Assembly: GCA_028711655.1 (NCBI GenBank)
Contig: JAQTRU010000007.1
Span: 1-40,884 of the forward strand
DNA length: 40,884 nt
Source of the DNA: Patescibacteria group bacterium
GTDB lineage: Bacteria > Patescibacteriota > Patescibacteriia > Patescibacteriales > JAQTRU01
Direction: 5' to 3'
Shown piece after piece: positions 1 through 40,884 of this stretch; within the stretch, counting starts at the first letter, position 1, and each line of letters opens with the position of its first letter. A program made the position numbers and the translations under genes. The notes beneath the pieces were generated by a model. The model was not told the origin of the DNA. It worked only from the letters and a program-made list of their open reading frames with translations, and made no database searches.

Positions 1-3
1 AAA

Positions 4-34
4 TTTTGCTCCGCGGCTCAAACGCGGAGCAAAA
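4..34. repeat. Perfect 12-bp hairpin upstream of a small membrane protein gene
   Basis: Arms at 4-15 and 23-34 are perfectly complementary around a 7-nt loop. The arms begin with four T and end with four A, so this is not a classical terminator (no T run after the stem) on either strand. It ends about 10 bases before the ATG at 45 and could affect translation there, or belong to an upstream gene outside the window. Confidence 0.6.
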
Positions 35-44
35 AGCCAAATTT

Positions 45-245
45 ATGACGGGAAAAAATGTCCGCATAATGATCGGGGTTATTCTTCTGGCCTTAACGGC
101 TTGGCTGTATTGGGGCGCTGGCATGCCCTGGACAGCCGTAGTGGCCCTTATTTTCGCCATCATCGCTTTCATCGGGGCTTTTGCCGGAAGCAAAAAAGAG
201 GAAACTCCGCCATCTGATGCGGGCGGAGCGCCGAAAGTGGAATAA
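45..245 (+). CDS. Small two-helix membrane protein, unknown function
   Basis: A 66-residue protein starting at the ATG at 45. The frame can be opened upstream at a TTG at 6, but that would place the first codons inside the perfect hairpin at 4-34, so the ATG is preferred. Two hydrophobic stretches (about residues 7-24 and 29-47) are separated by a short loop with GAGMPW, followed by a charged tail rich in E, P and G. This is a two-pass membrane protein with a cytosolic or surface tail of about 20 residues. I recognise no family. The gene to its left is outside the window, so operon context is unknown. Confidence 0.6.
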   Translation: MTGKNVRIMIGVILLALTAWLYWGAGMPWTAVVALIFAIIAFIGAFAGSKKEETPPSDAGGAPKVE

Positions 246-307
246 ATTTAAATTTTTTATCAAAATATTGCCCGAGAAACATTCTTGTTTTTTTGGGTTT
301 TTATTTG

Positions 308-402
308 TCCCGCATCTTTTATAAAATAACGATTTTTTTGCAAAATAACCATAAAATTAATATTTTTATTAAATATAAACACAAGAACAAAAAGGTGCGG
401 GA
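308..402. repeat. Spaced inverted repeat in AT-rich spacer
   Basis: TCCCGCATCTTTT at 308-320 is mirrored by AAAAGGTGCGGGA at 390-402 (12 of 13 positions complementary) across about 70 AT-rich bases. It lies just upstream of the tRNA region, so it could hold the tRNA promoter or processing structure. I see no convincing -35/-10 pair. Confidence 0.4.
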
Positions 403-446
403 TTTATATTGCTATTTTTTCCTATAAATGGTAAAAGATTAAAAAT

Positions 447-468
447 GCCCTTATGGCTCAATTGGATA
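447..468 (+). pseudogene. tRNA 5' fragment (acceptor strand plus D-arm start)
   Basis: GCCCTTA followed by TG, GCTC and AATTGGAT reads as acceptor 5' strand, positions 8-9, D stem and D loop of a tRNA. No matching D-stem 3' strand or anticodon arm follows: the next bases are an unrelated C-rich run leading into the intact tRNA at 488. A complementary acceptor 3' strand (TAAGGGC) appears only at 941-947. It is best read as a tRNA gene remnant. Confidence 0.45.
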
Positions 469-487
469 CCCGCCCGTCAACGCCCAT

Positions 488-561
488 GCCCTCATAGTTC
501 AGCTGGATAGAACGTCGGCTTCCGGAGCCGAAGATCAGGGGTTCGAATCCTCTTGAGGGCA
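488..561 (+). tRNA. tRNA-Arg, anticodon CCG
   Basis: The cloverleaf closes fully. The acceptor is GCCCTCA/TGAGGGC. The D stem is GTTC/GAAC. The anticodon stem is TCGGC/GCCGA with loop TTCCGGA, giving anticodon CCG (reads CGG). The T arm is AGGGG, loop TTCGAAT, then CCTCT. The discriminator is A561 and no CCA is encoded. C35 in the anticodon, A in the D loop after GG, and A73 fit arginine identity. Only 10 bases separate it from the next tRNA, so the two are probably co-transcribed. Confidence 0.93.
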
Positions 562-571
562 CTTAAACTAA

Positions 572-643
572 GCTCTCGTCGTTCAATGGATAGGACACAA
601 GATTGCGGATCTTGCAATGCAGGTTCGATTCCTGCCGAGAGCA
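572..643 (+). tRNA. tRNA-Arg, anticodon GCG
   Basis: The cloverleaf is intact. The acceptor is GCTCTCG/CGAGAGC. The D stem is GTTC/GGAC with one G-T pair. The anticodon stem is CAAGA/TCTTG with loop TTGCGGA, giving anticodon GCG. The T arm is GCAGG, loop TTCGATT, then CCTGC. The discriminator is A643 and no CCA is encoded. Most bacteria read CGU/CGC with an ACG tRNA whose A34 is deaminated to inosine by TadA; a G34 version reads CGC and CGU without that step. It is adjacent to tRNA-Arg(CCG). Confidence 0.9.
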
Positions 644-668
644 CAGATAAAGCACAGGATTGCGCTTG

Positions 669-694
669 TCCGCCGAAGCTTTAGCGGAGGCGGA
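669..694. repeat. Palindromic repeat with GCTTTAGC core
   Basis: TCCGCC at 669-674 pairs with GGCGGA at 689-694, and an inner GC..GC pair closes a small loop in GAAGCTTTAGCGGA. The same core sits in frame inside the gene at 27254-28234 (27888-27913), where it encodes a FAKAAEG-type peptide. This copy lies where the anticodon/variable part of a broken tRNA would be. Confidence 0.55.
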
Positions 695-733
695 GATCCC
701 AAAATCTAGGTTCAATTCCTAGCAGGGGCACCA
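695..733 (+). pseudogene. tRNA 3' half (T arm, acceptor strand, CCA)
   Basis: CTAGG (706-710), loop TTCAATT and CCTAG (718-722) form a perfect T arm. CAGGGGC, a discriminator A and an encoded CCA follow (723-733). No 5' acceptor strand GCCCCTG exists nearby, and the expected middle is occupied by the palindrome at 669-694. The bases just before that palindrome (about 645-668) resemble the D-loop and anticodon region of the neighbouring tRNA-Arg(GCG). This looks like a tRNA disrupted by a palindromic repeat. Confidence 0.5.
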
Positions 734-1029
734 GAAAGGAAAAATCAAAGAGTTTTGGTTCGACCTGCCCCGCCCAACATGAGCGAAGCGAATGTTGATG
801 CGGGGTTCCTATCGGGTGCACAAAAATTGTTTAGTAAGTTTTGAGGAGCGCCTGTCCCGCAGACTTGCGGGAAAGCGACGAAATCCCCGCCGGATAGCGG
901 GGCGACCTTTCTCGCGCCCTTATAGGGCGGGTTTCCTGCTTAAGGGCACAAAAAACAGTCCCGAGAAATTAGGATTATTTTTTGTTTTCGTGTTTCCGTG
1001 TTTTTGTGTTTATATGCTAAAATATATTC
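734..1029. other. Spacer of successive palindromes before recG
   Basis: No convincing gene. Four hairpin-like repeats follow one another: CAACAT/ATGTTG (775-780, 792-797), TCCCGCA/TGCGGGA (855-861, 866-872), CCCCGC/GCGGGG (885-890, 897-902) and CGCCCT/AGGGCG (915-920, 924-929). Bases 927-948 resemble a T arm with a collapsed loop followed by acceptor strand TAAGGGC and A, perhaps the other end of the tRNA fragment at 447. About 978-1014 is a T-rich stretch built on GTGTTTTTGTG, the same word as the hairpin at 38841-38893. The recG promoter must lie near here, but I cannot place it with confidence. Confidence 0.5.
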
Positions 1030-3576
1030 ATGTTAACCCTGGACACGGACATAATAAATATCAGCCGCGTGGGCAAAACCACGGCTAAATATTTAAATAA
1101 ATTGGGTATAACGACGGTGCGCGATTTGCTTTTTTATTTCCCTTTCCGCTATGATGATTTTACCCATTTAACGCCTATTGATAAGCTTCAGTCTGAAACC
1201 AGCGCTAATATTGTCGGCCGGATTGAACTGATTCAAAATAAAAAGAGTTGGCGGAGAAGGATGTATATCACGGAAGCGCTAATTACTGATGATACGGAAA
1301 CCTTAAAAGTTATTTGGTTTAACCAGCCCTTTATCGCCCGCAACCTACAAGTTGGCGATAAGGTTTCTTTAGCAGGAAAAATAGAAGAAGACGCAAGCGG
1401 TTTGGTTATGAAATCTCCTACCTATGAAAAAATTGCCGGCCAGCAAGGTTTTCATACCCAAGGTCTGGTGCCTAATTACCACTTAACCGCCAATCTCACG
1501 CAAAAACAAATAAGATTTCTTATTAAACAGATTATCGGCGCAGCGAAACAGATATCTGATTGGCTGCCGCCTGACATGAAAAAAAATCTGCGACTCTTTG
1601 ATTTAAGCGAGGCTATAGCCAAAATCCATTTCCCGAAAACAAAAACCGAAATTGAAACTGCGCGAAGACGCCTATCCTTTAATGAACTTTTTATAATCCA
1701 GCTCCAGTCCCAACTCGTAAAAAAAGAGCTTGAAGCAAGCCAAGCTAAGCCAATTCCCTTTTCAGAAGAAACTACAAAAAAATTCGTCAATTCCCTGCCC
1801 TGGGCATTAACTGACGCTCAGCGAAAGTCTGCCTGGGAAATTCTTAAGGATATAGGCAAAGACAAACCGATGTCTCGGCTTCTTTCCGGAGACGTTGGCA
1901 GCGGCAAAACGGTTGTTGCCCTAATTGCCATGCTTAACGTTGCCCTAAATAATTATCAAGCAGTCTTGATGGCGCCAACGGAAATTTTGGCCCATCAGCA
2001 TTACAGCACAATTTGCCAACTGTTGAGTAATTTTGACGTTAAAATTGGTTTAATAACTGGAAGCGAAAAAAGGGCGAATTATGAATTAGGAATTAAGAAT
2101 CAGAAAGAAAATAAAAAGATGAAAACCCCTGATTCCTTATTCTTAATTCATAATTCAGATATTATTATCGGCACGCATGCCTTAATCCAGGAAAAGATAG
2201 AATTTAATAATTTGGGGCTAGCCATAATTGACGAACAACATAGATTCGGTGTGGAGCAAAGAGCTGCGCTCTTAACGCGGACCTATGCGGACCGGCGGGG
2301 ACCTATGCGGACCGGCGGGGAGGAAGCGGAAGATGAGGGGAAATTGTTGTATGAAAAAATTACTTATAAAATCAGAGGGGCGATTTTTAATGTTAAAAAA
2401 CAGTTGGGTTTGGGGCATAAAGAAGTAATTTATCAAAAGGCCTTGGAAAAAAAATTTGAAAAAGTTGGATTATCTTTTACTAAAGAAAAATCTATTGAGA
2501 TAAAATATGATGATAAAAAAATTAGCATCTACAGACCTGACTTTATCATCGATGATAAAGTTATTTTAGAAATAAAAAAACTGCCCTTTATCGGGAAATT
2601 TGAAAAGCAACAAGTCTGGCATTATCTGAAAGGCTCTGAATATAAACTAGCTTTGTTAGTTAATTTCGCAAATAATGATGTTCAAATTGAACGTTTTGTT
2701 GACACGAAAAAGTCCGCATCAGTCCGCCAAAGTCCGCATCAGTCCGCGCTTAGTCCGCATTTACTGTCAATGACCGCCACGCCTATCCCCCGCTCTTTGG
2801 CCCTGGCTTTGTACGGCGATTTAGACCTTTCTATTATCAACCAGCTGCCGAAGGGCAGGAAGCCGGTTATGACGAAAATTGTGCCGGAGGAAAAAAGAGA
2901 AAAGGCTTATGCTTTTATCAGACAGCAGATAGATAGCGGCCGCCAGGTATTTGTCATCTGCCCTTTAATCGACCATTCTGATAAGCTTGGAGTAAAATCC
3001 GTAAAACAGGAATTTGAAAAGCTGGATAAACAAATTTTTCCTGATTTAAATATCGGCATTTTGCACGGTCGGATTAAGCCGCCGGAAAAAGAAAAAATTA
3101 TGCGGGAATTCCTTGATAATAAAATTAAAATCCTGGTCTCCACTTCAGTCGTGGAGGTCGGAGTGGATGCGCCAAACGCCGCGATTATGATGATTGAAGG
3201 CGCGGAACGTTTCGGCCTGGCCCAGCTTCACCAGTTTCGCGGCCGGGTCGGACGAAGCCAGCATCAATCTTATTGCTTTCTTTTCACGGAAAACTCGGCT
3301 GACAAAACCTTAAAACGGCTAGAGACGCTGGTAAATTGCCAGGACGGCTTCACTCTGGCAAAAATGGATTTGAAATTCCGGGGCGCGGGCGAAATTTACG
3401 GCACGGCCCAAAAGGGCTTCCCTCAATTAAAAATCGCCTCTTTATTTGACTATAAACTGATGAAAGAGGCGCGGGAGGAAGCGATAGAAATTATAAATAA
3501 AGACCCCGGTTTAAAAAATTATCCTTTACTGGCGGAAAAATTAGGAGATTGGGAAAAAAGCGTCCATCTAGAGTAA
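1030..3576 (+). CDS. recG: ATP-dependent DNA helicase RecG with an inserted GxxExxY domain
   Basis: RecG remodels stalled forks and branch-migrates Holliday junctions. The N-terminal wedge/OB part covers about residues 1-250. The helicase core follows: Walker A GDVGSGKT (287-294), DEQH box DEQHRFG (401-407), motif III TATPIPR (582-588), and the arginine-finger motif QFRGRVGR (735-742) near the C-terminal RecG-specific TRG region. The length is 848 residues against about 690 usual. The excess is explained by a 161-codon in-frame insertion between motif II and motif III (residues about 416-576) that encodes a complete GxxExxY protein; removing it leaves 687 residues. All core motifs are present on both sides, so the product may still be active, with the insert looping out or being removed in an unknown way. 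The ATG at 1030 matches the family N-terminus; no strong ribosome-binding site is visible. Confidence 0.93.
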   Translation: MLTLDTDIINISRVGKTTAKYLNKLGITTVRDLLFYFPFRYDDFTHLTPIDKLQSETSANIVGRIELIQNKKSWRRRMYITEALITDDTETLKVIWFNQPFIARNLQVGDKVSLAGKIEEDASGLVMKSPTYEKIAGQQGFHTQGLVPNYHLTANLTQKQIRFLIKQIIGAAKQISDWLPPDMKKNLRLFDLSEAIAKIHFPKTKTEIETARRRLSFNELFIIQLQSQLVKKELEASQAKPIPFSEETTKKFVNSLPWALTDAQRKSAWEILKDIGKDKPMSRLLSGDVGSGKTVVALIAMLNVALNNYQAVLMAPTEILAHQHYSTICQLLSNFDVKIGLITGSEKRANYELGIKNQKENKKMKTPDSLFLIHNSDIIIGTHALIQEKIEFNNLGLAIIDEQHRFGVEQRAALLTRTYADRRGPMRTGGEEAEDEGKLLYEKITYKIRGAIFNVKKQLGLGHKEVIYQKALEKKFEKVGLSFTKEKSIEIKYDDKKISIYRPDFIIDDKVILEIKKLPFIGKFEKQQVWHYLKGSEYKLALLVNFANNDVQIERFVDTKKSASVRQSPHQSALSPHLLSMTATPIPRSLALALYGDLDLSIINQLPKGRKPVMTKIVPEEKREKAYAFIRQQIDSGRQVFVICPLIDHSDKLGVKSVKQEFEKLDKQIFPDLNIGILHGRIKPPEKEKIMREFLDNKIKILVSTSVVEVGVDAPNAAIMMIEGAERFGLAQLHQFRGRVGRSQHQSYCFLFTENSADKTLKRLETLVNCQDGFTLAKMDLKFRGAGEIYGTAQKGFPQLKIASLFDYKLMKEAREEAIEIINKDPGLKNYPLLAEKLGDWEKSVHLE
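2275..2757 (+). mobile_element. GxxExxY module inserted in frame in recG, with inverted-repeat arms
   Basis: The insert spans 483 bp (161 codons). Its core, about RecG residues 438-562, reads as a full GxxExxY protein, a family assigned to the PD-(D/E)XK nuclease fold. It has an N-terminal LLYEKITYKIRGAIF helix, the signature GHKEVIYQ, the PDFIIDD-x3-LEIKK segment carrying the likely D..ExK active residues, and the closing LVNFANNDVQIERF strand. The left arm (about 2276-2320) contains a 20-bp unit in tandem. The right arm (about 2710-2760) contains three AGTCCGCAT copies. The reverse complement of the right arm aligns with the left arm, so the ORF is framed by inverted repeats. There is no ATG of its own in frame; a TTG at the LLYE start could serve. 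It is related in family to the free-standing ORF at 28361-28744. Confidence 0.85.
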
Positions 3577-3609
3577 TTCTTTTTGCCACCATATCATCGT
3601 ATTAACACA

Positions 3610-3638
3610 TTGACAAGGGTTGATTTTTGCTCTATACT
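3610..3638 (+). promoter_or_regulatory. Consensus sigma-70-type promoter
   Basis: TTGACA at 3610-3615 and TATACT at 3633-3638 are separated by exactly 17 bases, so the -35 is perfect and the -10 is one base off TATAAT. Transcription would start near 3645 and run into the small ORFs at 3737 and 3829, ending at the terminator at 4177-4229. It is the clearest promoter in the window. Confidence 0.8.
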
Positions 3639-3736
3639 GATAAATAAGAAATAAATGATCTTTACATACCTATCTCATGGGGGTGAGAAGAAAAAAATAA
3701 AAGGCTCTGGAAAGGAGGGGGATAAAAAGAGTCCTT

Positions 3737-3820
3737 TTGACTAAACAAAAAACCGAGGGCAATACCATTTGTCTGGACGCCAATCTTTATCAGGGCTTTG
3801 TAAAAGCCCAGGAGGAGTAA
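3737..3820 (+). CDS. Possible 27-residue small protein ahead of the 3829 gene
   Basis: A TTG-started frame of 27 codons (begins TKQKTEGNT after the start residue, ends GFVKAQEE) stops at TAA 3818-3820, eight bases before the next ATG. A purine-rich AAGGAGGGGG lies at 3712-3721, about 15 bases upstream, in the loop of a stem formed by 3699-3708 and 3728-3738 (one bulged T). The start codon overlaps the base of that stem, so initiation may be structure-controlled. The sequence looks protein-like but is too short for recognition. It could be a leader or a coupled small gene, or non-coding. Confidence 0.35.
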   Translation: MTKQKTEGNTICLDANLYQGFVKAQEE

Positions 3821-3828
3821 GGCACTAT

Positions 3829-4155
3829 ATGGGCGAAGTTTATTTAAAAAATCGTTCGGGGAAAAAATTTGAAGACCCGATCTCCGGGCAATGCATTCGG
3901 GAAGATACGCCATCTTCTCGCGTCATCAAAGTCATAACAGAAAGCGATGGCAACGGCGGAGGAGAAGGATTCCTACTGGCGAGAGAGTCTTTTATAGGAA
4001 TAATGGAAGAAGCTCTCAAAACCCCGGTACGTAATGGAGATAGGACGCCAACCTTCAATCTCCACGGCTGTCTGGAGGCAAACCCGAATAACCCCATGAT
4101 CAGAGAAATCGCCGGAAAGCTGGGCATGAAACTGCCACAGCTGGCCGAACATTGA
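3829..4155 (+). CDS. Hypothetical 108-residue protein on its own transcription unit
   Basis: The ATG at 3829 is preceded by AGGAGG (3810-3815) and a second AAGG closer to the start, better support than the TTG at 3769 that opens the frame further upstream. The product is soluble, with no membrane segment: an N-terminal half with KFEDPISGQC, a glycine-rich turn (about residues 45-49), then helical segments ending in PQLAEH. Cysteines occur at about residues 22 and 81. I do not recognise the family. It sits alone between a consensus promoter and a strong terminator, and is convergent with the glycosylase gene. That strict insulation is unusual here and suggests independent, possibly high, expression. 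Confidence 0.65.
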   Translation: MGEVYLKNRSGKKFEDPISGQCIREDTPSSRVIKVITESDGNGGGEGFLLARESFIGIMEEALKTPVRNGDRTPTFNLHGCLEANPNNPMIREIAGKLGMKLPQLAEH

Positions 4156-4176
4156 AGCGAAACATCAAGACGCAAC

Positions 4177-4229
4177 AAAGGGCTGAAGATTTACTGACCG
4201 GTAGTAAATCCAAAGCCCTTTTATTTTTT
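4177..4229 (+). terminator. Rho-independent terminator, shared by convergent genes
   Basis: AAAGGGCT (4177-4184) pairs with AGCCCTTT (4214-4221), and GATTTACT (4188-4195) pairs with AGTAAATC (4203-4210), with a small internal loop and a 7-nt apex. The T-rich tail TTTTATTTTTT follows. It ends the unit starting at 3610. On the other strand the same stem lies just after the glycosylase stop codon, but with a poorer U tract. Confidence 0.85.
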
Positions 4230-4847
4230 AGAAATAAACTCATTGCCCCTTATATAAAACCGCCATTTTTCATCCTTATACCTTCCCGCGTAGTCAACGC
4301 CAATTCTTTTTGTTTTAACTATTTTCGGTTTTTCATCTTTGATGCGGCTCTCAATCCAGAGGCCGTATTTTTTTACATAAATAGGTAGACTATTGAAAGA
4401 TTTATCTACACCTAAAGCTTTTGTCAGTTTAGCTGGTCCATTCGTCAGTAAGCTCTTATTTTTTGCCTTGTTATGTGTTTTATGTTTTATGTTACATGAT
4501 ATAGCTCTGATTAAAACCGCGGCCGGATAATCTTTTTCTTCTGTCACGATATTTAACATATAATGCATGCCGTAAGTAAAATAAACATAAATTTTGCCCG
4601 GTCCGCCAAACATTACGCTGTTTCTTTTTGTCCGGCCCCGGCTGGCGTGAGAAGCTAAGTCCCTCGGCCCGTTATAAGCTTCTACTTCCACAATTTTACA
4701 TCTTAGAGTGCTCTCCCCTCTCCCGCGACGCGAGGAGCGGGGGAGGGGTCGGGGGCGGGGGTTTTTCCTTACCAAAAAACAGCCCAAGAGATCTTGGGCA
4801 ACTTGTAGCGTATTTTTATTATAAAAAGATTTTGGCAAAATTCTCAT
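4221..4847 (-). CDS. DNA-3-methyladenine glycosylase (AAG/MPG type)
   Basis: Removes alkylated purines from DNA in base-excision repair. Family hallmarks are an N-terminal LPKSFYNKNTLQVAQDLLGC, the KIVEVEAYNGPRDLASHA block with the catalytic glutamate region (VEVEAY), RTKRNSVMFGGPGKIYVYFTYGMHYMLNIVT with the DNA-intercalating tyrosine segment, and a NGPAKLTKALGV substrate-pocket motif. The start is set at the second Met (4847), closest to the family N-terminus; a Met three codons upstream (4856) lies in repeated DNA. Between strands FLVRK and CKIVEVEAY is an extra stretch of about 20 Arg/Pro/Ser-rich residues, encoded by a 12-bp-stem palindrome inserted in frame. This probably makes a surface loop. 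The gene is convergent with the + strand unit at 3610-4229. Confidence 0.92.
   Translation of the reverse strand: MRILPKSFYNKNTLQVAQDLLGCFLVRKNPRPRPLPRSSRRGRGESTLRCKIVEVEAYNGPRDLASHASRGRTKRNSVMFGGPGKIYVYFTYGMHYMLNIVTEEKDYPAAVLIRAISCNIKHKTHNKAKNKSLLTNGPAKLTKALGVDKSFNSLPIYVKKYGLWIESRIKDEKPKIVKTKRIGVDYAGRYKDEKWRFYIRGNEFISKK
4704..4763. repeat. Palindromic element inserted in frame in the glycosylase gene
   Basis: CCCCTCTCCCGC at 4715-4726 pairs over all 12 positions (one G-T) with 4737-4748 around a 10-nt loop, followed by a G-rich tract to about 4761. Translated on the - strand it gives the extra loop of residues about 32-52 (counted from the Met at 4856), absent from ordinary family members. 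Confidence 0.7.
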
Positions 4848-4874
4848 ATCACGCATCTCATATCGCTAATCGCA

Positions 4875-5225
4875 TTATATCTTACTTAATGTTCCCCATA
4901 ACATTCCGCCTATTTTATCAGCCAATTGCGATAAATTTTCGTAATCATTTCTGGCAATATAATTCTAGGTATAAGAAAAGTAGATTAAATATTCCGACTC
5001 TTTAAGCGAGCCATAAGCAATTTCTAGAAAATTCTTGTACACTTTGCAATCCGCCCCTCTTCTCCTGGCAAAGCCTTCTGTGTAATTAAGTATGACAGAA
5101 AGTACGGCTCGACGTAGCTGTGAAGTCACGCCATGCAATTCATCTCTAGGAAAATTTTTAGTTATTTTATAAACATACTTAACATATTGATGCATTAAAT
5201 TTTTTAATTCTACATGAAAATCCAT
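4875..5225 (-). pseudogene. Four-helix-bundle protein (23S rRNA IVP/S23 family), broken by an in-frame amber stop
   Basis: The first 86 codons (5225 down to 4968) encode a typical four-helix-bundle start with MHQYVKYVYKITKNFPRDELHGVTSQLRRAVLSV and NYTEGFARR, ending at TAG (4965-4967). The same frame continues without shift for 29 codons (NYIARNDYENLSQLADKIGG...) to TAA at 4875-4877, completing the usual length of about 116 residues. The simplest reading is a single nonsense mutation. The family occurs as intervening sequences in 23S rRNA and as solitary genes; its function is not settled. The gene is bordered by the inverted word arrays at 4843-4874 and 5234-5295. Confidence 0.75.
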
Positions 5226-5233
5226 GTAATTAC

Positions 5234-5295
5234 TATGCGTTACGCGTTATGCGATATGCGATATGAGATATGAGATATGCGTTACGCGATACGCG
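5234..5295. repeat. GCGATATG/GAGATATG word array overlapping the radA 3' end
   Basis: A run of short units (GCGATATG, GAGATATG, GCGTTACG) extends into the last codons of radA. A degenerate inverted version occurs at 4843-4874, so the pair frames the four-helix-bundle pseudogene. The reverse complement of 4843-4874 shares the stretch GCGATATGAGAT with this array. Confidence 0.65.
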
Positions 5296-6658
5296 CTAGG
5301 CGACCAACCATTTCTTCCAAATTTTTTATTTTTATCAGCTTTAATTTTTTTGCCTTCACCTGATAATCCGGAACCATCGCCTGGACAAACCCTAATTTTT
5401 CCGCTTCCGCCAATCTCTGTTCCGGTTTGGAAACATTGCGCACTTCCCCGCCCAGGCCAACTTCGCCTAAAACCAAAGTTTTTCTGTTAATAACCTGATT
5501 AAGAAGGCTGGAAGTTATAGCTAGGCAAACCGCTAAATCCAGGGCCGGGTCATTAACTCTGAGGCCGCCGACAACGTTTAAAATTATATCCTGATTCAAA
5601 AGATTGACTTTGGCCCTCTTGGTCAAAACCGAGGCCAAAACCTGCAGCCTATTTAAGTCAAATCCGGAAGATTTCCTCTGCGGATAACCAAAAACCGTTT
5701 TGGTCACCAGAGCTTGAATTTCAACCAGAAAAGGGCGGGTGCCTTCCAAAACACTGCTGATAACCGAACCGGTTATTTTTTGTCCGCTAGTTTCTATAAA
5801 AACCGCTCCCGGGTTGGCAATCTCAGCAAAACCCGAACCGGTCATTTCAAAAACTCCCAATTCATTAACAGAGCCAAAACGATTCTTTATCGCCCGCAGC
5901 ACGCGATAATTATTGGCGGCTTCCGTTTCCAAATAAATCACGGTATCAACAATATGCTCCAAAGACTTCGGACCGGCGATTTGGCCGTCCTTGGTTATAT
6001 GGCCGACCAAAATAATGGCAATATTATTCTCTTTGGCGATTTCTAAAAATTTTACGGCCGAAGCTCTGATTTGATTAAGACCGCCGGCTTCGGCTAAAAC
6101 ATCGGCCGAATAGACCGCCTGGATTGAATCAATAATAACTAAAATAGGCTTCAGGGCTACAATAGTGGCTATGGCTTTTTCCACGTTAGTTTCGCTGATA
6201 AATTTAATTTTTTCCAAATTGCATTTTAACCTGGCTAGACGCGCTTTAATCTGGCCGGCTGATTCCTCGCCGCTAAGGTAAATAACATCGCCGCGGTTTG
6301 AGCCAACGGCATCGGCCAGCTGGGCAACAATCGTTGATTTGCCAATCCCCGGTTCGCCGGCGAGCAAAACCAGGGAGCCGGGCACAACTCCCCCGCCCAA
6401 AACCCGATCCAACTCGGAAATATTTGTCCTAATCCTCTCCAGCCCGTTTTCCCTTATTTTATTCAAATCAATAATTTCCGCCTGGCTTATTTTTTTTTCT
6501 TCCGCCTTCCCGCCAAGGCGATAATCAATTTCTTTCTGCTCCAGGGTCTGCATTTTCAAAGTCCCCCAAGAGCCGCATTCCAAACAACGCCCGCTCCACT
6601 TGGAAAATTGGGCGTCGCAATTTGAACAAACGTAAATATTTTGAGTTTTGTTCGACAT
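5282..6658 (-). CDS. radA: DNA repair protein RadA (Sms)
   Basis: RadA is a RecA-related, Lon-like ATPase that promotes branch migration in recombination and, in competent bacteria, after DNA uptake. Visible parts in order: an N-terminal C4 zinc finger (CSNC and CLEC in residues 11-30), Walker A GEPGIGKST (about 106-114), Walker B (VIIDS), the RadA-specific KNRFG motif, and a C-terminal Lon-protease-like domain (NVVGGLRVNDPALDLAVCLAI; VLGEVGLGGEVRNV). The 458 residues are normal for the family. It lies 6 bases downstream of the DsbA-like gene, so the two are probably co-transcribed. The last codons merge into the repeat array at 5234-5295. Confidence 0.97.
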   Translation of the reverse strand: MSNKTQNIYVCSNCDAQFSKWSGRCLECGSWGTLKMQTLEQKEIDYRLGGKAEEKKISQAEIIDLNKIRENGLERIRTNISELDRVLGGGVVPGSLVLLAGEPGIGKSTIVAQLADAVGSNRGDVIYLSGEESAGQIKARLARLKCNLEKIKFISETNVEKAIATIVALKPILVIIDSIQAVYSADVLAEAGGLNQIRASAVKFLEIAKENNIAIILVGHITKDGQIAGPKSLEHIVDTVIYLETEAANNYRVLRAIKNRFGSVNELGVFEMTGSGFAEIANPGAVFIETSGQKITGSVISSVLEGTRPFLVEIQALVTKTVFGYPQRKSSGFDLNRLQVLASVLTKRAKVNLLNQDIILNVVGGLRVNDPALDLAVCLAITSSLLNQVINRKTLVLGEVGLGGEVRNVSKPEQRLAEAEKLGFVQAMVPDYQVKAKKLKLIKIKNLEEMVGRLARIA

Positions 6659-6664
6659 AATAAT

Positions 6665-7441
6665 TTATAACTTATCAAGTTCCGCTTTTATTATTGTCTC
6701 TAAATCCTCCTCTGTCGCTTCGCCCATTATTTCTTCTTTGTTAACAAAAATAAACGGCACTCCTTTTATATCTAAAATTTCCGCCTCTAAAATATTATTC
6801 CTTACTAGTCGGGCGGTTTCTTCGTCCTCCAGACACTCGGAAAATAAGCTTTTTCTTAAATTTAATTTTTCGGCCAAATCCAGGAATAAATCCCCGCCCA
6901 GCTTGTCGCCATTCTGAAAGAGTTGGTCATGAAAGGCCCAAAACCGCCCTTGTTCTTGCGCGCAACGTCCGGCCGCGGCCGCGGAGAAAGAATTGGCGCC
7001 GGAATCTTTTTCCGGATAATCTTTCCAAATTAAACGTATCTTATCTTCATATTTCTCCATTATTTTTTTTATTACCGCCTCCTGCTCTTGGCAATAACCG
7101 CATTCATAATCCGCGAAATAGACAATTGTGACCGCCGCTTCGTTCGGTCCCAAACTGGGGTCAAGGCCGTTTATAATCGGGCCATCCAAAACGTCTCTTA
7201 GTCCGGACGCTCTGGTTATCAGAGGGTCTCCGTCCCCATAACCGCCTCGGCGGCTTGCGGCTGTTTGGCCATTATTATCCCAAGAAACGCTAAAAGCGGA
7301 CTTTAATATCAAAAAAAATAAAAACAGCAAAATAAAATTGCCCAAAGCGGCAACTATAAATAATTTTGTGGGAAATTTTGCCTTGCCCGCCCCGCCCGTA
7401 AATTTATTTCTGGCGGAATAAACTTTTTTTTGAAGAGGCAT
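6665..7441 (-). CDS. DsbA-family thiol oxidoreductase, membrane-anchored
   Basis: A thioredoxin-fold protein of the DsbA/disulfide-interchange group acting outside the membrane. A basic N-terminus is followed by one transmembrane segment (about residues 28-50), a linker, then the domain with an active-site CGYC in YFADYECGYCQEQE (near residue 113) and the cis-proline loop GVPFIFVN near the C-terminus. The 258 residues fit a membrane-tethered form. The linker contains an Arg/Gly-rich bit (SRRGGYGDG) encoded by a short GC palindrome (CCGCC/GGCGG near 7247). It sits just upstream of radA and close to the secretion genes. A likely role is forming or reshuffling disulfides in exported Cys-rich proteins such as the giant at 28817-37135 (inference). 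Confidence 0.88.
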   Translation of the reverse strand: MPLQKKVYSARNKFTGGAGKAKFPTKLFIVAALGNFILLFLFFLILKSAFSVSWDNNGQTAASRRGGYGDGDPLITRASGLRDVLDGPIINGLDPSLGPNEAAVTIVYFADYECGYCQEQEAVIKKIMEKYEDKIRLIWKDYPEKDSGANSFSAAAAGRCAQEQGRFWAFHDQLFQNGDKLGGDLFLDLAEKLNLRKSLFSECLEDEETARLVRNNILEAEILDIKGVPFIFVNKEEIMGEATEEDLETIIKAELDKL

Positions 7442-7468
7442 AAATTAGTTTCTTAAAAAGCGCAAAAT

Positions 7469-8089
7469 TTATTCTGTTTGCCACTCGGCCCTGTCTACTT
7501 TCCAAAAATTATTTTCCTCAATGAAAAACAACAAAATATCCTGATAGGACACCAGGGAATTTTCCATGGTTCCGCTAGCTTCCCTTTTTTGGGTTTTTAC
7601 CAAAATTTCCGCCCGCCCCGCGCCTTCGTCAATCCCACTTATTTCGGCCGCCACAGCTTTGGTAGTAACGCCGTAATAAACATCGCTTGCCCCCCGCCCG
7701 GCTTTGGTTTCCTCCACAAATTTATCAGCCCAGACCTGCATTGAGCCGGTCATAAAAATCTTTAAATCAAAAATGTTATTGTAATTGGAATGGTTGGAAT
7801 AACTACCAAATCTTTCGGCAAAAAAAGCGGCCATTCTTTTTAAATTTTCCCGGGTAATTTCACTCTGGCTCATTTCCCCCTTGCCTTCCGTTAAATTTTT
7901 CTGATTTTCACTGGACAAAACCATTATTTCACCCTCCTCCCGAAATTCTTCCGGCGGGGAAAAAATTTCTCTTTCTTCGCCGCCCATATTTTTGCCGGTA
8001 AAATCATAAAAAAACAAAACATAGACAATCCCGGCCAAAGCCGCCAAAAAAATTACCGCTATCAATAAATTTAAGAGCTTTTTTGTCAT
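7469..8089 (-). CDS. Single-pass membrane protein with NTF2/VirB8-like outer domain
   Basis: A 206-residue protein starting at the ATG at 8087-8089 (MTKKLLNLL); the frame runs up to 8140 but that part is a CTGCCTGCCGGCAGGCAG palindrome and is not believable as protein. One transmembrane helix (about residues 5-28) is followed by an acidic linker and a C-terminal domain of about 125 residues with AAFFAERFGSYSN, IFMTGSMQVWADKF and a closing WKVDRAEW strand. That layout (helix-rich start, then beta strands, behind one TM) resembles the VirB8/TcpC NTF2-like proteins of type IV secretion. This is by layout, not clear sequence match. It lies between VirB4 and the DsbA-like gene. Confidence 0.6.
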   Translation of the reverse strand: MTKKLLNLLIAVIFLAALAGIVYVLFFYDFTGKNMGGEEREIFSPPEEFREEGEIMVLSSENQKNLTEGKGEMSQSEITRENLKRMAAFFAERFGSYSNHSNYNNIFDLKIFMTGSMQVWADKFVEETKAGRGASDVYYGVTTKAVAAEISGIDEGAGRAEILVKTQKREASGTMENSLVSYQDILLFFIEENNFWKVDRAEWQTE

Positions 8090-8095
8090 AAATTG

Positions 8096-8220
8096 AAAAT
8101 AATCAATAACCAAGAAACCTGCCTGCCGGCAGGCAGACAATAACCAAACAAATTCTAATAACCAATAATCAAATAGTTCGGTTATTAAAATTTGATTATT
8201 AGTTATTGGCTATTCAATTT
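8096..8220. repeat. Spacer with nested palindromes (CCTGCCGGCAGG and AATAACCAATAATCAAA words)
   Basis: A perfect CTGCCTGCCGGCAGGCAG palindrome lies at about 8119-8136. Next to it, AATAACCAATAATCAAA (about 8157-8173) is mirrored by TTTGATTATTAGTTATTGG (about 8191-8209). The same AT-rich word fills the spacer at 18968-19090. It separates VirB4 from the 7469-8089 gene; a transcript would fold into a hairpin here. Confidence 0.7.
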
Positions 8221-8234
8221 CCTAAAAAATAATA

Positions 8235-10142
8235 TTAAACTCCTGCCTCTTCTGGATTAGCTTCCTCTTCATTTTCACCCCCCTTTTCCAAACTGGCTTC
8301 AAATTCTTTTTTAGCCTCTTCAATTTCCAATAGCTGGCGGGGATCGGAAGTAATAAGCTGGTCTTCGGTGTAGGAAGCCACGATTTTTATGGCCGCGTGC
8401 TTGCGACCAGCAAAAAATATGCCTTCGCCCACTCCGCCTTCCAGCAAAAGATATTTTTCCCCTTCGGTTAGGGCAAAAGTTTTTTGGATCAAATCAATGG
8501 ACGCCGGCGACTGCTTCAAAAGAAGTTGTAGGGAAGAATTGGTAACAATCGCCTGGCCATAAGGCGAAGTTAAAAAGTCGTTGACGTCCTGGGTGATCGT
8601 CGTCACGCCCAAATAATATTTGCGGCAACGTTTGACCAAGGCAAAAATAAATTTGGCGCTATCCTCGTGTTGCATCAGCCACCAGGCTTCGTCAATCACC
8701 AAAACCCTCTTCTTTGTTTCCGATCTGACAATATTCCAAATATAATTAACAATCGTATAGATAGCCATCGGCCTTAATTCGTCCTCCAGATCACGGACGG
8801 AAAAGCAGACCAGCTGGTTATTCATTTCCACATTCGTAAGGTTGTTAAGAAGCCCGGCAAATGTGCCCTCGGTATATTTGCGCAGGCGCAAGGCCAGGTC
8901 CGCGCCGCCTTCCATCCCATCCAAAATCTCCTGAAAATCCTGCATAATCGGCGGCTCTATTTGGGAAAGGTCTGATTCCGGCGTAATATCCTTTTTGGCG
9001 TAGGTCTCCAATAAAGCGCGGTCAACGATAGAATCTTCTTCATGGTTTAAGCCGCCGAGCATCAGCCTTACCAAACCCTTAAGCGTGATTACGGCGCTCC
9101 GGATTATATCTCCCGGTTTGGCATCGCCGCCTATGGCCCGGGGCAGGTCAAAAGGGTTGATTTTGTTTTCGCTTGATAAGGAAATATTAATATAAGTTCC
9201 GCCCACCGCATCCGACAAATGCTTGTATTCATGCTCCGGGTCAATAATTATCACGTCCGTGCCCAACATCAGGGAACGCAGGACTTCAAGTTTTATGGCA
9301 TAACTTTTGCCGGCTCCGGAAGTGGCGAAAACCACCGTATTGGCGTTTTGTAAGCTGAAGCGGTCAAACAAAATCAAGCTGTTATTGTGCCTGTTTATGC
9401 CGTAAAGAATGCCGTTGTCAGAAGTCAATTCCGAGGAAATGAAGGGGAAAGAAGAAGCTACGGGCGAAGAATTCATGTTAAAAGTGATATACAACTCATC
9501 ATTAGCCAACGGCAAGGTAGAATTGAATCCCTGTTCGGACTGATAAAAAACTTTTTTTGAATAAACCAAACGGGAGCCAAAAATATTTTCAACTTTATCC
9601 GACAATTGGTTTAATTCTTCTTTGCTGTCGGCATAAATTGTCACATACAAAGAAAACTGGAAAAATTTTTCTATGCCCTGGGTTAAGGCGTCCCGCAAGG
9701 CTTCAATATCCCTTAGGGCGGTTTCCCGCAATGGATCGCGGGCCGCTCCCTTCTCGGCGTCAGAAACAATCTGGGCTTCCAGCGCCCCGACCTTGTTTTT
9801 AAGCTGCTTTAAAATCAAGGAACTGCTCACGGGATAAAAAAACATGGCCACGTCAAAAGTGGAATTTAAATTGATGATCGGCGCGAACCAACCAACCGTT
9901 ATGTAACGGGGATAATTTATAACAAAAATGGTGCGGATATATTTTTCTCCCAGCCTTAAATAATCAGAAGTAACCTCCATGCTGGCCGGAGCGATTAAAT
10001 CATTTATTGAGAGAACGCCCCGCCGGAAAGTTTTTTCTTCCTCTATGACCTCCCTTGCTGCCTCCGGATTGGCTTCAATAGGCGGTTCCTCTTTTATTGC
10101 CTCCGTCTCTTTTATTATATTTTCTTTATTAAAATTTGGCAT
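8235..10142 (-). CDS. VirB4-type ATPase of a type IV secretion-like system
   Basis: The hexameric AAA+ ATPase that powers assembly and substrate transport in type IV secretion and conjugation. The N-terminal half (about residues 40-250) has the CagE/TrbE/VirB4-like strand-helix pattern (YIRTIFVINYPRYITVGW). The motor domain follows with Walker A ATSGAGKS (272-280), a first acidic strand VIIIDPEHEY, and Walker B VLVIDEAWWLM (about residue 480), plus a conserved Gln in TTITQDVNDF. The 635 residues are somewhat short for VirB4. The upstream gene at 10156-10830 looks like a separate N-terminal-type module. It is in a block with PrgI and the disordered protein at 11350, the usual CPR/Gram-positive arrangement. 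There is no relaxase or VirD4 in the window. Confidence 0.93.
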   Translation of the reverse strand: MPNFNKENIIKETEAIKEEPPIEANPEAAREVIEEEKTFRRGVLSINDLIAPASMEVTSDYLRLGEKYIRTIFVINYPRYITVGWFAPIINLNSTFDVAMFFYPVSSSLILKQLKNKVGALEAQIVSDAEKGAARDPLRETALRDIEALRDALTQGIEKFFQFSLYVTIYADSKEELNQLSDKVENIFGSRLVYSKKVFYQSEQGFNSTLPLANDELYITFNMNSSPVASSFPFISSELTSDNGILYGINRHNNSLILFDRFSLQNANTVVFATSGAGKSYAIKLEVLRSLMLGTDVIIIDPEHEYKHLSDAVGGTYINISLSSENKINPFDLPRAIGGDAKPGDIIRSAVITLKGLVRLMLGGLNHEEDSIVDRALLETYAKKDITPESDLSQIEPPIMQDFQEILDGMEGGADLALRLRKYTEGTFAGLLNNLTNVEMNNQLVCFSVRDLEDELRPMAIYTIVNYIWNIVRSETKKRVLVIDEAWWLMQHEDSAKFIFALVKRCRKYYLGVTTITQDVNDFLTSPYGQAIVTNSSLQLLLKQSPASIDLIQKTFALTEGEKYLLLEGGVGEGIFFAGRKHAAIKIVASYTEDQLITSDPRQLLEIEEAKKEFEASLEKGGENEEEANPEEAGV

Positions 10143-10155
10143 ATTTTTTTATAGG

Positions 10156-10830
10156 CTATTCTGCCACCCGCAAATCTTTTGTGTCGGCCAGCCTTTGATT
10201 TTTTGAAGTTTTCGGATTATAGGTGTTGTAATAAAGCTCTATCAAACTTTGCGTATCAAGCTGAACGGCGTTTAAGCCGGCTGAAGACAAATTATTTATA
10301 ACATTATCCACCCGCCTTCCCAACTCGTCTTTATATTTTAAAAATTTTTCCTCTCTCATTTTAATTAAGGTCGCCGGTTTTAAAATTTCCCAAAGCGAAG
10401 AGAAAAAATTTTTTTTCTTGTCCGATGCCGGATTATAGGGAATGACCACATAAAAACGCTTATTCATGATTTTCGCCATAGAAACCAATTCCTCTATATA
10501 TTGGGTATATTCGGCCGTTTGGATTTTTAAAAGCTCGTTTGTCTGTTCCTTTTCCTTCTGCTTCAACTGCTCAAGATAACCGTTAATATCAAGTTCTCGG
10601 GATTGAATCGCAATTTGAATGGGAAAATCAATGTTGTTTAAAAAACTCACGTAAGAAGAAATTATCGCTTCCTGTTCGTCTTCGCTTTTCAGGGCAAAAT
10701 TAACGCTAGAAACCAACAAAACCGCCCGCAAGGTATAATCCCGCATAATTACCGTGTCCTCCCTTATTTCAGCAATGTCCAAATATTTTTGGGAAGAGAC
10801 TATTGATTTGGTTTTAACGGCTTTAGCCAT
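10156..10830 (-). CDS. TraC/VirB4 N-terminal-like protein
   Basis: A 224-residue protein from the ATG at 10828-10830 (MAKAVKTKS); the frame extends upstream to 10908 but overlaps prgI, so that part is rejected. It lacks a Walker motif. The pattern SQKYLDIAEIREDTVIMRDYTLRAVLLVSSVNFALKSEDEQEAIISSYVSFLNNIDFPIQIAIQSR is the conserved opening of TraC/VirB4-type ATPases, where it interacts with the membrane channel. It continues into a helical region with QLKQKEKEQTNELLKIQTAEY. It lies 13 bases upstream of virB4 and 4 bases downstream of prgI, and is likely translated with both. Interpretation: VirB4 function is split, or this is an adaptor between PrgI and the ATPase. Confidence 0.8.
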   Translation of the reverse strand: MAKAVKTKSIVSSQKYLDIAEIREDTVIMRDYTLRAVLLVSSVNFALKSEDEQEAIISSYVSFLNNIDFPIQIAIQSRELDINGYLEQLKQKEKEQTNELLKIQTAEYTQYIEELVSMAKIMNKRFYVVIPYNPASDKKKNFFSSLWEILKPATLIKMREEKFLKYKDELGRRVDNVINNLSSAGLNAVQLDTQSLIELYYNTYNPKTSKNQRLADTKDLRVAE

Positions 10831-10834
10831 AAAT

Positions 10835-11308
10835 TTAAGAAGCCTGCCTGATGGCCTTAATTTTTGTTTCCCCTTCTTTATCTCCCTTATACTCTCCCCG
10901 TGTGTCAACCATTAAGGACAATTCTGCCAACCGGGAGAGGCTCGGCTCTGTTTTGGGGATCGGAAGCGGAGTTTGTTTTATTATTTCTTTCTCGTTCATT
11001 TCGTATCCTTGGGATTCCTGCGGAAAAAATTCATTGCGCCACACCCGCAATCCCGGCCTCTTTATGGTCTGGATGACATTTAAAACAAAGAAGTGAAAAG
11101 GCCGGCCGTTTATCCTGACAAAGGAGAAAGCTCCGGTTATTATTAAAGTTAGAATGCTTATAGTCAGAAATAAGGAAAAATCAAATATTTTATAACTTAT
11201 GCCCATTATTAGAAATCCGGCCAGTAAAATTATGAACTGGCGGGTTGTTATCGGGCCGATTATTTTGTCTTCAACATCGATAAATTGTGGAATGGTAAAC
11301 TGCTGCAC
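10835..11308 (-). CDS. PrgI-family membrane protein (VirB3-like)
   Basis: PrgI/VirB3 proteins sit in the inner membrane and couple VirB4 to the translocation channel. The N-terminus has the family signature QQFTIPQFIDVEDKIIGPIT, then two closely spaced transmembrane helices (about residues 24-41 and 46-66), then RINGRPFHFFVLNVIQTIKRPGLRVW. An unstructured charged tail fills residues 100-157. It is the first gene of the tight prgI - TraC-like - virB4 run; the gap to the upstream disordered-protein gene is about 40 bases. Confidence 0.88.
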   Translation of the reverse strand: MQQFTIPQFIDVEDKIIGPITTRQFIILLAGFLIMGISYKIFDFSLFLTISILTLIITGAFSFVRINGRPFHFFVLNVIQTIKRPGLRVWRNEFFPQESQGYEMNEKEIIKQTPLPIPKTEPSLSRLAELSLMVDTRGEYKGDKEGETKIKAIRQAS

Positions 11309-11348
11309 GCTGTTAGTGATTAGTTAATTAGTGATTAGCAATTAATAA
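11309..11348. repeat. GTGATTAG word repeat in spacer
   Basis: GTGATTAG appears twice (TTAGTGATTAGTTAATTAGTG pattern), followed by a partial inverted ATTAATAAATTA stretch. It lies between the PrgI gene and the 11350-12858 gene. Confidence 0.45.
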
Positions 11349-11349
11349 A

Positions 11350-12858
11350 TTAGAATCTCAATTCTTTGTTTAAATCCATTATGGCTTTAAACTCTTCCAA
11401 GGTTAAATAATCCTGGCCGGCCTTTTTCCTTTCTTCTATTATAACATCAATCGGCTTATTCTCGCCAATGCTTTGTTGGCCGATAGAAAGGTATAATTTA
11501 TTCACCGGGCTTTGCCGCCATCCCTTTATCCCTTCGGTCCGCCGGCTGTAATTTTCTTCTTCCAGTAGATTGATTTTTTCCTTTACCTTTGCCGCCTGTT
11601 TCCCCGTTTCCGGGCTAAGGCGGCGAAAGTTAACCAAATCCATATACCGCAATTCGTCAATCGGATTCATCACTTTTGGCGGAACGTATTTTACATCTTC
11701 CATTCTTTTCTTCCCGGATGATTGAACCGGAGTCGGCGCCCGCAAAGGCGCTTTTGCGGCCGGCTTTTTAAATTCCGGCGCCGGAGCGGCAACAGAATCT
11801 TTCGCCAAGACTTCCGATTTTGCCTGTCCCGATTCAGCTTCCTTTATCGCTTCTGGTTCGGGCTGGCTGGCCGCAATCGCCGGAGGCGGAGGAGCGATTT
11901 CACGCCCGGGATCCAATTTTGCCGGTTCTTTTTTCTCCCTTTCTTTCTCGGCCAGCAAAGAAGAAAAACTGTAATCAATGTCGCGCATCCCGATATCTTT
12001 CAGAGCGGCAGTTTTTTCCGCCGTTTCCTTGCCCAAAATTTTGTCTTCCGGCAGTTTTATTTTTACCGGCGGCCTTGCCGGAATTTCTTTTCCTCCCGCA
12101 ACGCTATCCGCGACTTTCAAAACCTCGTCGGCTGAAGCGTCGTCAAAACCCAAACCACCCTCGGCAAAGGCCTTCTTTAAAGTCTGTTTGATTTCAATTC
12201 TGTCCCTTATGCCGCGCAGATAAGTTTTTAAAATACTTTGGAAGCGGTCGGAAAGCTGTTGGCTGCCAAAATTTATCTGGATAGAACCAATAATTTTGTC
12301 TAACTTTTCTTTGATTTGCTCATCCGTTAAAACCACTTTCGGGTCTCCGTTTATCTTTTTTGTCAATTCCCTTATTTCCTCTTCGTCCTCGGGGGAAAAG
12401 AAAAAACTCGCTCCTTTGACAACCGGAGCCCCTTCCCTGCCGGCTTCCGTTCTTGCTTGGGTCTCCCGGGGTTTTTCTTTTTTGCCCCGAACTTCCGATC
12501 CGGCTTCGGTCGGCTCAACCAAACCGGCTTCGGGACGAACGTCTTGGCGGAGAACTCCCCTTTCCTGTTTCCCGGCTCCTTCCGCCGCTAAATAATCTTT
12601 TACGCCAAAAAAAACTTTCTCTGCCATTACCCTTGCCAGTTCTTCCCCTTTGCCCGCGTCCAAATTCTCTTTTTCCGTAAAATAGTCGGCTAAATCAGAC
12701 TGTTTAATCTCCCTTACCATCACTTTCATAACCGTAGCCGCCAAATTCAACCCATATTTCTTTTCCAGCTCATTAATCGCCGCCATAACCGGAGTTGTCG
12801 ACACTTTATCCCGCAAACCTTTGGGCAATTGGTTAAATTTTTGCAAATAATCAAACAC
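11350..12858 (-). CDS. Large disordered protein heading the PrgI-VirB4 block
   Basis: A 502-residue protein with no membrane segment. Residues 1-95 look folded and helical (FNQLPKGLRDKVSTTPVMAAINELEKKYGLNLAATVMKVMVREI). About 100-150 and 300-400 are rich in Glu, Lys, Pro and Ala and probably disordered. About 160-270 form a second helical domain (PEDEEEIRELTKKINGDPKVVLTDEQIKEKLDKIIG). The C-terminus (about 400-502) again looks folded (MNPIDELRYMDLVNFRRLS, PVNKLYLSIGQQSIGENKPIDVIIEER). I do not recognise a family. Its place directly upstream of PrgI suggests a cytosolic scaffold or regulator of the secretion apparatus (inference). Confidence 0.75.
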   Translation of the reverse strand: MFDYLQKFNQLPKGLRDKVSTTPVMAAINELEKKYGLNLAATVMKVMVREIKQSDLADYFTEKENLDAGKGEELARVMAEKVFFGVKDYLAAEGAGKQERGVLRQDVRPEAGLVEPTEAGSEVRGKKEKPRETQARTEAGREGAPVVKGASFFFSPEDEEEIRELTKKINGDPKVVLTDEQIKEKLDKIIGSIQINFGSQQLSDRFQSILKTYLRGIRDRIEIKQTLKKAFAEGGLGFDDASADEVLKVADSVAGGKEIPARPPVKIKLPEDKILGKETAEKTAALKDIGMRDIDYSFSSLLAEKEREKKEPAKLDPGREIAPPPPAIAASQPEPEAIKEAESGQAKSEVLAKDSVAAPAPEFKKPAAKAPLRAPTPVQSSGKKRMEDVKYVPPKVMNPIDELRYMDLVNFRRLSPETGKQAAKVKEKINLLEEENYSRRTEGIKGWRQSPVNKLYLSIGQQSIGENKPIDVIIEERKKAGQDYLTLEEFKAIMDLNKELRF

Positions 12859-12949
12859 TTTGTTAAATAAGAAGTAAGAATTAAAAAGTCCTAAATCTCT
12901 TTATTCCACTTCTAAATCTATAATTAAAGATATAAAATTCCCAATTCAC

Positions 12950-13033
12950 CTAATTAATTTGCTCTTTTAGTTCATTTGAGCCACTAAATTTCCTTATTTC
13001 CCTTATTTTCCTACCTACCTTTATTTTAACATT
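12950..13033 (-). pseudogene. Duplicated remnant of the riboflavin-kinase domain C-terminus
   Basis: The - strand reads NVKIKVGRKIREIRKF, then SGSNELKEQIN and a TAG stop. That matches the C-terminal residues of the fusion gene at 17222-18505 (NVKIKVGYKIREIRKF, then SGPNELKEQIN), and the DNA of 12950-13035 is nearly identical to 17261-17346. There is no start codon. It is a short duplicated 3' fragment about 4.3 kb from its parent. Confidence 0.8.
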
Positions 13034-13046
13034 TTTTGGGGTAGGG

Positions 13047-13154
13047 TCATAATCTCTGTTTAATAAAATTATCTAAACTGCGCTTAATAAATTTTGCCCG
13101 CTGTTCAGGCAGTTTTTCCAGCCGCTTATTTAATACCTGCAAAAATTTGGCTTT
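13047..13154 (-). pseudogene. Orphan C-terminal fragment (35 codons)
   Basis: An open frame without start codon, stop TGA at 13047-13049, with a strongly protein-like helical sequence (FLQVLNKRLEKLPEQRAKFIKR, SLDNFIKQRL). It is preceded by an in-frame stop. It resembles the C-terminal end of a larger helical protein and is likely the remnant of a deleted gene. The rest of the spacer to 13274 holds an inverted repeat (GGACTAC near 13181, GTAGTCC near 13211) and a C/G-rich stretch without an ORF. Confidence 0.45.
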
Positions 13155-13274
13155 TTAGCGGGGGTAATCTCTCGTAAAGGACTACGACCCGGTCCCAAAT
13201 TAAACAGCTGTAGTCCCCTAACCCCGCCGCTGGTGGGGCTAACGGGAACCTGCGACTGAATCAAATTTATAAAC

Positions 13275-13703
13275 CTACTTTTTTAATTTTCTATAGATTA
13301 TCAACCCGCCTTGAGCTAAGAGCCAAGCGAAAATAAAGAAACAAACCATTATAATTAAATCACTAATATATACATTCCTTTGATAATCTAAGTTCTCAGT
13401 AAATATCATAAATAAACTTAATAACCAAAAAATAAAACTTCCTATTGCGAATACATACCAAGCTATTTTTTGTCTTAATAAAATAAAACTAAATATAGTT
13501 AAGAAGAAAATATAAAAATAAATAAATCCTTCTGTCTGACAATTTGAATCTCCCATTTCTAATAAGAATAAACCTCCGCCGCAATGTCCATTCAAAATAT
13601 CTTTATAAATAGATCCTCCAATTGGAGATAATATAAATGAAAAAATAATAGTCAACAAAAAAATTGTAAAAATTAATAAAATTGTTTTTACTTTTTGATT
13701 CAT
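13275..13703 (-). CDS. Small integral membrane protein, four predicted helices
   Basis: A 142-residue hydrophobic protein with four transmembrane stretches at about residues 8-28, 60-76, 81-103 and 114-134. The first loop contains three cysteines (HCGGGLFLLEMGDSNC). I recognise no family. Its ATG overlaps the stop of the lipase gene at 13700-17191 by four bases (ATGA), so the two are translationally coupled and it may be a partner or immunity/anchor protein for that secreted enzyme. It is very AT-rich compared with the secretion genes, as is the 3' half of the upstream gene. Confidence 0.75.
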   Translation of the reverse strand: MNQKVKTILLIFTIFLLTIIFSFILSPIGGSIYKDILNGHCGGGLFLLEMGDSNCQTEGFIYFYIFFLTIFSFILLRQKIAWYVFAIGSFIFWLLSLFMIFTENLDYQRNVYISDLIIMVCFFIFAWLLAQGGLIIYRKLKK

Positions 13704-16700
13704 AAATTTTCTCTTAAATAATTAATATTATTAATAATTATATCGTATCCCTGTTGATTTATCTGATTCAATTTTTTAGCGGTATTTAACAATTTCTCTA
13801 TTAAATCTAAACTGCGGCTGATAGCTTTATCCCTATTTTTCTTTAAATCTTTCAATTTTTTATTGTATTGGTCAATCAGCTTCTGTTTTTGCTTGGGATT
13901 TAGTTTCTTATCTTTTTCAGTTTTTTCAATTAATTTTTCAGTTAATTTTTCCTCTTTGGCAAAATATCTTTCCTCTATTTTTAATAATCTAAGTGTATTT
14001 ATTAATAGCGGCTGATAAATTTTACCTTTAAGCCAACCCCGTTCATGAATTTCTTCAATATCATCAATGGTACTATCAATATTGGCGATTATTTCAAAAT
14101 TAACCTGGGCCTGGCCTGAATTGCCGGCCTTATCAAGAGCGCCAATAACTAAAGTGTGAACGCCCAAAGAATAATCAAACAAATCAATCGTAGTAGTGGC
14201 AACTTCCTGGCCATCTATAATTATGGTAGTAGTAGCTATTCCGGAAAAATCGTCTTCTGCACTATAATCAATAATTAAATCTTGATTACGTAGATATTGC
14301 TGATTTGATTGCGGCATATTAATAGTTACTGCCGGAGGCACCGTATCTTGCGGCTCAAGCTTGCCAATCGGATCTTCCGCCGTAGCAGTATAAGTTATAG
14401 TGAAAGCTCTTTCCTGGCCGATTTCAATACTTCCATTGAATTCTTTATTAATTTCCTTGCTGTCATCAATAAGACTAGCACTTAATTTATATTCTCCCTG
14501 GCCCGTGCCTTGTAATTCAACCCTATATTCTCCGTCTGTTGGGTCTGGAATTACCGCAAATTCAATATCACTATCAAAGCCGGAATAAAATGCTCCCTCA
14601 ATTTCATTAATTGCTTGGCTGCTGGAAAAGTCTTTACCTAATCTTTCGCCGTTTGGAGCAATAATTACAAAATCGGCCGGAGAAAAAATTCTGACCATAA
14701 AAAATTTCTGAAAAATATTTTTTCTAACCTCTTCGGCGGGTTCAGTACCGGTTAGTTCTTCAATTATCTGTTTTTGTGCCTCGGTTGGTAATGCAAGATG
14801 GTCGGCATCAATTTTTTCGTGCGGATTAATAAACGATGAACTCATATAAGGCACGGTATTATCTCCCGCTAATCTTATAGTCTCTTTTACATATCCATGC
14901 TGCCATAAAGGTAAATATGGCTCCCCAGATATTACTTTTATCACTGTAATTGTATTATCTCCAGCATTGCCGACAATATTTTTTATTTTAATGCCTTGAT
15001 TATTTAATTTGTTTATCTTTTGGATTGAATTTAAATCTTCTAAAAATAAATTATAGGGGTAACTACTGGGGAAATTAATTTTATCATAAATTCTTAAATC
15101 AATTTGACCGCCATCTTGTAAATACGGGAAGTCCGGTAGCAACTGTTCTACCGATTTAACATAATTTTGAATATATGCAAACAAAGAATCATAACTTCTA
15201 GCATACGCTTCTTGTGTGAATATTAATTTTACAAACCATCCCCATCTCCCTTCAAAACCTGTCGCTCCCTCCCACCTTAAATATGCCTCGGGCGCTCCCC
15301 TATGCGGCGTGCCTAAAAACACCAATTGATCAATATCATTACCATAATAATCACTTTCAGCGTAAGCACGCGCCACTAATCCGCCCATACTATGACCAAT
15401 TATATCCACTTTATCGCAATTGCAAATACCTTTTACTTCATCTATTTTTTGCTTTAACTGATAAGCGCTTAATACATTATCTTGCCGCCATTCATACGGA
15501 AACGCGAATAAATTTTTACCTTCTTCATAACCAGCCAACTTCAATGCTTCCCAAAGATTATCATAAGTATGTAAAATCGGATCTAACTCCCACTTGCCGC
15601 TCACTTCCCAGCTTCCCATAATCCCCGGCACTAAAATCACCGGCTCCAGTTCTTTGACTGGCGGCCAGGCAAAGGGCTGGTTGGTCTGGTAGATTTGCTT
15701 AACCTCATCAGCGCTGACGACCGAAGATAAAATAAATAAATCGTCAATATCGCCGGCAAAATTGCCTTCTTCCCCGCACCAATAATTCTCCCGATAGCCG
15801 ACTCTTAAAGTCTCGGCCAGGGGCGGATTGCCGGGAAAAAATATTTCGCCTTCCGGCTCGCCGTCAATAAAGAGCCGGACTTTGTGGTTATACGGCCGCG
15901 GGTCAAGCGTAACCGCGACAAAATGCCAATTATTGTCATTAATCTCGCTCGTTGACGTTAAATTATAATTGCGGGAAAAGCATTTGACGCTGTCGCAACC
16001 GTCAAAATAATTCAAGTTAAAAATAACTTTACCGCCGTTTTCCGCTAAGATTAAATTATTTTTTAAAACCTTATTTTGTTCATCATTGCCCCAAATAAAA
16101 AATCGGGAAGGAGTCGCGCTTGAAGCTGAAGTTTTTATCCAAACGCCGATGACGCCGCCCTGGTTAAAATCAAAAGCCGGGGAATTCAGGCGGCTGAATA
16201 AATCTTCAACTTTTTTAAAATTTACCCCGCCATTATATCTGCCATCAACCCGGCGCGGCTCGGACTGGCCGCCGCCGTATGGATTGTAGCTCCAATTAAG
16301 ATTATAATTATTGCCCGATTGGTCAAAGGCAATAACGCCCGCTGTTTCATCAAACGGGTAATACGCTTTAACTTCAACCGGGGCTAATTCCGGCTCCGTT
16401 GCTTCGGATTGATAAGGGTTGCCTGATAAATATATTTGCTTTATTTCCTCGTTAGTTAGCGGCCTGGTTTTAATCCAGATCTCGTCTACCATCCCCTTAA
16501 AATTATCAGTGCTATACGACCCCCAATAATCTTCCCGTCTGCCCACAGCTACCGCCTCCATGGCCGGAATCGGCAAAAGATAATCTTTTTCCGCCTGATA
16601 CTGGCCGTCAATAAAAAGCGTGGCTTTGCCGTTGGCGGAAAATTGTAGAGTTACAAAGTGCCATTGGTTATCGTTGACTGAAAGATTGGAAATAATTTCT

Positions 16701-17191
16701 TCCTGCCAGACTTTATTTTGCTTTAAATACAGCCTTACTTTCCCCTGATTCAGGGTAAGCATAAGATGGTTCGCCGGAATGCCCTTAGGATCCAAAGTGT
16801 TGCCCAGCCAAAAAATTCTGGCATTATAATGAGAACTTAAATCGGTTTTCAGCCACAAGCCGACGGTTAAGCCCTCGGGCCAAGAAATAGCCGGGGAAAA
16901 AGTCTTAGAAAACCATTCCTCTTTTTGGCTGAAATTTACGCCTAAATCCCATCTTCCTTCCTGCCTCTCCGGCAAAATTTTCCCCGCCGCCCAGGGATTA
17001 TACCCCCAGGAAAGATTATTATGGTTAGCGGTTGAATCATAAGCGACGCCCCCGCTATTTTCGTCAAAGTGCCAAATGGCTAAATCATCCGGCTCAATCT
17101 GGTCAGTCGCCTTGGCGCTTTTAACAACAAAAAACCCCGCCACCACGAAAATGGACAGGGCTAAAGTTAGTTTAAAAATCTTATTTTTCAT
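13700..17191 (-). CDS. Secreted LamG + LCAT-like lipase/acyltransferase + Ig-like protein
   Basis: An 1163-residue exported protein. A signal peptide (residues 1-28, FKLTLALSIFVVAGFFVVKSAKA) is followed by two LamG/concanavalin-type domains (about 30-260 and 270-510; each has a YDSTANHNNLSW or FDQSGNNYNLNW start and a DNQWHF core). Then comes an alpha/beta-hydrolase of the lecithin:cholesterol acyltransferase/PGAP1 type: VILVPGIMGSWEV (about 517), nucleophile elbow GHSMGG (Ser near 601), an Asp in AGDNTVPY and a His in DADHLALP. An Ig-like strand domain (about 935-1040, VTINMPQSNQQY, YSAEDDFSGIATTTI) and a Lys-rich helical C-terminus follow. A surface-binding enzyme attacking host or debris lipids is the natural reading. 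DNA for the hydrolase and C-terminus is clearly AT-richer than DNA for the LamG part, which hints at a mosaic origin. Confidence 0.87.
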   Translation of the reverse strand: MKNKIFKLTLALSIFVVAGFFVVKSAKATDQIEPDDLAIWHFDENSGGVAYDSTANHNNLSWGYNPWAAGKILPERQEGRWDLGVNFSQKEEWFSKTFSPAISWPEGLTVGLWLKTDLSSHYNARIFWLGNTLDPKGIPANHLMLTLNQGKVRLYLKQNKVWQEEIISNLSVNDNQWHFVTLQFSANGKATLFIDGQYQAEKDYLLPIPAMEAVAVGRREDYWGSYSTDNFKGMVDEIWIKTRPLTNEEIKQIYLSGNPYQSEATEPELAPVEVKAYYPFDETAGVIAFDQSGNNYNLNWSYNPYGGGQSEPRRVDGRYNGGVNFKKVEDLFSRLNSPAFDFNQGGVIGVWIKTSASSATPSRFFIWGNDEQNKVLKNNLILAENGGKVIFNLNYFDGCDSVKCFSRNYNLTSTSEINDNNWHFVAVTLDPRPYNHKVRLFIDGEPEGEIFFPGNPPLAETLRVGYRENYWCGEEGNFAGDIDDLFILSSVVSADEVKQIYQTNQPFAWPPVKELEPVILVPGIMGSWEVSGKWELDPILHTYDNLWEALKLAGYEEGKNLFAFPYEWRQDNVLSAYQLKQKIDEVKGICNCDKVDIIGHSMGGLVARAYAESDYYGNDIDQLVFLGTPHRGAPEAYLRWEGATGFEGRWGWFVKLIFTQEAYARSYDSLFAYIQNYVKSVEQLLPDFPYLQDGGQIDLRIYDKINFPSSYPYNLFLEDLNSIQKINKLNNQGIKIKNIVGNAGDNTITVIKVISGEPYLPLWQHGYVKETIRLAGDNTVPYMSSSFINPHEKIDADHLALPTEAQKQIIEELTGTEPAEEVRKNIFQKFFMVRIFSPADFVIIAPNGERLGKDFSSSQAINEIEGAFYSGFDSDIEFAVIPDPTDGEYRVELQGTGQGEYKLSASLIDDSKEINKEFNGSIEIGQERAFTITYTATAEDPIGKLEPQDTVPPAVTINMPQSNQQYLRNQDLIIDYSAEDDFSGIATTTIIIDGQEVATTTIDLFDYSLGVHTLVIGALDKAGNSGQAQVNFEIIANIDSTIDDIEEIHERGWLKGKIYQPLLINTLRLLKIEERYFAKEEKLTEKLIEKTEKDKKLNPKQKQKLIDQYNKKLKDLKKNRDKAISRSLDLIEKLLNTAKKLNQINQQGYDIIINNINYLRENL

Positions 17192-17221
17192 AATAGATAT
17201 ATAAATTACCCCCGTCTCGCT

Positions 17222-18505
17222 CTACAGTCGTCTTGAAGGTGATAATTCCTCTAAATCCTTATTAATTTGCTCTTTTAATTCATTCGGGCCACTAAATTTC
17301 CTTATTTCCCTTATCTTATAACCTACCTTTATTTTAACATTTTTTTCCATAATGTTCAAAATATATTCCTTGATAAACAACTCCAAAGAAGCGGCCTCGC
17401 CAAAAGTCTCTTTCGGCCCAAAATGAAGCAATCCCTTATGGAACGCTCCGTCAATTTCCGCTTCAACCGAATAAACCCCGTGATCCATGTCTAAATTCAC
17501 CCGGTCAAGGTTGATTGTCGGCAAACCGATTTTGCCGCCCCGGCCCATCCCTCTTATCACCCGCGCCTCAAATTGAATTTTCCTTCCGCTTTCCCTTACA
17601 ACCATAAAAAACGCCAAAAGCAAGAATGCGCTGGCAATAATCTGAATATTGTTTAAAATATTTTTATTCAGAAGATAATCAAGCAAAACGGCTGACAAAG
17701 GCCAGAACAGTTCGCAGATGGCGGCGGCCGAAGCCGTTATCCTTTTTAGGCCGAAGTAATAGATAAACATGGCTCCGGCTCCGCTCGTAAAAACTATCAC
17801 TCCTAAAAGTTTCCAATACAAAGCGCCCACCTCGCCTATTTTGAATAAATCCCCATTGAAGAAAATCAATAAAAAAGCCAATAGGCTTGTAAGGCCGAAA
17901 CGCAGAGCGGCCGTAGATTTAAAATCCAGATGGTTGACGATTCTTTTGCCGAAAACCGTTGAAGAGCCAAAAGCAAAAGCCGCCAAAAGGGCAAACCAGG
18001 CGGCCTGATGAAAAAAATCCAATTCTCCCGGGCTTAAGCCGGTTTTGCCAAAAGCCAAAAAATAAGCGGAAACGATAGCCGCAACCGCCCAAAAATAAAA
18101 ACGCCGGCTAAGTTTTTCCCCCAAAATCAGGCGCGCCATGATTAGGGCGAAAACCGGCTGCAATTTTTGCAAAATTACCACTGTGGCAAAAGTGACTTCG
18201 CCGCCAACCGCGGCAAAAAAAGCTTTAGTGATCATTAGCGTCCCAAGCAGACCGCCGAAAATACTTACCCAAAAAATCGCTCCCCAGTCTTTCTTTCTAA
18301 GCATTTTTACCTTGGACCAGCCAAAAAAAAGAAAAGGGGCCAAAATCAAAAATCCTAAAAAATGCTCCAAAAAAACCACCAAACCGGCGGGCAAGCTATA
18401 AAATTTCGGCCTGATAAAAACCCCGTCCAAACTCCAAAAAAAGGCCGCCAACATTATGGCTCCGGCTCCGATAACACTTCTTCTTTCTAAGCGAAATTCA
18501 GACAT
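17222..18505 (-). CDS. DMT/EamA-family transporter fused to a riboflavin-kinase-like domain
   Basis: Residues 1-305 are a ten-helix EamA/DMT transporter (two five-helix repeats; AAFFWSLDGVFIRPKFY at the start). Residues about 308-420 read as a flavokinase domain: FEARVIRGMGRGGKIGLPTINL corresponds to the RGxGRGxxLGxPTxN ATP/flavin motif, GVYSVEAEIDG to the second strand, AASLELFI to the catalytic-Glu segment (ETHI-type), and VKIKVGYKIREIRKF to the closing strand-helix. One continuous ORF joins them at a short basic linker (VRESGRK). The family PTAN motif reads PTIN. Known riboflavin kinases are usually the C-terminal half of RibF with an FAD synthetase half; here that half is replaced by a transporter, and a RibL-like nucleotidyltransferase lies 48 bases downstream (18554-18934). 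Likely role: riboflavin uptake with trapping as FMN (inference). Confidence 0.85.
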   Translation of the reverse strand: MSEFRLERRSVIGAGAIMLAAFFWSLDGVFIRPKFYSLPAGLVVFLEHFLGFLILAPFLFFGWSKVKMLRKKDWGAIFWVSIFGGLLGTLMITKAFFAAVGGEVTFATVVILQKLQPVFALIMARLILGEKLSRRFYFWAVAAIVSAYFLAFGKTGLSPGELDFFHQAAWFALLAAFAFGSSTVFGKRIVNHLDFKSTAALRFGLTSLLAFLLIFFNGDLFKIGEVGALYWKLLGVIVFTSGAGAMFIYYFGLKRITASAAAICELFWPLSAVLLDYLLNKNILNNIQIIASAFLLLAFFMVVRESGRKIQFEARVIRGMGRGGKIGLPTINLDRVNLDMDHGVYSVEAEIDGAFHKGLLHFGPKETFGEAASLELFIKEYILNIMEKNVKIKVGYKIREIRKFSGPNELKEQINKDLEELSPSRRL

Positions 18506-18553
18506 ATACTAAAGGCGAGAAGATTAATCTTCCCGCTCTTCCTCCTTATTTTT

Positions 18554-18934
18554 TTATAATTTTGATGACTTATAAATATGTTCTTTATACGGTTTTAACC
18601 TGATAATTTTACCGAAAAAAAAATTTTTCAATCTGGTAATATCAGCTTCCTGATCATAACCCAGGCAAATAACCGTTGGTTTATATTTATCTATCACTTT
18701 TAATTTATCCCGCAACTGGCCCAAAACAGCCTTATCAACAAAACTTACGCTTTTCACTTTTTCCAAACGCAATTTCTCATCCTGGCGAGGCGGCTTCCCC
18801 TTTAATTCTCTCACATTCACATCGCGGGCAACTACTACGATTAAATAATCTCCATATCTCCTGGCCTGGCTTAAGTATGACCGATGGCCCGGATGCAGAT
18901 TATCAAAAGTGCCGAAGCACATCACTTTTCCCAT
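18554..18934 (-). CDS. Cytidylyltransferase-fold nucleotidyltransferase, RibL-like FAD synthase
   Basis: A 126-residue protein from the ATG at 18932-18934 (MGKVMCFGTFDNLHPGH). The frame extends upstream to 19024 through a hydrophobic, AT-rich repeat region that is not credible. Motifs are GTFDNLHPGH (nucleotide-binding HxGH), VVVARDVNVRELKGKPP, a DKAVLG strand and the end motif RLKPYKEHIYKSSKL. The ARD and LKGKPP pattern with this short length resembles archaeal FAD synthetase RibL; glycerol-3-phosphate cytidylyltransferase (TagD) is the main alternative. Its position 48 bases downstream of the transporter-flavokinase fusion favours FMN to FAD conversion. Its missing partner would be the N-terminal half of an ordinary RibF. 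Confidence 0.75.
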   Translation of the reverse strand: MGKVMCFGTFDNLHPGHRSYLSQARRYGDYLIVVVARDVNVRELKGKPPRQDEKLRLEKVKSVSFVDKAVLGQLRDKLKVIDKYKPTVICLGYDQEADITRLKNFFFGKIIRLKPYKEHIYKSSKL

Positions 18935-18967
18935 AAAAGACAACGCTAATTTCAAAAATATTAAGGA

Positions 18968-19090
18968 AAAATAACCAATAACCAAATCCCAAACAATATT
19001 TAACAACCAAACTTCAATAATCAAACGTTTTTTATTAAGATTTGATTATTGGTTATTGTTTGATTATTGTTTTTTGATTATTGGTTATTA
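18968..19090. repeat. AT-rich inverted repeats of the AATAACCAATAATCAAA word
   Basis: AATAACCAATAACCAAA (about 18969) and CAATAATCAAACG (about 19015) are mirrored by GATTTGATTATTGGTTATTG and two further copies up to about 19088. It is the same word as in the spacer at 8157-8209. It lies between metK and the nucleotidyltransferase and would fold into a long hairpin in RNA from either strand. Confidence 0.7.
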
Positions 19091-19094
19091 AAAA

Positions 19095-20261
19095 TTATAC
19101 TCCTGCTTCTTTCTTAAGCAATTCCGCCTTATCAATTTTCTCCCAGGTGAAGTCTTCGTCATCTCGGCCGAAATGCCCGTAAGCTGCGGTTTTCTGGTAA
19201 ATCGGCCTTTTTAAACCAAGATAGTCAATTATGGCTTTAGGCCGGAAGTCAAAATTTTTCTTTATCAAATCAATAATCTTTTCTTCCGGAATTTTGTTGG
19301 TGGCAAAAGTATTTATATAAATCCCGACCGGCTCGGCCACGCCGATGGAATAAGCTACCTGCAATTCACATTTATCCGCTAACCCAGCCGCTACTATATT
19401 TTTAGCCACATGCCTGGCCATATAAGCGCCTGACCGATCTACTTTAGTGGGGCATTTGCCGGAAAAACAACCGCCGCCATGAGCCCCGACCCCGCCATAA
19501 GTATCAACAATAATTTTCCGACCGGTTAAGCCCGCATCAGCCGGCGGACCGCCAAAAACAAAACGGCCCGTAGAATTTATAAAAACTTTGGTCTTGTCAT
19601 CAAACAAATCGCCCAAAACCGGCTTTATTACTTTTTCCCTTATGTCCGCCCTCAATCTTTCCTCTTCTATCTCCTCGCTATGGTGGGCGGCAATTACTAC
19701 GGTCTCAATCCTGGCGGCCTTGCCATCCTCATACTGGACCGTCACTTGGCTTTTGCCGTCGGGCCGCAAATAAGGCAGAATCTTTTCTTTTCTGACTTCG
19801 GCCAATTTTTTTGTTAATTTGTGGGCCAAAACGATTGGCAAGGGCATAAATTCCGGAGTTTCCTTGGTGGCATAGCCGTACATCAAGCCCTGGTCGCCAG
19901 CGCCCTGCTCTTTATAATCGCCCTTGCCCTCAACTCCCTGGGCAATATCCGGGCTTTGTTCATGTAGGGTGGCGATCACGCCAACATCGTCGCAACAGAA
20001 TCCATATTCCTGCCTGTCATAACCTATCTCGCGTAAAACTTTCCTCACTACTCCCTCCAAATTAACATAAGCCTTTGTTTTGGCTTCACCGCCGACCAAA
20101 ACCAAACCGGTTGTGCAAAAAACTTCTATGCCGGTGTGGCTTTCCGGATCCTGCCTTAAGCATTCATCCAAAACCGCATCGCTAATCTGATCGCAAATTT
20201 TATCCGGATGACCCTCGGTCACGGACTCCGAAGTTATAAGACGTACATTTTTCTTGTCCAT
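19095..20261 (-). CDS. metK: S-adenosylmethionine synthetase
   Basis: Makes SAM from methionine and ATP. Family motifs in order: [23 protein letters not shown] at the N-terminus, [63 protein letters not shown] and [17 protein letters not shown]. The ATG at 20259-20261 ([10 protein letters not shown]) gives the normal N-terminus; a Met five codons upstream is possible. In the active-site lid stretch FSGKD, the usual Asp is Cys here (codon TGC), and the normal Ala of GGGAFSG is also Cys; the catalytic Lys and the DRS Asp are intact. It forms a functional set with ahcY and adenosine kinase upstream, separated from them by repeat-filled spacers. Confidence 0.96.
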
Positions 20262-20289
20262 AATAATTTTAAACAAATAATAAAGTTAA

Positions 20290-20465
20290 AGCGCTAAATC
20301 CTAAATCCTAATTTCTAAATCCTAAACAATGCTCAAAATTCAAATTTTCTAATTTTCTAAAAATAAAAGTTTTGAACATTTGAATTTCAGACATTTGAAA
20401 TTGTTTAGAATTTAGGATTTAGTGCTTAGAATTTTATTAGAAATTAGGTGAATTAGAAATTAGAA
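20290..20465. repeat. Long imperfect inverted repeat between ahcY and metK
   Basis: Arm 1 (about 20294-20345, AAATCCTAATTTCTAAATCCTA words then CAAAATTCAAA) is mirrored by arm 2 (about 20371-20422, TTTGAATTTC...GTTTAGAATTTAGGATT). Further TTAGAAATTAG copies run to 20465. The whole spacer is built of these AT-rich words. Confidence 0.7.
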
Positions 20466-20469
20466 ATTT

Positions 20470-21726
20470 TTACGTGCCTATCTCCCATGACTTTAAATAT
20501 TTCTCCTGCTCCGGCGTTAATTTATCAATATTAATCCCCATTGATTTTAATTTCAGTTTGGCTACCTGGTTTTCAATTTCTGCCGGAACATTGTAAACTT
20601 TATTGTCTAATTTTATTTTTCTTTTCATCACATATCCGGCCGCTAAAGCCTGGGTGGAGAAACTCATATCCATGACGGAAGCCGGATGCCCTTCGGCCGC
20701 GGCCAAATTTATCAGCCTCCCTTGCGCCAATAAATAAATGCTTTTCCCTTTTACAACAAATTCATCAACATAATTTCTCACCTCTTTGTTTATCTTCTTG
20801 GCCATCTTGGCCAAAGCCGGAATATCAATTTCTACGTCAAAATGCCCGGAATTGCAAACCATGGCTCCGTCTTTCATAACTTCAAAATGCTCCCGCCTAA
20901 TAACTCTTATGTCGCCGGTCAAAGTGCAGAAAAGGTCTCCGATTTGAGCTGCTTTCCTCATCGGCATAACTCTGAATCCGTCCATGGCCGCTTCCAGGGC
21001 TTTAATTTCATCCACTTCGGTAATTATCACCTTGGCGCCCATGCCCCGCGCCCGCATGGCCATTCCCCGGCCGCACCAGCCGTAGCCGGCAATTACGACA
21101 TTTTTTCCGGCTAACAATATATCTGTCGCCCTGATTATGCCGTCAATGGTTGACTGGCCCGTGCCATAGCGATTGTCAAATAAATTCTTGGTTTTGGCGT
21201 CATTCACGGCAATAATCGGCACTTTTAGTTTGCCGCTTGCTTCCAAAGATTTTAATCTGATTACGCCCGTTGTGGTCTCCTCCATACTCCCTGAAATTTT
21301 GCCTGCCCAAGTTTTAAACTCATTATGAAGCAGGGAAATCAAATCAGCTCCGTCGTCCATTGTAACAACCGGCTTATGCCCCAAAGCCGCCCGCAAATGC
21401 TTATAATAAGTTTTGCGATCTTCGCCTTTTACAGCAAGAACCGGAATTTTATAATCCTTTACCAGGGATGCGGCCACATCATCCTGCGTTGACAAAGGAT
21501 TGGAGGCGCACAAAACGATGTCGGCTCCGCCGGCTTTTAAAGTTCTGGCTAAATTAGCCGTTTCCGCCGTTACATGCAAACAGGCCGACATTTTCTTGCC
21601 GGCAAAAGGTTTTTCTCTTAAAAACCCTTCTCGAACCTTGCCCAAAACCGGCATGTCCTTTTCCGCCCACTCAATTCTCTTCTTTCCACCTGAAGCCAGT
21701 TTTATGTTTTTAATATCATAATTCAT
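20470..21726 (-). CDS. ahcY: Adenosylhomocysteinase
   Basis: Hydrolyses S-adenosylhomocysteine to adenosine and homocysteine, relieving inhibition of methyltransferases. Visible features: [58 protein letters not shown], the NAD Rossmann fold [22 protein letters not shown] (about residues 208-230) and [11 protein letters not shown]. It lacks the C-terminal extension ending in KPxHYRY found in most bacterial/eukaryotic enzymes, so it belongs to the shorter archaeal/Thermotoga-like type. The ATG at 21724-21726 ([11 protein letters not shown]) is preferred to the one five codons upstream. It is downstream of adenosine kinase and upstream of metK on the same strand. Confidence 0.96.
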
Positions 21727-21818
21727 ATATAAATTGTCCATTAGAGCATGGATAATTAGTAAAAATATTACATATATTTTGGATAATTTTTATCACCCAT
21801 GCGCTGTTATTTTATCCC

Positions 21819-21908
21819 GTGCATTAGGGCATAGGTACTTAGGGAACAGGGCTCAAGAAAAAATTTTTCTCCTATGCCTAATCCCTGTGCCCTAACTACC
21901 TAATGCAC
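21819..21908. repeat. Inverted repeat, GTGCATTAGGGCATAGGTAC family, copy 1
   Basis: GTGCATTAGGGCATAGGTAC begins arm 1 at 21819 (to about 21844). Arm 2 at 21883-21908 reads CCCTGTGCCCTAACTACCTA then ATGCAC, its near reverse complement. It lies between adenosine kinase and ahcY. Related copies are at 22886-22967 and 23452-23612. Confidence 0.8.
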
Positions 21909-21913
21909 TATTA

Positions 21914-22867
21914 TTATAAACTTTCCCCATAATTCTCTTCATATCTCTTCTCCAACCCCTTCCAGTTAAAATAGTGCGTTTGCGTCCCGTATTTCTCAAC
22001 CGTATAAACCGCCACCAGGCCCGCCAATCGTCCGATTTTATCTAACGGCCAGCCTTCTGACAAGCCCTTGATCAAGCCGGCCCGATAAGCGTCCCCGGCG
22101 CCGGTCGGATCAGAAGTGTTTTTCGGCTTTGCCGGAGGAATTTTTACAACTCTGCCGCCGCTATAAATCTCCGAACCCTTGTCTCCCTTGGTGATTACCA
22201 ATATTTCCGTCATTTTCCCCAGTTTAGCCAAATTCATGCCTGTATTTTTTAAAACCAAATGAATTTCGTAGTCATTGCCGATTAAAACTTGAGAACCGGG
22301 TATGGCCCACTTCAATTCTTTTCTGGAAAAATTTATAATTTGCTGCCCGGGGTCAAAAATATAGGGAATGTTTGACTTTTTATAAATTTTTAAGTATTCA
22401 ATCATTCTGGCTTTGGCATCCGGAGAAACAATTGCCATTTTAACATTTTTTATTTTTTTGGCAACTTGGCAGTATTTTTTATCCATGGGTCCGGGGTAAA
22501 AACCCGTAATTTGGTTATCCGCTTGATCAGTAATAATGTAAGCGCTGGCCGTCAGTTCTTTTTTGGATTTTCTTATTTTGGAAATATCTATTTCCTTGCC
22601 TTTGAGCCATTTTTCGTATTTAAAAAAATCCGCCCCAACCCTTCCTAAAATTATCGGTTTTTCGCCCAATAAGGACAGATTATAAGCGATATTGCCGGCC
22701 GTGCCGCCAAAGCTTTCCCTTAATTTATTGATGGTAAAGCTTACATTTAATATATGAATCTTATCTGGCAAAATATGGTCCTTGAATTCTCCGGGAAAAT
22801 TCATTATTCTATCATAAACAAGGGAACCGCTTACTAGGATGGTATTACAAGTGTTTTTATTTTTCAT
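21914..22867 (-). CDS. PfkB-family adenosine kinase
   Basis: A ribokinase-fold sugar kinase of 317 residues. The N-terminal LVSGSLVYDRIMNFPGEFKDHILPDKIH, VSFTINKLRESFGGTAGNIAYNL pattern is typical of bacterial adenosine kinases (AdoK type), and the C-terminal anion-hole/catalytic motif DPTGAGDAYRAGL with the catalytic Asp is present. It phosphorylates adenosine to AMP. With ahcY immediately downstream and metK next, it completes a SAM-SAH-adenosine salvage path. A ribokinase or other PfkB substrate is possible, but the neighbourhood favours adenosine. Repeat copies lie on both sides. Confidence 0.87.
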   Translation of the reverse strand: MKNKNTCNTILVSGSLVYDRIMNFPGEFKDHILPDKIHILNVSFTINKLRESFGGTAGNIAYNLSLLGEKPIILGRVGADFFKYEKWLKGKEIDISKIRKSKKELTASAYIITDQADNQITGFYPGPMDKKYCQVAKKIKNVKMAIVSPDAKARMIEYLKIYKKSNIPYIFDPGQQIINFSRKELKWAIPGSQVLIGNDYEIHLVLKNTGMNLAKLGKMTEILVITKGDKGSEIYSGGRVVKIPPAKPKNTSDPTGAGDAYRAGLIKGLSEGWPLDKIGRLAGLVAVYTVEKYGTQTHYFNWKGLEKRYEENYGESL

Positions 22868-22885
22868 GTTTAGTTATTTTACAAC

Positions 22886-22967
22886 ATTCATTAGGGCTTA
22901 GGGCTTAGGTACTTGGGCGTAAAAAATAAAATTCTCCCTAATCCCTATGCCCTAAGTACCTAATACA
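22886..22967. repeat. Inverted repeat, GTGCATTAGGG family, copy 2
   Basis: CATTAGGGCTTAGGGCTTAG with GTACTTGGG (about 22886-22915) is mirrored by CCCTATGCCCTAAGTACCTA and ATACAC (about 22942-22967). The segment just after it (ACAAGCTAT) is shared with copy 4 at 23586-23618, so copies 2 and 4 form a direct repeat around the four-helix-bundle gene. Confidence 0.75.
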
Positions 22968-22990
22968 CAAGCTATCTTATCAAAACCTCT

Positions 22991-23389
22991 CTATTTTTTT
23001 ATTCTCGATTTTTTATTCCTATCCTGGCTTTTCAAATAACGAATGTATCCATTAATTCCTTTAATTAGCTCCGTGTACTTATCATCAACAAAAGTAGCCA
23101 TTTTTTTACTGATAAATCCTTTCTTAAAAGCCTTTCTCATACCAGCCTTAGTTTCACCGGCTTCGCCTCTGGCAATATACATTCTATTAATTTTGTCTCC
23201 GTAAGAATATCTATTATAGCTTTCGGAAATGTTATCCGTAGTTGAAGAAGAGGACCTCCTTAATTGATCAACGCTTCTATATTTTTCGTCTTTGGGGAAT
23301 TTTTCGGTTACCCTATGAATAAATATTTCTAATCTTTCAGATAATTTATAAATTTCCAAATTCTCCAACCCTCCCTTCATACTTATCAT
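22991..23389 (-). CDS. Four-helix-bundle protein (S23/IVP family)
   Basis: A 132-residue solitary member of the family also found as 23S rRNA intervening sequences: NLEIYKLSERLEIFIHRVTEKFPKDEKYRSVDQLRRSSSSTTDNISESYNR, then the GEAGETKAGMRKAFKKGFIS helix and a basic tail. The Met at residue 4 (23380) is an equally good start. It is intact, unlike the relative at 4875-5225. Repeats of the GTGCATTAGGG family flank it on both sides, suggesting it moved in, or is maintained, together with them. Its function is not established for the family. Confidence 0.85.
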   Translation of the reverse strand: MISMKGGLENLEIYKLSERLEIFIHRVTEKFPKDEKYRSVDQLRRSSSSTTDNISESYNRYSYGDKINRMYIARGEAGETKAGMRKAFKKGFISKKMATFVDDKYTELIKGINGYIRYLKSQDRNKKSRIKK

Positions 23390-23451
23390 ACTTAATTTTT
23401 TTATTTAGATTATCTTCTTCCTTTTATAACGTTCTATGATTTTATCTTATA

Positions 23452-23612
23452 TATTAGGTACTTGGGGCCTGGGGTATAGGGCTTTCAATCCTGCCCCCAA
23501 TCCCTAAGTACCTATGCCCTAATGCACAATCCATACTGCAAGCCCCCGCCCCATCACTCAACTTTTTTACCACGCGCAACTAGAGTCCCTAAGTACCTAT
23601 GCCCTAATGCAC
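23452..23612. repeat. GTGCATTAGGG-family repeats, copies 3 and 4
   Basis: Copy 3: ATTAGGTACTTGGGGCCTGG (from about 23454) is mirrored by TCCCTAAGTACCTATGCCCT and AATGCAC (to 23527). Copy 4, a single arm at 23586-23612, repeats TCCCTAAGTACCTATGCCCT, then AATGCAC, almost base for base. A C/A-rich stretch without features lies between them. Confidence 0.8.
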
Positions 23613-23635
23613 AAGCTATAAAGCAAATCCTTCTT

Positions 23636-24550
23636 TTATTGCCCAACCTTTTTCTCCCCACCCCCAGTCTTCAACTTGGCGATTTCGTCTTCAATCGCTT
23701 TTCTCTCCAGACTCCCTTCCGGATATTTGGATAACATTTGTTTTAACGCTTCCAATTCCTGAATTTCGTTTTTATCCGCCTCCACCCCGCCGTCCGCCGT
23801 TCCCCTTATTTTTATCTCGCCAACCGGATCTAACCTGCCTCGCCGGAAGATATAAGATTTTCCCTTCATTACCATAGGAATCTCCTCGTCAAAACCCAAC
23901 GGCGTTAAGGAGGAAAATTTTAGGGATTCATAAAAATTAAACAGAATTTTAAGCCGATTAACATAATCTTCGTCAAGGCCCTTTACCTTAGTTAAGTCAA
24001 CCAAATATTGGGTTCTCTTTAAATTATCGGCTATATCCAAGCCTAATTTTGAAATATAATTCTTAAGCCAATCGGCGACGGTTCTAATTTCCGCCCGGCT
24101 GGTAATCGTTTCCTTATTATTAAGAATCGCCCCTTTTAAGCCGGCCTTGAATTTATCCCGGTCTTCCAAAACCACTATATTTAAGAGCTTAGCCGATAAT
24201 TTTTCCATAATATCATAATCGGGCAGGCGGAATTGCCAGGTGAAATAATTTTTTACCAAATCCATAATGTCCGCGTCGTCTAACAGCGGCAAGGCGATAA
24301 ACTTTAATTTAATAACAATTTTTTTATAAAAATCGTTAATTTCCTTAACCGCTTCCAGCTCCCTTTTTCTAGCGGCCATGGCTTCTTTCAATACTTTCAC
24401 CAATATTTGCGCATGTTTAACGTCATTGCTCCTAACAATTATATCAAAAACTTTTTTTAAAGATTCCAAATAATCATCATCAAACAACCTATCGGCAATG
24501 CTAATATTTTTTGTCGCTTGGTTTTTGGTTGTGTTATTGGAAATTTCCAT
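23636..24550 (-). CDS. Helical protein of unknown function in the VirB6 block
   Basis: 304 residues, mostly helical, no signal or transmembrane segment. The first half has ADRLFDDDYLESLKKVFDIIVRSNDVKHAQILVKVLKEAMAARKRELEAVKEI. The middle has LDDADIMDLVKNYFTWQFRLPDYDIMEKLSAKLLNIVVL. A short beta section (PMVMKGKSYIFRRGRLDPVGEIKIRG) precedes a coiled tail (NEIQELEALKQMLSKYPEGSLERKAIEDEIAKLK). I do not recognise it. It lies 23 bases downstream of the VirB6-like gene, so a cytosolic subunit of the secretion apparatus is a reasonable guess. Confidence 0.65.
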   Translation of the reverse strand: MEISNNTTKNQATKNISIADRLFDDDYLESLKKVFDIIVRSNDVKHAQILVKVLKEAMAARKRELEAVKEINDFYKKIVIKLKFIALPLLDDADIMDLVKNYFTWQFRLPDYDIMEKLSAKLLNIVVLEDRDKFKAGLKGAILNNKETITSRAEIRTVADWLKNYISKLGLDIADNLKRTQYLVDLTKVKGLDEDYVNRLKILFNFYESLKFSSLTPLGFDEEIPMVMKGKSYIFRRGRLDPVGEIKIRGTADGGVEADKNEIQELEALKQMLSKYPEGSLERKAIEDEIAKLKTGGGEKKVGQ

Positions 24551-24573
24551 AATTATAGAATAAGCTCTGAAAT

Positions 24574-27237
24574 TTAATCTTCTTTATTTACTTCTTCTCT
24601 TGTTTTGGTTACTTCATCAAACTGGGGGTCAAAGTTTACTTTTGCCTGATTAGCTTTAGTTCTTATCATATCGGCAAGGTTGGGTATTTCATTTTTACCA
24701 TCCGAAAGTGAACCATCACGCTTAATAAACTGGGTAGGTTTGGGCCCTTTAGCTTTGAAAAAATTTTGATCCTCAAGTTTATCTAGAAAGGGTACAAGAA
24801 ATTTAGCCGTGCTTTCTGTCATATCTTCAAGCATCCTGTCTATACTGGTTGGATTATCCCACGACTGCAAAGCGATTAAACCGATATCGGCTAATTTGTA
24901 ACTCTTTTCCCCCGTCTTTGGATCAACGACATGTTTCCCCATAGCCAACCTGTTGAAACTGCGGGCATTGGCCCTGGGCGCGTTCTTTCCAAACTCGGTA
25001 GAAGCTATTTCGGCATGTTCCTTGACCGTGGCTTCTCTCCATTCGCCATTTTCCATTACATAAGCCGCGGTTGCTTCCCAGTGGTTGGTCTTTTTGTTCA
25101 TTTCGGCTACTTGAGCGCCCAAGGCCATAGCTTCCTGTTCGTCAAAACCGGCATAAAGTTCTTTATTGTTTTTGTCGCTAAGCCCCCTCATTAAAGCCTG
25201 CAAACCCTCATATCCAGAACCAGCTTCAGGAACTAGCGCCTCAAAAGCTTCATTGTCATTGGCATCAGCCGCTAGTTTCCTCATTATCGCCTTTACTTTT
25301 GATTTCTCCCCGCCCGAAATCGCTTCTTTTAACATCCTAACCAATTCCGAGGCGTCATCAATTTCTTTAATATTGCCCATTTCTACGGATACTGCCTTTT
25401 CCCCGGCGGCCTTAGCTTCAAAAGAATAAATCGGAACGTTTCTATCAAGTTGTTTTTGTTTTTCTTCCGCATTCTGTCTGAGTCCGGCTCTCTCATCATC
25501 GGAAAAATTCTTAAACTTATTCGCTTGCGCAAACTTTAATTTTGAATTTATTGATTCTCGTTTTTTTGCCAAAGGATCTATTTCCTCCATTACTTTTTTC
25601 CTTCTCTCCTTTAATCTATCCTGTTTATTTCTTAATGCGTCTCTTTGATCAGTGTCGGTGGATTTTCTTATTTCCTCTTCCTTTTTAGCTATACTCTCGT
25701 CTAAATTATAGCTCTCTCTTGTTAAATCATTCAATCTTTTTTCTGTACTACCTTTTTCCCCAGTTAACTCGTTAACTCTTTGCCCCCTATCACTCCTATT
25801 CATAAGAGAAAAATCAGCTTCAAATTTCGCTTGTTCTATTTCAGGCAATAGTCTTTCTCTTTCTTCCGCCATCGCCCTTCCCCCTTTTACCATTTGTTTA
25901 ATCCCTTTGGTAATGGTAAATGGATGCCTTAAACTATAGCCCCTGGTTATTTGATCCCAAGCGCCCCCCGGATCTCCGGTAGTAGCCAATAAACCATGGA
26001 TTCGGCCTCCTGTTGCCCTTGCCATTCCAGCTTTTTCCATTCCCTCGGCATACATTCTGTTTCTTTTAGCCTCTCTGGACGCTTGCAAAGTCTTCCACGC
26101 CCTCGGCAAATTCAAATCAATTCCCGTGCCTTGATGCAGCGTATTAATGCCAAAGCCCGCTATCGCTCCGATTCCCATCTTAGCTCCTTTCAAGGGAGAG
26201 GCGGCTAATTTCGCGGCCCCAGTCAAAACTCCTTGCGCTTTAGCCAGACCTTTGCCCGCGATGCTTCCGGCCGCTCCCCCCGCCTGTTGCGCCACCATTA
26301 GTCCGCCCAAAAGCATGCCGATGGAAATTATAAATTTAATTATATTGTCCCTGCTGCCGGCAACGGTAGCAGCAACGCTGGGATCCGAGGAACTTGAAGG
26401 AATATCCACGAGGCCGGTAGAAGCGGAAACAAATGATAACCAAATAAAGAAGGCCAGTACCGGCCCGACTACAACATTTTTGGAAAACTCGCTCCACCAC
26501 TGGCTGGCATATTTCTGTCCGGCCGGAAAAGCCGCCAAAAGATAGGCCAAAGGAGAAAGAACGATATAAATCCAAAGCATTACCATTCTCATAACCAAAA
26601 CCGCGATTATCGTTATAATAACAACTATGGAGATGATGACATAGAGCAAGGCGAGCATGTAAGAACCAAATATAGACGAACCCGTAATTTTCTCGTCTCT
26701 AAGCGTTGCCTTGTCTGCGTTTATACTCATAATCTTGTCCAAACCCAACATTTCGGTCAGATTACCCCCGCCTATTTCTTTGAAACTGTTAACAAAAGTA
26801 AGCATTATCACCTGGGCAAAATCTATAAAAATTCCGCAGATTGTTTTGGAAAAATTTATCAGGACCGCCATTATTAGGAGTTTGGGCAACAATTTTTTTA
26901 TGCTGTAGTTTTCCTGCCTTAAAATCGTGGCAAAAGCGATAACAAGCAGAATCAGAATAAAGAACATATTGCACAGGTCTCTAACAATCACCCAACCGTT
27001 AGTAACCGCCGACGAAGTAATAAAATCATTATACCCGGCTACCCAAATTAACCCGGATATTAAAACGGTTAATAAAGCTCCAAGGGCCTCAATAATCAAA
27101 GAAATAATTTTGCCTAAAAATATCGCGACTTCTTCAAAACCGGCATAAGCGAATTTACCAATTAAAAAACTACCCGATATTATCAGTATCGCCGCCAATG
27201 AAAAAAAATATTTGTTTTTTAAAAATTTAATTTTCAT
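24574..27237 (-). CDS. VirB6/TrbL-like polytopic secretion protein with long cytosolic tail
   Basis: 887 residues. An N-terminal signal-like helix (about 10-30) is followed by transmembrane helices at roughly 37-65, 85-105, 118-142, 190-220, 222-245 and 255-275, and a glycine/alanine-rich GMLLGGLMVAQQAGGAAGSIAGKGLAKAQG segment (about 310-340) typical of the end of the TrbL/VirB6 membrane core. The remaining 500 residues are charged and partly coiled coil (LNDLTRESYNLDESIAKKEEEIRK), then a folded-looking region. VirB6 proteins form the inner-membrane pore of type IV secretion systems. It is followed 23 bases later by the helical protein gene and preceded by 27254-28234, together a second secretion block about 11 kb from VirB4. 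Confidence 0.83.
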   Translation of the reverse strand: MKIKFLKNKYFFSLAAILIISGSFLIGKFAYAGFEEVAIFLGKIISLIIEALGALLTVLISGLIWVAGYNDFITSSAVTNGWVIVRDLCNMFFILILLVIAFATILRQENYSIKKLLPKLLIMAVLINFSKTICGIFIDFAQVIMLTFVNSFKEIGGGNLTEMLGLDKIMSINADKATLRDEKITGSSIFGSYMLALLYVIISIVVIITIIAVLVMRMVMLWIYIVLSPLAYLLAAFPAGQKYASQWWSEFSKNVVVGPVLAFFIWLSFVSASTGLVDIPSSSSDPSVAATVAGSRDNIIKFIISIGMLLGGLMVAQQAGGAAGSIAGKGLAKAQGVLTGAAKLAASPLKGAKMGIGAIAGFGINTLHQGTGIDLNLPRAWKTLQASREAKRNRMYAEGMEKAGMARATGGRIHGLLATTGDPGGAWDQITRGYSLRHPFTITKGIKQMVKGGRAMAEERERLLPEIEQAKFEADFSLMNRSDRGQRVNELTGEKGSTEKRLNDLTRESYNLDESIAKKEEEIRKSTDTDQRDALRNKQDRLKERRKKVMEEIDPLAKKRESINSKLKFAQANKFKNFSDDERAGLRQNAEEKQKQLDRNVPIYSFEAKAAGEKAVSVEMGNIKEIDDASELVRMLKEAISGGEKSKVKAIMRKLAADANDNEAFEALVPEAGSGYEGLQALMRGLSDKNNKELYAGFDEQEAMALGAQVAEMNKKTNHWEATAAYVMENGEWREATVKEHAEIASTEFGKNAPRANARSFNRLAMGKHVVDPKTGEKSYKLADIGLIALQSWDNPTSIDRMLEDMTESTAKFLVPFLDKLEDQNFFKAKGPKPTQFIKRDGSLSDGKNEIPNLADMIRTKANQAKVNFDPQFDEVTKTREEVNKED

Positions 27238-27253
27238 TTAAACTTACAACAAA

Positions 27254-28234
27254 TTATAGCTTGAATGATTCGGAAATCGCGCCAAGTATATATTTTACCG
27301 GATGGGCAATTATATCAAACATAAGGGCGATTACGGCAATAAGAAATAAAATAATAATCAGGGCCGATAAATTTAAAAGGCAGCATCCCGCGCTTTCCAC
27401 CAACCCGATTTTTTCACTGGCCGCTTTCCCGGCCTCGCCGCCGGCCGCCTCTACTTTTTTCGGTATCCATTCCTCGCCCAATTTGCAGAAAAATTTTTCT
27501 CCCAAAACCCAGTGCAAAAAAACGTGCGTATCAATCCAAAGCAAAGTTGCGCCAAAACTATCAATTAAATGGATCCAGGCATTACGCAATAAACTATTTG
27601 TCCCCTGTTTAGCCGGCGCTGTTACTTTCTCCTCTATTTTTTTCTGCGCTCTCTTTTTTAAATTCGCCCTTTCTTTTAATTCCTTTACTCTGTCTCTCAA
27701 GCCCTTGCCCTCTTTTTCTTCTTCGCCCTCTTTATCTTTTTTAGCTTTCTCATCTCTTCCGCCCCTTTCCCTCTCTTCACCCTTCTCACCTTCCTCTTCT
27801 CTTCTCTCTCTTTCTTTATTTTTTTCTTCTCTTAATTGCCCGGCCATCAGCCGGCTGTCTAAGTCGCCGCCCGCGCCCATTGGCTTGCCCTCCGCAGCTT
27901 TAGCAAAGGAGGGCTGCCTGCCACCGCTTCCCGGCTCTGTCTGACCAGACCCTAAACCGCCGCTCTGGCTTTGGCGGCTGGCTGGTAGCGGCTTTTGGGG
28001 CCTAACCGGCCGGCCTAAATTATCCCTGCCTGACCCGTCCGGCCTTCTTCTGTTATCCGTTCCCATTCCTCCCACTCCCCCGGCCAAACTCACCAAATTA
28101 TCAAGAGAGCTGTTTTCTTCTGAAATCCCGCCTCTTCTTGCCTGCCTTAAATTCCTGGCCACCGAAGCTTCCTCTTCCGGACCGTCCAGTTGGCTCTTAT
28201 TTGACAAATCGTTGATTGTTCCTTTTTGTGCCAT
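27254..28234 (-). CDS. Disordered protein with C-terminal membrane anchor
   Basis: 326 residues from the ATG at 28232-28234 (MAQKGTINDLSNKSQ); the frame reaches 28291 only by reading through repeat DNA. Residues 1-150 are Gly/Arg/Pro/Ser-rich and probably unstructured, about 150-210 are Glu/Lys-rich (possible coiled coil), and about 210-280 look helical (NAWIHLIDSFGATLLWIDTHVFLHWVLGEKFF). One transmembrane segment near the C-terminus (LLNLSALIIILFLIAVIALMF) is followed by about 20 residues. A PSFAKAAEGKP peptide at about residues 112-122 comes from a palindromic repeat inserted in frame. It lies 16 bases upstream of the VirB6-like gene. I recognise no family; secretion-system accessory by position. 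Confidence 0.65.
   Translation of the reverse strand: MAQKGTINDLSNKSQLDGPEEEASVARNLRQARRGGISEENSSLDNLVSLAGGVGGMGTDNRRRPDGSGRDNLGRPVRPQKPLPASRQSQSGGLGSGQTEPGSGGRQPSFAKAAEGKPMGAGGDLDSRLMAGQLREEKNKERERREEEGEKGEERERGGRDEKAKKDKEGEEEKEGKGLRDRVKELKERANLKKRAQKKIEEKVTAPAKQGTNSLLRNAWIHLIDSFGATLLWIDTHVFLHWVLGEKFFCKLGEEWIPKKVEAAGGEAGKAASEKIGLVESAGCCLLNLSALIIILFLIAVIALMFDIIAHPVKYILGAISESFKL
27888..27913. repeat. In-frame palindrome encoding FAKAAEG
   Basis: CCCTCC (27888-27893) pairs with GGAGGG (27908-27913) around GCAGCTTTAGCAAA. On the - strand it encodes PSFAKAAEGK inside a disordered region. It shares the GCTTTAGC core and layout with the palindrome at 669-694, so this is a dispersed family able to sit in coding and RNA-gene DNA. 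Confidence 0.65.
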
Positions 28235-28304
28235 AATCGTCAGCACCACTGAATAAACACTGAAAGCACATGAATATACTGAATTATACATAACTACATA
28301 AAAA

Positions 28305-28359
28305 CATCAGTGCAATTCAGTGAAATCAGTATGTTTTAGTGGTCCAGACTTTCAGTGAT
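28305..28359 (+). repeat. 55-bp direct repeat, left copy, beside GxxExxY gene
   Basis: 47 of 55 bases match the right copy at 28753-28807, and all eight differences are transitions. Built of TTCAGTG/AATCAGT words. Further left (about 28245-28290) lie inverted versions of the same words (CACTGAA). Confidence 0.8.
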
Positions 28360-28360
28360 A

Positions 28361-28744
28361 CTATTTAATAAACCTTTTTACCTCTAACTTTTTTGCTCCA
28401 AAATTTATAAGTAAACCAATTTTCACTTTATAAGCTTCAATATAATTCATTAATTGGGCTATATGGACATCTTCTAATTTCGATAAAGCCTTTAATTCAA
28501 CCATAATATCGCCATCTACCAAAAAATCAACTCTTCTCTCGCCAATTTTTAATTCCTTATAGAATATTGGCATCTCCCTTTCCCTTTCAAACCTCAAACC
28601 CAACTCATTAAACTCAAGCTGCAATGCCCTTTGATATATAACTTCCTGAAATCCTGTACCTAAAAAATTATGCACCTTATAAGCGCCTTGAATTATTTTC
28701 GCGGTGATATCTGATTTGTAATATCTATTATCAACATAATTCAT
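28361..28744 (-). CDS. GxxExxY protein (PD-(D/E)XK-like)
   Basis: 127 residues: an N-terminal ITAKIIQGAYKVHNFLGTGFQEVIYQ with the family signature GFQEVIYQ, FEREREMPIFYKELKIG, then the candidate active-site strand pair RRVDFLVDGDIMVELKAL (D..ExK) and LMNYIEAYKVKIGLLINFGAKKLEVKRF. The fold is assigned to the PD-(D/E)XK nuclease superfamily, but the biological role is unknown. It is the free-standing relative of the module inserted in recG. A 55-bp direct repeat lies on each side (28305-28359 and 28753-28807), as expected of an inserted unit. It sits between the giant protein gene and the secretion block. Confidence 0.9.
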   Translation of the reverse strand: MNYVDNRYYKSDITAKIIQGAYKVHNFLGTGFQEVIYQRALQLEFNELGLRFEREREMPIFYKELKIGERRVDFLVDGDIMVELKALSKLEDVHIAQLMNYIEAYKVKIGLLINFGAKKLEVKRFIK

Positions 28745-28752
28745 AAATGAAT

Positions 28753-28807
28753 CATCAGTGTAATTCAGTAAAATCAGTGTGCTTCAGTGGTTTAGACCTT
28801 CAGTGAT
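28753..28807 (+). repeat. 55-bp direct repeat, right copy
   Basis: Matches 28305-28359 (47/55). It ends 10 bases before the stop codon of the giant gene. With the left copy it brackets the GxxExxY ORF. Confidence 0.8.
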
Positions 28808-28816
28808 TTCAGTGAT

Positions 28817-31800
28817 CTACTTCTCCGTTACTTTTACCGTCCCGCTAAATGTCCCGCTAGCGCCATAGCCCCAATTATCCTTGATTGTTATTTTTGGTTT
28901 TACACTGCAGTAGTTGCCTTCTTCGTCTGCCGCGCAGGTTATGCCATCACCATCTTTATCCTTATTCCTTAAATCCCAATAGCTGTACAAGTGATAAACC
29001 GAATGCGGATTTTTTTCATCCGGCCGATGATTCATCTCCACTCCGGAAACAACCGTAGTCCCGCCGTCGCCCCAGTCAATTTCGTATCTGACCAATGGCA
29101 ACTGGTTTGGATTTACAGCCGTGTTAAAAGTTAAATTGGCGAACCCATTTTTGATAATCGTCGTCTCGCCTGTTTCTGCACCATTGGCTTTTATATGGCT
29201 TACAATGGGATCAGTGCAATTTATATACTCTCCGCTTATTGTCTTCCCGCAAACATCGCTCGATTTCCAGTTAGGAAAAGTATTGTCCGGAATATATCGG
29301 CCAGCACTCGCTTCAGCCGTGCGACCAACTTCCTCTTCTGAACATACAACGCCAGCATTTGATCCCCCAACACAAACATATCGATCCCTAGTCTCTGCTC
29401 TACACGTTCCGGTCCCGGTATCAGGACCGCAGCACCTTAGATTGTTATTGCTAGTAGCATCTTGTACTCTCCTAACCTCTACGCAAATGTCATTGGGGTC
29501 TACACATCCCTGGCTATTGCCACCAAGATTGCAAGCTATGCCGTTTCTGGGCCCTCCGACACATTGGGGCGTAATACATGCTCCATAAGTAGTGGAAATG
29601 CCGCAAGGCCAATAAGCTGCTGTGCATACGCCATCATTACTTGGGCAATCACCGTCGCCATAACAAGGACCGTTATTGTTAGCCCCCCCGCTACATGTGC
29701 CGGCAGGGCATGAACCGCCTGGACAATCACCAGGATCATCGCAAACATCATTATTATTATCCCCCCCACTGCATCTGCGTTCAGAACAGGTTCCATCAAT
29801 GCCATTACAAATTGTATCACTGGCGCTACAATCAGCTCCGATATTTCTTTCTCCACCTACGCAGGTTTTTGATTTCAAACAATTTGGATCTTGCGGACCG
29901 CTGCAAGTCAAATTATTATTACTGCATTTCATAATCGGGCAATCCGGATTAGAATATTCACAAGCTTTTCCCGCATTAACTCCTTCGGCGCAGACGTTAC
30001 TGCAAACGCCACCATAGCAGCAATCATCGCCTGAACCAGGGGTTGCACTCGTGGTTGAATCGCATTTATATTCTCCGGTTGAATTGCAGTTCGCTATCGT
30101 ATCAATACCTCTTATATCACAAGAAGCTCTTTCTTGGGGATTGGAATTCTCGCATTTGCCCTCTGCTGTACACGAACTTTCAGGAACGCAGCAGGCCAAC
30201 CCATTCGGTAATCCATTGCAGGTATACATATTCAGTTCGGCATTAAGCGAACACTTAACGCCACTGGCGCACCCTGTCAGAGAACAGTCCTGGGCGTAGT
30301 TTACCGAATTGCTTGCGCAAGAATAAACAATATCAGAGGTAAGACTTTTAGAGCAAACGCCGCCGCCAAGACAGGTTTGCTCCGGAACTAATTTATAACC
30401 GCCATAACTTTGGGCAAAAAGCCTTTTTAATTCGCCCGTATCTCCATAATTATTTTCAATAGCATCTTTATCATTATGTAATTGCCCCATTCTAGGTAAT
30501 TTTTTATTCTCGCTGTAATAAAGAGGCTGGATGCCCTCATCCATCCTGGTGTCCCATTCATAAGGATTGGCCGCTGGATTTGGGTAAACAATTGTGCCAA
30601 AAGGTGGGGCATCGCTACTATAGTAAGCCTTACCACCCGTGTAACCAGGAACACCAGCAAAGGTGTTAACGAAGAAATTACTATCTCCTCCGCTTAATCT
30701 GGTTTGGAAGACTTTGTTGTCTCCGGCCGCAGAAACCGTTTGCACAAATTTCTCGCAAACCGGCTTAATGTCAATAATCGTCCGGCAAACAACCGTTGTA
30801 CGTTCTAAATATTGATCACTGGGCCAAATACCCTCGGCACCATAAATGCTAGCGACATCCCCTATCTTAGACGGCTTCACCCAGGCTAATTGATCATTAT
30901 ATTCATACCCAAGCGTAAATATGCCTTTGCCCGTATTGGGATTCCTGTCATAGCCGACGGGTTCAACGGCACAACGCCAACCATATTTTTCATCAGTTGA
31001 GGTAACTACGGGGTCCATATAAGCCGAATTAACGGATTCTATGCTGGCCGCCACATAACCTGTTTTGGGACCGTTATAACCATATAAAACAACCGCGTGC
31101 TTGCCAGCCAAATATTCCTTTTTGGTTATTTTTTCATCTAGATCGCCATTTTTGACGCCGTGTGCAATCCAATCGGCATTACTGCCATCACCATCTATAT
31201 AAATCCAAACTTTATCATCGGCCACAACCTTAACCTTTAATTTTGTCCCCTCCGTCAAATCGGTGCAATAATAAAGCGGAAACTTTCCTTGATAACCCGC
31301 GCCTTCCTCAATGCCTTCGCCCCTTACTTTGTCAACCGGATACCACATCAAACAAGCGTCAGGCGAGCCCGGAGCCCGGTCATATTCCAGACAATAGCCG
31401 GTCAAACCTTTTTGGCTTACTCCGGACCCATCCATATAATCGCAAGACAGGGAATCTTCTTTTGGGTAAAGCCGGCAAGATTGCCTGGAATAAATATCTT
31501 CTTTTGTTTCCAATACCGGCTTTATTTTTATGTCGTCAAAATAAGCCACCCCGCCAGTCGCGCCTGAAGAAACTGTAATTTTCCTCCTTATCGCCGCTCC
31601 TAAAGAAAACTCCTTGGTAAAATATCTACTATTACCAGGCAAAATCTCTAATCTTGTACCATCAGGCAAGCTTATGCTTACGTTCCCGCCTGATAAATTC
31701 ATTGTATTAACATAAGCGCTAATAATATAAGTTTTTGCTTCAAAATCAATCTCCTCACTAGTAATTGAATTCCCGGAACTCATCTTTAAAATATTTCTGC

Positions 31801-34800
31801 CTTCGGGCGGGGAAAATCCCAAAGCGGCTTTGGCTTCGGCCGCGTTGGTAATCACTTTGAACATGCTGTCGTTCCAGGTGCTACCGCTGGTGTTGCTCCA
31901 GCCGACCGGATAACCGTTGCCCCCGGACATTTCAAATCCGCCATTAGACAGGCTGATTATGTCCCCGACCTGCTCCATTCCGCCTATCGGATAATAATTA
32001 TTGCCCAATTGCCCGCCATCGTAACCGAATTTGGAATAACCGGTTAAATTAGCGATAATGCCCGGATCATCTCCGGACTTAAATATCTGCGGCGCTTTGG
32101 TTGAGGCGATAAAATTGCCGCAATTGCCGCTATCGTCAAAAGCGTTGCAAAGCCCGACATCAAAGCAGATATTATTATTATCTTTATCTTTAACATAACT
32201 GCGGCAAGCCAGCCACTCGGCGCAAACCCGGTTCGGCGAAACCTTTATCAGGGCATTGGCGTTATTGTCGCTCCCGCTTTCCGGCGGCACTCCGTTTCCG
32301 TCGTCAATAGTCAAATTCGCGTCAAACTTTAATCCGGCTAAACCGCTTCCGCCTTCCTGAATGCGCTCATTAAATAAGACGCACCCTCTCTCAAAATCAA
32401 CCAAGCCGTTGCAGGATGTTTTGTCCAGTTCTTGATTTAACCTATATTCCGCTATGGCTTTCCTAAGGTTAAATTCTCCCGCGCTTTCGCAGATATTTCC
32501 GCCGGAGGAACCGCCGAGAGAATCATTGAAAAATATAATTGAATCAGTGCCGGAAACGCTGATTGAATTTACGGGATTGCCCAGGCTATTATCGCTTTTT
32601 AATTCGCGCAAAGTTGCCTTGGAACAGTTTATTGAATTGGTTTCGGCCCCGATTCCTTTTAATATGTAAAGAGTGGATAGCTCAAGGTTAACTTGATTGT
32701 CGTTTTTATAATTCGCGCTCGCGGCCGGCCGGCTTATCGGGTCAATATATTCGCTACAGCCGGCCTGCGCCGCGGAGCAGATTCCGACCCAGCCGTTATC
32801 CGGCTGATAAATAGTCTGGCCTTCTCCGCCGTAACCAAAAGTTTTTAATTCGCTGGTTAGGCAGAGAGTATCAGCCGTCTCCAAAACGCAGGTCTGCCCG
32901 ATAGCGCAGTTTTTGTCAGACAAGCAAACCGTCCCCGCGCCGTTACATCTCTTTACTTTCTTCTGATACCAGCCCCAGCCGATTTCGCCGGTTGCCTGCC
33001 GCCACTCGCAGACCATGTCCCCCGGGTCCTTAAAGAAGGAATTGCCGCTTTCCGAAGACCAGGCGGCGCAGCCCTCGCTTTCTTCGTCGCATAAAATTCT
33101 TGTGTACCTGTCCGGATTATTTTTCAGATAAACATCGCCATAAACCACTTCGTCTCCGTATTTATAAGGCGAACCGAAAAGGCCGCAGCCCTTATCCGCC
33201 CGGTTGCATTGCTTATTTTTGTCATAAACCGCGTAAGCAAAACTGTCCGCGGGCACAGACACGGCCGGATCAGTAGCGGAAGTATAAACTCCGGCCTGGC
33301 TGGAATTATGGGTATCAATCATTAATTCACAGCCCACGGCCGACTCCTGGCAGAGTTGGCTAAAACTGCGGAGATAATGCGTATTTTTCGCCCGGTCTTG
33401 ATATTGGCCGCAACCCAGCATATACAAAGGAAAAGGATTGCTATTTATGTCCTGGTTGCAGGAAGCCGGCGTTACCCAGGAATCTTTTATCAAATAATGG
33501 CGGGCTACGATTTCTGTTAACCTAATGTCATCAATATAGAAATTGCTGTTAGCCACAATTTCTAATTTTTCCTCAACGTCAACTTCGCGCTCAAGGCTGG
33601 CCAGATTAAATTTATAGAGTTTCCATTCGCTTTCCAAATTTCCTCCGGAAATGGGAAAAGATTGCTTGTCACCGTCTTTGACAAAACTGATAGAGCTAAA
33701 TTCAGCCGCGGCTGTTCCTTTCTTTTTGGCAATAAAGCTTAATACGTAGGACTTGCCCTTCCCAACAGAGGCGCCAACCACTTTGCTGGTGGAATTGCCG
33801 GTTGTTTCCAAAGAATGGCCGCCGACAGTAAGGGCTTCGCTGCTGATGCTTCCCGACCATCCCTGAGCGCCTCCTTCAAAATCATTGTTTAAAACAATCC
33901 GCATATTGCTCCCCATATTGCCGCTATACTCGCGGCAGCCGTTTTGGCTGGCCGCGCAAGCTTTGCCTTCGCCCGGAATAGCCATATAAATCTCCGAGTC
34001 GGCTGTCCGGCGATAAGGATGGCAATTATCACTGCAGGAAATTGTTTTTGTGTATGAATGATAGGAAATTCCGCCGGCTTTGTTATAGAATTGGCGGCAA
34101 TCCGAATTATAGCCCAGGTCGGTTGCCGGCAGATTATAAATCGCCTCGCCGCATTCGGAAGTATCATCGCTGGTAATAGCCGGCTCGCTTCCACTCGCTT
34201 TCAAATTAAAAACTTTTAATTGGTAGCCGCTTTCCTCGCTTCCCTCCCAAGTATAAAATTCAACGCAATTGGCGCCCGCATCAGTGGGTTTTACGCATTG
34301 CCTTAAATAAGTGTAATATTCTCTGCCCTCCCCGCCTCGGGTCACCTCGTCTAAATTGGTAAATTCATCGCAGCCGGCAGCGGCAGCCGGGCAGGTCCGG
34401 GCCGATTTGGGGATAAAATATTCGGCCTGGCTTCCGGAAAAATTGGTTGCCGCCTGAATATAATTGTCAAAACCGTCGCATTCGGCCGGGCAATAATCGG
34501 TTACCGTGGTTTTGGCCGGAATGCTTATTTTGTCAGTGACCGAAGTATAAAATTCGCAGCCGACATCGGATGCTCCGCAGAGATTGGCAAATCCTCCGCA
34601 ACGGGCCGGCGGATTAGCGGCCTGGCACTCCAAATAAGCCGGAGCCAATTTTTCATAGATAACATTAGCCGCCCCGTATTCTTTATAAGCCGTGGCTCCG
34701 GTTCCGATTTCAAACTGGATATTATCAATATAAAAATCAGCCGCGCCATAGCCGTAAATATAGAATTCATTGGCCGCTAAATTTCCGTCATTATTAACCG

Positions 34801-37135
34801 ACAAGGCCAGCCTTTCCCAGGAGCCGGTTCTTGTTAAAACAGCTTCTCTGAATTGAGTGTTGTTGTTGCCAATGCCCAGTTTTAAGCTGGTCCCGCTTTT
34901 TAAATAAACATAAGCGCTTAAAGTATAAGCCACCCCCGGTTCCATAATAAAGCCCTTGGGAATTACGGATACGTTGCTATAAGCGCTGGAAGAATGGTCA
35001 TAAGAATATAAACCGCCGTTGCCGCCGCCCATTGTGATACGCAAAATGTTTCCTGATCGGCCTTCGGCGCCGTTGGCAATCTCGGCCTGCAGATTGGAGC
35101 CGCCGCCGCCCAAATACAAAGGCCAGTTGTTTAATTTAACCGTGCCGCCCGAAGAAGCAATGGAGGCTTTGTCGCCCACCGTATCGTTTTCAAACCCGGA
35201 ATTTACAACCAAGTTCGTGCCTAAACCGGCCTTGGTTCTGATAAATTCATGGCAGCCTTCGTTTTCCCGGCTGCAGGTTTCAATATTTTTATTAAAATAA
35301 ATCGGGTTGGCGCCGGTCCAGCTTATAGAAGCGCTCCCAAAGTCATAATTGGCGGGTGTGGCGTACCCCTTGCAGCCGGCGCTCCCGGCCGAACAGCCGC
35401 TATAATCCAAAGTGTTTTCTAGATAAGAAATAGTTTTGCCGTCAGCGGCCCGGAAAGTCTGGCAAGTATTATATTTCGGGTCGCAGGAGGCGGCGCTAAA
35501 ATTCCAAGTCCGGCGTTCCTCTGCGCAATAGCCGTAGGCCTCGCAAGAGCCGTCGCTCTTTTCCTTGATGCAGCTTTGTTCGTCCCCGCAATAATTGTCG
35601 TTTCGGATAATCATTCTTTCTTTGCCGCCTTCGCCATCGTCAACTATCTCATCAGAAACTATTTCCGGCCCGTAGCCTTCCTTGGCGCAAAAATTCTGCG
35701 GCGCTTTCAAAACCCAGTTCGGGTCAACCAGTCCTTCGCACCATTCTTCATGAAAACCAAAGTAAGAATCGTTCGGGTCAAAACAGGCCACCATTTTCGC
35801 CAAAGTGGCGTTTTTCAATTTTTCCTGATTAGAATGGATATATTCCGCCGCCAGCTCCCAGCCCACCGGAATAATCCGGTATTTTCTTAAAATAAGCATG
35901 GACCGGTAAGGATAGCCCTGATTATACACCGGCTCAATGGCGCTTACGCCGACTGACCTGAAGCCAAAAGGCCAATCTTTAAGATATCCCAAACTCAAGG
36001 CCTCTCCTACTGTTTTTCTCTCCTCTATGGCCTGCCTGAACCCCTCGTCAATCACGCACCCGTTTGTTGGCGCGTATCCGCCCATTTTGTTGCAGGACGA
36101 CAAAATCGCTAAAATATCATAATCCGCTCTGGTATCAAAACTTGGCTCCAATAATTTTCTTAAAGATTCGTTGTCGCCGGAAATAGGGCTGGCTTCATAA
36201 TCAGCCAGCCCGCCCCAATCTCCGCTATAAGGGGAAGAGGCCGGGCCGGTTCCTTTGGTTAATTTTTTCATCAAATCATTAAACTTCGTAATCGCCAACT
36301 GGTTTAAAAAAACGTTCGCGGCGTCAACCAAGGCATCGCCGGTAAAATTGGTTAAATTGCTGGAAAAAGTGCTGCGCACGGCATCAGCCTGCTTTTCTCC
36401 CTCCCCAGGAGGCGTTTCCGTTTTGCCGGCAATATTCCTCAAATCCAGCCAACCTCCTTTTGACTCCAATTCCGATTGGGCCTTGGTCTTCTTGGCCTGC
36501 TGGTCCGCTATAATTTCTGTCTGTAAAGTAAGGGCCACTCCCAAGTCGCTTTGCGCCGGATTAAAAACCGCCTGAAATCTCTGCAAAAAATCCGGCCGGC
36601 GCAATTCTTCTTCCCAATTATTTTTCATTTCGCTCCAGGTGCAGGTTGGAGGCCTTGGCCTTTGCTGTTGATATAAACCCAGCCCTATTCTCATTTTTAT
36701 GTCAAAATCCGGTTCGCATAAATCAAAATTCCACTTCCTTCCCAATTGCTCTATAAACTCTCCCCCGGCCTGGTCAGCCACATTTTCTAAATAAGAACCC
36801 CAACTTTCCGTAACAAATAAAGGCTTCCGCCCCCTTCCGCCAGAGCCCAAATAGGTGGCGGTATCATAAGCGATTGTATTCAAAGCATTCCGAATCGCCG
36901 CCTGGAAAGCGGCTGAACCGCCTTTTTGCCAAAGTATCAGTAAATTGTTCCATACTACATCTCTCCAAAAACTCTTTTCCCGTTGCGCTGCCGCTACCGG
37001 ATCCACAAACTGAGCGTAGGCTGGTTTAATTTTAAAAGAAAAAGAAGTGAATATAAATAAAAAAATAAGAAAACCAACAATGAAAGAGGAAATATTTTTA
37101 TTATACTTATTTATTTTCCCTTTTTTGAAAAACAT
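28817..37135 (-). CDS. Giant secreted cysteine-rich protein with CBM-like and PKD-like domains
   Basis: 2772 residues. A basic start and hydrophobic signal segment (about residues 18-41, ending PAYAQ) lead to a helical N-terminal domain (to about 480). Then: (1) about 570-1470 carries nine copies of C-x5-G-C (CSAGSAGC, CSRENEGC, CGASDVGC, CPAAAAGC, CAASQNGC, CQESAVGC, CNRADKGC, CDEESEGC, CSAAQAGC), mostly followed by an aromatic residue; (2) three jelly-roll, CBM4/9-like domains at about 640-805 (VVNSGFEN...FYIDNIQFE), 1080-1206 and 1730-1868 (YFDDIKIK); (3) a PA14-like stretch near 2000 (VVADDKVWIYIDGDG); (4) a second Cys array at about 2260-2615 with CxGGxNNxxxC...DCPGGxC units; (5) a PKD-like C-terminus (YEIDWGDGG, VYHLYSYWD). 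It is exported and disulfide-rich, and a surface fibre or adhesin is the likely role. It is next to the secretion block; no homologue is named with certainty. Confidence 0.85.
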   Translation of the reverse strand: MFFKKGKINKYNKNISSFIVGFLIFLFIFTSFSFKIKPAYAQFVDPVAAAQREKSFWRDVVWNNLLILWQKGGSAAFQAAIRNALNTIAYDTATYLGSGGRGRKPLFVTESWGSYLENVADQAGGEFIEQLGRKWNFDLCEPDFDIKMRIGLGLYQQQRPRPPTCTWSEMKNNWEEELRRPDFLQRFQAVFNPAQSDLGVALTLQTEIIADQQAKKTKAQSELESKGGWLDLRNIAGKTETPPGEGEKQADAVRSTFSSNLTNFTGDALVDAANVFLNQLAITKFNDLMKKLTKGTGPASSPYSGDWGGLADYEASPISGDNESLRKLLEPSFDTRADYDILAILSSCNKMGGYAPTNGCVIDEGFRQAIEERKTVGEALSLGYLKDWPFGFRSVGVSAIEPVYNQGYPYRSMLILRKYRIIPVGWELAAEYIHSNQEKLKNATLAKMVACFDPNDSYFGFHEEWCEGLVDPNWVLKAPQNFCAKEGYGPEIVSDEIVDDGEGGKERMIIRNDNYCGDEQSCIKEKSDGSCEAYGYCAEERRTWNFSAASCDPKYNTCQTFRAADGKTISYLENTLDYSGCSAGSAGCKGYATPANYDFGSASISWTGANPIYFNKNIETCSRENEGCHEFIRTKAGLGTNLVVNSGFENDTVGDKASIASSGGTVKLNNWPLYLGGGGSNLQAEIANGAEGRSGNILRITMGGGNGGLYSYDHSSSAYSNVSVIPKGFIMEPGVAYTLSAYVYLKSGTSLKLGIGNNNTQFREAVLTRTGSWERLALSVNNDGNLAANEFYIYGYGAADFYIDNIQFEIGTGATAYKEYGAANVIYEKLAPAYLECQAANPPARCGGFANLCGASDVGCEFYTSVTDKISIPAKTTVTDYCPAECDGFDNYIQAATNFSGSQAEYFIPKSARTCPAAAAGCDEFTNLDEVTRGGEGREYYTYLRQCVKPTDAGANCVEFYTWEGSEESGYQLKVFNLKASGSEPAITSDDTSECGEAIYNLPATDLGYNSDCRQFYNKAGGISYHSYTKTISCSDNCHPYRRTADSEIYMAIPGEGKACAASQNGCREYSGNMGSNMRIVLNNDFEGGAQGWSGSISSEALTVGGHSLETTGNSTSKVVGASVGKGKSYVLSFIAKKKGTAAAEFSSISFVKDGDKQSFPISGGNLESEWKLYKFNLASLEREVDVEEKLEIVANSNFYIDDIRLTEIVARHYLIKDSWVTPASCNQDINSNPFPLYMLGCGQYQDRAKNTHYLRSFSQLCQESAVGCELMIDTHNSSQAGVYTSATDPAVSVPADSFAYAVYDKNKQCNRADKGCGLFGSPYKYGDEVVYGDVYLKNNPDRYTRILCDEESEGCAAWSSESGNSFFKDPGDMVCEWRQATGEIGWGWYQKKVKRCNGAGTVCLSDKNCAIGQTCVLETADTLCLTSELKTFGYGGEGQTIYQPDNGWVGICSAAQAGCSEYIDPISRPAASANYKNDNQVNLELSTLYILKGIGAETNSINCSKATLRELKSDNSLGNPVNSISVSGTDSIIFFNDSLGGSSGGNICESAGEFNLRKAIAEYRLNQELDKTSCNGLVDFERGCVLFNERIQEGGSGLAGLKFDANLTIDDGNGVPPESGSDNNANALIKVSPNRVCAEWLACRSYVKDKDNNNICFDVGLCNAFDDSGNCGNFIASTKAPQIFKSGDDPGIIANLTGYSKFGYDGGQLGNNYYPIGGMEQVGDIISLSNGGFEMSGGNGYPVGWSNTSGSTWNDSMFKVITNAAEAKAALGFSPPEGRNILKMSSGNSITSEEIDFEAKTYIISAYVNTMNLSGGNVSISLPDGTRLEILPGNSRYFTKEFSLGAAIRRKITVSSGATGGVAYFDDIKIKPVLETKEDIYSRQSCRLYPKEDSLSCDYMDGSGVSQKGLTGYCLEYDRAPGSPDACLMWYPVDKVRGEGIEEGAGYQGKFPLYYCTDLTEGTKLKVKVVADDKVWIYIDGDGSNADWIAHGVKNGDLDEKITKKEYLAGKHAVVLYGYNGPKTGYVAASIESVNSAYMDPVVTSTDEKYGWRCAVEPVGYDRNPNTGKGIFTLGYEYNDQLAWVKPSKIGDVASIYGAEGIWPSDQYLERTTVVCRTIIDIKPVCEKFVQTVSAAGDNKVFQTRLSGGDSNFFVNTFAGVPGYTGGKAYYSSDAPPFGTIVYPNPAANPYEWDTRMDEGIQPLYYSENKKLPRMGQLHNDKDAIENNYGDTGELKRLFAQSYGGYKLVPEQTCLGGGVCSKSLTSDIVYSCASNSVNYAQDCSLTGCASGVKCSLNAELNMYTCNGLPNGLACCVPESSCTAEGKCENSNPQERASCDIRGIDTIANCNSTGEYKCDSTTSATPGSGDDCCYGGVCSNVCAEGVNAGKACEYSNPDCPIMKCSNNNLTCSGPQDPNCLKSKTCVGGERNIGADCSASDTICNGIDGTCSERRCSGGDNNNDVCDDPGDCPGGSCPAGTCSGGANNNGPCYGDGDCPSNDGVCTAAYWPCGISTTYGACITPQCVGGPRNGIACNLGGNSQGCVDPNDICVEVRRVQDATSNNNLRCCGPDTGTGTCRAETRDRYVCVGGSNAGVVCSEEEVGRTAEASAGRYIPDNTFPNWKSSDVCGKTISGEYINCTDPIVSHIKANGAETGETTIIKNGFANLTFNTAVNPNQLPLVRYEIDWGDGGTTVVSGVEMNHRPDEKNPHSVYHLYSYWDLRNKDKDGDGITCAADEEGNYCSVKPKITIKDNWGYGASGTFSGTVKVTEK

Positions 37136-37149
37136 ATTGTTATTTTTTC

Positions 37150-37507
37150 CGCCGCGGCAGAATCTCTCCGCAGAGGATTCTGCCGGATATCCAATTCCAT
37201 CGTGGCAGTTATTTTAAAATTTCTATTAGTTGAAAGTTTTTAAAGTTATAAAGTTTATAAAGTTTTTGGAACGCTGTGAGCTGGATAACTTTTCCCGCCG
37301 CGGCAGAATCTCTCCGCAGAGGATTCTGCCGGATATCCAATCTGGATAACTTCTGCTGGATATCCAATTCCATCGTGGCAGAATCCCCTGTATCGGGAGA
37401 TTCTGCCAAAGCGCAAAGCGCAGATTGACTTAATCAATGACCACTCCCGCCGCGGCAGAATCTCTCCGTAGAGCCTGCCTGCCGGCAGGCAGGGATTCTG
37501 CCTGATA
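37150..37507. repeat. Four REP hairpins (GGCAGAATC/GATTCTGCC) upstream of the giant gene
   Basis: Stems are at 37156-37164/37176-37184, 37302-37310/37322-37330, 37377-37385/37399-37407 and 37454-37462/37494-37502, joined by GGATATCCAA palindromes. In the fourth copy the loop is replaced by a perfect 20-bp palindrome (37474-37493) of the CCTGCCGGCAGG family. Between the first and second copies, 37230-37265 repeats an AAAGTTTATAAAGTT word. This region also must hold the promoter of the giant gene; I cannot place it. It contains no real ORF. Confidence 0.88.
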
Positions 37508-37521
37508 TCTAATCTGAGGTG

Positions 37522-38064
37522 TTAAATCTCCATAACGTCTACATCATATATTCCTTTTCCCGTAATATAGTTGTTAGCGCTGGAATAAATATAATCTTCG
37601 GGATTTTCCGCTAATCTCCACTTCTCTTGGCATGGATTGCCGTGAATATAATTAATTTTTTCTAGAAAGAATTTTTCCGTTTGGATTACTAACGAATCAT
37701 ATCTGGGTTCAAATATTTTATGCTTAGCCTCTTTTTTTGTAGCCCTAACTTTAAAATAATTTAGCAAAGCGGTATTATTATCTTCCTTTAACAACCTTGC
37801 TATCCCATAAGCCATAAACCTTTTGCCGTTAAAAACTAACGTTGGCGGTTTAGGAGATTTTTCCGCAATGAACAATAAACAATGAATATGGTTTGGCATA
37901 ATTACATAACCGTGGATCTTGTTGTCATACTCCTTTAGGCAGTCAAACCATCGATAAACCAAATCGCAATATTTATTGCTGGTAAAAATCTTCTTCCAAC
38001 CTAAAATTGTAAAGGTGATAAAGTATATTTCGTCGGGAATGAATATCTTGTTTCTAACCGCCAT
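37522..38064 (-). CDS. REP-associated tyrosine transposase (RAYT, IS200-like Y1)
   Basis: 180 residues: FITFTILGWKKIF start, the HUH motif in GYVIMPNHIHCLL, a basic middle, and the catalytic-tyrosine helix/NP motif FLEKINYIHGNPCQEKW, ending PEDYIYSSANNYI. RAYTs are single-copy, domesticated relatives of IS200/IS605 transposases that bind and process REP hairpins. REPs with the same GGCAGAATC stem lie on both sides (four at 37150-37507, one at 38080-38108), which supports the assignment. The length is normal and motifs are intact. Confidence 0.93.
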   Translation of the reverse strand: MAVRNKIFIPDEIYFITFTILGWKKIFTSNKYCDLVYRWFDCLKEYDNKIHGYVIMPNHIHCLLFIAEKSPKPPTLVFNGKRFMAYGIARLLKEDNNTALLNYFKVRATKKEAKHKIFEPRYDSLVIQTEKFFLEKINYIHGNPCQEKWRLAENPEDYIYSSANNYITGKGIYDVDVMEI

Positions 38065-38079
38065 AAGCGCTTATTCACT

Positions 38080-38108
38080 GGCAGAATCCCCTAACGGGAG
38101 ATTCTGCC
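38080..38108. repeat. REP hairpin on the other side of the RAYT gene
   Basis: GGCAGAATC (38080-38088) and GATTCTGCC (38100-38108), closely like the third copy at 37377-37407 (both have CCC...GGGA in the loop). It lies just upstream of the RAYT start. Confidence 0.85.
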
Positions 38109-38128
38109 AAAGCGAAAATCCCACATCC

Positions 38129-38782
38129 CTACTGGCTTTCCAAAATTTCCTCATAACTTGCCATCAAATCTTCGTCGCTGACCAAATCCAATACACCCTT
38201 ATCCATCCCCGATTCCAAAAGCATTTCCCTCAAGGTCGGGGCGTCAATCTGACTCGCCAAAATATCCTGCAATATTTTTTCCTGGTCAGCGGTTAATTCC
38301 TCTCCGGTCAAATCCCAATCCGGGGCAAATTCCGACAAAAAAGTTTCTTCCCCGCTTCCGGAACTAATACTCCCCAAAGCCGAACAATTCCTGCCTTCCG
38401 GGCAATTGGGATCCGTACCCCTCTTAATCTCTTCCCAATCGGAAAGGCCGTCGCTGTCGCTGTCTTCCAAATAGGGGGAAGTCCCGTAAATATAAAGTTC
38501 ATCCCAATCAGATAAGCCGTCCCCGTCCGTGTCTTTTGTTTTTAAAGATTCCTGGCATTCCGGACCCTGGCAAACGCTGGCGGTTTCGCTTATCCCGCCC
38601 GGATTATAAGCAAAGGGGCTGTTGATGTTTTTTTGAAGCTGGGCCATCCAGGTAATAATCACGGCCACGCCCAAAACCGCCAAGACCGCCACGGCAATTT
38701 TTTGATTTTTGCCCAAACCCTGCCCTCTATTCTGGTCCTGGCCTAAATTTTCATCGCCTCCTAATTCATTGAAATCATCCAT
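38129..38782 (-). CDS. Membrane-anchored protein with thrombospondin type 3 calcium repeats
   Basis: 217 residues. A short polar N-terminus and one transmembrane helix (about 28-47, IAVAVLAVLGVAVIITWMAQ) precede an external domain. Two DxDxDG loops occur in tandem (KDTDGDGLSDWDE at about 83-95 and DSDSDGLSDWEEIKRGTDPNC), the thrombospondin type 3/dockerin-like calcium motif. An acidic C-terminus follows (LTADQEKILQDILASQIDAPTLREMLLESGMDKG). Likely an envelope protein stabilised by calcium; partner unknown. It is upstream of the RAYT and giant genes on the same strand. Confidence 0.8.
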   Translation of the reverse strand: MDDFNELGGDENLGQDQNRGQGLGKNQKIAVAVLAVLGVAVIITWMAQLQKNINSPFAYNPGGISETASVCQGPECQESLKTKDTDGDGLSDWDELYIYGTSPYLEDSDSDGLSDWEEIKRGTDPNCPEGRNCSALGSISSGSGEETFLSEFAPDWDLTGEELTADQEKILQDILASQIDAPTLREMLLESGMDKGVLDLVSDEDLMASYEEILESQ

Positions 38783-38840
38783 AATAAACTAATAAATAAT
38801 AAACGCGGAAACAAACAAAAACACACGGCCTTCGGCCTTA

Positions 38841-38893
38841 AAACACAAAAACACAAATGTTTTAGTGTTTTCGTGCTTTTGTGTTTTTGTGTT
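38841..38893. repeat. AACACAAAAACACAAA hairpin and adjoining GC inverted repeat
   Basis: AACACAAAAACACAAA (about 38842-38857) is the reverse complement of 38878-38893. Just right of it, GTCCCGCC and TCCCGCCTC (38901-38925) are mirrored by GGCGGGA and GAGGCGGTGATAAT (about 38945-38972). The T-rich word is shared with 978-1014 before recG. It fills the spacer between rsmA and the TSP3 gene. Confidence 0.7.
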
Positions 38894-39012
38894 CGTAATT
38901 TGTCCCGCCACATTATTATCCCGCCTCTTTATTAAATTATTGAAGGCGGGACCCCGTCGAGGCGGTGATAATTTTTAGTTTATTATTTGTTCTACCATTA
39001 TTATAACACAAA

Positions 39013-39858
39013 TCAAATAAATTCTCCAAACAATTTTATCCAGTCTTCCACTGAAAGCTCTTGGGCCCTGGTTTTAGGGTTAAAGCCAGTATTTTTTATC
39101 TTTTTTTCCGCCTCTGCCTGGGAGATATGATATCCGGCGGCTAAATTATTTTTTAGCATCTTCCGTTTGGCGCTAAACCCGATTTTTACCATCCGAAAAA
39201 ATTCCTTTTCATTGACTTTCGACTTTATGGACTTTATGACTTTCAACTTAATAATCGCGCTATCCACTTCCGGCTTGGGCCAGAAGCAGTTAGCCGGCGC
39301 AATATCTATAATTTCCGGCTCTGCGTAAAATTGAACGGAAACAGCCAGCAGGCTCATTTTGGGAGGGGAAGCAACAATCCTTTCCGCCACTTCTTTTTGC
39401 AGCATCAGAACCATCATCCCCGGTTTATTCTCGGCGGACAAAAATTTTCTTAAAAAGATGGAGGTAATATTATATGGTAAATTGGCTACAATCTTATATT
39501 CCCCCTTGCCTGCCCCGCTCCTGCGGTGGATAAAGGGGGTCAGGGGGATTTGTAAAATATCCTCATTCACCACTTCCACATTTTTTATTCCTTGCGCTGC
39601 CAAACCGGTTTGTAAAATTTCTGCTAGCCTGTCATCCAATTCTACTGCTACCACCCTTTTTACAACCTCTGCCAACTTAGCAGTTAAAAATCCAAACCCT
39701 GGCCCAACTTCCAAAACCACATCGTCCTTTTTTAATTCCGCGGCTTTTATAATTTTTTCATATATCTCTTCCTTAATTAAAAAATTCTGCCCGCGCGACC
39801 GGGCAGGCTTGATATTATATAATCTACAAAGTTGTTTAATTGTTTCTAGTAAACTCAT
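39013..39858 (-). CDS. rsmA: 16S rRNA dimethyladenosine transferase RsmA (KsgA)
   Basis: Dimethylates two adjacent adenines in helix 45 of 16S rRNA using SAM. Features: ARSRGQNFLI start motif, SAM motif I EVGPGFGFLTAKL, VVAVELDDRLAEIL, catalytic NLPYNI motif, CFWPKPEVDSAIIKL, and the C-terminal GFSAKRKMLKNNL domain. The ATG at 39856-39858 (MSLLETIKQL) is chosen over the one at 39879, which adds repeat-derived residues. Between NEDILQI and EYKIVANLPYN about 15 extra residues (PLTPFIHRRSGAGKG) come from a palindromic repeat inserted in frame, directly before the catalytic loop. It is a consumer of the SAM made by metK in this window. Confidence 0.95.
   Translation of the reverse strand: MSLLETIKQLCRLYNIKPARSRGQNFLIKEEIYEKIIKAAELKKDDVVLEVGPGFGFLTAKLAEVVKRVVAVELDDRLAEILQTGLAAQGIKNVEVVNEDILQIPLTPFIHRRSGAGKGEYKIVANLPYNITSIFLRKFLSAENKPGMMVLMLQKEVAERIVASPPKMSLLAVSVQFYAEPEIIDIAPANCFWPKPEVDSAIIKLKVIKSIKSKVNEKEFFRMVKIGFSAKRKMLKNNLAAGYHISQAEAEKKIKNTGFNPKTRAQELSVEDWIKLFGEFI
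39500..39549. repeat. Palindromic element inserted in frame in rsmA
   Basis: TCCCCCTT (39500-39507) pairs with AAGGGGG and a second GGGGGA (39532-39547) around a CCTGCCCCGCTCCTGCGG middle. On the - strand it encodes PLTPFIHRRSGAGKG, not present in ordinary RsmA. Confidence 0.7.
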
Positions 39859-39903
39859 AACAATAAATGTAAAGTGCAAAAATCAAAATGAAAAATGTTT
39901 CTA

Positions 39904-40035
39904 ATTTTCAATTATCAAATTTCAATTTTCAATCAATTTTCAATATTTAATTTTCAAGGCTACTAATAGCGTTTGAAAATTAAATATTTAATAATTAAAT
40001 ATTGACTGAAAATTGGTCATTGAAAATTGAAAATT
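39904..40035. repeat. AATTTTCAATT word inverted repeat between MFS gene and rsmA
   Basis: Arm 1 (about 39904-39956, AATTTTCAATTATCAAATTT, CAATATTTAATTTTCAA) is mirrored by arm 2 (about 39972-40035, TTGAAAATTAAATATTTAAT, CATTGAAAATTGAAAATT). The arms fill the whole spacer. Confidence 0.75.
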
Positions 40036-40045
40036 ATACGCTTAT

Positions 40046-40884
40046 TTAATCAATTATACTTTCTCTCTTTATCATTTCCTCGTCAGCCAAAAAATTCATA
40101 GACAAAGAAGCGATGGCGGCCAAAATAAAAGTCCATTGGACATTAAAAAAGGGCAAAAGGAGTAAAATGAAAACGAACATAAAACTTTTTCCGAATTGGA
40201 CCGCCATCTCGTGGATAACGGTATATTCATCAACGTAATGCCCTTGATCAGCCGCTTTCTCATAATTTAGAACGTCAAAAGGCGTGCGGGCAAAAATTTT
40301 AGCCAAATTATGGTAAGTGGAGGTGATAAAAATCTGAAAAGCCGTAGCGATAAAAATTTTAATAATCCAGCCCAAAGCGTAAAAAATACTGCCATATTTC
40401 AACATTTTATTTTTATTGCCCTTGTCGGCAAACCGCCCGACAGAAAGCTGTAAAAATACCGTTACCGCCACAATCAAGGAAGACAGAGCCCCGACCTGGA
40501 AATAATTTCCGGACAAAAGTTCCCAGATAAAGATGGGCCAGATAATAACTCCGACGACATTCTCCGCTCCGTCTCCGAAATAAGCCAGCACCACTCTTCT
40601 CCGGCGCTTTGAAAAAAACTCTTTCCAAGTCTGGAAGTAGCTCCAGGAAAAAACTTCCGTGGTTTTTGGCAGAGTGGAAAAAGGTATTAAAGAAATGAAA
40701 TATATTATAATCGTAATTAAAAATAAAATGTCGTAATTATAATGGAATAAAATCCAGCCGGCGATTAAAGGCGTAATCGCGCCCAAAGAAATAGCCGTAG
40801 CCTCCATTAAACCGAGCTGTTTCGCCCGGTTGCTTTTGCTTGTAAATTTAGCCAAATCGGTATGGAGCGGTATCCAGTACATTA
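40046..40884 (-). CDS. MFS transporter, N-terminus cut off by the window edge
   Basis: The last 278 or so residues of a major-facilitator-type permease; the frame is open to the edge and the first helices are missing. Visible: YWIPLHTDLAKFTSKSNRAKQLGLM, a substrate-independent loop motif, several transmembrane helices (LGAITPLIAGWILF, ILFLITIIIYFISLIPF, VVGVIIWPIFIW, ALSSLIVAVTVFLQL, GSIFYALGWIIKIFIA, FMFVFILLLLPFF), and the A-like motif GRFADKGNKNKM between two of them. The substrate cannot be told. Many such CPR permeases are found next to housekeeping genes without operon linkage; here a repeat spacer separates it from rsmA. Confidence 0.8.
   Translation of the reverse strand, partial: MYWIPLHTDLAKFTSKSNRAKQLGLMEATAISLGAITPLIAGWILFHYNYDILFLITIIIYFISLIPFSTLPKTTEVFSWSYFQTWKEFFSKRRRRVVLAYFGDGAENVVGVIIWPIFIWELLSGNYFQVGALSSLIVAVTVFLQLSVGRFADKGNKNKMLKYGSIFYALGWIIKIFIATAFQIFITSTYHNLAKIFARTPFDVLNYEKAADQGHYVDEYTVIHEMAVQFGKSFMFVFILLLLPFFNVQWTFILAAIASLSMNFLADEEMIKRESIID

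Follow-up and report, generated by a model that had tools for sequence, protein, structure and literature searches.

Selfish nuclease-encoding elements that reside inside genes are thought to need hiding: introns are spliced from RNA, and inteins from protein. Homing endonucleases of the PD-(D/E)XK or related types (for example the I-Bth0305I catalytic domain and I-Ssp6803I) are selfish nucleases that re-enter a conserved target, and are found in introns, in inteins or free-standing. To our knowledge, no unspliced in-frame nuclease element has been described. Rickettsia palindromic elements (RPEs) are palindromic DNA located in frame in protein genes, and encode no enzyme (Ogata et al, 2000, reviewed in PMC10969869). 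Two further families are relevant here: solitary GxxExxY proteins (TIGR04256/PF13366), which are encoded by separate ORFs between genes, and the S23 (IVP) proteins of 23S rRNA intervening sequences, whose ORF lies in an inverted-repeat element. In the searchable literature, mostly without subscription papers and preprints, almost nothing beyond a passing mention is said of GxxExxY function. We also found no report of an in-frame insertion, an intein or a LepA insert in Patescibacteria/CPR in that literature, and novelty is accordingly provisional.

Here we analyze a 40,884-nucleotide contig of a Patescibacteria group bacterium (the window), whose recG gene contains an in-frame GxxExxY nuclease domain flanked by inverted repeat arms, and the clade of similarly embedded domains to which it belongs. 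Like the RPEs, which are palindromic selfish DNA, the embedded elements sit in frame in unrelated protein genes (nine host protein families), have inverted arms, and are apparently translated with their hosts. Compared by description, RPEs are ~150 bp long and encode only a peptide, whereas the window insert is ~480 nt long with a nuclease domain under selection; the embedded family also differs in its tandem locus-specific arm units, its horizontal spread between distant lineages, and its recurrence at identical sites. Inteins share with it an in-frame position near conserved motifs of essential proteins, a nuclease domain, a sporadic distribution and horizontal transfer, but the embedded element has no splicing domain, carries another nuclease family, and occupies tolerant loops. 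We detected no intein match among eight Pfam families, and the arm-encoded junctions vary, with no conserved Cys/Ser...Asn recognizable by eye. At Rfam gathering thresholds, no group I, group II or other known intron was found in the window recG or four other embedded loci. The embedded family resembles homing endonucleases in its recurrent site occupation (26 RecGs and 28 LepAs) and in the incongruence between insert and host, and its domain is a weak structural match to I-Bth0305I; unlike them, it has no stop codon of its own, often no ATG, and no splicing shelter. Solitary GxxExxY elements belong to the same domain family and also lie between inverted repeat arms, but the embedded clade is inside other proteins. 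S23 elements of the source genome have a similar arm architecture; they encode another protein family and lie between genes, not inside proteins.

The original prediction, made from sequence without database searches, held that a complete GxxExxY module sits in frame inside RecG, and profile searches bear this out. Pfam identifies RecG wedge, DEAD, Helicase_C and RecG_dom3_C domains split by PF13366 (PDDEXK_3; residues 443-555, E=2.4e-28, 99.3 bits against a cut-off of 22), and NCBIfam identifies the RecG equivalog in two stretches plus TIGR04256 (E=1.2e-30, 106.3 bits against a cut-off of 35). The frame is unbroken, the wedge, helicase and C-terminal domains of the host are complete with motifs II and III intact, and the insert contains both the G..E..Y motif (as GHKEVIYQ) and the D...ExK (PD...ExK) segment noted earlier. 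Given these E-values and the further in-frame embedded copies found elsewhere, the insert is no chance match. The predicted numbering of motifs II and III, with the domain between them, also agrees with ours, and the span proposed for the module, 2275-2757, matches the element including its arms, which had been overlooked and which we found by inspecting the DNA (Table 1).

Table 1. Features of the window recG and of a solitary GxxExxY element
Feature	Position (nt)	Strand	Evidence
recG host ORF with in-frame insert, 848 aa	1030..3576	+	ORF list, Pfam, NCBIfam
Helicase motif II, DEQHRFG (aa 401-407)	2230..2250	+	translation
Left arm, tandem ~10-nt units GCGGACC(TAT/GGC), complementary to right arm	2276..2315	+	DNA inspection
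Core GxxExxY PD-(D/E)XK nuclease domain, 119 aa	2344..2700	+	profile match, alignment, model
GHKEVIYQ motif of GxxExxY domain	2413..2436	+	alignment
Catalytic D (2539-2541), E (2569-2571) and K (2575-2577)	2539..2577	+	alignment of embedded copies
Right arm, AGTCCGCATC/AGTCCGCCAA units, inverted relative to left arm	2711..2757	+	DNA inspection
Helicase motif III, TATPIPR (aa 582-588)	2773..2793	+	translation
Solitary GxxExxY element (ORF match 28370-28711) with TTCAGTG-unit arms, between co-directional genes	28302..28816	-	profile search, arm inspection

The whole insert thus consists of an arm, a 119-aa core and a second arm, the left arm encoding a disordered linker, TRTYADRRGPMRTGG, and the right arm the linker SASVRQSPHQSALS. 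Host Pro-His codons (CCGCAT, 2755-2760) extend the last right-arm unit; these codons often form the outermost arm unit in RecG inserts, making CCGCAT a possible pre-existing half-site. Congener RecGs are ~697 aa long (stop-to-stop frames of 700 and 699) with a native linker of 12-13 aa between motifs II and III, so the net excess in the window RecG is ~151 aa, and not the 161 codons first estimated; ~10 native linker residues (KTLMEKSGETETT in a congener) were also replaced by the insert. Removal of the insert, expected to restore a normal RecG, does leave the gene in frame, but excising exactly 161 codons would yield a slightly short linker. Elsewhere in the same gene, at ~2078-2162 (aa ~350-378), we observed a second in-frame inverted repeat, ORF-less (AATTATGAATTAGGAAT...AATCAG / CTGATTCCTTATTCTTAATTCATAATTC); it reads NYELGIKN...LFLIHNS, and NYEL...FIIHNS-like stretches occur in the RecGs of many members of the order.

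Comparison with relatives indicates that the insert is a recent arrival. The window RecG is 82-88% identical to those of two insert-free congeners over both RecG parts, and in a RecG tree built without the insert it nests with insert-free congeners with a support of 100. No other RecG with the insert was found in a search of 60 genomes (its own and 59 relatives; 58 with matches), and across the order (111 genomes, 100 with matches) the window RecG is the sole carrier. A second RecG with the insert (locus L103) gives a parallel case: its congener G369 is insert-free, with the two RecG sides 93% and 99% identical. For LepA, the insert of carrier G124 was absent in seven relatives searched, four of them from its family. 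The absence from sister lineages anticipated in the original prediction therefore holds, and insert-free congeners, absence across the rest of the order and the L103/G369 contrast rule out an old RecG domain native to the clade. Embedded copies from many independent genomes likewise rule out an assembly artefact.

A class-level search with the insert (381 genomes) returned its best matches inside other proteins: a RecG (L103, same linker), a LepA (L104), a glycosyltransferase (L105) and a LeuRS (L106), all matching the window insert across exactly 119 aa at 62-66% identity. We then scanned GTDB (one genome per species, 84,980 species) with GHKE-type peptide patterns, which favor similar inserts and so inflate insert identity, and found 75 loci, 65 of which lie in frame within frames >230 aa; "embedded" is here defined by the open frame. 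With the window and L103 the embedded copies total 67 (genes L104-L106 recur in the scan as L143, L147 and L144): 28 in RecG, 29 in LepA, two each in LeuRS, glycosyltransferases and P-type ATPases, and singletons in GatB, a transketolase, an NDH-2-like protein and an O-antigen-ligase-like protein. All RecG inserts, including the 26 from the GTDB scan, lie in the linker between motifs II and III; besides the window RecG, carriers of the domain are sporadic among RecGs (these 26 plus L103). In LepA, 28 of 29 lie between switch I and G3, with L146 at another position. Carriers are Patescibacteria where record titles give a phylum; many titles say only "bacterium", and one MAG (L164) is labelled Nanoarchaeota. 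We found no phage relatives of the insert in a viral_contigs scan, and an apparent 1680-aa fusion in G075 was explained by a run of N.

In a tree of 138 domains, which has few columns and many unresolved forks, the embedded copies fall in one clade of 69 rows (SH-aLRT 92) inside solitary GxxExxY diversity, with two solitary rows nested within it (L194 and L196, each with its own ATG). The embedded versus solitary state requires three changes on this tree, and RecG/LepA hosts switch at least five times. As judged from these sequences, the same clade of domains resides in frame in nine host families of Patescibacteria. One locus, L136, carries two GxxExxY domains from different clades. In other GxxExxY clades, arm-like linkers join the domain in frame to RecJ at its C-terminus (two genomes) and to MurB at its N-terminus (L234, L236, L235), and these terminal fusions look like intermediates between solitary and embedded forms. 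A transketolase half (L191) has a second site with expanded arm-type repeats and no nuclease (TRTDANLTRTNANN...), apparently an in-frame arm-only derivative.

The relationships of the inserts differ from those of their hosts. The nearest inserts to that of the window (L131 and L132) are 78% identical to it, in RecGs only 41-51% identical to the window RecG; together with the presence and absence of the insert in L103 and G369, this argues for horizontal movement of the domain and repeated entry into the same sites. The correlation between host and insert identity is weak, with a Spearman coefficient of 0.46 for RecG and 0.10 for LepA, and host and insert have the same nearest neighbor in 8 of 26 RecGs and 7 of 26 LepAs; short inserts make the neighbor test noisy, and ascertainment by insert pattern biases insert identity upward. 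These comparisons show that the domain has, by sequence, moved horizontally and repeatedly occupied the same sites in RecG and in LepA. At RecG, whose linker is hypervariable and has lost some native residues to the insert, we could define no clean target-site duplication; in a single case, a solitary element at ligA/gatC (L004 versus G002), a clean empty site suggests a 3-bp GAT duplication. Arm-only stretches in the RecGs of L014, L017 and L018 look like candidate scars of earlier occupation.

To the DNA of the arms, an inverted-arm score assigns a median of 19 for embedded loci versus 9 for controls (55 of 66 above the control 95% level), and of 25 versus 12 for the GxxExxY loci of the order (32 of 35 solitary loci above the control 95% level of 17). 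The arm unit YRCNRAH ([CT][AG]C[ACGT][AG]A[ACT]) has a strongly fixed orientation, 258:34 upstream and 254:37 downstream (reverse strand) in embedded copies, and 137:36 and 132:36, respectively, at solitary loci, indicating that the arms carry an orientation-fixed DNA motif. Embedded arms have periods of 10 and 21 nt, ~1 and 2 helical turns; orientation and period suggest that the arms may be recognized as DNA, with 21 nt also equaling seven codons. In the domain frame, embedded arms are free of stops and translate into hydrophilic TQTNAD- and SASSPRQSA-type linkers, whereas the other frames contain 0.55-2.2 stops per 60 nt. In 30 of 65 embedded copies there is no ATG within 30 codons upstream.

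The predicted active site is kept under purifying selection. In 66 embedded copies, the catalytic Asp is conserved in 65, and the Glu and Lys in all (GHKE, which the scan pattern required, is no evidence of conservation). Median pairwise dN/dS is 0.21 (335 pairs with dS 0.2-2, mostly near saturation). A confident model of the domain (pLDDT 90, pTM 0.83) has a PD-(D/E)XK-type fold; Foldseek matches it to Cas4-like SSO0001, lambda exonuclease, a Holliday-junction resolvase and I-Bth0305I, all at the superfamily level with TM <= 0.52, and found no close structural homologue beyond that superfamily. When RecG is modeled in full, the predicted structure shows the insert as an independent domain (442-557), joined through low-confidence, disordered linkers (419-438 and 560-572) that are the arm-encoded stretches.

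We count eight GxxExxY copies in the source genome (1.1 Mb, 75 contigs), including the RecG insert and a solitary one in the window, which is adjoined by a 2772-aa ORF at 28817-37135 (-). Among solitary loci (L001, L003-L008, L068-L130), both neighbors were identified for 58 elements; 52 lie between co-directional genes, and all 52 point in the same direction as those genes (p=4e-16, an optimistic value as the loci are partly orthologous). Random insertion would place half of them in the direction of the genes; either only transcribed copies survive selection, or transcription is required for insertion, and these operon-dwelling relatives seem to depend on host transcription. Empty-site comparison with congeners shows that solitary elements vary in presence and absence, and the L006 site in G001 holds an ORF-deleted derivative with both arms left. 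In the ATP synthase operon, the atpD/atpC junction (L008, L047, L098) is a hot spot for insertion: G000 has a GxxExxY element there, G001 a hairpin that lacks an ORF and is built of other units, and G002 a NUDIX-like gene.

S23 (PF05635) has 19 copies in the source genome, one of them at 23048-23365 (-) of the window. Most of the eleven S23 copies examined have inverted repeat arms like those of the GxxExxY elements: one element architecture is common to these two unrelated protein families. A further four-helix S23 (23S-rRNA-IVP) ORF at 4842-5298 of the window (match 4896-5201, -) has an internal TAG and inverted period-7 arrays (TATGCGA/TATGAGA); it is intact in G002 with similar arms, and in G001 is replaced by a different S23 with different arms. 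The neighboring DNA-3-methyladenine-glycosylase-like gene (4221-4856, -) has a palindromic-looking repeat (NPRPRPLPRSSRRGRGESTLR) in frame, and the S23 arm seems to extend its N-terminus, MRDMRIL.

We propose that the insert is probably an unspliced selfish element that encodes a nuclease and is translated with its host, comparable to an autonomous RPE with homing-like behavior. It would be translated within RecG as one polypeptide, in which the arms would supply flexible linkers for an additional surface domain, and RecG would still work despite it. More speculatively, the nuclease may cut insert-free alleles so that repair copies the element in, as homing endonucleases do; alternatively its substrate may be arm-derived branched or cruciform DNA, and the arms may serve as its recognition or resolution sites. 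Having no stop of its own and, in many copies, no ATG start, the embedded clade would rely on host translation; in passing from the solitary to the embedded state, an element that already lived on the transcription of its host would come to exploit host translation too.

The main rival holds that the nuclease is cargo with another role, and that the arms, RPE- or MITE-like, are moved by other machinery or by natural transformation and homologous recombination. The ORF-less arm-only derivatives at the L006 site in G001 and at the L008 site, the many small nuclease-free in-frame repeats in the RecGs of the order, and the nuclease-free S23 elements with the same arm architecture all fit this idea. 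Deletion derivatives, however, require no mobility of their own, and a cargo role sits poorly with catalytic residues kept in 65-66 of 66 embedded copies and with the return to the same RecG and LepA sites in distant lineages, which resembles site-directed homing; we consider it unlikely.

The original prediction offered two readings, a tolerated mobile ORF or a helicase-nuclease fusion. Since the same clade occurs in LepA, LeuRS, GatB, a copper-type ATPase, a transketolase, glycosyltransferases and others with no common function, we favor the former. A useful fusion, with the nuclease adding an activity such as junction processing to RecG as in other helicase-nuclease proteins, would suit the action of RecG on branched DNA and the weak profile match of the insert to T7 endonuclease I, a junction nuclease (3cae, E=0.018), but is very improbable given this host range, the sporadic presence between congeners, and the differing insert and host relationships. 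Least probable of all is removal after transcription or translation by an undescribed intron, arm-driven translational bypass or undescribed protein splicing: the arms can pair and bring the flanks together, and the sites adjoin highly conserved motifs as inteins and introns prefer, but all 67 copies are in frame on both sides with arms whose freedom from stops is confined to the domain frame, which would serve no purpose in a removed segment, there is no intein domain or Rfam intron, and the sites are insertion-tolerant linkers with a variable native sequence. Apart from the nested solitary L194 and L196, no out-of-frame copy of the embedded clade turned up in the scan, and this absence is what informs, an open frame being part of how embedded copies were defined.

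The insert and its relatives seem to hide in the open, tolerated as one more domain of enzymes such as RecG, LepA and LeuRS. More tentatively, with the question close to evenly balanced, such protein-resident homing elements may form a categorically new class: nuclease-encoding, with no promoter, stop or splicing of their own, derived from operon-dwelling, repeat-armed GxxExxY elements and persisting as translated, tolerated domains of essential proteins. The family is a test of how much insertion essential proteins can bear, its 119-aa domain is a candidate new set of small site-specific nucleases, and its behavior points to a possible first function for GxxExxY proteins. Mobile DNA may also underlie large "inserts" and "fusions" in Patescibacteria annotations.
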